The position numbers were made by a program, and so were the translations under genes. A DNA stretch of 64,000 bases. Origin: Siphonodentalium dalli. Its lineage: Eukaryota; Mollusca; Scaphopoda; Gadilida; Siphonodentaliidae. Below, one piece after another: positions 1-64,000 of the stretch. The notes beneath the pieces were generated by a model, which saw only the letters and a program-made list of their open reading frames with translations, was not told the DNA's origin and did not search any database. Each line of letters begins with the position of its first letter. The stretch's first letter is position 1. Location: positions 51,854,109-51,918,108 of the forward strand of contig CP136066.1 of the NCBI GenBank assembly GCA_032622095.1. The letters run 5' to 3'.

Positions 1-850
1 TGTTGGAAGTTGGCAGCCATGCAGAGGAACAGCTTTTAATAAAGAAATATATTACATGCGTTGATTTTTTTCACTGTCATAAATTTCCAGTCATGCAGAA
101 AATCAAAAACGTTCCCAGGTTTTGAACTGGTAGAATATTATGGGAATTTATGTGCGTAGCCAGAGTAGAGCTTTGTGGCATGATCTACATAAAAATAAGT
201 TATCAAATTTGACTCATATAGCATTATAAGTTGAGGATTGCAAACTATGGTATAGCATATCTGGTTATGCAGTAGCATCGTTTTGGTGTCAAAATTAAAA
301 CGTTGAACCCTTCAAATGAATTCGTAGAAAACACCAGTATTTGTGATTGCCACAAGCCAAACAAAAACTCCCACAAAATAGTTGTAAAAATAATAAATTT
401 GGGAACATGTCCATATCTGAGCAAAGCTGGCGTGCGAATGAATCAACTGTGACATGATAACACCAGTCACCACTTAGACACGCCCTCACTCAAGATTATT
501 TACAGCTCCACCCTTTGACTGATTGTTTGACAATTCTAAACCGCGATGAAGAAAAGACGGACAAATGTTTGGACAACCGATATTATGTAAGCAAGTTTGG
601 TATCCGATTTTTCTCACCTTGTAAAACAAGAATCTCAAGAACGACAACAGTTTACTCAAAACAATTAATGATCCTGAGTATAATGCAGTAAATACCTTCA
701 ATTCTTAGTCTAATATTACACACAATGCAATTGATCCCACTGTATATGTGATTGGGGTAGTGATCCCGTGTCAATTGGGGTGATTTTGAGCACTCGTAAC
801 TACATATGAAAATTAGTCACTTCGCTCTGATTGTGAAAATAAATTGAAGC
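1..850. other. intergenic, nothing recognised
   Basis: AT-rich sequence. The two minus-strand frames of about 65-70 codons have no recognisable domain, no splice context and low-complexity composition. I see no repeat shared with the rest of the window. Confidence 0.6.
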
Positions 851-1285
851 CAAATGGCGGATTGGGCTCCAAAATATACATAATAGTATTCGCTTTTGAA
901 TTGTGGACGGTTTCCATATAGGTCAATACATACTTGAACTACCTTTCTTCGGGCGTTTGAGGTCCCAGCAAGACGCATTGAAGTCATAAGAAATACAACT
1001 TTCAACACGGTATATCGGTCCCAAACAAACAACAGCGACATGGGCATGGAGCAGAACAGAGCGTTTGTGTTAGTCTTTTCCTGATATGGTAGAAATAAAA
1101 AAAAGAAGTTTGTTTCACTTCTGTGCAAAAATAGCTGGAAAATGACTGACCATGATAAGTATTTTTTTCAGTGCATATACAGGCGGTATACCAATTTGTC
1201 GTGTATTTGTCAACCTATTTTACATCTCCTTTCAAAATACGTAGACACAATTTTAAAAGCTCAAATGAGCTATGTCCAGCTGACG
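851..1285 (+). repeat. dispersed repeat family C, copy 1
   Basis: About 430 bp shared with copies near 2153, 12268 and (inverted) 37996. Landmarks in order are ATTCGCTTTTGAATT, a GGTCGATAAATA-like block, ATGAAAAATACAACT, TTCCTGATATGGTAG and a TTTTTCAG-rich 3' part. The two ends are weakly inverted relative to each other, which suggests a decayed non-autonomous DNA transposon. This copy is the most diverged. No coding capacity is visible. Confidence 0.65.
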
Positions 1286-1384
1286 CTACAAAGAGAATTG
1301 TAATAGTTTCCAATAACTCATTGCATGAATTCAAACTATTCTCGCGCAAAAAAAAATCTACCTATAATGTGAAATATGTACATA

Positions 1385-1690
1385 TGTGATTAGTTGATTC
1401 TGAAAAGAGCAGATAATGGATTCATACCCATTATTTCGTTTTATGGCGCGTGCCACAGTGAAAACACACGTTAAAGAGCGTGCATATGGACAGTCGTACG
1501 TGGGCTTGTTTCTGTCATTGTCCGCACATAAACCGCATATAATCGCCTCATTATGAGTAGATAATGTGACTAAAAAGCTCCCATGTTCAGCACATTGACG
1601 ACTCAAAATGAGGCGATTCTAAGCAGATTATCTATATAAAATATTATTATAAGCAGATAATGTGCTGCTTATCGGAGAACAGGCTGAACG
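1385..1690 (+). repeat. dispersed repeat family D, partial copy
   Basis: Carries family landmarks: CATTATTTCGTTTTATGG, GCACATAAACCGCATATAAT, ATGAGGCGATTCTAAGCAGA and GGAGAACAGGCTG. The same blocks occur at 18.27-19.56 kb, 36.0 kb and 49.65 kb. It is a truncated version of the palindromic element best preserved at 18270-18788. Confidence 0.65.
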
Positions 1691-2152
1691 TTCACCAGAT
1701 TGTTTCCATTCAGACGAAAAATATTGTCACAAATTGTTAGTTGCACCACCGTTAATTATATCCAATCCTAATCCGATAGTAATTAGCTATATACATTACA
1801 GTTAATGATACACATATAACTCTCTTCAAATCAAAGGGGAGTCTTGAATAATGCAGAAGCTTCGTCAAATTACGTTCTTAATAATGCTTAACAATTGAGT
1901 GATCGTTCCATTTGATAAAAATCAAGTTAGTAATGAAATTCAAATATCATCATTGAATAGAGTCCCCAAAAGAGACTCAGTTGAAAGAAGAATAATATTT
2001 TACCGAAGTTTCCATTTAGGCCATTATACTTAAAAAAACACATTCCAGACAATAACTATCTTGGTCAACCCAACACAGTTCTTTATCCAACAGTTGATCA
2101 TTTGGTTGAATTAGTTAAGAATCTTTGACAGGGTTGTTATATGAGCCAGACT
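1691..2152. other. intergenic, nothing recognised
   Basis: AT-rich sequence between two repeats. No open frame or structure that I can support. Confidence 0.5.
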
Positions 2153-2527
2153 TAAAATACACATAATACACATAATATTATTCGCTTTTGAATTTTTCTA
2201 AGTATCGAAACAGGTCGATAAATAACTGAACTAATGAAAAATACAACTGTGAATACGGTGTGTTCGGTCCAAAACAAAAAGCGCCATTTGTGCGACATGA
2301 AACATAAAAGAGCGTTCTGTTGTATTCTGTTCCTGATATGGTAGCAATAAAGAGCATTTATCTGACTTCTGGCGAAAAGTTGAACACGGCTGAAAAATGT
2401 CTGTGACTTTGGCAAGTGTTTTTCAGAGCATATGAAGCCGGTATATCATAGTTCGTTTATTTATCGACCTATCGTATCCGTCGCTCAAAATTACGTAGAA
2501 AAAAAATTGGAGGTTCGAATGAGCCAT
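2153..2527 (+). repeat. dispersed repeat family C, copy 2
   Basis: Well-preserved copy. It contains TATTCGCTTTTGAATTTTTC, a CAGGTCGATAAATAAC block, TTCCTGATATGGTAGCAATA, GGCGAAAAGTTGAA and CGTTTATTTATCGACCTATC. The last block is the inverted counterpart of the GGTCGATAAATA block near the start, so the copy has subterminal inverted repeats. Open frames here are chance frames inside the repeat. Confidence 0.75.
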
Positions 2528-4105
2528 GTCCATTTAAGCAATTCGTACATACAATTTTTATCGATTCTGGCGATATTCATCATTTGGGATTTCTCTGGGA
2601 CAATACCATGTACTTTGACACCTCCTTATCGATGGGTTTGAAATATTCAGCATACAACTTCCAAAGGGCTTCTTCCATGATTACGTATAAGGTGGAAGAA
2701 AGGGAAATTACGTATTAAACTGTTTGGACGATTTTGTACCCACAACAGCTGTGTTAGCCTGTCAAACTTAAGCATTACCGGTGATAGAACAGATTAGATA
2801 TTCGAATTAGTTAATCGTTGGTTCAATAAAAAGAAGGCCTCGCCGAGAGAATTGCAATCCCTTCTTGGATAACTTCATTTTATCAGCCAATGTATTAAGC
2901 TATGTATATTGTTTGCCTTGTGTAAACATTTATTTCTCTGAATCATGCACATGAATTAACAAAAGTGAATAATATAACATAATGACAATTATATCAGAGA
3001 ATGGGAATTCCAGAAAACATGACGCTTATATCAGCCATACCCCCAAATTGTTTGTTTCTAGACAATTGGTCTGACTAAGATAATTTGAGTCATTTCATCC
3101 AAAGAGACAAATTTCCATTCAACAATATGGTTACAAAGATCTACTTTGGTGGGCAACAGTTTTGAGAGATTAATGATGGCATTTCGATGTTGTATATGGA
3201 GTGGTCCCAACCGGATGAGATATTGTCGCTCTGTGTGTAGATGAATGTTCCATATAGAATGTTTCCATACCTCATTTTCTATAAATATTTTGTATAGTTA
3301 TCTAGATATCAATTTATAGGAGTTATTGCCCACCTGTGTAGCACTGAAACTATGGGGAAATACATTTGGTAGGAAATAGGAAAGAAAAACGAATTTGGCA
3401 GATACATATCTGTTGGAGGTTTGAAGTGTGCATTTAAAGATGCAAACCCCGAAGTAAAGCTCCCCAATTACCATTTCTTTTGCTTCGGGGGTAAAATATA
3501 TTTGATTCGAGTTGAGTAACCCACCCATCACATCTCAGAGTGATCAGATGTCGATTTTTAAAATATATTACTTTTCACCACCAATACTTTTTGGCGTCCT
3601 GGAAAAAAGTCGACGAGCCGACGTTCTCGGACCAAATTGAGGATAACTCTAAAATAAAGTGGCTATGTGTGTTAGATATTTGACAAACCAGCCTATGTAT
3701 GTTAGATATTTGATAAACCAGCCAAATTTCGTTGAACAAGATGTTGATAAATAACAGGTTTTCTATACTTTAGTTGACTGGTTAGCATTATTTTTGGGCA
3801 ATTCATCGATTCTGATATAACTGAAGCGGCATTTCAAAATTTTTTGTTGTTTTTGGAATCTGATAATATTGGGCCATCGAATGAGTGCTTTTAAATGGTA
3901 ACTCCAACATTATGGCATATCTGATCTGTGTCTAGGTGTGAGGGAGGAACTTCATTCAGTAAAGGGGATTTCCACTTCGTTCATTGCAGATATTGAAACA
4001 GAGAACAAGAGTATCGCACCGAACACATTTTGCTGAAGGTACCAACAATTTACACACGCACATCTTTATATATTTACAATGTATAATTCAAATTCGTCCC
4101 ATTGT
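2528..4105. other. intergenic, nothing recognised
   Basis: AT-rich. It holds only a 30-bp direct duplication at 3663-3722 (CTATGTRTGTTAGATATTTG core, two copies with two differences). The minus-strand frame at 3298-3531 shows no domain and I do not call it a gene. Confidence 0.5.
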
Positions 4106-5093
4106 CAGCTAGAGTCTTTATACATCTGGGCCTGTATGCTTAGTTCCTTAGACAGCTAGAGTCTTTATACATCTGGGCCTGTATGCTTAGTTCCTTAGAC
4201 AGCTAGAGTCTTTATACATCTGGGCCTGTATGCTTAGTTCCTTAGACAGCTAGAGTCTTTATACATCTGGGCCTGTATGCTTAGTTCCTTAGGCAGCTAG
4301 AGTCTTTATACATCTGGGCCTGTATGCTTAGTTCCTTAGACAGCTAGAGTCTTTATACATCTGGGCCTGTATGCTTAGTTCCTTAGACAGCTAGAGTCTG
4401 TATACATCTGGGCCTGTATGCTTAGTTCCTTAGACAGCTAGAGTCTTTATACATCTGGGCCTGTATACTTAGTTCCTTAGACAGCTAGAGTGTTTATACA
4501 TCTGGACCTGTATGCTTAGTTCCTTAGACAGCTAGAGTCTGTATACATCTGGGCCTGTATGCTTAGTTCCTTAGACAGCTAGAGTCTTTATACATCTGGG
4601 CCTGTATACTTAGTTCATTAGACAGCTAGAGTGTTTGTACATCTGGACATGTATGCTTAGTTCCTTAGACAGCTAGAGTATTTATACATCTGGGCCTGTA
4701 TGCTTAGTTCCTTAGACACCTAGAGTCTTTATACATCTGGGCCTGTATACTTAGTTCCTTAGACAGCTAGAGTGTTTATACATCTGGACCTGTATGCTTA
4801 GTTCCTTAGACAGCTAGAGTCTGTATACATCTGGGCCTGTATGCTTAGTTCCTTAGACAGCTAGAGTCTTTATACATCTGGGCCTGTATACTTAGTTCCT
4901 TAGACAGCTAGAGTGTTTGTACATCTGGACCTGTATGCTTAGTTCCTTAGACAGCTAGAGTATTTATACATCTGGGCCTGTATGCTTAGTTCCTTAGACA
5001 CCTAGAGTCTTTATACATCTGGGCCTGTATGCTTAGTTCCTTAGACAGCTAGAGTGTTTATACATCTGGACCTGTATGCTTAGTTCCTTAGAC
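4106..5093 (+). repeat. 47-bp minisatellite, 21 copies
   Basis: Twenty-one head-to-tail 47-bp units beginning CAGCTAGAGTCTTTATACAT and ending TTAGTTCCTTAGA fill 988 bp. The first six units are almost identical. The later ones form a higher-order pattern: units 10-15 and 16-21 carry the same series of six variants, giving a 282-bp second-order repeat, and units 7-9 begin the same series. There are no unique spacers, so this is not a CRISPR-like array. It ends abruptly into unique sequence on both sides. Confidence 0.95.
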
Positions 5094-6516
5094 GATCCTT
5101 TAAGTCTACCTTTTCTATACACAACTGTTTCTTAGTCATGCGTATTTTGTTTACATATTGATCAGAATTACAGTATTGGGGTATTTAAGTCCTATTCAAA
5201 TTTGCTACTAAAAGGTGTCGCACGATAAAATCCTCACTGTCCAAAGCGTGCTCTGTCTATAATTCCTGAAATTTTAATGAATTGCTTCACCTTATGGGTT
5301 TATGCACTGTTTGTTGTTTATTTCTATTGGCCTTCATCCTAATGACTAGAAATTAGTTCCAATTTCAAAATATTCTGTTAGTACCGTAAACGTTCTCCAT
5401 CGAACCCATGTTGAATGTTTTGAACACAAACTTAGTATTACAATTCGCTGGTCAAAAACTATTTAGTTTTGACAGAGAAGATTGAGAATTTTCATAACTA
5501 GCATTCCTTGCTAAAAATTTGTCCTGTTGCATACACAGGTTTCATTAGTGCCAGCACCATTTAATGTTACATCATTCAGGATAACACATAAAACTGGTTG
5601 TACCCATCACTTATCCTGACCTGATTCAGAAACCTTATAACTTGGACAGTAGAGATCCGCTTCTTTATTCGTCCCATTCATTCAGAGAGGTTAGAAGTCG
5701 GAAATGAAGCAGAATATTTTGAATCAGCATATAGTTATCTGATCGTGGTTATGTCTTCAAATTGACCTAGATCAGTGGATTGTGATTCTACAAAGACCAG
5801 ATAATTCAAAGTGAATAACAACCTGAGGGATTTTTGTCATCGATATAATGTAACATTTGGACATTCATTCAAGCATTTTCTAAAGATGGAATTCCAGATC
5901 GGTTATTATTTGCTATTCGTGATTGTGGCATCCATCTGAAATTTCTAGGTTCAATGGTATTGTCAAGCCTTTTTTGCAGTTCATAAAACAGATGTGAAAA
6001 CTTAAAAAAAATAATTAATATTGATATTAGTATTGCTATTGTGTGCTTATAATATCGATAACATTTTACTACCATTTCAGACATTAGTTCATGCACAAAT
6101 CGCATTGCATATACAAATGGTCCTTTCTTTCACCAAGGGTTGACCCAGACAGACGCTCTGAGCAAGCTTCCCAGAATTAGTCACTTTGAGTCAAATATTC
6201 TTTTGGTGAGGCTTGGTGTCTTACTTGTGCATGTGATGGAATGGACTTTCTTGGTTATTAGTGTAATAACTTGTTTATTCAATTGTACGTATATAATTTA
6301 TGACTTTCTCTGCGCAGAAGTAAAGCAAGCTTTACGTCATTCATGGTCTTAATTTAGGAGCCAGTATCCATGACTGTGAGGTAGGATAGACATTTACTAC
6401 CCGTTACCCCTCACTTTGGTTTGGCGAAAATGTAAACAAATTCATCTTAATTACTGATCTAAACACATTCCAAATTATACATATGTTGCCATTGGGTCTA
6501 GGTAATTTTGTAAATA
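5094..6516. other. intergenic, nothing recognised
   Basis: AT-rich sequence with two short open frames (5869-6105 on minus, 6140-6352 on plus). Neither has a recognisable domain. The second has hydrophobic stretches but nothing else to support it. Confidence 0.45.
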
Positions 6517-6959
6517 TGTGACCCGCCATATCAAATCCAGTCGTAAGTCGGGATTTTTTGTACCCTGTCTCAATGCTTTCTCTTATATATCCGAATCGAC
6601 CATAGGTCGCCTCGCATATATAAGAGAATGCATTGGCCTAACAATTTTTTATCATTTTTTTAAAATAAATGTTTCTTACAATTTTTAGGACATAAAATAA
6701 AAAACATCCATTACCCTGCAGGGAGCCCCACACATATATAGAAGCATATAGAAGAGTGTCGTCTGATCATGTATGGGTAAAATTATAACATTGTTAAAGA
6801 ATACAAGAACAAATTATTAAAATTGTAAAAAATTGTTAGGCCAATGCATTCTCTTATATATGCGAGGCGACCTATGGTCGAGTCGCATATATAAGAGAAT
6901 GCATTGGCACAGGGTAAAAGAATCCCGACTTACGACTGGATTTGATATGGGGGGTCACA
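6517..6959 (+). mobile_element. foldback MITE family A, full copy 1
   Basis: A 443-bp element with inverted ends starting TGTGACCCGCCATATCAAAT, flanked on both sides by TA, as expected for Tc1/mariner-type insertion. Inside each end is a ~69-bp near-perfect palindrome (CCAATGCATTCTCTTATATA / reverse). The unique centre includes CCCTGCAGGGAGCCCCACAC. There is no transposase, so it is non-autonomous. The left palindrome has decayed in this copy. Other copies are at 7208, 8679, 10312 and 38977. Confidence 0.85.
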
Positions 6960-7207
6960 TATGTAGTATGTGTGGTGTGATACAGCATTGCAGTACATGT
7001 TATCATAATACAATTTACTGCTAGTCAATTGCCATAAAATTCGTTTTTGAATTATTGTGTAATATACCAGTCGTAAATTTATGTGTAATGTTGTATTTAA
7101 TGGTATCTATGTTGGGGAACATTGCTCCTCACATTTTTGGCATGGATTTATTATTTATGGAAGATTTCAACGGAATTTGAATGGATATTCCATACGCGTT
7201 CAATTTT

Positions 7208-7404
7208 TTACCCTGTGCCAATGCATTCTCTTATATATGCGAGTCGACCATAGGTCGCCTCGCATATATAAGAGAATGCATTGGCCTAACAATTTTTTAT
7301 CATTTTTTTAAAATAAACGTTTCTTACAATTTTCAGGACATAAAATAAAAAAACATCCTTTACCCTGCAGGGAGCCCCACACATATATAGAAAAGTGTCG
7401 TCTG
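7208..7404 (+). mobile_element. MITE family A, partial copy
   Basis: Starts inside the family at ACCCTGTGCCAATGCATTCT, keeps one intact palindrome (about 7217-7285) and the PstI-containing centre, and stops just after GTGTCGTCTGC. Both ends of the full element are missing. Confidence 0.8.
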
Positions 7405-7419
7405 CGCAGACCAACGAGA

Positions 7420-7870
7420 CATTTAGATTGTGGCTGACTTTTTGCACATTTGGGAGATCATGGGTGTCTTGTTGCATGCTTGTGATCCTATGTATCATAC
7501 CATGCTACTATGGCCAATTCAGAGAAACTATGGTAATCATCAAAGTAAAATAGATCATAGTTCATTTAGGACGGTATTTTGTTGGTGGTCAAACTACGAT
7601 AATCACCATCACACCATGGCAATTACTATCTTATCATCGTAAGTTCCATGGCGGCATGGCAATTACCTTGAAATCATGGCAATCATCGTGGTAAAATAAA
7701 CAATAGAGAATCTACATCGGTGTTTTTGGTGGTGAAATTATGGTAAGTACTATGGTAATTTCCCCATAGTTTTAATAACCATGGGTGTTCGCCATAGTAA
7801 TTACCATATATTACCGTAAATTAACTGTTTTTGCTATGGTAAACCATGGGAAAGTTCTATAAGAAAACAT
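7420..7870. repeat. ATGGTAATTACC-rich low-complexity block
   Basis: CATGGCAATTAC, CTATGGTAATC, CCATAGTAATTACC and similar words recur in both orientations for about 450 bp. The motif is itself partly palindromic. It looks like decayed simple or short-period sequence. No gene seen. Confidence 0.5.
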
Positions 7871-8644
7871 TTATGGAACAAGAACTTTCTAAAATAGAAA
7901 GACGGAAACTTAGCCTGGCATGGTCATATTAAAAAATTCTACAAGACCGAACAATTTAACAGATATTGATTGGTACGTACGTATATATGACTTGCAAATT
8001 TGTGATCACACACCTTATTAATAAAAAATATATTCAGCAATCAATTTTCAACTACATCATGCAACTTTAGTCTTGTTATGCATTAGATTTGTAGAATAGT
8101 TGATAATATTACTGAGCAATGTCAACCATACTTTTTGTCAATTACTCTATCTGGTAGGCTAACTAGAATATGACGTGTTGCGTTTGTGTTTGTAAATTAA
8201 CATATAGCTACAGTAGATTACTAATATTTTCTTAGTAAAGTCGCGTATTATTGCCATTAAGTGGTGTTACCGTGAACATTTGAGAAAATCGCCAAATCCC
8301 CATAGGATAGAGTGTTAAAGTGATTTGAAACAACGAATCAAGATGTAAATAGTTACAATTGCGCGTATTTCATACAGACGATGATTTCTATGGAGTGGTA
8401 TGGTCGATTTCTTTGAAATTTAAGCGATGTTAGTAGAATGCCACATTCCCCAGTTTGGCATAGCACCTGAGTACTAACATATAAATTTCATGCACCCGAA
8501 GGAGTGGATAATATGTTTTTAAATGCTATCATAACTGCACCCAACGAAACTTATGTGACGACATCTACAGTCCCATACCAATACATCTCAGTGTCATACA
8601 TGTACCGTTTTATGACTTTAATGGTGTCAAATCGGACAGGGAAT
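7871..8644. other. intergenic, nothing recognised
   Basis: AT-rich, with no open frame, repeat or RNA gene that I can support. Confidence 0.5.
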
Positions 8645-9062
8645 AATGCTGGGCTCCTTATCGCATGTGGCCTTATTGACAAATAGTACCCGCCATATCA
8701 AATCCAGTCGTAAGTCGGGATTTTTTTTACCCTGTGCCAATGCATTATTTTATATATGCGAGTCGACCATAGGTCGCCTCGCATATATAAGAGAATGCAT
8801 TGGCCTAAAATTGTTTTTACAATTTTAATAATTTTTTCTTGTATTCTTTAACAATTTTATAATTTCACCCATACAGAGCCCCAGACAAACGTGAGCAGAC
8901 GACACTCTTCTATATGCTTCTATATATGTGTGGGGCTCCCTGCAGGGTAATGGCTGTTTTTTTATTTTATGTCCTAAAAATTGTAAGAAACAGTTATTTA
9001 AAAACAAATGATAAAAAATTGTTAGGCCAATGCTGGGCTCCTTATCGCATGTGGCCTTATTG
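8645..9062 (-). mobile_element. truncated MITE A between 34-bp direct repeats
   Basis: The left terminus (CCCGCCATATCAAATCCAGT), one palindrome (about 8737-8803) and the centre of family A are present, with the centre inverted relative to the copy at 6517. The copy stops at GGCCAATGC, where the second palindrome should begin. An identical 34-bp sequence (AATGCTGGGCTCCTTATCGC onward) sits on both sides, at 8645-8678 and 9029-9062. The right junction shares AATGC with the element, suggesting microhomology-mediated repair. Confidence 0.8.
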
Positions 9063-9064
9063 GC

Positions 9065-9257
9065 GTCACCTACAGTAATGTCCTAAATAATCGACTCCTT
9101 AACCACAGCAGAATTATGGGTAACTTTTCAGGATTTAGTCGGAAATATGGCTTGTTGCCATTCACCGGAAAACTCCCACTAAATCCGACTATATCCTGAA
9201 AAATTCACCATAATTTTTCTGTGGTTAAGGAGTCGATTATTTAGGGCATTAGTGTCA
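9065..9257. repeat. long hairpin (arms ~85 nt)
   Basis: Arms at about 9065-9150 and 9174-9257 share AAATAATCGACTCCTTAACC and TTTCAGGATWTAGTCGG in inverted orientation, with a short spacer. It resembles a small foldback insertion. An open frame at 9179-9481 overlaps it and is not credible as a gene. Confidence 0.8.
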
Positions 9258-9536
9258 CTATCAAACTTCGTGTGAGGGTTTGCGTACGTTCGAACGCACT
9301 GGTGTTGGGTACATAACACGAACATCAGCTGTGTGTTGTTAAATCGATTGGACATCTTAATGAGTAGCTTAATTAATCTTCGAAATGCACTTAGACATGC
9401 TGATGGACGCGGCGTTCTTGGAATATCTGTCGTGATGCATATGCAGATCGCCGTCATCGTAATGATTACGTCACTCCACATAAAGACATAACAATTAGTG
9501 ATCTCGTGAGCAGAACGTACCCCGCTGTCCCCCCAC

Positions 9537-9542
9537 TATATA
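9537..9542 (+). promoter_or_regulatory. TATA-like box of the NIT cyclase gene (proposed)
   Basis: TATATA within CCACTATATACCCGCGG lies about 120 bp before a consensus splice donor (CTCAAG|GTGAGT at 9661/9662). The spacing fits a transcription start near 9565-9570 and a short non-coding first exon. An ATAAAAG word at about 9571 is an alternative. This is inference from motif and position only. Confidence 0.35.
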
Positions 9543-9566
9543 CCCGCGGTTATCAATATTTACAGA

Positions 9567-9661
9567 GAAGATAAAAGCATCCAGCGACAACGCAAAAGAA
9601 GGAAAACACTTACGATTGCATTCAACATTACTTCTTCCTTGGAAACCTGTCTTTCCTCAAG
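9567..9661 (+). other. proposed 5' non-coding exon of the NIT cyclase gene
   Basis: The coding exon at 10859 is preceded by a good acceptor (TTTTGTTTCCCAG, ending at 10834), so an upstream exon is expected. The best donor upstream is CTCAAG|GTGAGT at 9661/9662, in a purine-rich stretch lacking family repeats. The exon's 5' limit is set only by the TATA-like box. The resulting intron (9662-10834) would hold the hairpin at 9736 and a complete family A MITE. Confidence 0.4.
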
Positions 9662-9735
9662 GTGAGTCCAATGTTTCTTCCAATATAAATTAAATCAAAT
9701 GATGACCGAATATATTCGACATATTTCATGCACTT

Positions 9736-9858
9736 GTGTGCTCTATGAATGATGCAAACAACATGGTAATTATAATGAAAATGAATTTATGACTCCAACC
9801 ATAAATTCATTTTCATTATAATTTCCATGTTATTTGCATCGTTCATAGAGCGCACGAT
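9736..9858. repeat. near-perfect hairpin, 57-nt arms, ~8-nt loop
   Basis: Arms 9736-9791 and 9800-9858 pair almost completely around the loop ACTCCAAC. ATAATGAAAATGAATTTATG is perfectly inverted. Only about five mismatches are visible. It lies inside the proposed first intron of the cyclase gene. It could be a recent foldback insertion or a small-RNA precursor, and sequence alone cannot separate these. Confidence 0.85.
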
Positions 9859-10311
9859 TGTATTTTACAGTAATCCATGACTCAAATTAATTCATGTGTT
9901 GCATATATTCTGCTGAGTATAAAAGCAGATGGTCCCATAAATGGTCGGATTTAGTGTACAGTACCCAATTAAAATTTGTACAATTGCAAATGCACAATTA
10001 CCCCAACTTTGAACAGATTGAGGGTAAGCTGAATTGATTGCTTCCGTCCGTTTTCCCGTCCGTCCACTCTCCCGAGTATGTATACTTATGGAGATGAATT
10101 TAACGATTTTTTTAAATTTCGGAATATATCCGTTATTTAGTCAATACAAACATTTAAAAAGAACGAACTATAACTCATATAACTATATATAGTAGTGGCT
10201 AGTTGGTTCCTGTTAACCCCTTTCGTATTAGATTATATTGATAAGCTATAGTCTGATATTCAATCGAGCATGGCAAGTGTTATTTACATGTAGATTGTAT
10301 ACCATTATATA

Positions 10312-10759
10312 TGTGACCCGCCATATCAAATCCAGTCGTAAGTCGGGATTGTTTTACCCTGTGCCAATGCATTCTCTTATATATGCGAGTCGACCATAGG
10401 TCGCCTCGCATATATAAGAGAATGCATTGGCCTAACATTTTTTTATCATTTCTTAAAATAAATGTTTCTTACATTTTTTAGGACATAAAATAAAAAACAT
10501 CCATTACCCTGCAGGGAGCCCCACACATATATAGACGCATATAGAAGAGTGTCGTCTGCTCATGTTTGTCTGGGGCTCTGTATGGGTCAAATTATAAAAT
10601 TGTTAAAGAATACAAGAAAAAAATATTAAAATTGTTAGGCCAATGCATTCTCTTATATATGCGAGGCGACCTATGGTCGACTCGCATATATAAGAGAATG
10701 CATTGGCACAGGGTAAAACAAATCCCGACTTACGACTGGATTTGATATGGCGGGTCACA
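10312..10759 (+). mobile_element. foldback MITE family A, full copy 2
   Basis: The best-preserved copy, 448 bp. Both ends are TGTGACCCGCCATATCAAAT inverted, both ~69-bp palindromes are intact (about 10362-10431 and 10639-10708), and TA flanks both sides. It ends only 75 bp before the splice acceptor of the first coding exon of the cyclase gene. Confidence 0.9.
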
Positions 10760-10834
10760 TATAACTAAGCCCGATTAGATGTTGTTTTATATATAATCCT
10801 TGTAGTATAACATAGAGCGTATTTTGTTTCCCAG

Positions 10835-11926
10835 GTGGTAATCTGGTGATATTACATAATGTCTAGTGTGATACCGCTCAACAAAGGTGAAATGAACGAC
10901 GATGGGATGCGAAGGAAATCAGCCGCATCACAGAGACGGAAGAGCATGTCTGTACTGCTTCGTGAAAACGATTTCAGACGAAAAACGGTGGAAGAGATTG
11001 ATTACGATCACGACGAAGCTTTTGCACAGACCACCAGGTGGACAACTATTCGATTGCTTCTCGTAGTGAGTATTCCCGTTACAGTAGTGATATGTTTATT
11101 CGTTGTCCTATTGGTAGGTGCCATCACAGAATCTGAATTCGATGCCTACACTATTTCTAACCTTCGGACAAGAGAAATCTATTATGGATTAGTGTCTGCC
11201 CTTCAAAAAGAAAGGGGGAGTTCCGTTATGATGATTGACACGCATGCTGACCAATCAACAACTGGAGTGAAGTACACCTCTGCTCTTTCGATGTCCGACA
11301 AATATTTCAGCTCTCTTCCAGACGGCATGCTTTTCGTAATAAATGATGTAGTGCACACGGTTGGTAAACTGTGGGATGTTGTGATTCAATTCAGACGAAA
11401 TGTGTTTGGTGCACCGTCTCTGATAAATAGTTTGAAGGAATACACCGACGTCCTCGTGGCAATCATTAACACCATGGAAATGTATCCGGTTCAATCTTAT
11501 GACGGGTGTTTGGATAACAAGATGCCATCACAAATAGCGCTGACCCTGGCATCTGACACGATGGCGATGCAACGCGATTACGGTGCGTATTTCTTCCTGA
11601 GATGTAACTTGACTACGGAAGAACATCGGCAGTTCCTGCTTTTGTTGGGCGAGGAAGAGGCATTGCTCGAGCTGGCGTCTTTGTTCGATGACGATGCGCG
11701 CGAATCGCTAGACAAAATAATGAATTCTCTCCCTTTCCCTGGTGGTCCGATGATCGAAACTCTCTTCCATGATCCGACATTCATAGCACAGTGTGGCGCC
11801 ATGACCAACGAACAGCGAATTACACATAGTGACATTTGGTTCTCTAATATGACTAATCATATATCTGCTTTGACGAATATCACCACAGGTCAATCAGGAT
11901 CTATGCTTCGCAGTTTCGATTCGAAG
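10835..11926 (+). CDS. NIT cyclase coding exon 1: TM1 and NIT sensor domain
   Basis: The acceptor TTTTGTTTCCCAG precedes 24 bases of 5' UTR and the ATG at 10859, the first in-frame Met and a reasonable start. The exon encodes residues 1-356. The cytosolic tail is basic and carries two RRKS motifs, at residues 18-21 and 26-29. A hydrophobic helix follows at 64-89, then ALQKERGSS (114-122), typical of NIT domains. NLT, NMT and NIT sequons fit an outward-facing domain. The exon ends ...FDSK at AAG|GTTCGT (phase 0), a weak donor. Reading on gives a stop nine codons later. Confidence 0.92.
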
Positions 11927-14900
11927 GTTCGTATATGTGTATTTGAGATTTAACTTTGACAAAGTGCACAGGGCACTTAACGACTACAATATGGACAGGG
12001 AAACGTTCCATGATACAAGGTAGATATTTATAGGGGTTTGTTTTTAATTTTTGTGGGACCCACAACCCCGGGAATTCAAGTAGTTTTCCTATCCGACTTC
12101 GGACACCCACCCATCCAACACAAGTTTTTCGAAGGGAAATTGGGGGCCCATCCTCAAAGTTCGATTAAAAACGGTGAAAATAGCAGAATCATGCTGAACG
12201 TGGGTGTGAAATATTAAATAACCATGCTGATGAAATGCCAATAATGGAAGCTTAAAGCCACGTTCATGGCGGTTTGCGCCCCAGAATACACATATTATTC
12301 GCTTTTGAATTTTTCTCAGTATCGAAATAGGTCGATAAATAATTGAACTACCTTTCTACGAGCATTATATAACCCAAAAAGACGCATTGAAGTAATGAAA
12401 AATACAACTGTGAAAAACAAAACAGACATTTGCACGACATGGAACAGAAAAGAGCGTTCCGCGATAGTCTATTCCTGATATGGTAGCAATAAATAGCGTT
12501 TCTTTGACCTCTGGCGAAAAGTTGAAAACGGTTGAAAAATGGCTGTGACTATGAAAAGTGTTTTTCAGAGCATAATAATCCGGTATATCACTATTTCGTT
12601 TATTTATCGACCTATCGTATCCGTAGAAATTTGGGGGATTCGATTGAGCCATGGCCGTTTAAAGAAAAGCACGAGAAAATCACTCAAAATTCCAAATAAA
12701 CTTATAAAGAAAGTTATCTCCAGGCTACCCCCATCACAAATATATTATGTGTAACAAATATGTATATGTACAGCAGGATATTTTCTAACGTCGTGACTAA
12801 CTCCGATTATACCATCTGGTCACACAGTCTCTGTTTTAATTATAAAATGTTCCACCTGCAGCCTAATGCAATAACCAATAACAGGTAGAATATTGAAGAA
12901 CACATCGACAAGACAATCGAAAATGGCAGAAACAGGAATCCGTAAATCATGAAGTTGTTAACGTCACAAAGATGAGTACCTGTTAGTAATAATGAGCAAG
13001 TGATGGTTAATTACTTAGCTTTTTATCACATGAATGGGTCCAATACAATAATACAGGATATCTGTATATATTTCAATAGTCATACTGTAGTATAACAATT
13101 TTTGATTGTTTTTATATAAATCTATAATTAGGAAATTATGCATGCAAAACCGACTTTTTAATTCTGCATTTGCTCCTTTAGTTAACAAAAGTACGGCCAC
13201 TGTTTGCTCTTTCAGTTAACAAAAGTACGGCCACTGTTTGCTCTTTTAAACTTCCCATAATGATTTGCTGCCTCTCCACTTCACTTGTTAGCCCATAGTC
13301 CTCAGCCAATAACGGTTAGTGTCACATGAATCTTCATGCAATTCTGGGAATTAATTAAAGGAAGCACCGGGAAACTAACTGAATAGACAGGTGGTGTGGC
13401 TGTGGTTGTGGGTTCTAAAAAAGTACGGCTAATTTTAGTGTACATTTAAATTAGACGTTTATATAAATATGGAAAATGTGCTTTTGTTCTTACTAAATAT
13501 GACAAGAATTGGTTTATTCGCCGATTGCCACCAAACTTATACAAATTCATCCCCATGGTATGAGGTGTCTAATGCCGTGGCATAAAGCTGTCAAAAGTGG
13601 CGTCATTCGAGTCAGGGGTGCACTGAAAGGGAGAGGGCACCAAAATTGATACACAATATTTTTAGCGTCAATTTCCACCAAATTGATACACATTCTTATC
13701 CATGGTATGAGGAATTTAATCGTGTGATTTTAAAGACGTCATATTGGTGCTGCTTCGGTGAGATATGGGGTGGGATGGGCACTAAATTTGATAACAAATT
13801 GTTTAGTCGCGGATTAGCACCAAACTTACAAATAATAATCTCCATGATATCAGGAGTCTAATTTTGTGGTTTAAAGATGTCAAAAGTTGGGCCATTCGAG
13901 TCAGGGGTGCCTAGAGGGTGAGAGGGACACAAACATTGATAAACAATATGTTTAGCGTCGATTTCCACCTGATTGATTTATATTCTTCTCCGTGATACGA
14001 ATAAACTAATCGTGTGGTTTAAATGCGCCAAATTGGTTCCTTTTGTGTGAGAGATATGCAATGGTGGCCCTAAATTTGATACGAATTTGTATACTCGCCA
14101 ATTGTCATAAATGTTATATATATTCATCTCTATAATGAGTCTAAGTGTGTGGTTTAATGATGTCAAAAGTGGCGCCGCTTGAGTCCGAAATAGAGACGGG
14201 AGGGTCACCAAAATAAAATAAAAATATGTTTAGTGCCAATTACCATCAAACTCATGCACGTTCTTCTCAAATGATACAATGAATCAACTATTTGCGAACA
14301 TCTGTCTGTGCTATATATATAACTTTAAGGGTACAATCGAGATGACACCAAGGCGGTCTAACAGGGGTAACTTTTTACGAATAAGATAATGGTGCGGGTT
14401 TAAATTTTCTAAAGTTACGATCTTGGTGTCAGGGGGTGGGCTATTTTTAGCACAGATTTCGCCCAAATTGATATATTCTTCTTCTCCGTGATACGAGGAA
14501 TATAAACGCGTGATTTAAAGACGCGACATTGGTGCCGTTTGGGTGAGAGATGGGGGATAATAACTATGATAAGAATTTGTTTAGTTGCCGATTACCACCA
14601 AACTTATATATAGTAATCTCCATTATATAATGCATGCACGAGTCTAATAGACGTGGTTTAAATATGACAAAAGTGGCGCGGTTCAAGTCATGCATGATGG
14701 GAGTTGCATCAAAGTTGATACAAATATATTTAGCACTGTGTCTACCAAATTCATGCACGTTCTTCTCTAATGATATGATGAATTCAATCACATTTGGGGT
14801 CGTTTGGGTCATGGATGGCGAGAGGAGATTCACTAGCATTATAATATTGTTCAATTCGCCGATATCCAACAAAGTTATATATAGTCATCTTCCATGCCAT

Positions 14901-17900
14901 ATCAATGTCGTTCTAAGGAGCTTTTGGCATTCCAATTTCACAATCTCGACAAATGGTGACCGAATTAAGTAACTTGAACACTTATATTTTCTTAACTTTC
15001 ATATTTATATGGGGATGGAAATCAGGGCATTCCTATAATGATCTAGCAACACAGATACATAGAAGAAAGCATTAAAAGTATATTGATATCAATCTATTTA
15101 AGAGATACATATATTCATTCAAACTGAGGGACCTTGAATCGTCAGAGGATTGCATATTAGAATGGCCCATGTATATATTACTAGAAGGTGGACCGACTTC
15201 GTCCGGACTGTTTCCCCTCTGCTTTTCTGCGAATTGCGCGATTTGACATTGAACTGTCCATTTTGAAGGTCAAGGTGAGGTGGGGTCACAATTTGACGCG
15301 TCCAAAACACTGCCCGGACAAAAGTACCCGACAAAAGTACCCGTCGCAATCCATCCGGTTTTACCCGATTTGACCTTGAATTGATAATTTTGAAGGTCAA
15401 GGTCAGGTCTGGGTCACGATTTGACCCGTCCAAAACACTTAGTGGACAAAAGTAACCATATGTATCAAATTTCGTGAAAATTCCATCAAAATTCGCGATT
15501 TGACGTTGAATTGACTCGATTTCAAGGTCACGTGGCACGGGCAAATGAATAGGCTTATGAAACTCTCGATACGAAAGTATCCCTATACACTAATTTTCAT
15601 CGAAATCCCGTGATATTCTGGCGTTTGACCTTGAAGTGACCCGATTCAAGGTCAATGTCACGTCGCACGGGGAAATTTAATAGGGCTATGCCACTCCCCG
15701 GCCGAAAGTACCCCCACATACCAAGTTTCATCGAAATCCCGTGATATTCGGGCGTTTGACCTTGAAATAACCCGATATCAAGGTAAAGGTCACGTCGCAT
15801 GAACAAATTAATATGCCTATGCCAGTTCCCGGTCGAAGATACCCCCACATACCAAGTTTCATCGAAATCGGGTCGGCCGTTTTCGAGTTCATCGCGATCA
15901 CACAGACAGACACACACACACTCACACACACGCACAGATCTTCCAAAATTTATAATAGACTAGAAGGTGACCCGACTTCGTCCGGGCTTTGACCTTGAAT
16001 TGTCCATTTTGAAGGTCAAGGTCAGGTGGGGTCACGATTTGACCCGTCCAAAACACTGCCCGGACAAAAGTACCCGACAAAAGTATCCGTCGAAATCCAT
16101 CCGGGTTTACCCGATTTGACCTCGAATTGATCATTTTGAAGGTCAAGGTCAGGTCGGGGTCACGATTTGACCTGTCCAAAACACTCAGTGGACAAAAGTA
16201 ACCATATGTATCAAATTTCGTGGAAATCCCATCAAAATTCGCTATTTGACCTTGAATTGACCCGATTTCAAGGTCAAGGTCACGTCGCACGGGCAAATTA
16301 ATAGGCCTATGCCACTCCCCGACAGAAAGTACTCCCACATACCAAGTTTCATAGAAATCCCGTGATATTCGGGCGTTTGACCTTGAAATGACCCGATTGC
16401 ATGGTCATGGTCACGTCGCACGGGCAAATTAATAGGCCCATGTCACTCCCCGGCCGAAAGTACCCCCACATACCAAGTTTCATCGAAATCCCGTGATATT
16501 CGGGCGATTGACCTTGAAATTACCCGATTTCAAGGTCAAGGTCACGTCGCACGGGCAAATTAATAGGCCCATGTCACTCCCCGGCCGAAAATACCCCCAC
16601 ATACGAAGTTTCATCGAAATCGGCTCGGCCGTTTTCGAGTCCATCTATTACAGACAGACAAACATACAGACAGACAGAGGTCTTCAATATATATATATAT
16701 ATATATATATATCTCTCTCTCTCTAGACTCTTTTGATAGAAGAATGAAAACTTGAATCTTGCAGCATGGTACAGCAACTTCCTTAGTGATTGTATACGCC
16801 GTGTTGAGTGTCCTGCTTGCGATAATCTGTACCATCTTGGGGTATATCTTCACACGCATGGTTACCAGAACTATGAATCAGTTCAATTCAAGTATTCGGT
16901 TAATCAAAGGACAAGGGAGACTACTTGAAAAGTCGAAAGAAAAGACAGAGAAACTGCTTTATCAGATTCTACCAACACACGTGGCTGAAGGATTAAAGAA
17001 CAACAAACCAATTAGGCCAGAGGAGTTCCTGGAGACATCGATTTTCTTCAGTGACATTGTTGGTTTCACGAAAATCTGCAGCAAACTAGTGCCTATTAGA
17101 ATCGTGGGTTTACTCAATGGACTATATTAGTGAGTATTTTTATAAGTTTATAACACTCTTGCGATCGCGGAAGGATCGTGAGTAATGATAAGGTTGTAAA
17201 CCACATTGCTATAAACCCTAATAATATGAGATAATTCCGAGTCGTATCATGTGATCCGAGTCCCTTCTCATAACCCCACATGCCACTCCGACACCCTGTT
17301 TTATTCCACTCTTAATCGATCCCTCCCCACTTACCAGTTCCTATAAAGAAAAACCCAAGCCAACCCTATCCCACAAACATATGTGGTGTCAGTTCATAGA
17401 ATATGTATTTCTGCATATATACATATATATAGTCCCACTCCCCGAATTATAATAGATCCTCGCCAATTATCCTTAAGTAATATCGGTTACATACTCTCTT
17501 CAAGAACATATACACAGTATCAGAAGCAATTAGTAGTATTAATATGTATAAGAAAATGTTTGTTGTATTCTTATAATATTGCATGGTTGGAACGGTTTAT
17601 ATATATAATTTGTGTCTCTAATTAATGAAAGGAGCGAATCAGGTTCCCAATTACAGTGGTTGTTCCAATGTTTGTGTCATAATTCAGCATGTTCTCGTGA
17701 AAATAAAACCAATATGGGTTTATTTTGAATGTCTCGTTTTAGGCGCATATAAAGCTTATATTCCGGAGAAAATACTCTCTATATGGGCGTAAAATGTGTC
17801 GTTTAAAATAAGCCCATATAGAGCTTATTTCAATACGAAATAAGCTCACATAGGCACTATTTAAATTAATTAACCTACTTTTACACCGACACGATTTACC

Positions 17901-20900
17901 AGATAAAGCTAGCTATGTGTGTTCACTGCGGCCCGCGCAATTCAAAGGTATAACGGATATAAGTTCTATATCAGCTTATTTCAGAATCGAATAAGTGCAG
18001 TATGAACCTATGTGAACATCTAGGTCCTATATGAACCTATTTGCAGGGGAAATGTTGAATAATCAAGTAAATTGAGACATTCATGAAAGATAATTTTGTT
18101 CATCTCAATTTTTAAATTTTCTGAAACTTTTGTCTCTTGTTATCAACTTATAACAAATAAACTTTGGTTGTTCCATCTTTCTCTGCTGCTGATTGATGTA
18201 GACATTTGGGCTGTTATCTTATGACCCCACAATCTCCTTGGTGTATGCAATGGCATTACCAACCCAAAATATCATCGCGCAAATACGCACATAATCGACC
18301 GATAATGTGAAATAGATACATAATGTGATTTTTTTATTCTGATTATTTGATAATGGAGTCATATCCAGCTGTCATGTCCGCTATTTCGTTTCATGGTGCG
18401 GGTCACAGTGTTAAAGAGCGTACAACTGAAAAGTCGTGCAGCCTGTTCTCCCTAAAATCGGCGCATTATCTGCTTTTAATATAACTTTTTAGGTAGATAA
18501 TCTGCTTAGAGTTGCCTAATTTTGAGTCGATAATGTGCTGTAAATGAGCACATTTTAGTCACATTATCGACTCATAAATAGGCGATTATAAGCAGATTAT
18601 GTGCGGACAATGGCACAAATTCATGACTTCGGGTGAACGATCTTCAACATGTGTTTTCACTGTGGCTCGCACCATAGAACGAAATAACCAGTAAAAGTCC
18701 ATTATCTGCCTATTTCAGAAACAAATAATCACAATATGTACCTATTTCACATAAAAGTTCGATTGTGTGCGTATTTCCGCGAAGATAAACAGAGTCGGGA
18801 ATTGGTTTATTGTGTTATTGTCCGCACACAATCTACTTGGAATCGCCTAATTACGAGTCGAAAATGTGACTAAATTGCTCTCATTTTCAGCACAATATCG
18901 GCTCAAAATGAGGCGATTTAAGCAGATTAACTACCTAAAACAAGTTCCATTATAGACAGATAATGTTCGGTTTCCCGGGGAACAGGCTGACCAATCATGA
19001 TTTCGAATATATATACTCTGAATATATGTTACTACTTTTATTATTGTTTTTTTGTCTCTTCTGGCCAATAGTAGATAGTGATAATCCATTATTATTGCCT
19101 TTCTTTCGGAATGTTTACAATTATTACAATTTTCTTTTTTGCTCCATCTTCAAGGTGTTTTCAAGGGTTATTTTCGTTCTTTCATCTTATTCCAGCGCCT
19201 GTTCTTCGTTAACCCGCACATTATCTGCTTACAATATAACTTGTTTTAGGTAGATAGTCTGCTTAGATCCACCTCATTTTGAGTTTATTATGTGCTGATA
19301 ATGAGAGCATTGTAGTCACATTATCGACTCATAATGAGGCGATTCTAAGCAGATTATGCGCGACAATGACACAAAGAATCCAACTCACGACTTTTAGGTG
19401 TACACTCTTTAACATATTATCTCACTGTGGCTTGCGCCATAAAACCTAATAGCGACTGTATGTCCATTATCTGCCTATTTCAGAATAAAATAATCAAATT
19501 ATGTACTCATTTGACATTATAGGTCGATTATGTGCGTATTTGAGCGATGATATGTTGGTTATTCTGTCTGTAATAATTCTCTGTTCTATATGCTTATTTT
19601 CCATTTCTCTAATATGACCAAATAGGTCCGATTCGGCATCTCTGGTTTGGACTAGGTTTTATTCTAGACCTGGTTTTACTCTAGTTTAAACTAGGTTTTA
19701 GTAGGAGTAAAACTAAAACTAGGTTTTACGGGACTAAAACTAGGTTTTAGTGTAGTTAAACCCAGTTTGTGATAAACTCAGTTTTAGTTTTTGGAATTCG
19801 ATCTCAATTAAAACTAGGTTTTATTGGCGTGATAAAGTTATGATAATATCGCTAATTGTTTGTGGTGAATTGGGGATATAACTATCAGGAGACGAATATC
19901 TATATATGATTTATCCGTACCATACGTCTCATCTCGAAAATATACTTTAAAATATACTTTGAAAAAACACCGAAATAAAACCACCCTACCCCAGGTTTTA
20001 TTAAAACCTAGTTTGGTGGGTATTGTTCGGTCGATTTTTTTCGCCCAGTTTGATGTTGTTTCTTAGCGTATATGGGAGTGTTTCTTTTGAATTGGGTGGG
20101 GGAGGCGTTTATGCTCGGGCGTTTGTCACTCAATATTCATGTGCAGTTTATGTACACGTAGGAGAGATTCAGTGGAATTTGAGGAGGCGATGTCGGTACT
20201 TATGAGATAACTTCTAACAAATATGCCAGTGTGATGGATATTTCTTGCTATATAGGTTTTTTTGCGATTTGCTCGTTCTGAGGTCGCTTTGGCGACATAG
20301 AGCATGGAGGGATCGGACTGATCGACACGAACATTACTTTTGGAACTGATTCCTTAATCACAAAACTGTCTCTTTCGGTCAATTTGAAGGCATGGGTCGG
20401 TGGCCCGCCCAAATACGCACTAGAAATGATTTCGGCCAATTTGTTGGTATGGGTGTTGGTATGGGTGGGTAAAAATCAGAAAAAATTGGTATTTTCTTCC
20501 CTATTTGCAAAATGTTTCTTTCGGTCAATTTTACGGCATGGGTGGGTGGCCCGCCCAAATACCCCCTAGAAACACCCTCACTCCGGGTACCACCCTGAGG
20601 GGGGTGAATGGGGTATGGACCATTTTCGAGAACGGTGGGTGGCCCGCCCCAAATACCCCATATAAACACCCAGCCCGTCACCCCTGGGTTCATACCCCAT
20701 TTTCACCCACTCGGGTGGTACCACCCGGGGTGAGGGGTGGGGATGTGGGTGTTTATATGGGATATTTGAGGGCGCGCCACCCACCCATGCCGTAAAATTG
20801 ACTGAAAACACATTTTACAAATAAGGAATAAAATGGTCCATACTCAATTTTCTGATTTTCACCCAGCGGGTCTAATTGGCCGAAATTCTTACCGTTCTCG

Positions 20901-23900
20901 AATATGGTCAATACCCCATTTCGACCCTATCGGGTGGTACTACTCGGTGAGGGGTGGGTGTTTCTATGGGTTATTTTGGGAGCCACCCACCCATGCCTTA
21001 AAATTTACCGAAAGAGACATTTTTTTGCGATTAAGTAATATATTGGTCCATACCCCATTTTCACCCAGTGGGGTAGTACCACCCAGGGATGAGAGTGGGG
21101 TGATTTTAGGGGGTATTTGGTGCGGGCCACCCACTCTTGCCGTCAAATCGGCCGAAATCCTTACCGTTCTCGAAAATGGTCCTTATCCCATTTCCACCTC
21201 ACCGGGTGGTACCTCTCGGTTGAGGGTGGGTAGGGTTCTATGGTGTAATTTGGTTCAGCAATCCAGTCCTGTCGTCAAATTAGCCTAAATCATTACCGTT
21301 CCAGAAAATGGTCCATACTCCATTTTCACCCCATCCGGGTGGTACCCCGGGTGACATTGAGGGTGTTTGTAGTGGGTATTTTGTGCGGCCACCCACCCAT
21401 GTCGTCAAATTGACCGAAAGAGATATTTTTTCGACATTAGACAACAAATAACCGCTATACAACAGTTCGTGAATCCGTCGTGATTTCTCAAAGCGCACGG
21501 GTTATTCGCCTGCTTAGGAGATTAGATAGGGACAACCAGGCGCGTGACCCGACAATGCATTGACATGTAGCCATAATCAACAGACAGACCATGCCTCCTA
21601 TCCTTGTAATTGAACAATTGTGGGCCAGAGGTGACGCAGTCGACGAAATCCATTTCGTCCCCGCGGTCGAGTAAAACTTGGTTTTATTACTAAAACCCAG
21701 TTTAAAATGGTAGTTTAAATTAGGTCTAAACTGGAGATGCCGATTCGGACCATACATTCGGACCATACATTCGGACCATACAGTCGTTTGTTCTAGCTTT
21801 ACTATATGCTCTTCGTCCTTCTTTTGTGATCGCACAACGTGTATCTATCTGTTTTGGTTTTATGTTAGCTTCGTAATTTTTTCTCCCAAATTCTAGATGG
21901 TCAGTTCGAATTTTCCCAATCCGTTCTCAGCTTTATTATGTTATTCAAGTGAACTTGTGACTAGTTCCTCGAACGAATATGCAATTTAATTTAACATTTT
22001 ATCAATTATTCCAGATTGTTTACGTATTTATTCACGACGCATACGGTACATCATTTACTCGACCATTCGTTCGCTCGCGCAATCCTGAAATCGAGTTCGT
22101 TTATTTTATACACATATTTTAAAGTCAGATCCAGACCAGAGCTAAATTACCCTGACAACAAACACGCTATACTAAGCAAGGATATATTCTTCCCCCTAGC
22201 TTGTTCGACGAGATAATTGAACGTCACGCTGCACACAAAGTCGAAACTATTGGAGATGCCTATTGTGTAGCCAGTGGGGTACCGGACAGGATTGGCGTAA
22301 AATGCGCTGAAGTGATCGCCCTGATGGCGTTGGACATACGCAAGGGAGTGGAGTTCTACAAGGATTTCTCAAATAAGATCGAACATATGAAAATCAGGAT
22401 AGGGATTCATTCAGGTGAGTCACTGGATCTAGTTTTATATACCAGAAACTAACGAGATGGATCATATGAACCCATTCATGGGAGAGTTGTGATGGTCTTA
22501 TTATCGATTCTTACGACCTTAAAACAAGGGCAGTTTATTTATGGTTTGATCATAAACTAAAATGGTCACCAATGCTACATAATAATTTAGTATGTAATGT
22601 GAATCACTATTGGTGTCGAACATACAAAACGCCAACATGTGTCATTGGCCACATAAATAACGTTGTATTTGGACACTATTCTTGACAAAACTGTGTTCGA
22701 TTATGACTCTGGTACAAGTGTTAACATCTATCTATATCTATATTTGCGAATGTCTGTCTGTCTCCGTATGGTCGGCGGGGAGAAGGAGTATTTGTTAGCA
22801 GCTACTCTCACATGATGTGTGTACCGCTGATTGTGACATCGTGGCTTGGCGTTGGTTCTCTCCTCTTCACGAGTGAAGGAGCCTGGTTCTTTTGATTCTT
22901 GACGAGTCCTCAGGCGTAATTTTTTGGATCGTCGTGGTGACCGTAAACACATTCGCTATTGTTTAATGTTCAACCTAACACGCTGTAATGGTAATAGTTT
23001 GCATTACTTTTGAAAGCAATTGGAATGATAATGCATTACTTGTCATTTTAAAAGTAATCGCAATGGTAATTGTAATCCAAAGCATGACAAGTTATCGTAA
23101 TTGTAATGCATTACTTTGCAGAGGACTGGATTAATCCCTGGATCAGTTTCAACCCATGTTTGGTATGAAATTTCCAATTAAAAATGTTGAATATTGTCAG
23201 GTATCATGAAATTTCCAAATGTATAAAAGTCTGGCCAATATCTGGTTGAGGTGGGGGTTAATTATATACACACCCATCCTCCTATCACGCCCATGCAGTC
23301 ACATGTATAATACTATTCACAAGTATCGGAAGTCAATGATTTGAAGAACAAAATTGATCAGATGATCATTTAACGATTTATGATATTTAAAAACATTTTT
23401 TATTCAAAATGTTGTCACGACACTGATGTATACACTGATGTATAAAGAAAAAAACATGTAACATACCTAGACTTGTGAGTGGATAACACAATTATCTCAT
23501 ATGTGACAAAAGAGATAGAAAATGGTAATAATTCACAAGCTCATGTAGTCATGAATGAGTTAATACAGGTTTCTACTAAAAGTGTAGGTTTGTTTTTTTA
23601 TTATATGCTTTACTCTCACATGCTACACTTGAGCAGTCCAATATAAATAATGCCTTTTCTGAACTCATACAAGATTCCTGAAATCATACAAGATAAACTG
23701 TGAACGTTATAAAATTCCTAACCATTCCTGACAAATCTGAATCAATTGGAATCAATCGTAACATTAACTTTCTTTGATTTCCCATTGGTGCTCCTGGGTG
23801 CTCTAGTGTATTGCTATATGTGAGATAAACATGTTTTAGTAATGTCTAATGAGTCTGGGTGGTACGTAGCATATAATAAATTAACCTATCTGATATAATA

Positions 23901-26900
23901 CAATCACCTATCTGGTGTAAAACAATATCACCTAACTGGTGTAAAACAAAATCACTTACCTGGTGTAGAGCAATATCACCTACCTGGTGTATAGACATAA
24001 TATCTTATAAATTTCCATAACAAAGTAACAAAACACAAAAACTAAAAAGGTCTCTAAAAAGGACTACCATACACATTTTTGCACTAAAACTATTAATTAT
24101 GATTAACCGTGCGCGCTGTGTCAGTGACCGGTTACCCACTCAGGCATAACTGCTATTCATAATAGCAATAAAGCTGCTTAATAGGTTTTGTGTCGAGAAC
24201 GAAATTGAATGCAACCTGGACAGAATACAATGACTTCAGTTTAGCAATAAAATGTTCGATGGTATATAAATATTAGAACGTCAGTTTGTCTATAAATGTT
24301 CCACAAGGGGGTGGGTGTCAAAACATGGCTGGAAAAACAATTTGGGGTCGCGGGTGGGTGGGTCCAAAAAGTGGTCATTGGCAAAAAAGTAGCATACGTG
24401 TCTGGAAATATTTTCCACCCCCCCCTGCTTAACTAGTTATTTTTTTGAAACCTTATTTACCAAAAATTCAAAGGAAAACTGTATTCTTTTAACCTTACTT
24501 GTAAGCCGAGCATGATTTCAGAAAGTAATTGAACCTGTAGTGCAAAAGTAATTGAATTGCATGACTTTTTGTGAACTCATGCTTTATTTTGCATTACATG
24601 CGATGTAAACAAGGACACATTACAAATTACTTTTCATTACTTGAGAAAAACTAAGCACTACCGTTACCATGTTGTTACTATGTGAAAGGCCAAAACATCG
24701 TGAAATAACAAAGAATATTATTTTTTAACCATATTTGCAATAATCTGGCAGATATAAACACCCAGTACTGTTTTCAGACATTATGTTGTTTTATGGTGAT
24801 TTTGTTCTCCAAAACGTTCTGCAAATGGCTACCAAAAAACTAAAATTTTGTTTTGTTTGTTCTCGCAGTCATGAGTTCAGATAGTAGACATAATATAGAC
24901 CCTAGTTTGATTCCTGAGCTAGATAATTCAGTGCGTTTGTTGCAAATATTTCCTGTCAAACTGTCAAATGACCGCCTCAAAAGGTCTTGCATATTTTCAA
25001 CCAAGTTTTTCCATAATTAGAACATCTCTCTCTTATTGTGAGGATAAACAGGTGTTGATATAGTATTGTAGCATATATTAGTTAAAAAGGATAATATATT
25101 TTCCTTAAAATTCACAGTTTTTTAATTGAGAATGGAGGCGCTTTCTTAGTGTTCTGAATTTCCGTTGAATTACACAAAACAGTACGTTAACAATTTGAGG
25201 GTCAATGATATGCAAACTTTGATTGTAAATCGATTATGCAACAAAGGCCAAAATTGGTTACAGCATTACTGGCACAAAGCCAGTAATTCCGCTCTGTACA
25301 GCATTCACTCTTCAAATTTCAATTCGCACATTTTTGTTTCGCAGGGGCAGTGGTAGCTGGAGTGGTCGGATCAAAAATGCCCAGATACTGCTTGTTTGGG
25401 AGCACCGTGCTGTTTGCAAACAGAATGGAAGCCACTGGCGAAGGTAATTAATTCGGGACGTGACGTCACGATAACGACATGTTGGGGTTGAGATGTAATC
25501 AGGTTCGTAACGACAGGGTGGAGTCGGAGTGGTTTTTGCAAAGGGTGTGATTGGGGATGATGTCTCACTATGCTTATAATTCTTCAAAAGTGGAATTTAA
25601 ATATCATACCTAAGACAATAATAATTTTGCGAATCAACATGAGTCGATAGAGGACGATATTTATGACAATGATACGCGAAACCAAAACCGCTCCATGCGC
25701 GGCAAACGCCAAAAAGTATTGCTCACGGTATTTTAAAAACGCAATATCCATGACCCAGATGTAGAATGACCAGGGGAATTAAAGACACACATGACAGATT
25801 TGCAGATCAATAAAAGCAAAGAAAACAGAATGCCATCTGTTGGAACGAGGATGTTGAAGACCATTCCACTCAATGCAAAAATGTTAAGTACTTCGCTTCA
25901 CAGCAGAATTATACAAATGGGGACAAAGAAAACCTGAACATTATCAAATTCCCCAAATTATGGTACATTTATGATACAATAAGATGTCCGTCATCCAGAG
26001 ATGGAGCCCAGTGGTGGCTCAGTTGGTAACGTGCATGGCACATTAGTTCAGCATAAGCCGACCAGCAATGCCGAAACTGGTTCCACACATTAAACAAAAG
26101 AGGAGACAATCAATCACCTGTGTTCAAACTCATGCCTCTCGGGGGGAGCTATTGATCCTCTTGGGTGGTATTTTGACCCTATTGAAAGGGGTACTGGTCT
26201 GGTCTGGTTTTCGAAAGGTCATGGCCAGATATGTTTTCCTATCTATATACCTTGAACACCAGCATTTTAGGTTGATTTCCACCCATTTTGTCTAATGTGC
26301 CCAGATCTTTGACTCGGCATTGATTCACATTTCGATTCGCCGTTTAGTTGTTTATACGGTTGGGAGCACAGGGGTTTGTAACGCGCTCCGTTTATTCTGT
26401 CCCTCTTCGATCCCCACCCCACCGCCATTGCCCTTATGTGCTTTCCCTATATATGCGCTGGTTTACGTAACATCGTTATATAATTATGGAGTCTACAAGT
26501 GACCAAAGGAACAATAGGAATTTACCATCTATAAACTAACCAATTTAGGTAATGTGTTCGAGCAATTGCAGCGGTGTCGGCACGTATTAATCGGTGAAGA
26601 ATTCCTCTTTGATATAATACAATTCAGTATTATAATCGAGATTGGGCCACGTTGAATATTACAATAAGTTGCTGAGTGAATGCGGAAAACATTAAACAAA
26701 TATTTTAGAATTATCAACAGTGTTCATCGATATCAAACATGTTGGCGATATGTTGATTTGTATGCACAGATAAATTATCAGCCGATAAGACCTGGTGTCA
26801 GCACTGAGCGGTAGATAAGTTAGCCGAGTGTTTTATCGACCGGACGCCAGCTCCATGCCTCTACTCAGTAACGTGACTTATTGGGTAAGCGTGACGTGGT

Positions 26901-29544
26901 GGATAAGAACGGAAAAGTAAGCAGAGCTGTATGGACCAGGGACGAGACTAAGTATTCAATCAATTTTTTATGCGAAAATGCTCGAGGGGTGGATTTTCGA
27001 GTATTGTCCGTCATTGATATTTCGAGAGACTTCAACCCGGAGAAATGATGTTATTCGGAGACGATAGTCAAAAATAAGTTTATTTCTATGGATAGAAATG
27101 GGCATTTCTGATATAATTCGTCCATCCGCCCAAGCCGACAACGGTGGCATTGCTAAATAAATAGGCTAAATGTATTAGCTTTTTGAGCGATGGTAAATTG
27201 TGTAAACTCCATTCACTCAGCCATAGTTCACTGTCAACCGAAGAGAAATACAGTTCCCATATTATTCCATTTGATATCCCATTAGATACGTCGAATTTTC
27301 AGAAAAGGGAGAGAGAGGGAGAGAGAGAAACGTTTTATCATAATTAAACTTTTTTGAAAGATTTAAGTTATTTCTGCCGCACAAGTGGTAAGTGAAATCA
27401 GTTGCTCGCTCGATATACATATAGTATTGTGATATCAGGGTGTACCGACAATTATTTGACTATGATTGTTTCGACACTTTGCGTGTGAGAATGTAAATTA
27501 TCGTTATATTTCGGATTTATGGAGGCACTAACCCAGCACGAATGTTCATTACTTCAATGTCAGTGTTTCAGTGTGCTTGAACAAATTCTCATTTTTCTAT
27601 TAAAATGTGGTGTGCTTTAACTGATATTTTCCAGAAATTAGATACTATGAAATTCCGAAGTTTAGTATACACGCGCACAGAATATCGCCCTACTAAAATA
27701 AAACAAAATGAATGGAAATTTGCAAGGCAATATTCCAGCTTTGTGAACGTACAGCCTCAATGTATTCATATACATTAAACATTCATACCACACCGAGGCA
27801 ACGTCATTATACTAATTAGTAAATGTCTTTTCCGCAGCTATGAAGATACATATAAGCAAAGCTACTGTTGAGAAACTTGATCAGAATGGTTTCTACTGGT
27901 ATACGTCACGGGGACTTACAGAAGTTGTAAAGGTAAAATTACAAATCGACAGCTATAGAATTATCGGATTCAGCGAGAACAAAAAGTCCCGTTGTCGGCA
28001 CGAAGTGACAGCGTTCATTGTCACTGTTATCATGATATGGTAACGATAAAGACCATTTCTGTGGAAAGTTGAAAACTTAAATCGCTGTCACTTCGGCTGT
28101 TATCTTGCATGGCCAAAGGTATTGACGTCAAATGAACATTAATAAAGGTAGAATTACAGCCAATAATTCAATTCCAATTGAACAGAAGTCATTTTAAAAT
28201 TAATAGACGTCAATTGTAAATTAATAGTGGTCTAATTACAGTAAGTAATTCAACTCCAACATAACAGAAGTCATTTTCAAATTAACAAGCGTCAAATTTA
28301 ACTTAATAAAAGTCGAATTACAGCCACTAAGTTAATTCAACTTAACAATGTCATTTTAGAATCAATATACGCATTTTTTTTAAATCAATAGACGTATGTA
28401 CCAAAACCACTATCAATAGTAATCATGCAAAGTGGAAGAACTCTATCATGAAAATAAAATTTGTTTGAATATTAATAAACGTGTTCGATAACTCTATCTT
28501 AGATTTGTGAACACGTGGAACAAGCTCTCACATCGTTATATCAATAACAACATACATGAAACACAGAACACACAACTAGACACCAGAAACAAAATACAAC
28601 TTATTGCATATATGTAATCTGGAACTCTGGAGATGCGTGACTAGCCGGTTGGTTGAGCCGGGTCAACTCAACCACCCGTCTTGAAGAGATGTATGAACAA
28701 AGAGGACCATGAGCTAATGTATATCCGCAGGTCGATGCCTTAGATGACCAAATATCCCCAGGACTCATGCACTACACATGATGGGATGCACCCACGGCAA
28801 ACAGTGCAACATTAGGGGGTCCTTACCACCTCGCAGTGGGGCGGTAGGCATATTCTACACCCGGGGCCCACGCGGGGAGTTTGTATTTCCATGCACGTAC
28901 TACCTCGACGCTGTGAAAACTTGTTACACGTGTTCATAACTCCACGATAGAGTCATCTAACACTACAACAAATGCATGCTTTATTATTAATGGTATATAA
29001 CAAATAGTTGACAGCAACAATATATATATATATTATTTTGGGACTTCAAAGTGTGTCCGTTTGGCGTGGCCAGCTTGGAATTGCCAACCAGAAATTCTGG
29101 GGAATTTCCACTTGGGTTGAATATGTCCAACTGATACCTCCAGTTCCTGCTGTTGGAAGTTTCCAATTTGCCAACCTATGATTGGAAAGGTTCCAACTGA
29201 TGGTCATATCAGTCCAAACATTTAACATGAAGTAGGAACATATTTGACGTTTGGTCTAAAACGACAAATTTCACACATAATACGGGTTGGAATATCAAAC
29301 CATCTGAACAATTACACCTATAACTGTTTTGAACTTCCAAATAGTGTTGTGTCAGGCATTTTGAGATTGTGTGGACATTTAACCTCCATATGACGATTAC
29401 ACATTTTGAGATTCACATTTGTTTCCACAGGGAGCCGAGCCGGAGGAAACATACTGGCTGGAGGGCAAGCATGGTTACGAACCACGTGGACGCAAAGAAA
29501 GCTGGGAGTCAGGATTCGCTTCCACGTATTCAGATGAAGACTGA
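10859..29544 (+). CDS. NIT-domain receptor guanylate cyclase (six coding exons)
   Basis: Joining the exons at 10859-11926, 16765-17129, 22200-22414, 25345-25443, 27838-27932 and 29431-29544 gives 1956 nt, a predicted 651-residue membrane guanylate cyclase that would make cGMP from GTP. Domain order: basic cytosolic tail 1-60; membrane helix about 64-89; extracellular NIT-like domain about 105-345 with the family motif LQKERGSS at 115-122 and NxT sequons; second membrane helix about 362-384; helical linker about 390-445; catalytic domain about 446-612. Metal-binding D453 and D497, guanine-selecting E493 and C565, and R576 are present. The Asn usual in NTASR is L572, and Asp of GDTV is S569. 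NIT domains are nitrate/nitrite sensors in bacteria; animal NIT cyclases have been linked to nitric-oxide signalling. No haem (HNOX), kinase-homology or ligand-binding ANF domain is seen. Confidence 0.93.
12268..12662 (+). repeat. dispersed repeat family C, copy 3 (intron 1)
   Basis: Well-preserved copy within intron 1. It shares TATTCGCTTTTGAATTTTTC, AATAGGTCGATAAATAATTG, TTCCTGATATGGTAGCAATA and GTTTATTTATCGACCTATCG with the copies at 2153 and 37996. It begins near ATGGCGGTTTGCGCC and ends near GAGCCATGGCCGTTTAA, weakly inverted relative to each other. Confidence 0.75.
12663..13499. other. intron 1 sequence, nothing recognised
   Basis: AT-rich intronic sequence. It contains a 34-bp tandem duplication at 13180-13247 (AGTTAACAAAAGTACGGCCA core), perfect over most of its length, and nothing else I can support. 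Confidence 0.5.
13500..14970 (+). repeat. degenerate ~145-bp tandem array (dimeric) in intron 1
   Basis: About ten diverged units of roughly 120-155 bp, marked by an ACCAAAC/TTGATA block followed by TTCTTCTCC or ATCTCCATGATA and then GTGTGGTTTAAAGATGTCAA. Two unit types tend to alternate, giving a ~285-bp dimer. One has GTCAAAAGTGGCGCC and GAGTCAGGGGTG. The other has ATTGGTGCCGTT and GTGAGAGATGGGG. Period and identity are too variable for a recent expansion. Short open frames here are by-products. Confidence 0.75.
15176..15957 (+). mobile_element. family E repeat, copy 1 (intron 1)
   Basis: Begins CTAGAAGGTGGACCGACTTC after a TA-rich site and ends in an AGACAGACACACACAC microsatellite and TTCCAAAATTTATAATAGA. 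The body is internally repetitive: TTTGACCTTGAATTGACC, AAGGTCAAGGTCAGG, CCGTCCAAAACACT and CCACATACCAAGTTTCATCG recur. It has the head and microsatellite tail of a retroposon, but I see no tRNA promoter or reverse transcriptase. Several open frames on both strands are shadows of this repetition. Confidence 0.8.
15958..16724 (+). mobile_element. family E repeat, copy 2, head-to-tail with copy 1
   Basis: Starts again at CTAGAAGGTGACCCGACTTC directly after the tail of copy 1 and ends in ACAGACAGACAAACATACAG, then (TA)n and (TC)n tracts. The head is shortened by a deletion after TCCGGGCTTTGACC. With copy 1 it contains about sixteen exact TCAAGGTCA words counted on both strands. Its tail ends about 40 bases before exon 2 of the cyclase gene. 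Related copies lie at 62755 and 63238. Confidence 0.8.
16711..16726 (+). promoter_or_regulatory. decoy splice acceptor before exon 2
   Basis: The repeat-derived tract ATCTCTCTCTCTCTAG reads as a strong polypyrimidine tract plus AG. The coding acceptor (CTTGAATCTTGCAG, AG at 16763-16764) is 38 bases downstream and has a weaker tract. Splicing at the decoy would add 38 bases, shift the frame and meet a TGA at 16745-16747. Function is inference. Confidence 0.5.
16765..17129 (+). CDS. NIT cyclase coding exon 2: TM2, signalling helix, catalytic start
   Basis: Encodes residues 357-477 plus two bases of codon 478. A hydrophobic helix (362-384) is followed by a charged helical linker with [12 protein letters not shown] (415-426), the pattern found before animal cyclase domains, then FFSDIVGFT (450-458) with metal-binding D453. 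LLNGLY (472-477) stands where LLNDLY is usual. The donor is ATTA|GTGAGT. The acceptor after CTTGCAG keeps phase 0 with exon 1. Confidence 0.93.
17700..18065 (+). repeat. diverged relative of repeat family D (intron 2)
   Basis: Shares the layout of family D (GCCCGCGCAATTCAAAG, then a TATTTCAGAATCGAATAA block) but with GCATATAAAGCTTAT and CCCATATAGAGCTTATTTC words in direct and inverted order. It lies just upstream of a clearer copy and is probably an older subfamily member. Confidence 0.5.
18270..18788 (+). mobile_element. repeat family D, full palindromic copy (intron 2)
   Basis: About 519 bp with inverted ends: GCGCAAATACGCACATAATC at the left, and GCGTATTTCCGCGAAGAT closing it at the right. 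Subterminal ATAATGTGAAATAG blocks are also inverted. A second inner pair around TCGATAATGTGCTG makes it a nested palindrome. No coding capacity: a non-autonomous element. Confidence 0.75.
18828..18990 (+). repeat. repeat family D, inner fragment
   Basis: Carries ATTGTCCGCACACAATCTAC, ATGAGGCGATTTAAGCAGAT and GGGGAACAGGCTGACC, which match the inner part and right shoulder of the family at 1385-1690. Confidence 0.6.
19205..19557 (+). repeat. repeat family D, partial copy (intron 2)
   Basis: Contains CCGCACATTATCTGCTTACA, TAATGAGGCGATTCTAAGCA, a TGTCCATTATCTGCCTATTT block and the terminal GATTATGTGCGTATTTGAGC. The left end is missing. Confidence 0.7.
19626..21751. mobile_element. 2.1-kb inverted-repeat element with GC-rich core (intron 2)
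   Basis: The ends GGTCCGATTCGGCATCTC and GAGATGCCGATTCGGACC are inverted. Each is followed inward by AAACTAGGTTTTA-type short repeats (19.64-19.82 and 21.67-21.73 kb). The core, 20.28-21.43 kb, is a GC-rich array of diverged ~170-bp units in both orientations, marked by CGGGTGGTACCACC, GGGTATTTGGGCGGGCCACC and CAAATTGACCGAAAGAGACA. The best inverted pair spans about 20505-20830. No transposase is visible. Long open frames on both strands come from the GC-rich repeats. Confidence 0.75.
21752..22199. other. intron 2, end
   Basis: Three copies of a 14-bp CGGACCATACATT-type word (21745-21783) abut the preceding element. The rest is AT-rich and ends in TTCTTCCCCCTAG, the acceptor for exon 3. Confidence 0.5.
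22200..22414 (+). CDS. NIT cyclase coding exon 3: catalytic domain, middle
   Basis: Completes codon 478 (Tyr) and encodes residues 479-549 plus one base of codon 550. LFDEIIERH and [15 protein letters not shown] match the core of class III cyclases. E493 is the guanine-selecting Glu and D497 the second metal ligand. [10 protein letters not shown] ends the exon at TCAG|GTGAGT. The acceptor is TTCTTCCCCCTAG. Confidence 0.94.
22980..24665. repeat. inverted TAATGCATTACTTT-type blocks, possible hAT-like element (intron 3)
   Basis: Two low-complexity blocks (22980-23130 and 24505-24665) are rich in TTGCATTACTTTT and AAAAGTAAT words in opposite orientation, a style of terminus common in hAT-type elements. 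Between them at 23883-24003 is a short array of four to five ~27-bp units with CACCTAYCTGGTGTAAAACA. Boundaries and target duplication cannot be fixed by eye. Confidence 0.4.
25345..25443 (+). CDS. NIT cyclase coding exon 4: catalytic loop
   Basis: Completes Gly550 and encodes residues 551-582 plus one base of codon 583. [18 protein letters not shown] is close to the family consensus, with C565 the guanine-selecting Cys. The next residues are [12 protein letters not shown], where the family usually has DTVNTASRMEST, so D becomes S569 and the catalytic N becomes L572, while R576 is kept. The acceptor is TTTGTTTCGCAG and the donor GAAG|GTAATT. Confidence 0.93.
26005..26420 (+). mobile_element. 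tRNA-derived SINE-like sequence (intron 4)
   Basis: AGTGGTGGCTCAGTTGGTAA (26007-26026) contains a perfect polymerase III A box (TGGCTCAGTTGG). A poor B-box-like GGTTCCACA follows at about 26082. A second tRNA-like stretch, with GTAACGCGCTCCG then CTTCGATCCCC, lies at 26379-26412. This suggests an old SINE or two fused remnants. Folding as a tRNA gene is not supported. Confidence 0.4.
26421..27837. other. rest of intron 4
   Basis: AT-rich sequence with a short GAGAGAGGGAGAGAGAGA tract at about 27307-27328. No gene or repeat that I recognise. It ends in CTTTTCCGCAG, the acceptor of exon 5. Confidence 0.5.
27838..27932 (+). CDS. NIT cyclase coding exon 5: catalytic domain, C-terminal part
   Basis: Completes Ala583 and encodes residues 584-614. 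MKIHIS, the Leu/Gly spacing that follows, and RGLTEVVK match the end of class III cyclase domains, where the consensus continues into KGKG. The donor AAG|GTAAAA is phase 0. Reading through shows the spliced form is the sensible one. Confidence 0.9.
27960..28090 (+). repeat. repeat family C fragment (intron 5)
   Basis: ATCATGATATGGTAACGATA followed by GTGGAAAGTTGAAAAC and a TGTCACTT block matches the central part of family C in order, at lower identity. Confidence 0.45.
28139..28385 (+). repeat. 82-bp tandem repeat, 3 copies (intron 5)
   Basis: Units start near 28139, 28222 and 28304. Each contains TAATAAARGTCGAATTACAG, then CAACTTAACAGAAGTCATTT and a TTAATAGACGTCAA block. Identity between units is moderate. 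Confidence 0.75.
28620..28935. other. GC-richer island of unknown nature (intron 5)
   Basis: About 315 bp that is clearly richer in G and C than the sequence around it, with AGTGGGGCGGTAGGCA, CCCGGGGCCCACGCGGGG and a small hairpin around GGTTGAGCCGGG. Related words, ACGTGTTCGATAACTC (about 28480) and ACGTGTTCATAACTC (about 28938), lie on either side in the same orientation, as insertion duplicates might. It could be a retroposon or an embedded RNA gene. I do not recognise it. Confidence 0.35.
29220..29370 (+). repeat. dispersed repeat family I (intron 5)
   Basis: TTTGGTCTAAAACGACAAAT and GGAATATCAAACCATCTGAA recur at 33760-34030. Shorter relatives are near 23160 and 39360-39460. No coding capacity. 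Confidence 0.55.
29431..29544 (+). CDS. NIT cyclase coding exon 6: C-terminus
   Basis: Encodes residues 615-651 and the TGA at 29542-29544. [13 protein letters not shown] supplies the conserved TYWL that closes the cyclase domain. A short charged tail ending SDED follows. The acceptor is TTTGTTTCCACAG. I found no convincing AATAAA within the next 1 kb, so the 3' end of the transcript is not placed. Confidence 0.92.
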   Translation, partial: GAEPEETYWLEGKHGYEPRGRKESWESGFASTYSDED

Positions 29545-30439
29545 ATTATATATCGAACTGGGTTTGCGCTGCCACTTGCCAAATTTGCCAATGGCAAAAA
29601 TAATTCACATTTGGCAAAAAATATTTTCATTTGGTAAAAGTTTTGGCAAGTCACTTTTTAATTCCTCAAGCAATTTGAAAAATAGTTGTCAATCAATAAT
29701 ATTAATTTCGGGAAACTCTTTCTACATAATTATATTAGTGGTGTTTTATAAGGTCTAGGGAAAGTTAACACCTTTATTAAGATGCAGTTAATCTAGCATT
29801 AGTACTGATGGTTGGAGGGATTACTAATCCTCCTGTGATGTGCCTTCTGATTGATAAACCATTCTACCATTGTATTTTTCGGTGATTGGCTTATTGTTGT
29901 ATGATAAACTACAATAGAGATGCGATTATAATTATTATTAACTAACTGCTTTTCTATCGATATCAAAAGTCGATCAAACCGCGATTGTCGAAATATAAGA
30001 CTAAAGGTTGCAGAAAATGATACTATCAGGGATAGCAATTGGCAATTGCTAAAATAATTTGGCAAAAATTATTTTCATTTGGCAAAAGTTAATTTCGGTC
30101 CAGCGCGGACACTGGTATCGAACTGCTGGTGTGTGATGAACGAACGAATATTTTATTATAGTGACATGTGTGTATAGTGTATACAAAACATCACATACAG
30201 GTGATAACAATGTCGAGTAACAAAATAACAACACACCCGGCCAATAAGGCCTATAAGTCACTTTAAACAAAATAATAAAGAAAATTGTTGTGCACATTCA
30301 TGGGATAGAAAAGGTTTTGCTAAGAAGATCTTGTCTTTTTTGATAAGCACTATAAAGAAAGTGCTATCAAATGCGATAATAGTTATAGCCCCATATTGCG
30401 AAGAAAAATAGGGGATTTACAATATAGTTTATTTGCTTT
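29545..30439. other. 3' flank of the cyclase gene
   Basis: AT-rich. It contains TTTGCCAAATTTGCCAATGG-type words at 29575-29660 and a related TTTGGCAAAA block at 30056-30092. It probably includes the 3' UTR. Nothing else recognised. Confidence 0.45.
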
Positions 30440-31075
30440 ATCCATTCGTCTTTCATTATGGCTCAGCCATGGGTTATCAAATCTGAACACCATTTGGCGC
30501 GTGTGGTTGCCATTAGTGGCATTTACAGACGAGGGCCCGATGACGTTGTTCACATTGCGGTTCTAGAGTTGTCTTTCTTCGATTGTTTGGCTGAACATGA
30601 TAGTTTTCTGTACAACCGGACATTTATCTCGGTCATGGGTTATCGGATCTGAATAAAATGTACGATTGAGGTTTGCCATCAGGAGTATTATCGAAGAGGG
30701 CACAACGAGGTTGCTTGCCTATCGGTTTGGAGTTATCGTTCTTTGTTTATCTTAAATTGGTGTTTTTCTGTCCATCTGGTGAGTTATCTAGGCTATGTGT
30801 ATTTTGAGTTAAATTTATATAGATCAATGGCGTTAAAAGTGCTTTCAAATTAAGTTGTTCACATTTTTGTTCCGGAGTCATTTTTATTTATTTATCTAGA
30901 CATGGTAGTTTGCTGTCCATCTGGGCATTCATCTAGGCTACGGGTATTTTGAATGAAATTTCATATTGATCATTGACGTCAGAATTGCTTTCAAATTAAA
31001 TTCTTCATCTTTTTATTCCATAGTTATCTTTATTTGTTTATCTAGAAATGATGGTGTTCTGTCCTTCGGATATCA
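30440..31075 (+). repeat. degenerate ~150-bp tandem repeat, ~4 units
   Basis: Units recur near 30604, 30764, 30909 and 31049, marked by TTCTGTCCATCTGG, a CATTTATCTMGG-like block, GGGTATTTTGAATGAAAT and GCTTTCAAATTAA. Identity falls toward the left. The 64-codon open frame at its start lies within the repeat. Confidence 0.6.
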
Positions 31076-32200
31076 ATGAAATGTAGTACGGGATGTTCAC
31101 GTTACAGCGCATTTCAAAGAAAATGTTGGTATGATGTTCGTATTTTCCATTTCCATCTTATGCCCTATCTTATCTGCATTATGTTTTCATCAAGTTTGGA
31201 TTTTGCATTATAATATTATATGATTTTGAGATGAAATATTGTTTAACCCTTTTTTTACTAAATACTAATTGAAACGGCCACTAAACTTATTATCTTAACA
31301 TTTCCAATCATTATATAGGAATCTTTCTGCACTTGTATTCGTTCATTTGTCCAAAGTTATCGACTGCGAAAATACAAAAATGTCGTCATGAGCATGATTC
31401 ATAAAATGGTTTGTTTTTGCTATATATCCAAGAGTAGTGGCTATAAACATAGAATGTATACGAGAGAAGGAACTGAAGAGTAGACATTCATTCGGTGACT
31501 TGAATAAATATTAACAAATCTCGAATTTTAGATATATCGCACATGGGATTTAGTTGATTAATCAATATGCACGAGTATTATCCTCGGTTGATACATTACT
31601 ATAATCTAAAGTGCATTAGCGCATTCGGAGAGCTTCCTCCATATTTGCCCAGTCAGTACCAACAAGAAAAATGACTTATTACACACATATCGCAATGTGT
31701 CGGTTGATTACGTTACTTCATCCTACGTAATATATTCACCATTATATCATGCTGGCCTGTTAGATTGACCAATGAGAATGTAGATCCACTGAGAGGAGAT
31801 GAGGAAATATTAGGTTCACCGTGATTGACATCGACCCCATGTTGAAAGCCCCAGGGTGGTATATGGATTCACATGGGGTCGATATATACCATAGTGTTGG
31901 AACTCTGCCGCCTCGGGGATAATTTTGGTGTATTTTGCCACCAAGAAAAGGGAAATCTGTCGGAAATCATGCTCTGCGAATTTAAAGACATAGTACTATG
32001 TACAAATAACCTGCATGTGATATATTTGAGGAACTGTAAAAACTCATAAATTAATTATCGAACTCAATTTGTTGTCATACTTCTGGTGATTCGCTATTGA
32101 CTCAATACGTTGACGTTCAACGCCCATGGTGCGTCATTGTGACGTACCACTGAATTTCCTACAAGTAATTAAAATTCTCACCTGGAAAGAATGATAAAAT
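31076..32200. other. intergenic, nothing recognised
   Basis: AT-rich. It contains a 13-bp inverted pair (ATCGACCCCATGT / ACATGGGGTCGAT) at about 31829-31883 and nothing else I can support. Confidence 0.5.
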
Positions 32201-32341
32201 CGTTACAGCACTCCTTTTGTCGGATATGGTGTCATATGAGGCGCAGCAAAATTAATATCGGGCTCGGCTAGCGCCTCGCAAGATATTAATCTTTCTTCGC
32301 CTCATATGACACCATATCCGGCAACAACTCGCCCTGTAACG
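32201..32341. repeat. hairpin, ~60-nt arms
   Basis: GTTACAG ... CGGATATGGTGTCATATGAG on the left pairs with its inverse on the right (ending CTGTAAC). The inner arms share GATATTAAT-type sequence around a GCCTCGCAAG loop. It is a compact foldback unit without coding capacity. Confidence 0.8.
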
Positions 32342-32710
32342 TATAAAATGCGCCACTTATGACACTAGAGCGCTGCCGATAGCATGCGTGACGTTAGCTG
32401 ATGGCATACAGCAGTAATCCAATGTCGTATGGTATTGAGTAGATTAGTAATTAACATGAAAACCAAATAAACAGTTGTTTGCTACTAAGGAATGTTGACC
32501 GGTGGTGTGTAATAAACACAAAACCACAGGCGTGCGAAAGAGTTGAACTTTTTGCACTAATATTATGGCAAGTTACAACTCGAACCTACTGGCTCTTCCG
32601 GTGACACTGGGCAACAAAAAACTCAGAGCGTAAACCAATTTGCGTCATTCTATCTAGTTATTCTAATTCAGCCCTCAGCAAGTTACATAGGACAATACTT
32701 TTTCGTGATT

Positions 32711-33162
32711 AAAGGCCCACTTAATTTTCGAACCCCCAGATTACTTTATATAAAATATATGTCATATTATATACCATTTGAAAGAGGAAGCTCCAAAACA
32801 TTGTATTATCAACTTATCCGGTGTAATAAACTGTGGACATGTTGTTTTTGTTGAGTTTTGTCATCAAGATTGAAGTAATAATCAGTATTGCTTTCAATGC
32901 AGGGGGAATAACTCTATATTAAAGATAGAGTTCTTCCCCTTTCATTAAAAAAGTTTGAATTATGTTACATTCTGGATGCAAGAGGGGGGAGTCTTCAGTA
33001 GTTTTCTATTTCTCTGTGGGCATCTTCTGAGACACAGACGTTTCAAATGGTGATGAATTATAGTATTTTAATCATATTTTATGCCATAGATTGTTATTAA
33101 AACCGTATATCAAGTCACTATAAAAAATAATCGGAGACTCGAAAATTAAGTGGGCCTTTAAA
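32711..33162. mobile_element. 452-bp MITE with TTAA-like borders
   Basis: The ends AGGCCCACTTAATTTTCGA and the inverse are nearly perfect for about 20 bp and continue with weaker similarity inward. TTAA lies outside both ends (TTAA|AGGCCC and GGGCCT|TTAA), which fits piggyBac-type target choice, but TTAA is palindromic and could also be part of the inverted repeat. No coding capacity. Confidence 0.7.
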
Positions 33163-33219
33163 TATGGTGTCATTTCTCGGATGGCATATATGCAAACTTC
33201 TGAATTGAAGGCTACTTGG

Positions 33220-33441
33220 AGTAGTGTGTCTGTCATTTGCAGAATGAGGTCCCCAGAGGGTGAATTTAGTGATGCTAGGGGTAGCATCACCAAATTCACC
33301 CTCTGGGAACCCCATTCTGCTGAGGTGTATGCAGAATTAGGTCCCCAGAGGGTGAATTTGGTTATGCTAACCCGCTATATGGGGTATCATCACTAAATTC
33401 ACCCTCTGGTGACCTCATTCTGCAAATGACTGACACACTAT
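33220..33441. repeat. nested hairpins
   Basis: An outer inverted repeat (GTGTGTCTGTCATTTGCAGA at the left, its inverse at the right) encloses two hairpins in tandem, at about 33252-33307 and 33342-33412, both built on CCAGAGGGTGAATTTRGT. The word therefore occurs four times, twice in each orientation. Overlapping open frames here are shadows. Confidence 0.85.
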
Positions 33442-34434
33442 TTCAAGGCTTGGTTAGATGCATTTCTCTCTCACTGTAAAACCCGCCGATAACGCCATCA
33501 AACTAAAAACAACACTATCTTTATCAGAAATGTTCGGTCTCATAGCCCATAGGTCCCAAGAACAAATTACCATACCCAGCAATACTTAATCCTATGTACA
33601 ACAATAATATATGTCACATAAATGCCTCATGTGTCAGTATACATATAAATAACTCCGGTTATGAGCTCATGTCTGACTCCGATAGGCTGTATTTTGTACT
33701 CGTTCGACATGTGTCCGCTCAAACTGTCAAAGAGTCGGATTGTATAGACTCGTGGCAGGCATGAAATTTCCATCTGTTGAAAAGTTTGACCAGGGGGATC
33801 CCCTTACCCTGTCCCTGTCATATACTTGACAAAAGTATGACACTATGCAACTTTTGGTCTAAAACAGTAAATTTCACACTAAATACTAGTTCGAATATCA
33901 AACTATCAGAACAAATTCAACCTAACTTTGGTCTGAAATTTCCAACTAATGTTGAGCCAGACATGGAATTTCCATTGAAAATGTTTTCCAAATTTGAGGG
34001 TGATATACCACAACCCCCTATCGCCACGTCCATTATGGGTGGGCGGGTGCATCAAAGCCCGGAAAACAGTTTTGAGTTTAACGTCATGGGCTGATTTCTC
34101 TGGATGGCATGGACAGCTAAGGCAACTTGTTTCATACGTTCAACACGAATCCATTAATAAACATTGGCTTGGATAGGCGTAACAGTAGAAACCATTAAAA
34201 CTTAGGTATTATTTATTCAACCTGATTAATAAATGAGAAATATAATATAACAAGAAATTCTTCAAATACAAGTCAATATTCATCAAATATAAATATTAAA
34301 ACTATTCAATTAACCATAACAATGTAAAACATAATGAGGTACCATACTTGACCACCTTGGTCTTCATATATAAGAGAACACGATTGTTTATATTGATATT
34401 ATCGTTATCCGGGATTTTAGGATGGGGCGAATAC
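33442..34434. other. intergenic with repeat family I
   Basis: Family I (33760-34030) shares TTTGGTCTAAAACAGTAAAT and GAATATCAAACTATCAGAAC with 29220-29370. The rest is AT-rich without a supported gene. The 105-codon frame at 33777-34094 is inside the repeat. Confidence 0.5.
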
Positions 34435-35590
34435 ATGTCTACAATATTTGATTGCAATATAAATACTTTCCAATTTCATGATTACATATAAAATACGAAT
34501 ATTTGTTTTCCAGTTGTTGTATTTGATTACAAGTACAATACTTTTCTGAATATAAGCAAATACTTTTTGGTTACATCCGATTACTTTGAGATCAATTAAT
34601 GCAGACATACATATTATTCTTTGACGTAGTGTGTTTGGTATTAAAAAAGAGCACAACATATAGTCAAAAATCTAAATTAAACTAACATACATTATGGGCC
34701 AGTTTGATAAACAATTATGCAATTTCTATATATTATGTGTTTGATTAAAGTTGTAAATCTTCAACAAAATAAGGGTATGACATTTCTAGTATAAGTTGGT
34801 TGGATATAAAGCAACGGCATACTCATAGTATCCTGACACATTAAACAACCTCAATATGTGTTGATGATGTAACTCAGACACGATTTTTAGAAACCTGTTT
34901 AATTAAAGTATCTGCCCTGTTCTCTTTCGTCTGTGTCAACTGACTTGATTTTAGTTCTATCTAATCGCACTTCACCTGCTTTGTTTCCACGCCATATATA
35001 TAAATGCACAGGCTTGTTCGCTGATAATGGAGATAAATACTGAGAAATGGCCTATGTAAAGTTTCTCACACAAACTCATAGCCCAACAATGCTCTATCAT
35101 AATGCCCAATTATCTTAATATATGTCTTGTTTGATCAGTGAATGTGGTCTGAAGCCAACAAATCTCTGCAGTTGATGACCAGATGCTAAGGCACACATGA
35201 GACTAAATTATTGGAGTATCATGTATCTACATTGATACGATTATACTGTTTTAAAGATGGCAAGATGTTATACTAATGCCAATTGTATCAATACAAACAA
35301 ATAAAACTATTTTATTGATGGAACAACGTGCGAATGTGTTCTTTGGTGGCATTGCCATCAGCATTGCAACCTACATAAAATGTTGTGCTATGGCTCCAGG
35401 CAAATATATGCTATAGTAAGAAATGTGTCATCTCAACTTTCAACACAAATAATCTAGAATACTTTGGGAAGATGTAATAAAAAGTAATCAAAAATTATTT
35501 GAAAATACTCTCAAATACTCTCAAATTTGATTGCAAATACAATACTTTGCCTCATATAATTCTTGATTACATGTCATTATGCTACGTTAT
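34435..35590. repeat. possible inverted-repeat element with TTTGATTACAA-type ends
   Basis: The left block, with TTGATTACAAGTACAATACT and AAATACTTTTTGGTTAC, is matched in inverted orientation by the right block, with AAAAAGTAATCAAAAATT and TTGCAAATACAATACTTT. Such ends are typical of hAT-like non-autonomous elements. Borders are approximate. The interior has no coding sequence. Confidence 0.45.
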
Positions 35591-36004
35591 AAGTTACCAA
35601 AGCTGTGTGATCACCGTCGAATTTGAAAGAAACATAGCTGTATGCTCAATATTAAATATGAAATAATTATATAGTTGTATATATATGCCAGTCATCAAAT
35701 ATCAACGTTCAAACATTTAAAAAATTATATCCGATTTAGTTATGGAAATGAAAAAAAGAATGTCTCATAAATGTTGTTAACAATTACGCTGGAGAATTCC
35801 CACCAATAACTGTAAGCATCATCGTGTCCTTCTCAGTATCTGATATTTCATGTGGACACTTTTGGTCTCAGTCGGTAGCGATTCTGAATATGATGCGGCC
35901 AGTAACGACCATACAATGTCGCGAACACTATCATCACTGGTTCTGCATAGTTTTGGATGCGAACACATTAAAGATACTATATCTCTTCCCAGCCTGTTCT
36001 CCAA
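35591..36004. other. intergenic, nothing recognised
   Basis: AT-rich, no supported feature. Confidence 0.45.
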
Positions 36005-36302
36005 ACAATCCGCACATGTTATTATCTGATTATAATATAACCTGTTTTAGGTAGATAGTCCGCTTAAAATGTTCCCAAAATGAGACCATTTTAGTCACAT
36101 TATCGAATCATAAGGTGGCGTTTCTAAGCCGATTATGTGCGGAAAATGACATATATAAGCCAAGTCACGACGTTTCATGTGTACACTCTTCAACAGGTGT
36201 TTTCACTATTTCCCGCGCCATGAAACAAATAATAAATATTCAAATAATCACATTATGTACATGTACCTATTTCACATTATAGGTCATGTGCATATTTCCG
36301 TG
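36005..36302 (+). repeat. repeat family D, partial copy
   Basis: CCTGTTTTAGGTAGATAGTC, AGTCACATTATCGAATCATA, GATTATGTGCGGAAAATGAC and GTACCTATTTCACATTATAG match family D in order. The end reads GTGCATATTTCCGTGAGGAT, equivalent to the terminus of the 18270 copy. Confidence 0.7.
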
Positions 36303-36849
36303 AGGATATGTTGCTCTTCCTGTTACAACGTTCTACCAAAAGCAAGATAATTTCTAAGAAACTCATTTTGAAGGCCCTTGGTACTGCAGTTCCCAGACAA
36401 ACATAAGAGAAACATCTGGTGTTAAAATATTTCACATAAAGGTGTTTTAAATAAAACATTTTCTTTAAAAATGTAGTGCTGTTTTTATAAAATAACCACA
36501 TTGACTCCCGATTCATAGACAAATAAGTTCAGGGAAAAAATACACCATCTTTAAAATCCTACAGTTCTGGGAAGCATCATAAACTGTATCTGAAAATGGT
36601 CAAAATATTTAAATCTCAGATAACATTATGTAAAATGAGAATCAGTAATCATTATTCAATACAGTTAACAGGGACGGTACAACAAAAACATGCAGGAAAT
36701 GTGATATGAAAATTCGGTATGAAGAGCGTTTCCTTATTCGATGTGATGCATACATGCACACGAACAAATGTATTCGATGAAATACATGTAGGAACAAAGA
36801 TTGGATGCCCCGTCCGATTTGCATAATTTCAAGTTTACCATGCAAAATA
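36303..36849. other. intergenic, nothing recognised
   Basis: AT-rich sequence with short chance frames only. Confidence 0.5.
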
Positions 36850-37620
36850 ACAATAACATTTAATTGAAATCAATGCCATGCGTGTGACACATGGGTCGCG
36901 GTAAACCACACAACCATCCATAAATAATACGTCGAAAAATATGGTCGGGGAAATTTGTTTTGGAAAATGTGGCAAATGACCCACAATTCGTGTGTGGCCA
37001 CATGGGTGAAACATTTGGGAACAAAACACTTTTCGGCCGAGGTTCAAAAAGCTGTCCGAAAACTTTTGCCGACCGAGCACAGAGTCGAGACATTTTCGGA
37101 ACACTTTTTGATACTAGGTCGAATTATTATTCAACCCACATGTTCGGCCCAGGTGGGCACTTACGATTATGAAGTTATCTTGGATAATTTCCGTTTATTT
37201 TCTGAGTTTGCCTATTTTCGACCCATTTCGGACTTCGTCCCAAATTTACGTCATACTTCACCGAGGACGTTCCCGTGATCATTTGCCACAATTTCCGAAT
37301 TTTTCCCGGCCGAACGACCGGCAACTCATTTTGGAACAACTTTTTGAAACTCGACCCAATATATTTTAGAACCGAAATGTTTCGCTTATGCGGCCAAGAA
37401 TTTGTGATTATTTTCGAAAATGTTCCCGACCGAGAATAGGGCCGAAGCCCAAGTATGTTCGGCCCAGATGGTCACTTACGATTTAGAAGTTATTTGGGAC
37501 AATTTCCGTTTATTTACCGATTAATTTCAGCCCGAATTTGTTTCGGCGCAAATTGACATCCTATATTTCGATAAGGACGTTCCATTGGTCATTTGGCTCC
37601 ATTCCCCAACTTTGCCGAAT
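36850..37620 (+). repeat. 316-bp tandem repeat, ~2.4 copies
   Basis: GTTCGGCCCAGGTGGGCACT at 37141 recurs as GTTCGGCCCAGATGGTCACT at about 37457, followed both times by TTACGATTWWGAAGTTAT and AATTTCCGTTTATTT. A TTTCGGAACACTTTTTGA-like block repeats at the same spacing. Several overlapping open frames on both strands reflect low stop density in the repeat, not genes. Confidence 0.7.
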
Positions 37621-37995
37621 AGGGAATAAGGTATACGTTAAAGATATAACAAATTCACGTTGCTTCCATATCCATTCGTTTAGGTTTCAACCACAATCCT
37701 TAATTTTGACATTATTAACCTAAATCCCAGAGAGTAGGCCAACACTATTCCAGGAATTTCGGCTGGATCTGACAGTTAAACGGTGATAAGCCTGTATAGA
37801 CATCACTCTGGTAACGTTGCTAATATGTACACCGTGTTATGTGTGTAATGCAATGTGCATGCATTATGTTGTTCAATAAGCGACTGACTGGCTGCTTTAT
37901 GTGATAATTTAAAAACATACTCGTCATCGGAGTTCTGGAACGAGAAACAGAATGCCCGGAACAAAGAATATTCTTCCTTGTTATCTTAAACAGAC
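37621..37995. other. intergenic, nothing recognised
   Basis: AT-rich, no supported feature. Confidence 0.5.
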
Positions 37996-38400
37996 ATGGC
38001 TCATTCGAACCTCCAATTTGTTTTTCTACATAATTTGGAGCGACGGATACTATATGTCAACAAACGAACAATTGATATACCGGCTTCACATGCTCTGAAA
38101 ACACTTGCCAAAGTCACAGCCATTTTCAACTTTTCGCCAGAAGTCAGATACACGCTCTTTGTTGCTACCATATGAGGAATAGACTACCACGGAACGCTCT
38201 TTTCTGTTCCACGTCGAGCTAATGGCTGTGTTGTGTTTGGGACACAAACAACGTACTCACAGTTGTATTTTTCATTACTTCAATCAAGTTCAATGCGTCT
38301 TTCTGTGTTACATAATGTTCGTAGAAAAGTAATTAAGATATTTACCGACCTATTTCGATACTGAGAAAAATTCAAAAGTGAATAATATCATTTGTAGTTT
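37996..38400 (-). repeat. dispersed repeat family C, copy 4 (inverted)
   Basis: Reverse-complement copy. It begins ATGGCTCATTCGAACCTCCA and runs through GCTTCACATGCTCTGAAAAC, TTTCGCCAGAAGTCAGATAC and GTTGCTACCATATGAGGAAT to TATTTCGATACTGAGAAAAA. Its length matches the + strand copies at 2153 and 12268. Confidence 0.75.
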
Positions 38401-38976
38401 GTTATCTTAACATAAAACTATTAAAAAACTTCACACACTGCTTTCTCTTGGCTGTTTCCACAGATGTCAAGCTCACATAATCCGAAGGTAGTTTGAACAG
38501 TTTCCATTTTACCTCTGATGCAGATCAACAAACGTTAACATTGAAGCCTATGGGAAATATTTACACCAGTGTAACCTAAACGTATTTATCCAGTTCCTGA
38601 TATCATGTCCCAAATCCCATTTTGTCATCCAATTGAATCAAAATGGTGTAATCATCATTATGTAGTACCATTAAACATTTCAGAGTGATGACAGATCTAG
38701 ATTTTCTTCCCATGGTCTACAGTTGCAATTTTCACGCGACCGCCCACCAAAACAATTGAAGTCATAAACGAAATTTATCGAGAAAAAAACAAACAAAAAC
38801 AATAACACGTATTTTCAGCGCTTTATCGACGAAAATGTTCGGCACTCTTCGGCATAAGTATGTTTTGGGATACCTCTTATTAAATTATGTGTACCTACTT
38901 TTGGTGTTCGATCGAGCGATTTTCGATTTTTCCTTTTATGACGGGAGCTACATTGGTGCAGCGTTAACGATCTGTG
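38401..38976. other. intergenic, nothing recognised
   Basis: AT-rich, no supported feature. Confidence 0.5.
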
Positions 38977-39157
38977 CTAGTGCATTCTCTTATATATGTG
39001 AGTGTCCAATAGGGAGCCTCGCATATATTAGAGAACGCACTGGCTTACACGGTCAAGGTAAATATTGTTAGGCCAAGTTTTGTCATGCATTCTCTTATAT
39101 ATGCGAGGCGCCCTATGGACGACTCGCATATATAAGAGGTTGCATTGGCACAGGGTT
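38977..39157 (+). mobile_element. MITE family A, decayed copy lacking most of its centre
   Basis: Both palindromes are recognisable (GCATTCTCTTATATATG around 38983 and 39090) but only about 40 bp apart, so the usual centre is deleted. The external TGTGACCCGCC ends are absent. The palindromes carry several substitutions. Confidence 0.75.
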
Positions 39158-39239
39158 TTAGAAAAATTTCAGGAAGCTCCAGTCATGAAAGGGTTAAACA
39201 TGTTTAAATCCAAAAAAATAAATACACCTCATCTCTACT

Positions 39240-39335
39240 TGTAGAATGTAGAAACAGTTTTTGTGGAATTATACATTTGTAAACTCTTCCCTGTCCAGTT
39301 TTTGCCAACAATAGCTGTTTAATATTTTCCTTCTG
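39240..39335 (-). pseudogene. relic of PAN/apple-like terminal exon
   Basis: Read on the minus strand, AACAGCTATTGTTGGCAAAA ... AAAACTGTTTCTACATTC parallels the end of the intact exon at 40163-40425 (TAVVGK and NCFYI equivalents). It has frame disruptions and a short deletion. It indicates at least one ancient duplication of this exon. Confidence 0.5.
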
Positions 39336-39636
39336 AGGGGACGTAGCTAGGGGATATATGTTAAAGTGTCCAACTTAATGTCCATCTGCACCCGCTTATT
39401 TATTTTGGTCTGAAAGTTCCAATTAATGTTAGGCACACCATATCGCCACGCCCTCTGCATCTATGTATCTTGTATTTACTTGGTTGTTGTTGTTTGATCA
39501 TTTAGTTTAAGTGCATAAATTACATAAGTGTGAAACAAAAACTAATGTTGACATAAAACCCACCGGCCTCCTGGGCCTATAAAAGTCACTATCATACCAA
39601 TACATGTATGTTTCTCATACTCACGTGATCATTCCA

Positions 39637-39641
39637 TTCAC

Positions 39642-39672
<31 letters not shown>

Positions 39673-39678
39673 CTCTAT
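39637..39678. repeat. TC microsatellite
   Basis: Interrupted (TC)n tract with TTTCTC interruptions. Confidence 0.9.
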
Positions 39679-39789
39679 CCTTCATACATATGTAAAATGC
39701 TGTGCCCACCAACCTGTTTATATTAATTTAGGTAGGAGATGTCACGGGGTGGCAGGTTTTGTGCACATTCTCTTATTATTTTGCCATAT

Positions 39790-40140
39790 TTATCGCTTTC
39801 TAACATACAATTGATCATTTCTTCTGATATATGCTTTATTTATGAAGGTGGCACATTCTCTTGGTCCTTTATTCATTAATATTTGAATTGCATCATTATC
39901 AGACTTCATCATTTCAGTTAGGTGTTCCTTCTTAATTTTTTAGAAAAGTTCCTGTCTAAAACTGTAATAAAGGATGCATTTTAGAAAGAAATGTTTCTCA
40001 TCTTCAATGTCTTTTGTATAGGGGCAGAATGTGCACAACCGTTCATGAGGTTTTTCTTCTTTAAATCTACCAATTTCAATTCTTAAATGGAGTACCCCAC
40101 ATGTGAATTGTGCCAATAATGATCTGTTTCAGCGGGCAAG
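39790..40140 (-). pseudogene. LINE reverse-transcriptase C-terminal fragment
   Basis: Minus-strand reading gives RSLLAQFTCGVLHLRIEIGR, then ERLCTFC, IEDEKHFFLKC and a Leu-rich tail. This is the Cys-x2-Cys ... His-x-x-x-x-Cys zinc-ribbon-like end typical of many animal non-LTR retrotransposon polyproteins. One in-frame stop falls inside, after the RQELF stretch, and the frame ends at 39790. Everything upstream of this C-terminus is missing, as expected for a 5'-truncated insertion. It lies just downstream of the PAN-like exon. Confidence 0.7.
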
Positions 40141-40162
40141 ACTCATTGAGTAATTCATTGAT

Positions 40163-40425
40163 TCACTTGGTAATGTAGAAACAGTTTATGTGGAGTCCAG
40201 TCCATCCCGAAGCGATGTACCATTCAGATGTGTCCACATCCAGTTTCCCCACAACAGCTGTATGACAGGTGCGACTAACGTGTAGTTCAAAGAACACGCA
40301 CGCATACAATGCATCCGAGCACTTCGCCGCACACGAGCTCAATGTGTGACCAGACACTTGTTCACGGTTTCTGTAATAAATTATCTCCGGTGAGCTGTAG
40401 TAGGTCATGCCATACTTATCACATC
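40163..40425 (-). CDS. terminal exon with PAN/apple-like domain (partial gene)
   Basis: A good acceptor on the minus strand (GATATTCTCTTTCAG) opens a frame that starts with two bases of a split codon. It reads CDKYGMTYYSSPEIIYYR, continues with SSCAAKC, ACVFFELHV and TCHTAVVGKLD, and ends NCFYITK and TGA. Six Cys spaced this way, with CxFFE between them, resemble PAN/apple domains, which are extracellular protein- or glycan-binding modules. The gene's upstream exons are not found in the window. Partial copies lie on either side. The family call rests on pattern only. It may be an inactive duplicate, but the frame is open. Confidence 0.5.
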
Positions 40426-40780
40426 CTGAAAGAGAATATCTTTCTATACAAGACAGCCATAGTCATAAATGGTAATGCGCTCAAGATAATATATTATATA
40501 CCCATGATTGTAATTATAGAATATAAAATATATTGGTTTCACGAATTACCAACTCATAGAATTAATCGCCTTGCACTTCTTGGCATCCGAATAACAATTG
40601 AAATTGAAATTCCCAACTACACATTTTTCGGACTCGGCCTCCGGGTCGCAGTTCGAATTTTAATCCGTCCCAAAAATTCCCATTTCTATAAATAAAACGC
40701 CCATGCGCCCACTGTATACCAAGAATCAGCGACACATTATACACTCGGAGCGTGAAATAATCACATGTCGGCGGTGAGCT

Positions 40781-42443
40781 AAAGGTTGTTCCACACCGGG
40801 CGCGAGCGAGCGATTATAACGGCCGTTTTCTAACGTCCGTAGCAGTTCAAAGCGCGCGATTTTTATGTTCACACCGCAAGCGACCGACTCGCTGACCACG
40901 AGGCGATTATAGCAGTGATTTTATGCTTCGTCGAATTGTCGCTTTGTTGCAAACCAGCGAGATAATTGGACGGCTCTCAAATAGGTGTTTACACGACCGT
41001 TATTTTTCTATTTGATGACGGCACACTGATTTGTCGCCGCGATAATGGAGGACTTTAGCGAGAGGCTAATAATCGAAGTACAACGCACGTGTGTCTGTGT
41101 GGCACATGTGTGTCTGTATGGCTGTGTTTGTCTGTATGACTGTATGTATGTATGTATGCCATGTGTGTCTCTATGTCTCTGTGGCCAAATAATTAAACCA
41201 TTTATTTTTGTTATTTTTCGTGACTGAAATTCCACCTTAGATTACTATATTCAGTTTATTCCTTGTAAAGAACTAAAATCATGGACCGTATAATCTGCTC
41301 CATTGGCTGGTGAATTATATTTTGGTATAATCAGGGGAAATGATAAAGAATATAACGAGGCTAGTTCATTCCAAAAGACGTTGTGGTAAACATGAGACAA
41401 TGCATTCATCAACTAATAATAATCGCGCATTACCGGGTGGGAGCACTATTATAACTAATGTGTAGAAACGATTACACATCAAATGTGTAAACCCGGTTAA
41501 TACACATAGCAATGTGTAGTTTTACATACAAATACATTGACCAAGTGCCGTTCTACACATAATGTGTACATTTTATTACACACACTTGTGTAAGAATGTA
41601 GATCGTGCGCACTGCGTGCCTTCAGTTTCATAGTCTGCTACATGACGACGATATTGTTTGAGTATATGTTTTGGAATACAATTTACTACTGTCTCAATAC
41701 CCATGTAATTTTGAGTGACGAGAATAAACAAATTGTAGTCAAGGAATGTAAGTTCAGAATTCAGACTTGTGAGTATTGTATTAATGATATATGAGGATAT
41801 ATTTGTTAAAACTTTCATGAAGTATACTGCTCTTACTCTTGTTTATATGATTGTTGTAATACGTTAATACTAATCACGTGCAACCACGCCACGACCATGG
41901 TTTGTTCATTTAAAACGAAAACTCACACATGACAGAGCAAAATATTACGTACCATTGTACGCCATGAAAGTTTTAACATATAAATCTCCATTTGCCATGA
42001 ATACTATATACCCACAGTTCGGAATACTGAACTTTACATTCTTGTCTACGATATATATGTGTAAGAATTTACACAACATGTGTAAGGCATAGGTGTTGAT
42101 TTTATGCACACCAATGTGTATACATGTGTATAAATTGACCGATTTATTGTGTAAAATATTTTTAAGATAAAAAATGAATAATGATTGTGTAGCAGGGCTA
42201 CACGTTGTTTGTAGAAACCCTACACATTAGTCATAAGTGTGTGGGGTGGGGGTATCCCCCATGCAGCCACCTGACTCCCCTGAAATTAGCGTACACACAG
42301 AATAATAACCTGACTATCGCGCGCGACGAAGCGTTTCAGTCGCTTGCGGTGTGGACATAAAAATCGCGCGCTTTGAACTGCTACGGACGTTAGAAAACGG
42401 CAGTTATAATCGCTCGCTCGCGCCCGGTGTGGAACAACCTTTA
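40781..42443. mobile_element. 1.66-kb inverted-repeat element, probable PIF/Harbinger derivative
   Basis: Inverted ends of about 100 bp, starting AAAGGTTGTTCCACACCGGG and including AACGTCCGTAGCAGTTCAAA and CGCGCGATTTTTATGT, are nearly identical. Flanks read TAA / TTA, so a 3-bp target duplication is possible but not exact. A MADF-like start (41045) supports PIF/Harbinger ancestry. No transposase remains. A nested unit with inverted CTAATGTGTAG ends fills about 41455-42235 and is rich in TGTGTA words. Confidence 0.75.
41045..41089 (+). pseudogene. MADF-domain start relic
   Basis: ATG opens MEDFSERLIIEVQRT, which resembles the first helix of MADF (Myb/SANT-like) domains, a common second protein of PIF/Harbinger elements. 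The frame then runs into a TGTGTCTGTATG microsatellite, and nothing further is recognisable. Confidence 0.4.
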
Positions 42444-42476
42444 TCAGTGTCATTTCATACACATCACCGCTCGAAA

Positions 42477-43249
42477 GAGCATAACATTCATTACAAGAAA
42501 ACCATAATCAGAAATTGTAACGCCCTCAAGATCATATTATTAGGCATGTAGATCAAATATATTGGTATCATGAATGCACCACCTCAGAATTTTGCTAAAA
42601 CAACTAATCCTTCAAATAAGTACAACTACGGCTCCAAATGATGACAGAAAACTCTACTAATCGGATTATATACACCACCGATACTTCGCAATACGACCTT
42701 TCGTTTACATTCCAACTGAGACCTACTTCATCAGCAATGTTAGCTGTTATATTATGCATTGTGTTCCCACAATACAATCTTCAAGAGTGGCACAGCCGCT
42801 GTTCACACCAAAATATCGAAAGCAATTAACGCGGTCGTAAAAGTTACATACTGCAACAATGAGACATCCGCGAAGATCCAATCGCGAATACGTACATCTT
42901 GCAAAAAGTCTTAACCGGTATAGCCAGTACGTTATTAATCAAAGTTACCCCATTGCTCATATTAGTTTTTTAAATAAATAGTATTCGTCAAAGTATAACG
43001 AATATATAAACAGAAAACAGTTAATAAAAATACAGTGCAAATACAATACATTATTGTATATTATTATACGGTATATTATATATATCATATATGCAACGTC
43101 AGATTTGATTGATTAATGCTTTTAGTCCGGGAGCTAATAGGGGTACCCTTGCACCCCCCCCCTGGGACTTAACTTCACCCCACTCATTTTGTTCCTTATT
43201 ATGTCCTTCAACTTTTAAGCAATGTTAACAAGAACAAAAAGTGGCCTTT
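42477..43249. other. intergenic, mostly unrecognised
   Basis: The first ~110 bp duplicate the sequence at 40435-40570 (intron of the PAN-like exon). The remainder is AT-rich with no gene I can support. Confidence 0.5.
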
Positions 43250-44515
43250 TAGACTCCAGACAAGATGGCGTCCATCATGGCCGCCGTTTTTCAGACCAGA
43301 CCCTTAGTCAGTTTTATGCAAATTATAGCGGGAAAATCTGGTAAAATGTACACAAATGTATATATTTTCGTGAAGCGAAGACATAATGACACTTTTTTGG
43401 ACCAAAACTGAAACTCACCATCCAAGATGGCCGCCAAAATGGTCGCCGGAAGTTGAAAATATGACTTTTTTGCACATATATCTTCTAGATCAATTCATGC
43501 TGTTTGAAACTGGTTGAGTAATGCAACGTTATTTTGTCTTTTGTATATTAACTGATCATGGGAGCAATTAAACATGCAATTATTGGGGTCCTAACCCATT
43601 CCGATACCTCAACAATTCGATTTTACAGAATGTGGTATAAAATTTCACAAAAAAATCACAATTGGGATTCTAGTCATATTTCAACAAGAAATGAACAGAA
43701 CTTTGTAATGTAAGTGAGGCATATCATTACCAATAAAATCCAAGTCACTGGAACCAAAATTCTTACTTTGGCTCAAAATGGCTGCCAATATGGCCGCCAA
43801 AATATGGAAAATGGTAAATATTACACCAGCGTGTCCTGCAATCGCTTACAAGTTTTGGTTGATGTATAAAATTGGCTATTCTGCATTCTATATATTGAAT
43901 ACTAACATGTCTGATGCACCATAGTTAATTGTTACTATTGTCACCACTGACATCGTCAAAAATATTGGACTTTTCTCTCAAAAACTTGACATAAATATTG
44001 GCAAAAATTCACTTTTCAGGTTTGGACCAGTTTTTTCAGGTAAAATATAACTATCTTTGGATTGAAAGGTGTTTATTGTTTTGGTCTATCTTAAGTGTGA
44101 CACCCAAGGATGTTTATAGACCAAATTTCTCAAGATGGCTTCCAAAATGGCAACCAAATTTGTAAAATGTTAATGTTTTACATATATCCCGAACATTCTC
44201 TGCATTATCCGAAAAGGTAGCAAATTGTGACTCACTTGGTTATTATACGTGTTAGTTAATTAACTGACAACTACATGTTCTATTCTGGTTGTCCCAGTTC
44301 CGTATGGGGCATGACAAATTCATTTTAAAGTATGTCATTTTGCCGAGAACCTCTTTTCTAATTTTGGCCATATTTATTGAAAGGAAATGGGCAGAACTTT
44401 GATACAGAACTGAGATGGACCATAATCTTTGGCTATATTCTGGTCCATTATGATAAAAAAAAATATGTCAACAGGATACAGTGTGGATGCAAAGATCGTA
44501 GCCAGGGAGTTACTC

Positions 44516-46171
44516 TATGATCATAACTTTATGTGAGGTGAATAGGTAGTTATTGGGAGTTACAGGGAGTTATTGTATGTCATGACTGGTATGAGTATGT
44601 ATTCAATGAGTGACTATATGGTTATGAGTGGGTTGTCCATGGTAAGATGCATCTAGGTATACATGGAGAGGTCATGGTCAGGTGAATCGATATGCATGGA
44701 GTGACTGTATGGTGTATGCCTGTGTATATTCAGTACGGGTGCACCAGGTGTGCCTGTATGGCCATTGGTGTGGTGTATGGATATAGCTACTTGGTCATCT
44801 ATGTGTTGGTTATGTATATATGGAGTGACTGTAGGGTCATGGGTGGGGTGTACATGTGTTCTCTGTGTGGATAAATAGGGAGTTATTTTATGGTTACGAG
44901 TAATGTGTATATGTATACATGGAATGACTGTACGATCATGGCTGGATATGAATACCTGGAGTAAGCTGGGTGGACATTATCGAGCGTGTGGGTATAGAGG
45001 GAGTGTCCTTGTGGTAACGGGTGGGATGTATATTTATATATCTCGTGGATGTATTATCATTGGTGGGTGTATAGGGCTTAGCTGTATTATCATGGATGGC
45101 GTGTATGACTATACATTGAATTGCTGAATTGTCATGTGTAAGGTGTATATGCAGGTATATATGGATTGTTTGAGTGGTCGTGTGTGTGATTTTTGTATAT
45201 CTGGAAGGGCTGAATGTCCATTAGTGGGGTTTACATGTATACCTGGAGTGAATCTATGGTCTTGGGTGGGCTGCATATGTATATCGAGTGGTTATATGAC
45301 TATGTGTGTCGAATAGGTATACATGTAGTGACTATGGTTAATGGTGAGATGAGTACATGTATGTATACAAGTAGTGACTGTACGATCATAAATGTAATGG
45401 ACATCTATACAGGGGCTGACTACATGGTCATGTGTCAGGCGTATGAGTGTACCCGTTTGGTGACTCGTGGCGGTATTGTCATGTGTAGGTTATACCAGTA
45501 TACACACGTGTTGCTTTATTGTCATGGGCGAGGGATATGTGTATATAGCGAGTGGCTACATGGCCATGGATGAGGTGCATATGTATACATGGAGTGACTA
45601 TTCTGACATGGCTGTGGTGTATTAGTATATCTTGAGTGTCTATTCGGATGTCACGAGTGTGACAAATAGGGATACAGGGAGTGACATGGCCAATGTTGAG
45701 GTGAATATGTATACAAGGATTGACCATGATCATGTATGAATGTTTTGAATAGGTACACACGGGGTGACTATATGGCCATACGTCATGTGAAGGAGTATAC
45801 CAGGTGATATGGGTGAGGGTATGTGTATGAAGCGGATGGCTATATGGCCATTGGTGAGGTGCATATGTATACCGGAGTGACTTTGTGGTCTTTGTTGTGG
45901 TGTTGATGTATATATTGATTGTCTATTTGACCATGCGTTTGGAGAATAGGTATACAGTGGACGACCTTATGGCCAATGGTGAGATGAATGGGTATACAAT
46001 GAGTGACTATATGGTTATGGGTCATGTTTAGGAGTATACCCGGTGTTCCTGCATTGTGATGCGTGGCTGTGTGGTCATCCGTGGTCATGGGTCAGGTGTA
46101 CATGTATAAAGTGGGTCACTATATTGTTATATCTGTGGCGTTTATGTATATATGTAATGACTGTGTGATAA
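44516..46171 (+). repeat. ~42-46-bp minisatellite, forward block
   Basis: Diverged units of the type GTCATGGGTGAGGTGTATAT followed by GTATACATGGAGTGACTATA, roughly forty copies. Many open frames in all phases arise from this array and are not genes. Confidence 0.85.
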
Positions 46172-46265
46172 TGGGTGGCTATCGCTTTCCACGATATGAC
46201 TCTCGGACATGACCTCTCTATTGATTAACATATCCTTGAGTTATTGTGGAAAGCGATAGCCGCCC
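46172..46265. repeat. central hairpin where the minisatellite inverts
   Basis: GGGTGGCTATCGCTTTCCAC is matched by its inverse about 50 bp later. The minisatellite is on the plus strand to the left and on the minus strand to the right, so this is the centre of the palindrome. Confidence 0.85.
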
Positions 46266-46850
46266 ATGTGTACATAAACACCACACAAATGACAACATAA
46301 TCACCCACTTTATACACGTACACCTGATCATACAGCCCTACTTGGTTATACCCGTACATACCACAAATGAAGATACAGCCACGAGTCACCATGCATGAAC
46401 ACCATGTATACACCTACACCCGACACATGACCATATAGTCACTCTGTGTATACATATTCACTACATTCACGATCATACAGTCACTCATTGTATAAATATT
46501 CACCTCAACATGGACCATACAACCACTACATCTATACCTATTCGCCATACCCATGACCATAGAGTCAATCCAAGTATACATATGCACATCACCAATGGTG
46601 AGCCCTTCCAGATATACCAATACCCGCACATACGACCACTCATAAGTTCCATTCTTGCCATACTCATACACGCCATCCATGATCATACATCTACTCCACA
46701 TACACCACAAATGATAACACACCCACAACATATATACATATACGTCCCACCGTTACCAACAAGGCACTCCCTGTGTACCCACACATCATTCATGACCATA
46801 CAACAACTCCATGTATACCTATTATCCTCATCTACGATCATAGCGTAACT
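46266..46850 (-). repeat. ~42-46-bp minisatellite, inverted block
   Basis: The same units as 44516-46171 in the opposite orientation (CATGACCATATAGTCACTCT and similar), about fourteen copies. This arm is about one third the length of the other. Confidence 0.85.
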
Positions 46851-48015
46851 CACTGGCTGCCATATTGGCTTCCACCCTGTATCCAGTTGATAAATTTGTA
46901 TCACAATGGGCCAGAATACCCACATATCATGGTCCATCTCAGTTCCGTCTCAAAGTTCTGCCCATTTCCTTTCAATAATATGGCCAGAATCACAAAAGAG
47001 GTTCTTCTCAAAATTCATACTGCAACTTTAAAATGAATTTGTCATGCCCCATACGGAATTGAGACAAACACAATAGAACGTAGTTGTCAGTTAATTAACT
47101 AACACGTACAATAATCAAGTGAGTCATAATTTGCTGCCTTTTCGGATAACGCAAAGAATAATGTTCTGGATATGTTAACTTTTAACTTTTTACAAATTTG
47201 GTTGCCATTTTGGATGCCATCTTGAGCAATTTAGTATATAAACACCGTAGTGTAACACATTTAAGATAGACCAAAACAATAAACACCTTTGATACCAAAG
47301 ATAGTTGTATTTTACTTGAACAAATGGTCCGAACCCTGAAAAGTTATTTTTTGCCGATATTTATGTCAAGTTTGTGAGAGAAAAATCCAATATTTCTGGT
47401 GATGTCAGTGGTGACAATAGTAAAACTGATCCATGGTGCATCAGTCATGTTAGTATGCAGCGTATATAATACAGATTAGCCAATTGTATACATCAACCAC
47501 AACTTGTAAGCGATTGCAGGACACCCTGGGGCAATATTTACCATTTTCCATATTTTGGCGGCCATTTTCGCAGCCATTTTGAGCCAAGGTAAGATTTTTG
47601 GTTCCAAAGAGTTGGAATATTCATAACTAATGATATGCCTCACTTACATTACAATGTTCTTTTCATTTCTTGTTGAAATATGACTAGAATCCCAATTGTG
47701 ATTTTTTGTAAAATTTTGTACCGGGGGTCGGAAAAACAATTCAGGCACGTATGGCATTTTTTCCCTTTCGATCATTTTTTGTACCCACCCACCCCCACCG
47801 CCAAATTTGTTTCCGTTCTCGGCAGTTTTTTCCGACCATTTTTGGACACCCACCCCCCTTTTAACACTAAAACAGAGATTTTCGGGGGGAAATTCACTGT
47901 AAACAGCTGTATATGAATTTCTGTGCATACTATTTATCATGGATGTTAACATGGACATGTAAATAGGAATGAGTCATATTGAGGTCATTCTGCCAAAAAA
48001 ACATGGCTGCCAGCG

Positions 48016-49053
48016 GCCATCTTGGATTTCAATATTTGCAACAAAATACAACACGATAACTGCCTGCAGTCAGTTTACCAGTTAGAATTACATTATTTCT
48101 CTCATTCAAAGTGGTTTTGAAGCCCAACTCATTGCCAAAACACTAAAAAACAAGTAGGAAATTATATTTTTAGTCGCGGAAAAAATTGCTTGTTGGTGGC
48201 TTTGACCACCCACCCCGGCATACGTGCCGGAATTTTTTTTGTTCACCCCCCCCTCTGATTCAGGCGGCCATTTTGGCATTCGACACCGGGCGCACTTTCC
48301 ATCACGAGTGACTGTATATGCAACATTAGGTGCATACATGTATATCAAGCTTTCTCGCATACGTTGAGACTTTTCCCAATACGAACCTTTTCATTTGTAT
48401 GTCAGAGATGCTGTAATAACGCAAGGTTCCTTCGTCAATTGACATATTTAGGCGAATACTCGCACGAAAATTCATCACGCAAATTCTGTTAAAAAATGAA
48501 TAACAAAAGAATAGCGCATGTATCTATCAAAAATAGATCTAACATACCGATGATGGTTTGATCTGCGCCATATATAATGTACATGGTATTAGTAAGGCAG
48601 TTTTCTTTTAACATAATCCTGTAAAAAGCCAGGGGTACGGCATTATTATATATACCCGGGAACAACTGTACTGCAGTATGTTAGTTATTTCGACCAGCGG
48701 TGTGTATTTTGCAAAGATTTGAGCAAAACATTGTTCTATTTGCGCAGCAACAATCATTCGATTTTGTATGATGAATTAGACTTCGTGGAGCACATGACAT
48801 AGATGCATTGGCTTGTGATCGGTTATTAGTATGTCTGACCACTCATCGATTATCATCGAAAGATGTTACTCCAGAATGTGAAAGACATAATATAATATAA
48901 ATATGTGCGGTGGGTTGCAATGTGCAGGACTGCATGCAATTGCACGCATGTATCAATTATATATGGTTTAGTATTTGAATATGCATGTATATAATTTTAT
49001 ATATATCATAAATTAAATACAGCGACCATATTTATAGATATATCTTAATCGAT
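48016..49053. other. intergenic, nothing recognised
   Basis: AT-rich. GCCACCAACAAGCA-type and CCACCCACCCC words at 48190-48260 resemble those in the right palindrome arm. No gene seen. Confidence 0.5.
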
Positions 49054-49160
49054 AATCTTTTATTGAATGAGTTGCGGGTGGCGCAAGGATATATTTCGCG
49101 AGAGCGTAGCTCGAGCGAAATATAACTTTGCGCCGTCCGCAACGAGTTCGATAAAAGATT
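49054..49160. repeat. hairpin, ~47-nt arms
   Basis: AATCTTTTATTGAATGAGTT plus GCGGGTGGCGCAAGGATATA pair with the right arm around a GAGAGCGTAGCTC loop. A small GC-containing foldback in AT-rich DNA. Confidence 0.85.
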
Positions 49161-50584
49161 CGAGATTATGATGCAAGTTGAGTTTTGTAATTATTCTACA
49201 CCGTTCAGTCAGATAAGTTAAATCCATGAATGTCACCTCCATTGTTACTATATCTACCTTTATTGTGATTTAAGTCTGACAAATAACCAGTAATTATGGG
49301 GGATCAATGGAAGCGGATGATCGATGTAATGTACGTCATCTTTCATGGCGACAACGTCAACAAGAATAGTTCTGGCTTGTATTCCACTAGAGGTATATAC
49401 ACTTATATGTATTCAATGGCTGGGATTCCGTTGAATACATGTGCCTCGCATCAATGGGTGTGGTATAAATATATATAAATGCATGTCAAATTCATATTTA
49501 TAAGCGATCAAGTAAATTACACACAAGAAAGTCAACCCAATTATCGCCATTAAAAGACAAACGCACGTTTTGCATCCATCCTGGCAAAATTGCAAGATAC
49601 TTTTAACACAGAATATATCTGGATCTATTCCAACATATCCTCGCACAAATGCGCAGATAATCGACCTATAATGTGAAATAGGTACATAATGTTATGATTT
49701 GATTAGGAAAAAAAATTACCCTTCGCGTTGGCATATATTGTCATGTATTCGCTCTGCACGACGCCATTGGCTAAAACAGATAATTTCTCAAATATACACG
49801 AGAAACATATGGTGGATGATATACACATATAGCAGAAGCGTTTCAAAAGACTTGTCTTCAATCAGTAATTGTAACGTTCACCCAGGTCGCAATATACATG
49901 TAGCCCGGGAATATGCGGGCTCAGTGGTGTTATGTATAGCCAAATTGTGATATATATTGACTATATAAACCCATAATGGAAAACGAAGAACTGTCGTCTT
50001 CTGTTGTGACTTTTGTTTTATCACTGTTTCGTGTTGATGTTCTTATGGAATGCCCAACCGCTTCGCCCAGTGTATCTGCCTCGAATTGCAGTGACATAAT
50101 TGAAACATCAAAGCTCGTCTGTTGTATGTACTTGGAAATATATCGTCTATAGCAAATACCTTTAACATTTTATGGTACTGATATAGTAATTAGAAGCCAA
50201 ATTACTTACGCTGGTATAGATTCCGTGGCGTATATTCCACATTTTGCTATTCCAATTCCGGTTATCGAATATACACAGCAATATACAGTACAGTGGAAAC
50301 GTCAATTCAAAATCTTTGCTCTTTATATAGTTTTTATAACCAAATTACAGTATTATCATACTCTATTTATATTCTTGTTGTTCATACTGTTCTAGAGATA
50401 AATTAATTTATTTCAATCGAACTTTTGATATGATGTCGTTATTCAATGTAGTTTCGGAAGTTAGTTCATGCATGTGGTACATGTACCACCCTACTGCTAG
50501 CATGAGTTGTTGTATCAAATGTTTAGTGTTCACCTATAAGGTCGAAATCCGGCTTTTCTCTATTTGGTCGAGATTGTGAGGATG
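49161..50584. other. intergenic, with a family D end at ~49640
   Basis: GCACAAATGCGCAGATAATC followed by CTATAATGTGAAATAGGTAC (49644-49690) is the terminal part of repeat family D. The rest is AT-rich without a gene I can support. Confidence 0.5.
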
Positions 50585-51835
50585 GGTGTGACTAATTAGT
50601 GCCCGGGCACGCCCGGGCAAGCCCGGGCACGCCCGGGCAGGTCCGGGTGTTCTCATGGGCCCGCAGACAGTCTAATATGATGCCACATGGTAGTAGGATA
50701 CAGAATAAGCATATATTGTGAAAATTGACTTGCTGTGTCGTCCACCGGCGGGTTTATTAACCATTTAAATGCCGATATTGACTAAAAGAACCCGGGAGAG
50801 CCCAGACAGACGCATAGACCCGACCATATTATATATTGATGACTAATGGTAGCGAGGCACTTACTAAAGGTATATATTGCAAATATTGACTCGCTATCTC
50901 GCTCGCGGCCGGCTTCATTAACCCCTTAAATGACGATATGCGCCAGAAGAACATGGCGCAAGCCCGGGCACGCCCGGGCAGGCCCTGGTGGTCTCATGGG
51001 CCCGCAGACAGTCTAATATGATGTCATATGGTAGTAGGATACAGAATAAGCATATATTTTGAAAATTGACTTGCTGTGTCGTCCACCGGCGGGTTTATTA
51101 ACCCTCTAAATATCGATATTAACTAAAAGAACCCGGGAGAGACCGGACGGACACAGAAACCTGATAATATTATATATTGATGACTAATGGTAGCGAGGCA
51201 CTTACTAAAGGTATATTGCAAATATTGACTCGCTATCTCGTTCGCCGCCGGCTTCATTAACCCCTTAAATAACGATATGCGTCAGAAGAACGCGGCAAGC
51301 CCGGGCAAGCCCGGACAGGCCCTGGCTGCCTCCTGAACCCGCGGACAGTCTAATATGATTCCGTACGGTAGTAGGATTCTGAATAAGCATGCAAATTTAC
51401 TTGCTGTGTCATCAACCGGTGGGTTTATTAACACTTTAAATGCCGATATTAACTTAAAGAACCCGGGAGAGCCTCGACTGACACAGCGACCCGATCATAT
51501 TATATATTGATGAATAATGGGATCGAGGCACTTACTAAAGGTATATTGCAAATATTGACTGGCTATTTCGTTCGCGGCCGGCTTTAGTAATCCCTTAAAT
51601 GACGATCTGCACCAAGAGAGCACGGGAAAGCCCGTGCAAGTCCGGGCAAGCCCTGATGGCCTCATGGGCCCGCGGACAGTCTAATATGATGTCGTATGGT
51701 AGTAGGATATATACAGAATAAGCATAGATTATGAAAATTGACTTGCTGTGTCGTCCACCGGCGGGTTAATTAACCATTTAAATGCCGATATTAACTAGAA
51801 GAACCCCGGAGACTTCTCGGGTTCGGTGATACATT

Positions 51836-52889
51836 CGGGTTTGGCGATATACCACGTACACGGGGTGAACTACGGGAATAAATAATAAGGTTTTAGAGAA
51901 CTTATAAACTTTATTTCATCTAAACGGCACTATCAGTAAATAAAAAAAATAAAATATATATATATATATCACATCACCTTGAAACATTTTATACATAAAT
52001 ATATTTGCAAGTAAAAATCATACTGTGCACAACATTTCCCGGAAATAGAATCGCTTGAATGATATTACTATAATGGAGACAGAAGTACGATAACAAAACT
52101 CCATCCAAATAATTGTCATTTCAATTTCAGAAATGAAACTATGCGTCATGCATAATTTATATTCCATTAATCTCTATATTTTCCCTTTTGGTAAGTTATA
52201 GAACTTAAAATTGCAGGACATTTTGTCCGAGAAAAACAGAATAGCTATCTTCAAATAAGTTGTTCTGTGTATAGATCAGTTAAAATTTCTAAATTCTCAA
52301 ATAAACAGAATATTTGTGTATACGCGTATAATTTCCAGGAATGTTCGGGAAACAATATGTACATGATAGTATAAAAGCATTTATGGGGAAAACTCACAAC
52401 AGCTGAAACGAAAAATGTCCACCAACAGTACTATATAAGACACACATATATACACGTGTTTGCAATATAGGGCAAATGAATATAATTTTGTCAAATTGTT
52501 TAGAACATTTCCCGGAAATCTAATCACTCGAACTTCCATATATATGTGTATTTTCGAAAGATTTATCGGACATTTTCAAATGTTTACAGTTAACAAAGGA
52601 TGCTAAAACTAGTTAGTAACAATTGGGTGATTGGCGGAATGTTCAAATGTTAAACTTCAAGAGTGATTGATTTCTAACTAATTTGTTTCTCACAGTTCGT
52701 GCATATATGATTTCCAGGAATGTTCATGAAACAATTTATGAATAATAATAACAAGCAAAACAAATATGAGAACCACAAGATATATAACAATCATACCTAC
52801 TAATAGCACAATTGAAAGTATAATATATACATACACGTGAATAGATATATAATTCAAATCTTTTTCAAACTGTTTGCATAGTTCTACCC
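51836..52889. other. interior of the foldback element, AT-rich
   Basis: Contains internal duplications: CATTTCCCGGAAATMKAATC near 52035 and 52508, and TTCCAGGAATGTTC near 52333 and 52713. There is an (AT)n tract at about 51955-51970. The small hydrophobic minus-strand frame at 52690-52911 is not convincing as a gene. Confidence 0.5.
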
Positions 52890-52973
52890 AATAACATAGC
52901 TTTCTGCACAAGGTCTTCGTCAGTGATGATATATCATCACTGATGAAGGCCTGATGCCGAAAGCTATGTTATT
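52890..52973. repeat. hairpin inside the foldback element
   Basis: AATAACATAGCTTTCTGCAC, an intervening CTTCGTCAGTGATGAT and the inverted right half form arms of about 40 nt with a palindromic centre (TGATGATATATCATCA). Confidence 0.85.
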
Positions 52974-53560
52974 GAACAGATCTAACTAGATGTGCATCTA
53001 CTACACGGGCCCTGTCTTAGTGGGTGACCCATGATGTGCCAGATGTTTGCAATATTGTATAAGAATGGTATCGCTTATTTGAAGTTGATACCATATTGAC
53101 GTATTTTCAAAATACACTGAGGTTGATCGAATGTTTAAAACTTTAACAGAATACTAGCTACTGGCTGTACATATCAAACATGTAAAACCTGGTGTTGTAG
53201 CATAACAATTTGCGTAAATGGGTGAATTCCAGGACATTGTAGTATTCAAATAAAATTTCAGAAAAGTAAGCTACTCTAAAGAAAATCGGAATATAACTAT
53301 GTATAAATATGTGATTTAATACATGACCTTTTTTTCGCTAAGGATAGTAACGATGCTCTCTCTTCAAAACTGACCGAACTATGTTATTGTCAATGCTTAT
53401 TACATTATTTGTATGTATCACACGCTCGATCAGACTGTTTAAAATTCAGAACCACTAGAATTGCAACATTGGACTTGGAAACAAACATTGAAACATCGAT
53501 TGAACTATCAAATTAAAATCACATAGACACTATATAGTCACTATCAAATAAGAAGTATTG

Positions 53561-53794
53561 TCAGTTTTTTTGTCTTTTCGGTGCGCTGGATGTCTTTGCC
53601 GATTTTGTACGTTTTTTCTGCGATGGTTTTCGTGCCGTTGGTGTTGTTCGTGGAACGGTTAGTGTACCATCTGTTGATGTTACTGTGCTTGATTTCCTCG
53701 ATTGACCGCTTAAAAATTTACGGACCTTGCATGATTTCTCCTCGTCTGTCATAGTTGTCCACTGTGAATGAAGCACACGAGTCAATATTTGCAA
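53561..53794 (-). CDS. possible terminal exon of an element-borne gene, basic tail
   Basis: The minus-strand frame begins inside the right arm, but TTCATTCACAG at about 53765 looks like a splice acceptor, so the coding part may start at WTTMTDEEKSCKVRKFLSG. It ends in a Ser/Thr/Lys/Arg-rich tail (KKRTKSAKTSSAPKRQKN) that looks nuclear. No family recognised. A host-gene fragment, an element gene or a chance frame all remain possible. Confidence 0.3.
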   Translation of the reverse strand: MQILTRVLHSQWTTMTDEEKSCKVRKFLSGQSRKSSTVTSTDGTLTVPRTTPTARKPSQKKRTKSAKTSSAPKRQKN

Positions 53795-54672
53795 TATATA
53801 CCTTTAGTAAGTGCCTCGCTACCATTAGTCATCAATATATAATATGGTCGGGTCGATGCGTCCGTCTGGGCTCTACCGGTTCTTTTAGTCAATATCGGCA
53901 TTTAAATGGTTAATAAACCCGCCGGTGGACGACACAGCAAGTCAATTTTCCTAATATATGCTTATTCTGTATCCTACTACCATATGGCATCATATTAGAC
54001 TGTCTGCGGGCCCATGAGACCACCAAGACCTGCCCGGGCGTGCCCGGGCTTGCGCCATGTTCTTCTGGCGCATATCGTCATTTAAGCGGTTAATGAAGCC
54101 GGCCGCGAACGAGATAGCGAGTCAATATTTGCAATATATACCTTTAGTAAGTGTCTCGCTACCATTAGTCATCAATATATAATATGGTCGGGTCTATGCG
54201 TCCGTCTGGGCTCTCCCGGGTTCTTTTAGTCAATATCGGCATTTAAATGGTTAATAAACCCGCCGGTGGACGACACAGCAAGTCAATTTTCCTAATATAT
54301 GCTTATTCTGTATCCTACTACCATATGACATCATATTAGACTGTCTGTGGGCCCATGAGACCACCAAGACCCGCCCGGGCGTGCCCGGGCTTGCCCGGGC
54401 ACTAATTAGTCACACCGGTGAGGATGATTTATATTTTTAACTTACTCTTGATCGCGTAGATACGTTCTCGTGTCGTGTGATTGTTTTAATAGTAGTAAGA
54501 TTTAAAAAACAAAATTACTTTGATGTGAGTGTATATACTCACTTCCAACATATCAAAGCAAATGAGATTTGTCAGTCAGTTATAGGTATAACCGCTACTG
54601 TCGGTGTGTTTCCCCAAATAGCTTCGCTTCCTGGTACTTTATTTTCTTTGTCTAAGTTGCATCATAGATCTG

Positions 54673-55256
54673 GGCCCTGTTTCATGAAGGCAACTTATGA
54701 CATAGTTGGGACTTAAGATGGTCATAAGTTCAAACTTCAGTCATACGTGCGTTTCACGAACAAGGTCTTAACTTAAGATGGTCTTAACTTTGGTCTTAAC
54801 TTTACGACTGCTGTGAGGTGTCATAAGATAATCTTAAAGGTAAGACCTAAGTTGTGATCAGCAGTTGGTCCGAAATGTGGATGGGATCTAGTTCGTGTAT
54901 ATATTATTATAAACACATTTAACTGAATAACATCTTGCTAGCACGCAGGGGTGTTTCAGAAATGGTCGTAATTAATAACCAACTGGTAAGCTATAGCAGT
55001 GACGTGGCCAGTGGTTGCAAGATTGGCGGGGTGTCCGCTACTAACTTTAAACCGCCAAGACCGGATTATATATACATTTCTAATTGCTGTAACAAAAAGA
55101 ATATATTTCCATAGAGTTGGACATCATTTGCGATTCAAATCACACAATCGCACTGTAGACAATAATCATGTTGAGACAATTAGTCCGAACATTTTCACAT
55201 CGAGGATATTAGTGAATGATTTATACTCAGTTTTTTTTATAAATGCTTATGTCAGC

Positions 55257-55293
<37 letters not shown>

Positions 55294-56726
55294 TACTTGC
55301 CTTTCTATATTATTATGTTATAATTTGATTGTAAAATATATTGTATATGTACCCCGTATATATCGGCAAGGTAATAATACATAATATGTGTTATTTTATT
55401 ATTATTATGTATATTATCATAACCCACCCACGCGAATCTCAGATCTTATACATTTATTACATCTGCATCACATGTTTATTAACTATGAAATACAAAGATA
55501 TATAGCATGTATATATATAGTATACGGACCACGCGGGCACACCGGGATCCGCGAAAGAACATATCACTGTGAACCGGCCCACAAACCACTGGGGAAATTA
55601 CTAAAATACCGATATAGACTATACCGATGGTATAGTCTATATTGGTATTTTAGTAATTTTCCCCAGGGGACTCTGAACCGGCCGTCTGTTCACGTTTTGT
55701 TAATAATAAAATATAAACGCTCTTTATTAGAAGTCGTTGCTTTGGTTTTGTATTAAAACATGCAAAATGTTGTTCAACATAACGTACTTTCGAAGTTCAT
55801 ACGCAGTTTGTTAACTATAACAGGCGTTTAGCATATTTGTCAACATAACCAGAGCAAATTATGGCATTAACATCATTTATATATGGCTTCTACAAGTATG
55901 TCTCAGATTGGAAATAAGTCTATTTGGAGCACGATGTGAAGTCCTGTTCACATTATAGCAATATAAATAAAGAGCGTTTCGTGTTAGTATTCCATGAATG
56001 TTGGCAATCAATAAAGAGCGTTTAGTTCAGTGCTTCCAGCGTGGTGTATTGTATGTGTATGCCGTCGTGGCAACATATTCGGTTTCCTGGTATTATAGAT
56101 GCTTCAAAGACGTATAATGTATTAGAACCTAATATCTGCATTGAAAGGGGCGAACATATGTCTCGTGTCGCCTCAATGGCATGTTATATGGGTGAAGGTT
56201 CACATTCTGAGTTACGATGTATAAGTCCCTTTAATAACTGAAATAATATATTTGAGCTCGTTACGTTTGTTTAAAATAGGCACTGGAAGCATTCAGCTAT
56301 GTGTGGGTGGAGTCTGACGCGAAAACACATGCAGTTAAAAAGAGAGAGGTAGTAGACGGGCGCGAAGCGCCCGAGATGATAAAAAGCGCGCTCGTGCAGT
56401 TAAGTATGCACCAGTCATCATACTGATTATCGCCCTTGGATTACAATATCATAATTATTCTTAGACACGCCCTAGTATCTGTCACCAGACACTGTACCTG
56501 AGCATATAACATACACCGAACCAACATTTTCTGCGCATAGCTGTAATAAATTGTCGAGAGCCAGTCTAAAAGCGCGCGAACTTAAAATACTACTTAAGTA
56601 GGACTTAATCTTGTTTTGTGAAACGCGTTCTTGAAACGGAAAAGTTACATCATAAGATTCACCTTAGATCTTAGACTAAGTCCATCTTAAGATAATCTTA
56701 TGACCTTGTTTCATGAAACAGGCCCC
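54673..56726. mobile_element. 2.05-kb inverted-repeat element, PIF/Harbinger-style ends
   Basis: The ends GGGCCCTGTTTCATGAA and the inverse are followed inward by subterminal TTAAGATGGTCATAAG-type words on both sides (54.68-54.87 and 56.57-56.72 kb). GGGCCTGTTTCAYRAA ends with CTTAAG-rich subtermini are a common non-autonomous style in marine invertebrates. The interior has an (ATT)12-like tract at 55258-55293 and a hairpin at 55583, with no transposase. Confidence 0.7.
55583..55664. repeat. near-perfect hairpin, ~39-nt arms
   Basis: CTGGGGAAATTACTAAAATA ... ATATAGACTATACC pairs with its inverse over only a few loop bases, with very few mismatches. GAACCGGCC lies on both sides. Confidence 0.9.
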
Positions 56727-57182
56727 TGGTATATATATGCTGCTTTAGTAAGGCTTTATTAATATAATCAACATATGAACTGCATTACAAACTAGCTATT
56801 CAATTCAATTGTCATTGTCAATATAATATATCATATAATCTGACAGTTGGTTGATGGTTTGGAGATTAATTTTCTGTATGCGTATTTTGGGTCAGCATGG
56901 ACATACTCGATAGCTACAAACTCATCCAATAAATAACAAACGCAATACTCCTGTTAGAAATGTGAAGCCAAGTGGCCTTATTCGTCCAAATAATTATTGA
57001 GATGAATTAATTTGTGGGGCTGGTAGATATGTGACACCGTAACATGTAAATCGGTGATCGGTGTTACAGTTCTAATGAGTCAGTTTCGAAGATTGATTTC
57101 ATAGCTCACTTTGGCTGATGAGTAAAAAGTGTGTTGCGTTTTCACAGTGAAAATCCGCCTGAACTGGAATCTCTGTTACTAT
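56727..57182. other. intergenic, nothing recognised
   Basis: AT-rich, no supported feature. Confidence 0.5.
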
Positions 57183-57335
57183 ACAGTTATCGCCCGCGAT
57201 TGAGTGAGACACGGGGATTTGTCGCCCGCTCGAGACCCGGAATGTCACCCGATGGCCGCCTGGCCCGAGGGTGACATTCCAGGTCGAGAGCGGCGACAAA
57301 TCCCCGTGTCTCACGAAAACAAGGGTGATAACTGT
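57183..57335. repeat. hairpin, ~65-nt arms, GC-richer
   Basis: ACAGTTATC ... GTGAGACACGGGGATTTGTC and GGAATGTCACCC on the left pair with the right arm around GGCCGCCTGGCC. The 121-codon minus-strand frame across it (57099-57464) is explained by this structure. Confidence 0.85.
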
Positions 57336-59621
57336 TTTGTTATCTGACAAAGGAGTACACGCGAACATCCTTAATAGCAGGCATAAATGCGCGCATATAT
57401 TCTTTAATCCAGTTCGAAAAGTTAATTTTATGTTGGAATCATCGCTATTTAGAAAATAAAACATTCATAATCTGGATCAATTAACAGACCCGTCATTCGC
57501 GCAGCTATTCTCCGGTCAGTTTGCTGGTTGCATGGTGGAAATCGGACCGATTTATTCATGAATATTCGCATTCGATTTATTCATGAATATTCGATTTATT
57601 CACGGAAAGAGGAGCAAAGCAATTTCGAAGTTGAGTAGCCATGCAGAGAAATGTTCGGTTTCGTTTCAAATTTTAATGGCCGTGAAGACGCCGACAGACG
57701 TGTTCATTTCCAGATTGCTAAAACGTGAAACTAACACGTTGTAGTGGTGTAAAAAGAATTTGACATATGTCACAGATTGTTACGCAACATACGGGTATTC
57801 TCTGAAGTCTGAGGAATGTATTGAAGAAAAGAAATAGTCAATTAATAAACAGCAAAGAGTGGCTATTTGATCAAGCACATAAACGTAGTTGTAACGTATG
57901 TACATCGTATGTGCAATTGTCTGCAGCAAATACCAACTGCAGTTTATCTATTTGTCCCACGGTCTTTATTATTGATATAAAAAGGTCCAATAGGAATATT
58001 ACACCTTATAACAGATATGTGTCTGTGATAACACCATTTATGCATAGCGTGCTTTAATAGCAAATAAAAAAACACACAATTATGCAAATTAGCAAACACC
58101 ACAGTTCGCGGTTGTTATGAAACAGTGGGGTTTATAAAAACAGTGTTTTTCCAAATTATCAGAGAGCTGTCAGAGAATCTCTGCGTGGTGAGTTCTTCGT
58201 AGTTCTATGTTTGCTGGTAACAGCTGAGCGGTCAATAACTGAGACAATGTTACCCTCGAGGTTAATATGGTGATTTATCGCCCGCCATGTGACGCACTCT
58301 CAGCCAATCAGAAGAGAGGAAATGGGATGAAGGATAACAAATTATATTATGGTTTATGTTGATGCCTTTCCTCACATGCAAGAACCGACGGATGAGTTAC
58401 ATGTACAGTCAATAATGGTCCAATATTGTCTTTTTTTTACTTTAAATATATTTTAATATATCCGAAAGTATGCACTCGTGGATCAACTAACTCCCATTTG
58501 AACATCGATGTTAATAACCACAAATTGTCATGTTATTTATAAGAAATAGCGTTTGACGCGAAATATTAACTAGTGTCATGACAAACAAGCCACTAGTCCC
58601 TGGCGGTGCAATGTTGTAACCTGATTGGCCCATTGCTTCCGATACGATCTTAAATGTACACCATTAGTGAAATCGGGCAATACATGCCAAATATATGTGA
58701 CGATTGTTCTGGTCGGGAGATACCACTCCAAGCATACAAAAAATACACCACAAATAATTCAATGGTCATGTAAATATAGTATCATGTTTACTCAAGTTTA
58801 GTGTCATAACCTTCTGCCGAAAAAATTAAATCAGTATCATTAAGTTAGTAGTTATCTTGCTGAACATAATAAAAGTCACATTACGTTCATAATTTACAAT
58901 AATCTGCGAAAAATAGCTTGATTATCCCTGCCCCCAATATTTAGGCGCCTCTTATTCTCGTGAGGGTAGTGGTACTTTATATATTTTATGTTTTGAAGTT
59001 CCGTTGTGGAGTTTATGACATTAACGTTTATCACTAGCACGCACACGCACAATGCTGGTTAGCTATAAGGGGTTCACTAAATCCGCTCAAGGCTTTGTTG
59101 TGCAATATAAATGGTTATTTTTCGAAGCACGTCGTTTACGTAACGCAGATAGTGTGGTCCTTTCCAATCGCCAGTGTCCCCAAATTGATTAGTTATATTT
59201 GAATTTTTTTGTTTTTGCTGTCATGTTCGGTATTGTTATCATTTTGTAATATTATGTTGGGAGATGAGCGACTGTGAGTTTTTTAACTTGTGGTCCGATC
59301 CCTTAAATTAAGATATTAGATTTCGAAATATGAAGGCAGTGGATATAAGTACGTTTGCACTGATACTCACACAAACAAAGTATGTACTCTTGCATTGTAA
59401 CCACAAGTTATAACGAGCACATCCAATTCACATAAAATCAATGAAATATTGTAATCGCAAGAATACAGTTAAGGCCAACGTAATAGCAATGGCGCGTAAT
59501 GTGACGTAATCACTGCTGATATAAAAATGGCGCACAATATAATATCTAGTAAGTTATAACCATTTGGCCATAAAGTCAGCATCTTTATTGATGCCCAGAT
59601 ACAGGCTCCCGAATGCGTCTC
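57336..59621. other. intergenic, nothing recognised
   Basis: AT-rich. It contains a short direct duplication with TTATTCATGAATATTCG (57553-57600). No gene, RNA gene or family repeat that I can support. Confidence 0.5.
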
Positions 59622-59900
59622 TATATCTTTCGAAATGACCAATTAGTAGATAACTGAAAACCACACCCGCAGTGTTTCAAATAATGATATATAATGTTAT
59701 CTAAAAACACATTTAGTGAGAATACACGAAACAACACCCACCTTTCAATGTATGAACACGAGTCTGCGAACAAGTTGTCGATACATTGTTCCCTATATCG
59801 TCATTCCGATTTATCTCTCTAGATTGTAAAAAAAATGATTTTAACTTTGAAAATTACATGGCTCAGCTGAACGTCCGGATTTATGTCAGTATGCCAGTCT
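59622..59900 (+). repeat. repeat J, copy 1
   Basis: Nearly identical over ~280 bp to 63716-64000, with only a few substitutions and small indels. It begins TATATCTTTCGAAATGACCA and contains ACCACACCCGCAGTGTTTCA. Such high identity implies a recent copy. Confidence 0.85.
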
Positions 59901-60940
59901 GCGTAATTTGGAAATAGGAATACAATATGTTAATAAATACACTAAATATCGCGCTGCATGTATATATGCACTGCAAACACCTTACCAAAGCCATAGCACA
60001 AATCCATCTTTAAAACAAATCTGTTTCTTTTTATATTATTTTTATTTATATAAATGGTGTCATACAAACATATCTGTAAGCAAACAAATATTTGTAATAA
60101 CTATAGTGTCAAAATAGGTGGGTGGGGTCTTTGGACACTAACCATTCACTCTCCTTGCACCACACCATACACTATATCGATCAGTGTTTTTAAATGACAT
60201 AGCATACAAAATACCGACACTGATGTATTCATTTCGGCCAATTTGGCCGTTTACTTCATGGCTGTTTTTCATCTGACGTGTGTGTCGGGATAAATAATGT
60301 GAAGGATTTATGTAAATGTTAGCCCAAACTACATTTCCAAGTAACGATGGTTTTGTTGTTTATTTTGAGGAATAATAGCGCGTCAGATGAATTCAGCCCA
60401 AATATGTTAACATTTGTCGTGTCAAACATTCGCAGTAGGTTAGCGTTATTTAGTATTTGTGGATGTCCTTTAACATGGAGAAAATAGACTACTGCGCTTG
60501 AACGAGCATGTGAATTTGTCGGTTTTAATGTATAGCAACTTGATAATCAATAACAGAGGCATTCTCTGTCAAATAGGGTCGCTCTATTTACGATACCAAT
60601 TGGGGAACTTTGCAAATTAAATTACGCATAAATCAGCGTAAACGTATACCTGCTGCAAATAGAGAAGATGTCGGAATCGGCGTACTCGCCCCAGGGCTAA
60701 CTCACCCCAATCGACGTGTGCCAACTCGGAATAAAAGGCCAGCTCGGAATAAAAGATGTATACGGGGTGCTATATGCGTTTGGTCCGTTGTTTCTCAATG
60801 AATATTATTGAAATTTGGTGTATATGTCCGGGCTGGGACATGGAATACAACAACGTTTGAATTGTTTTTAAATTTACAAATTTGTTGATTCTATTCATTT
60901 TATTTTTCGTTCTGAAACACACTATAAAGTGTATATAATA
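59901..60940. other. intergenic, nothing recognised
   Basis: AT-rich. AACTCGGAATAAAAG is repeated at 60721-60755 (18-bp period). No gene supported. Confidence 0.5.
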
Positions 60941-61247
60941 TAATAACGAACACGAGACATACATAATTTATAAACTGTTAACAAAAGATATCAAATTCAA
61001 TACATGACAAAGATGACTCAGTGGAGTTTATAAAGTGAACATAAAAACATTGAGGTAAGAATCTTTTTAAGGAATGCAACTTTATTTAATGATAATAAAC
61101 ACATAAATTAAAATAACAAACATGAGACATACATGATTTATAAACTGTTAACAAAAGATATCAAACTCAATACATGACAAAGATGACTCAGTGAAGTTTA
61201 TAAAGTGAACATAAAAATATTAAGGTAAGAATCTTTTTAAGCATTAC
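60941..61247 (+). repeat. 170-bp tandem duplication
   Basis: GAGACATACATAATTTATAA at 60954 recurs at 61124 as GAGACATACATGATTTATAA. It is followed in both copies by AACAAAAGATATCAAA, ATGACAAAGATGACTCAGTG and GGTAAGAATCTTTTTAAG. The two copies are highly similar. Confidence 0.85.
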
Positions 61248-61259
61248 TAAACCGTTTAG

Positions 61260-62680
61260 CACTGTCCACTTCACTCATCCGATCATCATCAAACTTCATA
61301 TTTATCTTGATATTGATCTATCAGATGAGAGCTATCAAATATTTTTTTTATTTTATAGGAAAAAATGGTCGCCAGCGGCCATATTGCATTTACGTTATAT
61401 GTTATCGCGTCATGTCGATATCTAGTATTACTTAGAAATTTCACCTTTCCAGATTCATAATTGCTCCATTGACTGTAACAGATGGAATTATTCCCCTCTT
61501 CGGATAGAGTGTCACTGAAACTTTATTTTGTCAGACTGTCTGTATAGTCACTGATTATATATGGCAATAATCTGTAATAAGATGTAGCATTATTTAATTT
61601 TATATTTACATGCAGTGCTGTTTTTATACAACAATTCTAATCTCCCCGCTAGATCATCATGTGATCGACCATACATCGCGCGAGGACCTGGTTGAATTAA
61701 GGGGGGTTTTATGGATAACTCCTGTCCTCAAGCTAGATTATACTTATGACATTTAATGGCATGTTTTTAACGTGGAGGGTTAGATATACTTGAGACACCA
61801 CCACTCTGCAATTCACACCAAGTTCTCAGCTGTCATATTCGGATATTAGAACCCATAGCCATGATATATGGTTTATTTTGTGTTTACTAGTAATATTGTT
61901 ATTTTCAGTAGCTTTATATACCAGTACTGTGTATAACAATGCATATAAATTAATCCACGTATACATGTATATTGATTCAACGGATTCAGTGGTTTTGTCC
62001 ATCAGTCTATCAAATTTGCGGGGAAAACATGGCCACAAGCAGTACACCCTGCTAAATTTCGAATTTGAATCAATTGGCGCACCCTGCAGCCAGCTTTTAT
62101 TGGAGAACTTTTTCTCATGTGGATATTTTGGGTCACCGCTAGATGTGAGCCATATTTTGTTCTCAAACTGTACTTGTGAAGACATCACTGCCAGCGGTGA
62201 TCTTGAATTTTACTATTTTTATGGCTAAATAATTTGGTTGATCCTACAGACGACACCCCTTGTCAGATCGTCACCATATTCCACAATGATCTTCTGGTTA
62301 ACCATAATTTTACCGAATTTCGTTAAAAAACATTACAACAGGCAGCAATTTGGTATCTTACTGTTTGATCATCTTTTGCATGACTGAATTGTTTAGCAAC
62401 TGTACAGACATATCCCTCATCTGATAGTCACCAAACTTCATATTGATCTTCGGGCTGACAACTAGATGGGAGCTATCGAATGCTTTGAATTTGTTTGGAA
62501 AACATTGTCACCAGCAGTCATCTTCTATTTTGGTTTATATATACATGTATATCTCTTCATTCGGATAGCCAGTATTACGTAGGTACTTCAACTTTCCGCA
62601 AAATTTACCTGATACATGCACCCTTCAAAATGTGTTTCGTCGTATCTATTTTAATGACCCGTATGGTAATATTGTTACAG
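61260..62680 (+). repeat. degenerate tandem repeat K
   Basis: CATCAAACTTCATATTTATC, GATGAGAGCTATCAAAT and GGTCGCCAGCGGCCAT near 61290-61385 are matched by CACCAAACTTCATATTGATC, GATGGGAGCTATCGAAT and TGTCACCAGCAGTCAT near 62419-62520. Weaker units lie between (around 62025 and 62190). The 116-120 codon frames on both strands at 61.8-62.2 kb fall inside it. Confidence 0.5.
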
Positions 62681-62754
62681 ATATATTTGTCAAACATTTG
62701 TTTGTACAATATACAGGTATTTAGTTTGTAACTAAATCTAGAAATATATAATAG

Positions 62755-63237
62755 TAGCTGGTGGACCCGACTTCGTCCGGGATGTTCCCCTCTGATTTTC
62801 GGAGAATTGCGCGATTTAACCTTGAATTGACCATTTTAAAGGTGAACGTCATGTCGGGTCACGATTTGACCCGTCCAAAACACTCCCCGGACAAAAGTCA
62901 CGACAAAAGTACACGTCGAAATCCGCCCGGCTTTACCCGATTTGACCTTGAATTGACAATTTTGAATGTCAAGATCAGGTCAGGGTCATCCAAAACACTC
63001 CTGGGACAAAAGTAACAGTAGGTATCAAATTTCGTTGAAATACTTCCGTTTTACCAGATTTGACCTTGAATTGATCTTTTTGAATGTCAAAGTCAGGTCG
63101 GGATCAAGATTTGACCTGTCCAAAATACTCCCTGGAAATAATTTTCCCTAGGTATCAAATTTCGTCAAATCTGTCCGGCAGTTTTCCCGGCCATAGCTAA
63201 CAGACAAACAGACAGACAAATGTCCAAAATATATATT
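62755..63237 (+). mobile_element. family E repeat, copy 3
   Basis: Head GTAGCTGGTGGACCCGACTT, body with TTTGACCTTGAATTGACAAT and CCGTCCAAAACACT, tail CAGACAAACAGACAGACAAA and TATATATTAAACTAGC. Same organisation as 15176-16724 but with fewer internal units. Confidence 0.8.
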
Positions 63238-63610
63238 AAACTAGCTGATGTACTCGACTTCGTTCGGGCTATTTAGGGATTTTTTTGTGATCGCCTCCAT
63301 CTGGACAGTACCCAGTATATACAGCGTCTGACCAAACTATTGTTCAATTCAGAAACATGCCTATATCAACACGTTCGAGAACATGGTCCCACGTGAAATT
63401 GGACCCGTCCATATTGCTCCCGGGATCGAAGTAGTACTACACACAAATTTTTAGTCGGATCGGTCAAGGTCCAGAAACATGCCTATGAGCGAGGTCAAGT
63501 TGACACGTTAAATACCAAATCCGAGTCGGATCAGTCGAGCAGTGTTAGGGTCTATAACACATACAGACATGCATTCATACATACACACATACATACAGAC
63601 AGGTTTTCCA
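63238..63610 (+). mobile_element. family E-like repeat, copy 4, head-to-tail with copy 3
   Basis: The head ACTAGCTGATGTACTCGACT joins directly to the tail of copy 3. The body is different (GGTCCCACGTGAAATTGGAC, CGGATCGGTCAAGGTCC) and the tail is ACATACAGACATGCATTCAT and CAGACAGG. A related subfamily. Confidence 0.7.
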
Positions 63611-63715
63611 AAATGTATAATCGATAGCTACAACAATTCTATTGTAGATAGTTCACGGCCGACCTGATGCATGCATCTTAGTTTTCTTGTTTCCTTTGGT
63701 ACGCATATATATATA

Positions 63716-64000
63716 TATATCTTTCGAAATGACCAATTAGTAGATAATTGAAAACCACACCCGCAGTGTTTCAAATAATGATATATATGGTTATCTAAAA
63801 ACATATTTAGTGAGAATACACGAAACAACACACACCTTTCAATGTATGAACACGAGTCTGCGAATAAGTTGTCGATACATTGTACATGTTCCCTATATCG
63901 TCATTCCGATTTATCTCTCTAGATTGTCAAAAAAATAGACTTTAACTTTGAAAATTACATGGCTCAGCTGAACTTCCAGATTATGCCAGTATGCCAGTCT
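63716..64000 (+). repeat. repeat J, copy 2 (cut by the window end)
   Basis: Direct copy of 59622-59900, 4.09 kb away, with a 5-bp insertion (ACATG) and a few substitutions. It is preceded by an (AT)n tract and is still homologous at the last base of the window. Confidence 0.85.

Follow-up and report, generated by a model that had tools for sequence, protein, structure and literature searches.

The window analysed here, a stretch of 64,000 nucleotides of the Siphonodentalium dalli genome, contains a segment whose ends are inverted copies of each other, whose flanks share a short direct repeat and whose arms are built of tandem units. This structure raises the question of whether the segment is a transposon or a chromosomal palindrome and, if a transposon, to which group it belongs. 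The initial annotation favoured a foldback-type transposon, a reading upheld by ends common to many copies, target site duplications and empty sites. The features of the locus are collected in Table 1.

Table 1. Features of the element and its flanks (positions within the window)
Feature	Position	Strand	Description
8-bp target site duplication, left copy	50576..50583		GTGAGGAT
Transposon, 3,834 bp	50584..54417	+	GGGTGTGACTAATTAG...CTAATTAGTCACACCG
Outer terminal inverted repeat, left	50585..50609	+	25 bp, exact
Left arm	50585..51812	+	Four unit motifs; 330-341-bp units, each of two related halves
GC-rich 10-bp tandem repeat	50601..50647	+	GCCCGGGCAC; just inside the end
Middle	51813..53777	-	3' (downstream) portion of the transposase gene with its final codons
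Two adjacent 53-bp inverted arms (83%)	52879..52984		Within the middle; present in many copies
Transposase C-terminal fragment, then stop codon	53561..53782	-	Query residues 144-216, ~73 codons, 97% identical
Internal deletion junction	53778..53780		3-bp microhomology (CGA)
Right arm	53778..54417	-	Two unit motifs, in the opposite orientation to those of the left arm
Outer terminal inverted repeat, right	54392..54416	-	25 bp, exact
8-bp target site duplication, right copy	54418..54425		GTGAGGAT

Borders, target site duplication and empty sites

The exact inverted ends reported in the initial annotation correspond to the outer repeats of Table 1; both ends carry a terminal G on the top strand, which places that base outside the inverted repeat. 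The annotation also proposed a 9-bp target duplication. A direct repeat of that length, GTGAGGATG, is literally present (50576-50584 and 54418-54426), but the duplication proper is 8 bp. One common register yields an exact 8-bp repeat in 20 of 21 small elements (the first 20 of the 38 end pairs described below plus the window copy), the sole exception (L011) having three mismatches, and in all 21 the extra base inside the duplication, read on one strand, is identical at the two ends (G/G or C/C). Because of this common register and the asymmetric terminal base identical at both ends, the apparent ninth base is regarded as a coincidence. With two large copies included, the 8-bp duplication is exact in 22 of 23 elements.

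The joined flanks of the window element match an uninterrupted sequence on the same chromosome at 99% identity with no internal gap (C6:51450344-51450755) and, at 84% and with gaps, a sequence at C7:154605337-154605726; in both element-free copies GTGAGGAT occurs once at the junction. These two paralogous empty sites agree with the earlier proposal that the segment was inserted as a unit, although a duplication of 8 bp and one of 9 bp predict identical joined flanks, so that the window's empty sites do not distinguish the two lengths.

Across the genome searched (2.23 Gb, 9 contigs), an 18-mer of the element ends matched 346 times (167+179), whereas its reversed control gave 0+0, which excludes chance. 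This genome-wide search for the ends had been suggested as a check on the transposon reading. Of the first 100 end matches listed, 76 can be grouped into 38 convergent +/- pairs with 1.0-8.2 kb between partners, and the remaining 24 are without a partner carrying the exact 18-mer.

Arms and repeat units

Aligned with each other, the two arms of the window copy (1.2 and 0.64 kb) match over 523 nt at 96%; those of the 24.4-kb copy described below measure 2.3 and 3.8 kb. The spacing of units is 330-341 bp, much as annotated (331-341 bp), and their dimeric nature, previously described as halves of ~170 bp, is likewise evident from half-units that recur every 159-183 bp with 67-69% identity. When two halves are compared, the top-scoring local alignment covers 81 positions, 60 of them identical, and scores 57 (highest score among 200 shuffles, 23); about half of each 161-180-bp half is thus aligned. 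Unit motifs, counted with up to three mismatches, number 1-8 forward and 1-5 reverse per element among the 21 small elements, and 7 forward and 11 reverse in the 24.4-kb copy. The GC-rich island seen earlier proved to be the GCCCGGGCAC repeat, the length of which varies among elements, mostly by 10-bp steps. Long inverted arms, a variable number of tandem units and a variable middle together constitute a foldback structure. Open frames of ~120 codons run across the arm units; they were rejected as genes because they reappear along with the units, whose several lengths (331-341 bp) are in most cases not divisible by three.

A link to centromere-type satellites, suggested by the dimeric design, was not supported. 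An exact 16-mer of the unit has 1,063 matches genome-wide (535+528; reversed control 0+1) and a 25-mer with up to three mismatches has 1,195 (608+587; control 0+0); among those listed (100 per search, on C1 and C2), the unit lies in element-sized blocks or singly. The check for large arrays of the unit found none among these matches, an absence that does not extend to strongly diverged satellite DNA, as all 25-mer matches listed are exact.

Large copies and the transposase

Two large copies have the same ends and exact 8-bp duplications: one of 12.4 kb (C4:85604213-85616644, ATATATAG) and one of 24.4 kb (C8:130714424-130738840, GGCATAAG). Both contain a Mutator-type transposase core between the family ends, which answers the proposed search for such a transposase and substantiates the suspected kinship with long-TIR Mutator elements. 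The core frame of the 12.4-kb copy scores 22.1 bits with the Pfam model Transposase_mut, just above the cut-off of 21, and two relatives score 26 (L023) and 29.2 (L024), placing all three core proteins above it; the MULE model remains below its cut-off of 27.6 in all three (26.3 for the 12.4-kb copy, 20.8 and 24.9 for the relatives). Candidate D, D and E residues are invariant across four aligned proteins, two of which are near-identical copies. With an E-value limit of 1, the core proteins gave no hit to a hAT or P transposase profile.

In the 24.4-kb copy, an OTU domain is detected in one frame, at 27.8 bits with a shorter cut and 26.9 bits with a longer one (cut-off 23.3), and a PHD finger at 27.1 bits in an upstream open frame (cut-off 24; profile positions 12-47 of 47). 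The PHD frame probably belongs to the same gene as the core, the gene structure having been drawn from open frames and splice-like sites rather than transcripts. PHD finger and core share a single frame in L023 (24.1 bits) and in L024 (23.7 bits, just under the cut-off). The OTU part has no match in the 12.4-kb copy. Neither a 216-aa C-terminal frame nor a 111-aa frame from other copies gave a Pfam match above cut-off; in the former case, longer frames were needed. A candidate long copy beginning at C2:44735086 has left-arm sequence and the OTU part, with a right-arm match of only 0.2 kb in the sequence pieces examined.

The window copy as an internal deletion

Taken together, the left arm and middle of the window copy share 98% identity with both large copies. 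The identity of the window copy to the two ends of the 24.4-kb copy is 98.2% and 97.4%, and the alignment chain indicates that it lacks ~17.5 kb relative to that copy. The middles differ among elements. At least 99.5% of the length of 15 of the 21 small elements is covered by the 24.4-kb copy (matches on either strand), while six hold DNA absent from it; in one element (L018) the arms are only ~80% alike and the rest is different.

The combination of a DDE transposase in the larger copies, an 8-bp duplication and long terminal inverted repeats is that of the Mutator superfamily in the broad sense. Judged from sequence, the window element is almost certainly a non-autonomous member of this superfamily with a Rehavkus-like design, which arose when an element resembling the 24.4-kb copy, with its frames for a PHD-OTU-DDE transposase, was internally deleted. 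Its transposase, supplied by a full-length copy, would bind the ends, possibly at many sites along the repeated arms, excise the element and reinsert it with an 8-bp stagger. The deletion may have arisen through faulty gap repair with microhomology, and the number of arm units would shift by unequal pairing between units.

Alternative explanations

The satellite-like tandem units of the arms, together with a chromosomal palindrome that carries family sequence at C8:143029500-143037500, could suggest a palindrome or a piece of satellite DNA instead of a transposon. Fixed borders, 8-bp duplications and unit motifs (exact and near-exact) that, among the matches listed, stand in blocks the size of an element or by themselves argue against this reading, and the empty sites refute it; its probability is negligible, in keeping with the annotation's preference for a transposon over a palindrome. 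The hAT target pattern is nTnnnnAn. A hAT- or P-type element would accord with the 22 exact duplications, of which 13 have T at position 2 and 17 have A at position 7. This assignment is nevertheless highly improbable, being largely refuted by the transposase, whose core frames are recognized by Mutator-family profiles and by none for hAT or P at the E-value limit used; moreover, 8 bp falls within the 8-11 bp given for MULE duplications in the cited part of PMC6446971.

A sharper form of the Mutator-superfamily explanation holds that the family is a true Rehavkus, the PHD-finger sister group of MULEs with satellite-like inverted ends, and its chances are put slightly below even. The PHD finger in the upstream frame of the 24.4-kb copy favours it, as a PHD finger and minisatellite are listed for the group in part of PMC6446971 and satellite-like repeats in inverted ends are described in part of PMC10218199. 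Against it stand the 9-bp duplications listed for the group (PMC6446971, same part), compared with 8 bp in 22 of 23 elements here.

Comparison with known systems

A foldback design with repeat arms has already been described in other elements. The Drosophila element FB/NOF has long inverted arms of tandem repeats and is set apart, by description, by its 9-bp duplication and different unit. The present elements probably constitute a new family of Mutator-superfamily foldback elements, the nearest in structure, as compared by description, being Rehavkus-1_TC, Tetris and Tm1.

According to the cited portions of PMC6446971 and PMC10218199, Rehavkus-1_TC of Tribolium castaneum has inverted termini of tandem satellite-like units of 164 bp, close to the 161-180-bp halves observed here; it differs in its size (9.5 kb, versus up to 24.4 kb) and from the 330-341-bp dimeric units of this family, and no mention of the OTU domain was found in these portions. 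Tetris of Drosophila virilis is a foldback element with a variable number of ~220-bp arm repeats and 8-10-bp duplications, placed in Mutator by its authors; in contrast to the family described here, no transposase-encoding copy was found in that work, and its unit is also found in satellite-like arrays of kb size, of which none occurs here among the matches listed (part of PMC4079207). Tm1 of Meloidogyne (Mutator/Foldback) resembles this family in its foldback-like composite ends, variable tandem-unit number, asymmetric terminal motifs and Mutator-type (Phantom-like) transposase with non-autonomous derivatives, but its units are of 13-15 bp, its duplications mostly of 9 bp and its transposase copy 2.6 kb long (part of PMC3169594). 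In Table 1 of PMC6446971, MuDR-6_HM of Hydra appears as a MULE that has an ovarian tumour (OTU) gene, and no TIR, duplication length or zinc finger is given for it.

Implications

It is conceivable, though rather unlikely, that this family belongs to a large, hitherto undescribed lineage of animal Mutator-type elements with a PHD-OTU-DDE transposase, and that in this family the arms would have grown into dimeric satellite-like arrays serving as multi-site transposase landing pads, with the OTU deubiquitinase actively aiding transposition. Ubiquitin- or SUMO-protease domains have been reported sporadically from DNA transposons, and the co-occurrence of PHD, OTU and a Mutator-type core adds to that record. 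Unlike in Tetris, deleted copies and the 12.4- and 24.4-kb copies with a transposase core share their ends and lie in one genome. The steps that lead from a giant element encoding a transposase to short, amplified derivatives can be followed one by one, and what the repeated arms do becomes open to experiment.

Insertion and structure of the window copy

The foldback transposon of the window inserted as a unit, as the initial annotation had proposed. When its flanks were joined with a single GTGAGGAT and used as a query, two empty sites were recovered on contigs C6 and C7 of the assembly, C6:51450344-51450755 (99% match, without internal gap) and C7:154605337-154605726 (84%, with gaps), each holding GTGAGGAT once at the junction and lacking the element. 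The near-identical paralogue of the flanks suggests that the region had recently been duplicated and that the element entered one of the two copies, unless these were equalised by gene conversion.

The exact inverted ends and the dimeric arm units described by the initial annotation were both confirmed. The terminal inverted repeat is exact for 25 bp, and directly inward of the left end tandem copies of a GC-rich 10-bp repeat precede units of 330-341 bp. Each unit comprises two related halves, in which 102-nt stretches recur every 159-183 bp with 67-69% identity; the best local alignment of half with half (60 of 81 positions identical) scores 57, and 200 shuffles reached 23 at most. Two pairs of short repeats also lie mid-element (Table).

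Elsewhere in the window, tandem repeats occur, as does a second, older foldback-like structure. The interior of the latter contains degenerate tandem repeats, often spaced at 42 bp and also inverted, and GC skew is opposite between its two halves; no clear target duplication was apparent by eye at its borders.

Table. Coordinates of the window copy, of related loci on other contigs and of other repeats in the window
Feature	Location	Length	Description
Transposon (window copy)	window 50584-54417	3,834 bp	
Left arm	window 50585-51812	1.2 kb	
Right arm	window 53778-54417	0.64 kb	
Mid-element repeats	window 52018-52059, 52491-52532, 52327-52371, 52706-52750	42-45 bp	two pairs, cores TTCCCGGAA or TTCCAGGAA
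12.4-kb copy	C4:85604213-85616644	12,432 bp	same ends; exact 8-bp duplication ATATATAG
24.4-kb copy	C8:130714424-130738840	24,417 bp	exact duplication GGCATAAG; unit motifs: seven left, eleven right
L023, transposase relative	C2:204962900-204967400		uninterrupted frame of 1,008 aa
L024, transposase relative	C5:248311700-248316200		uninterrupted frame of 1,076 aa
L030, palindromic locus	C8:143029500-143037500	at least 7.6 kb	palindrome, 98.4%
Older foldback-like structure	window 43634-47722		outer arms 43634-44615 and 46762-47722, 84%
47-bp tandem repeats	window 4106-5093		21 repeats, 94% matches
131-bp tandem units	window 15522-15869, 16190-16621		TCAAGGTCA motifs

Family and target duplication

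The terminal 18-mer has 167 forward and 179 reverse matches in the genome (9 contigs totalling 2.23 Gb, with the window on C6); the reversed control has none in either orientation. Among the first 100 matches listed, a hand count gave 38 convergent pairs spaced 1.0-8.2 kb, which account for 76 of them, and 24 ends lacking a partner. A search with the middle part of the window copy (51830-53780) returned, among the best 40 of 142 candidates scored, longest pieces that were each 94-100% identical, the window included. The copies make up a real family, and their likeness suggests recent activity.

The target duplication is 8 bp long, not 9 bp as first annotated. Among 21 small elements (the first 20 of the 38 pairs in listing order plus the window copy), 20 show an exact 8-bp repeat in one common register, the sole exception (L011) holding 3 mismatches; in the window copy, a G that by chance follows the right duplication gives the 9-bp appearance. 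Between duplication and inverted repeat, all 21 carry one further base, and it is identical at the two ends (G/G or C/C). Turned over, the C-type copies yield the single form GGGTGTGAC...GTCACACCG, which leaves one terminal base beyond the inverted repeat; with orientation fixed by this base the shared interiors run in one direction. Across the 22 exact duplications (20 small elements, 2 large), 17 have A at position 7 and 13 have T at position 2 (one-sided binomial p about 1e-5 and about 0.007, respectively, on window base composition), which amounts to a modest target-site preference.

Transposase and larger copies

L004, a small copy, contains a 216-aa frame that matched no Pfam profile above cut-off; the window copy shares the last part of this frame. 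A genome search with this frame listed 150 matches (the best 150 of 1,188 candidates scored), down to 28% identity, including near-identical copies inside 410-aa frames and relatives inside frames exceeding 1,000 aa. A Mutator-type transposase between the same ends, which the initial annotation had suggested seeking, is present in the 12.4-kb copy, whose core frame scores 22.1 with Transposase_mut (cut-off 21) and 26.3 with MULE, below the cut-off of 27.6.

Upstream frames of the 24.4-kb copy match PHD (27.1, cut-off 24; profile positions 12-47 of 47) and OTU (26.9, cut-off 23.3); sequence comparison found no match to the OTU part in the 12.4-kb copy. Splice-like sites end the middle frame (AAACAG/GTAAAC) and mark the core-frame start (TTTTCAAG/GTCCGC), GTGAGT lies close to the OTU-frame end, and joining at such sites should yield a predicted gene composed of the PHD, OTU and core frames. 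Candidate catalytic residues in VDRTFN, GSDEE and NNSCES, together with a CxxH motif, are invariant in all four aligned proteins, which include two near-identical copies; these presumably represent the Mutator D, D, E and C/DxxH positions. The OTU part occurs at 97% identity or more in at least 5 places among the best 150 of 177 candidates, 3 of these lying within C8:143-144 Mb; set against 346 exact ends, copies with the full frame set look rare.

In the related loci L023 and L024, single frames link a PHD finger, an OTU-like part and a Mutator-type core, the OTU-like part being weak (13.9 bits, L024 only). The interior of the L030 palindrome consists of the family's left half and the transposase end, and the palindrome extends past family sequence; inverted pairs of family sequence resembling it lie near C8:143.65 and 144.03 Mb. 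Either genuine amplification or the assembly may have produced the L030 palindrome.

Arm units and origin of small copies

Unit motifs number 1 to 11 per orientation across elements. In the 24.4-kb copy, units measure 331-341 bp and their mean identity, gaps ignored, is 97.7% among the 10 units of the right arm, 91.7% among the 6 of the left and 93.4% when units of opposite arms are compared, a pattern that fits local homogenisation, strongest in the right arm. Genome-wide, a unit 16-mer has 1,063 exact matches (control 0+1) and a 25-mer, searched at 3 or fewer mismatches, has 1,195 (control 0+0). The large satellite arrays considered initially were not seen in the first 100 listed matches of either probe, where only element-sized blocks or single motifs occur; the arm unit appears not to form large arrays.

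In the window copy, a non-autonomous product of internal deletion, the left 4.2 kb of the 24.4-kb copy, minus some arm units, is fused to the right arm of that copy (98.2% identical in the left part, 97.4% in the right) with 3-bp microhomology at the join. The 24.4-kb copy covers at least 99.5% of 15 of the 21 small elements, matches on either strand counted. Several joins, such as those at about 3,530, 4,265 and 19,344 of the 24.4-kb copy, are common to several copies, which makes amplification of already deleted forms probable. Six elements (L002, L008, L009, L017, L018 and L020) contain DNA absent from the 24.4-kb copy; L018 is a diverged relative with arms about 80% alike, and L020 (C2:157643123-157647734) holds about 2.8 kb with 424- and 311-codon frames, reverse transcriptase-like by eye.

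Insertion as a unit, the 8-bp duplication, ends in common with the transposase-frame copies and deletion derivatives are established. Mobilisation would occur in trans, with multiple binding along the arms, as in Galileo, whose long arms are reported to carry multiple binding sites for its own transposase (PMC3688188; also PMC4079207), and internal deletions may arise via faulty repair.

Relation to known elements

MULEs produce duplications of 8-11 bp and typically have long TIRs (PMC6446971), and Tm1 combines foldback ends with a Mutator-type transposase (PMC3169594). Like the present family, Tetris has arms of long tandem units, and no transposase copy was found for it (PMC4079207). The closest design is that of Rehavkus-1_TC, a 9.5-kb element with short arrays of a 164-bp satellite unit within inverted termini (PMC10218199); the Rehavkus group is listed with a PHD finger and 9-bp duplications (PMC6446971, Table 1, section 8). 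One Hydra MULE is listed with an OTU gene (PMC6446971). PMC2836005 mentions Ulp1 for further Mutator elements, OTU for both Ginger elements and Helitrons, and an alignment of PHD fingers in which Mutator transposases figure. The available text of PMC2836005 names no Mutator element that combines OTU with PHD, the main text of an arthropod MULE survey, as available, contains no words beginning OTU or PHD (PMC13359780), and a literature search for MULE together with 'OTU domain' gave no match. Because complete elements reach about 10 kb in the arthropod survey (PMC13359780) and no plant Pack-MULE of a separate survey exceeds 7 kb (PMC6431247), the 24.4-kb element is large by these figures. This kind of element is already known, and the family itself was not met in the literature searched; its most interesting part is the 24.4-kb element with its PHD, OTU and transposase frames.
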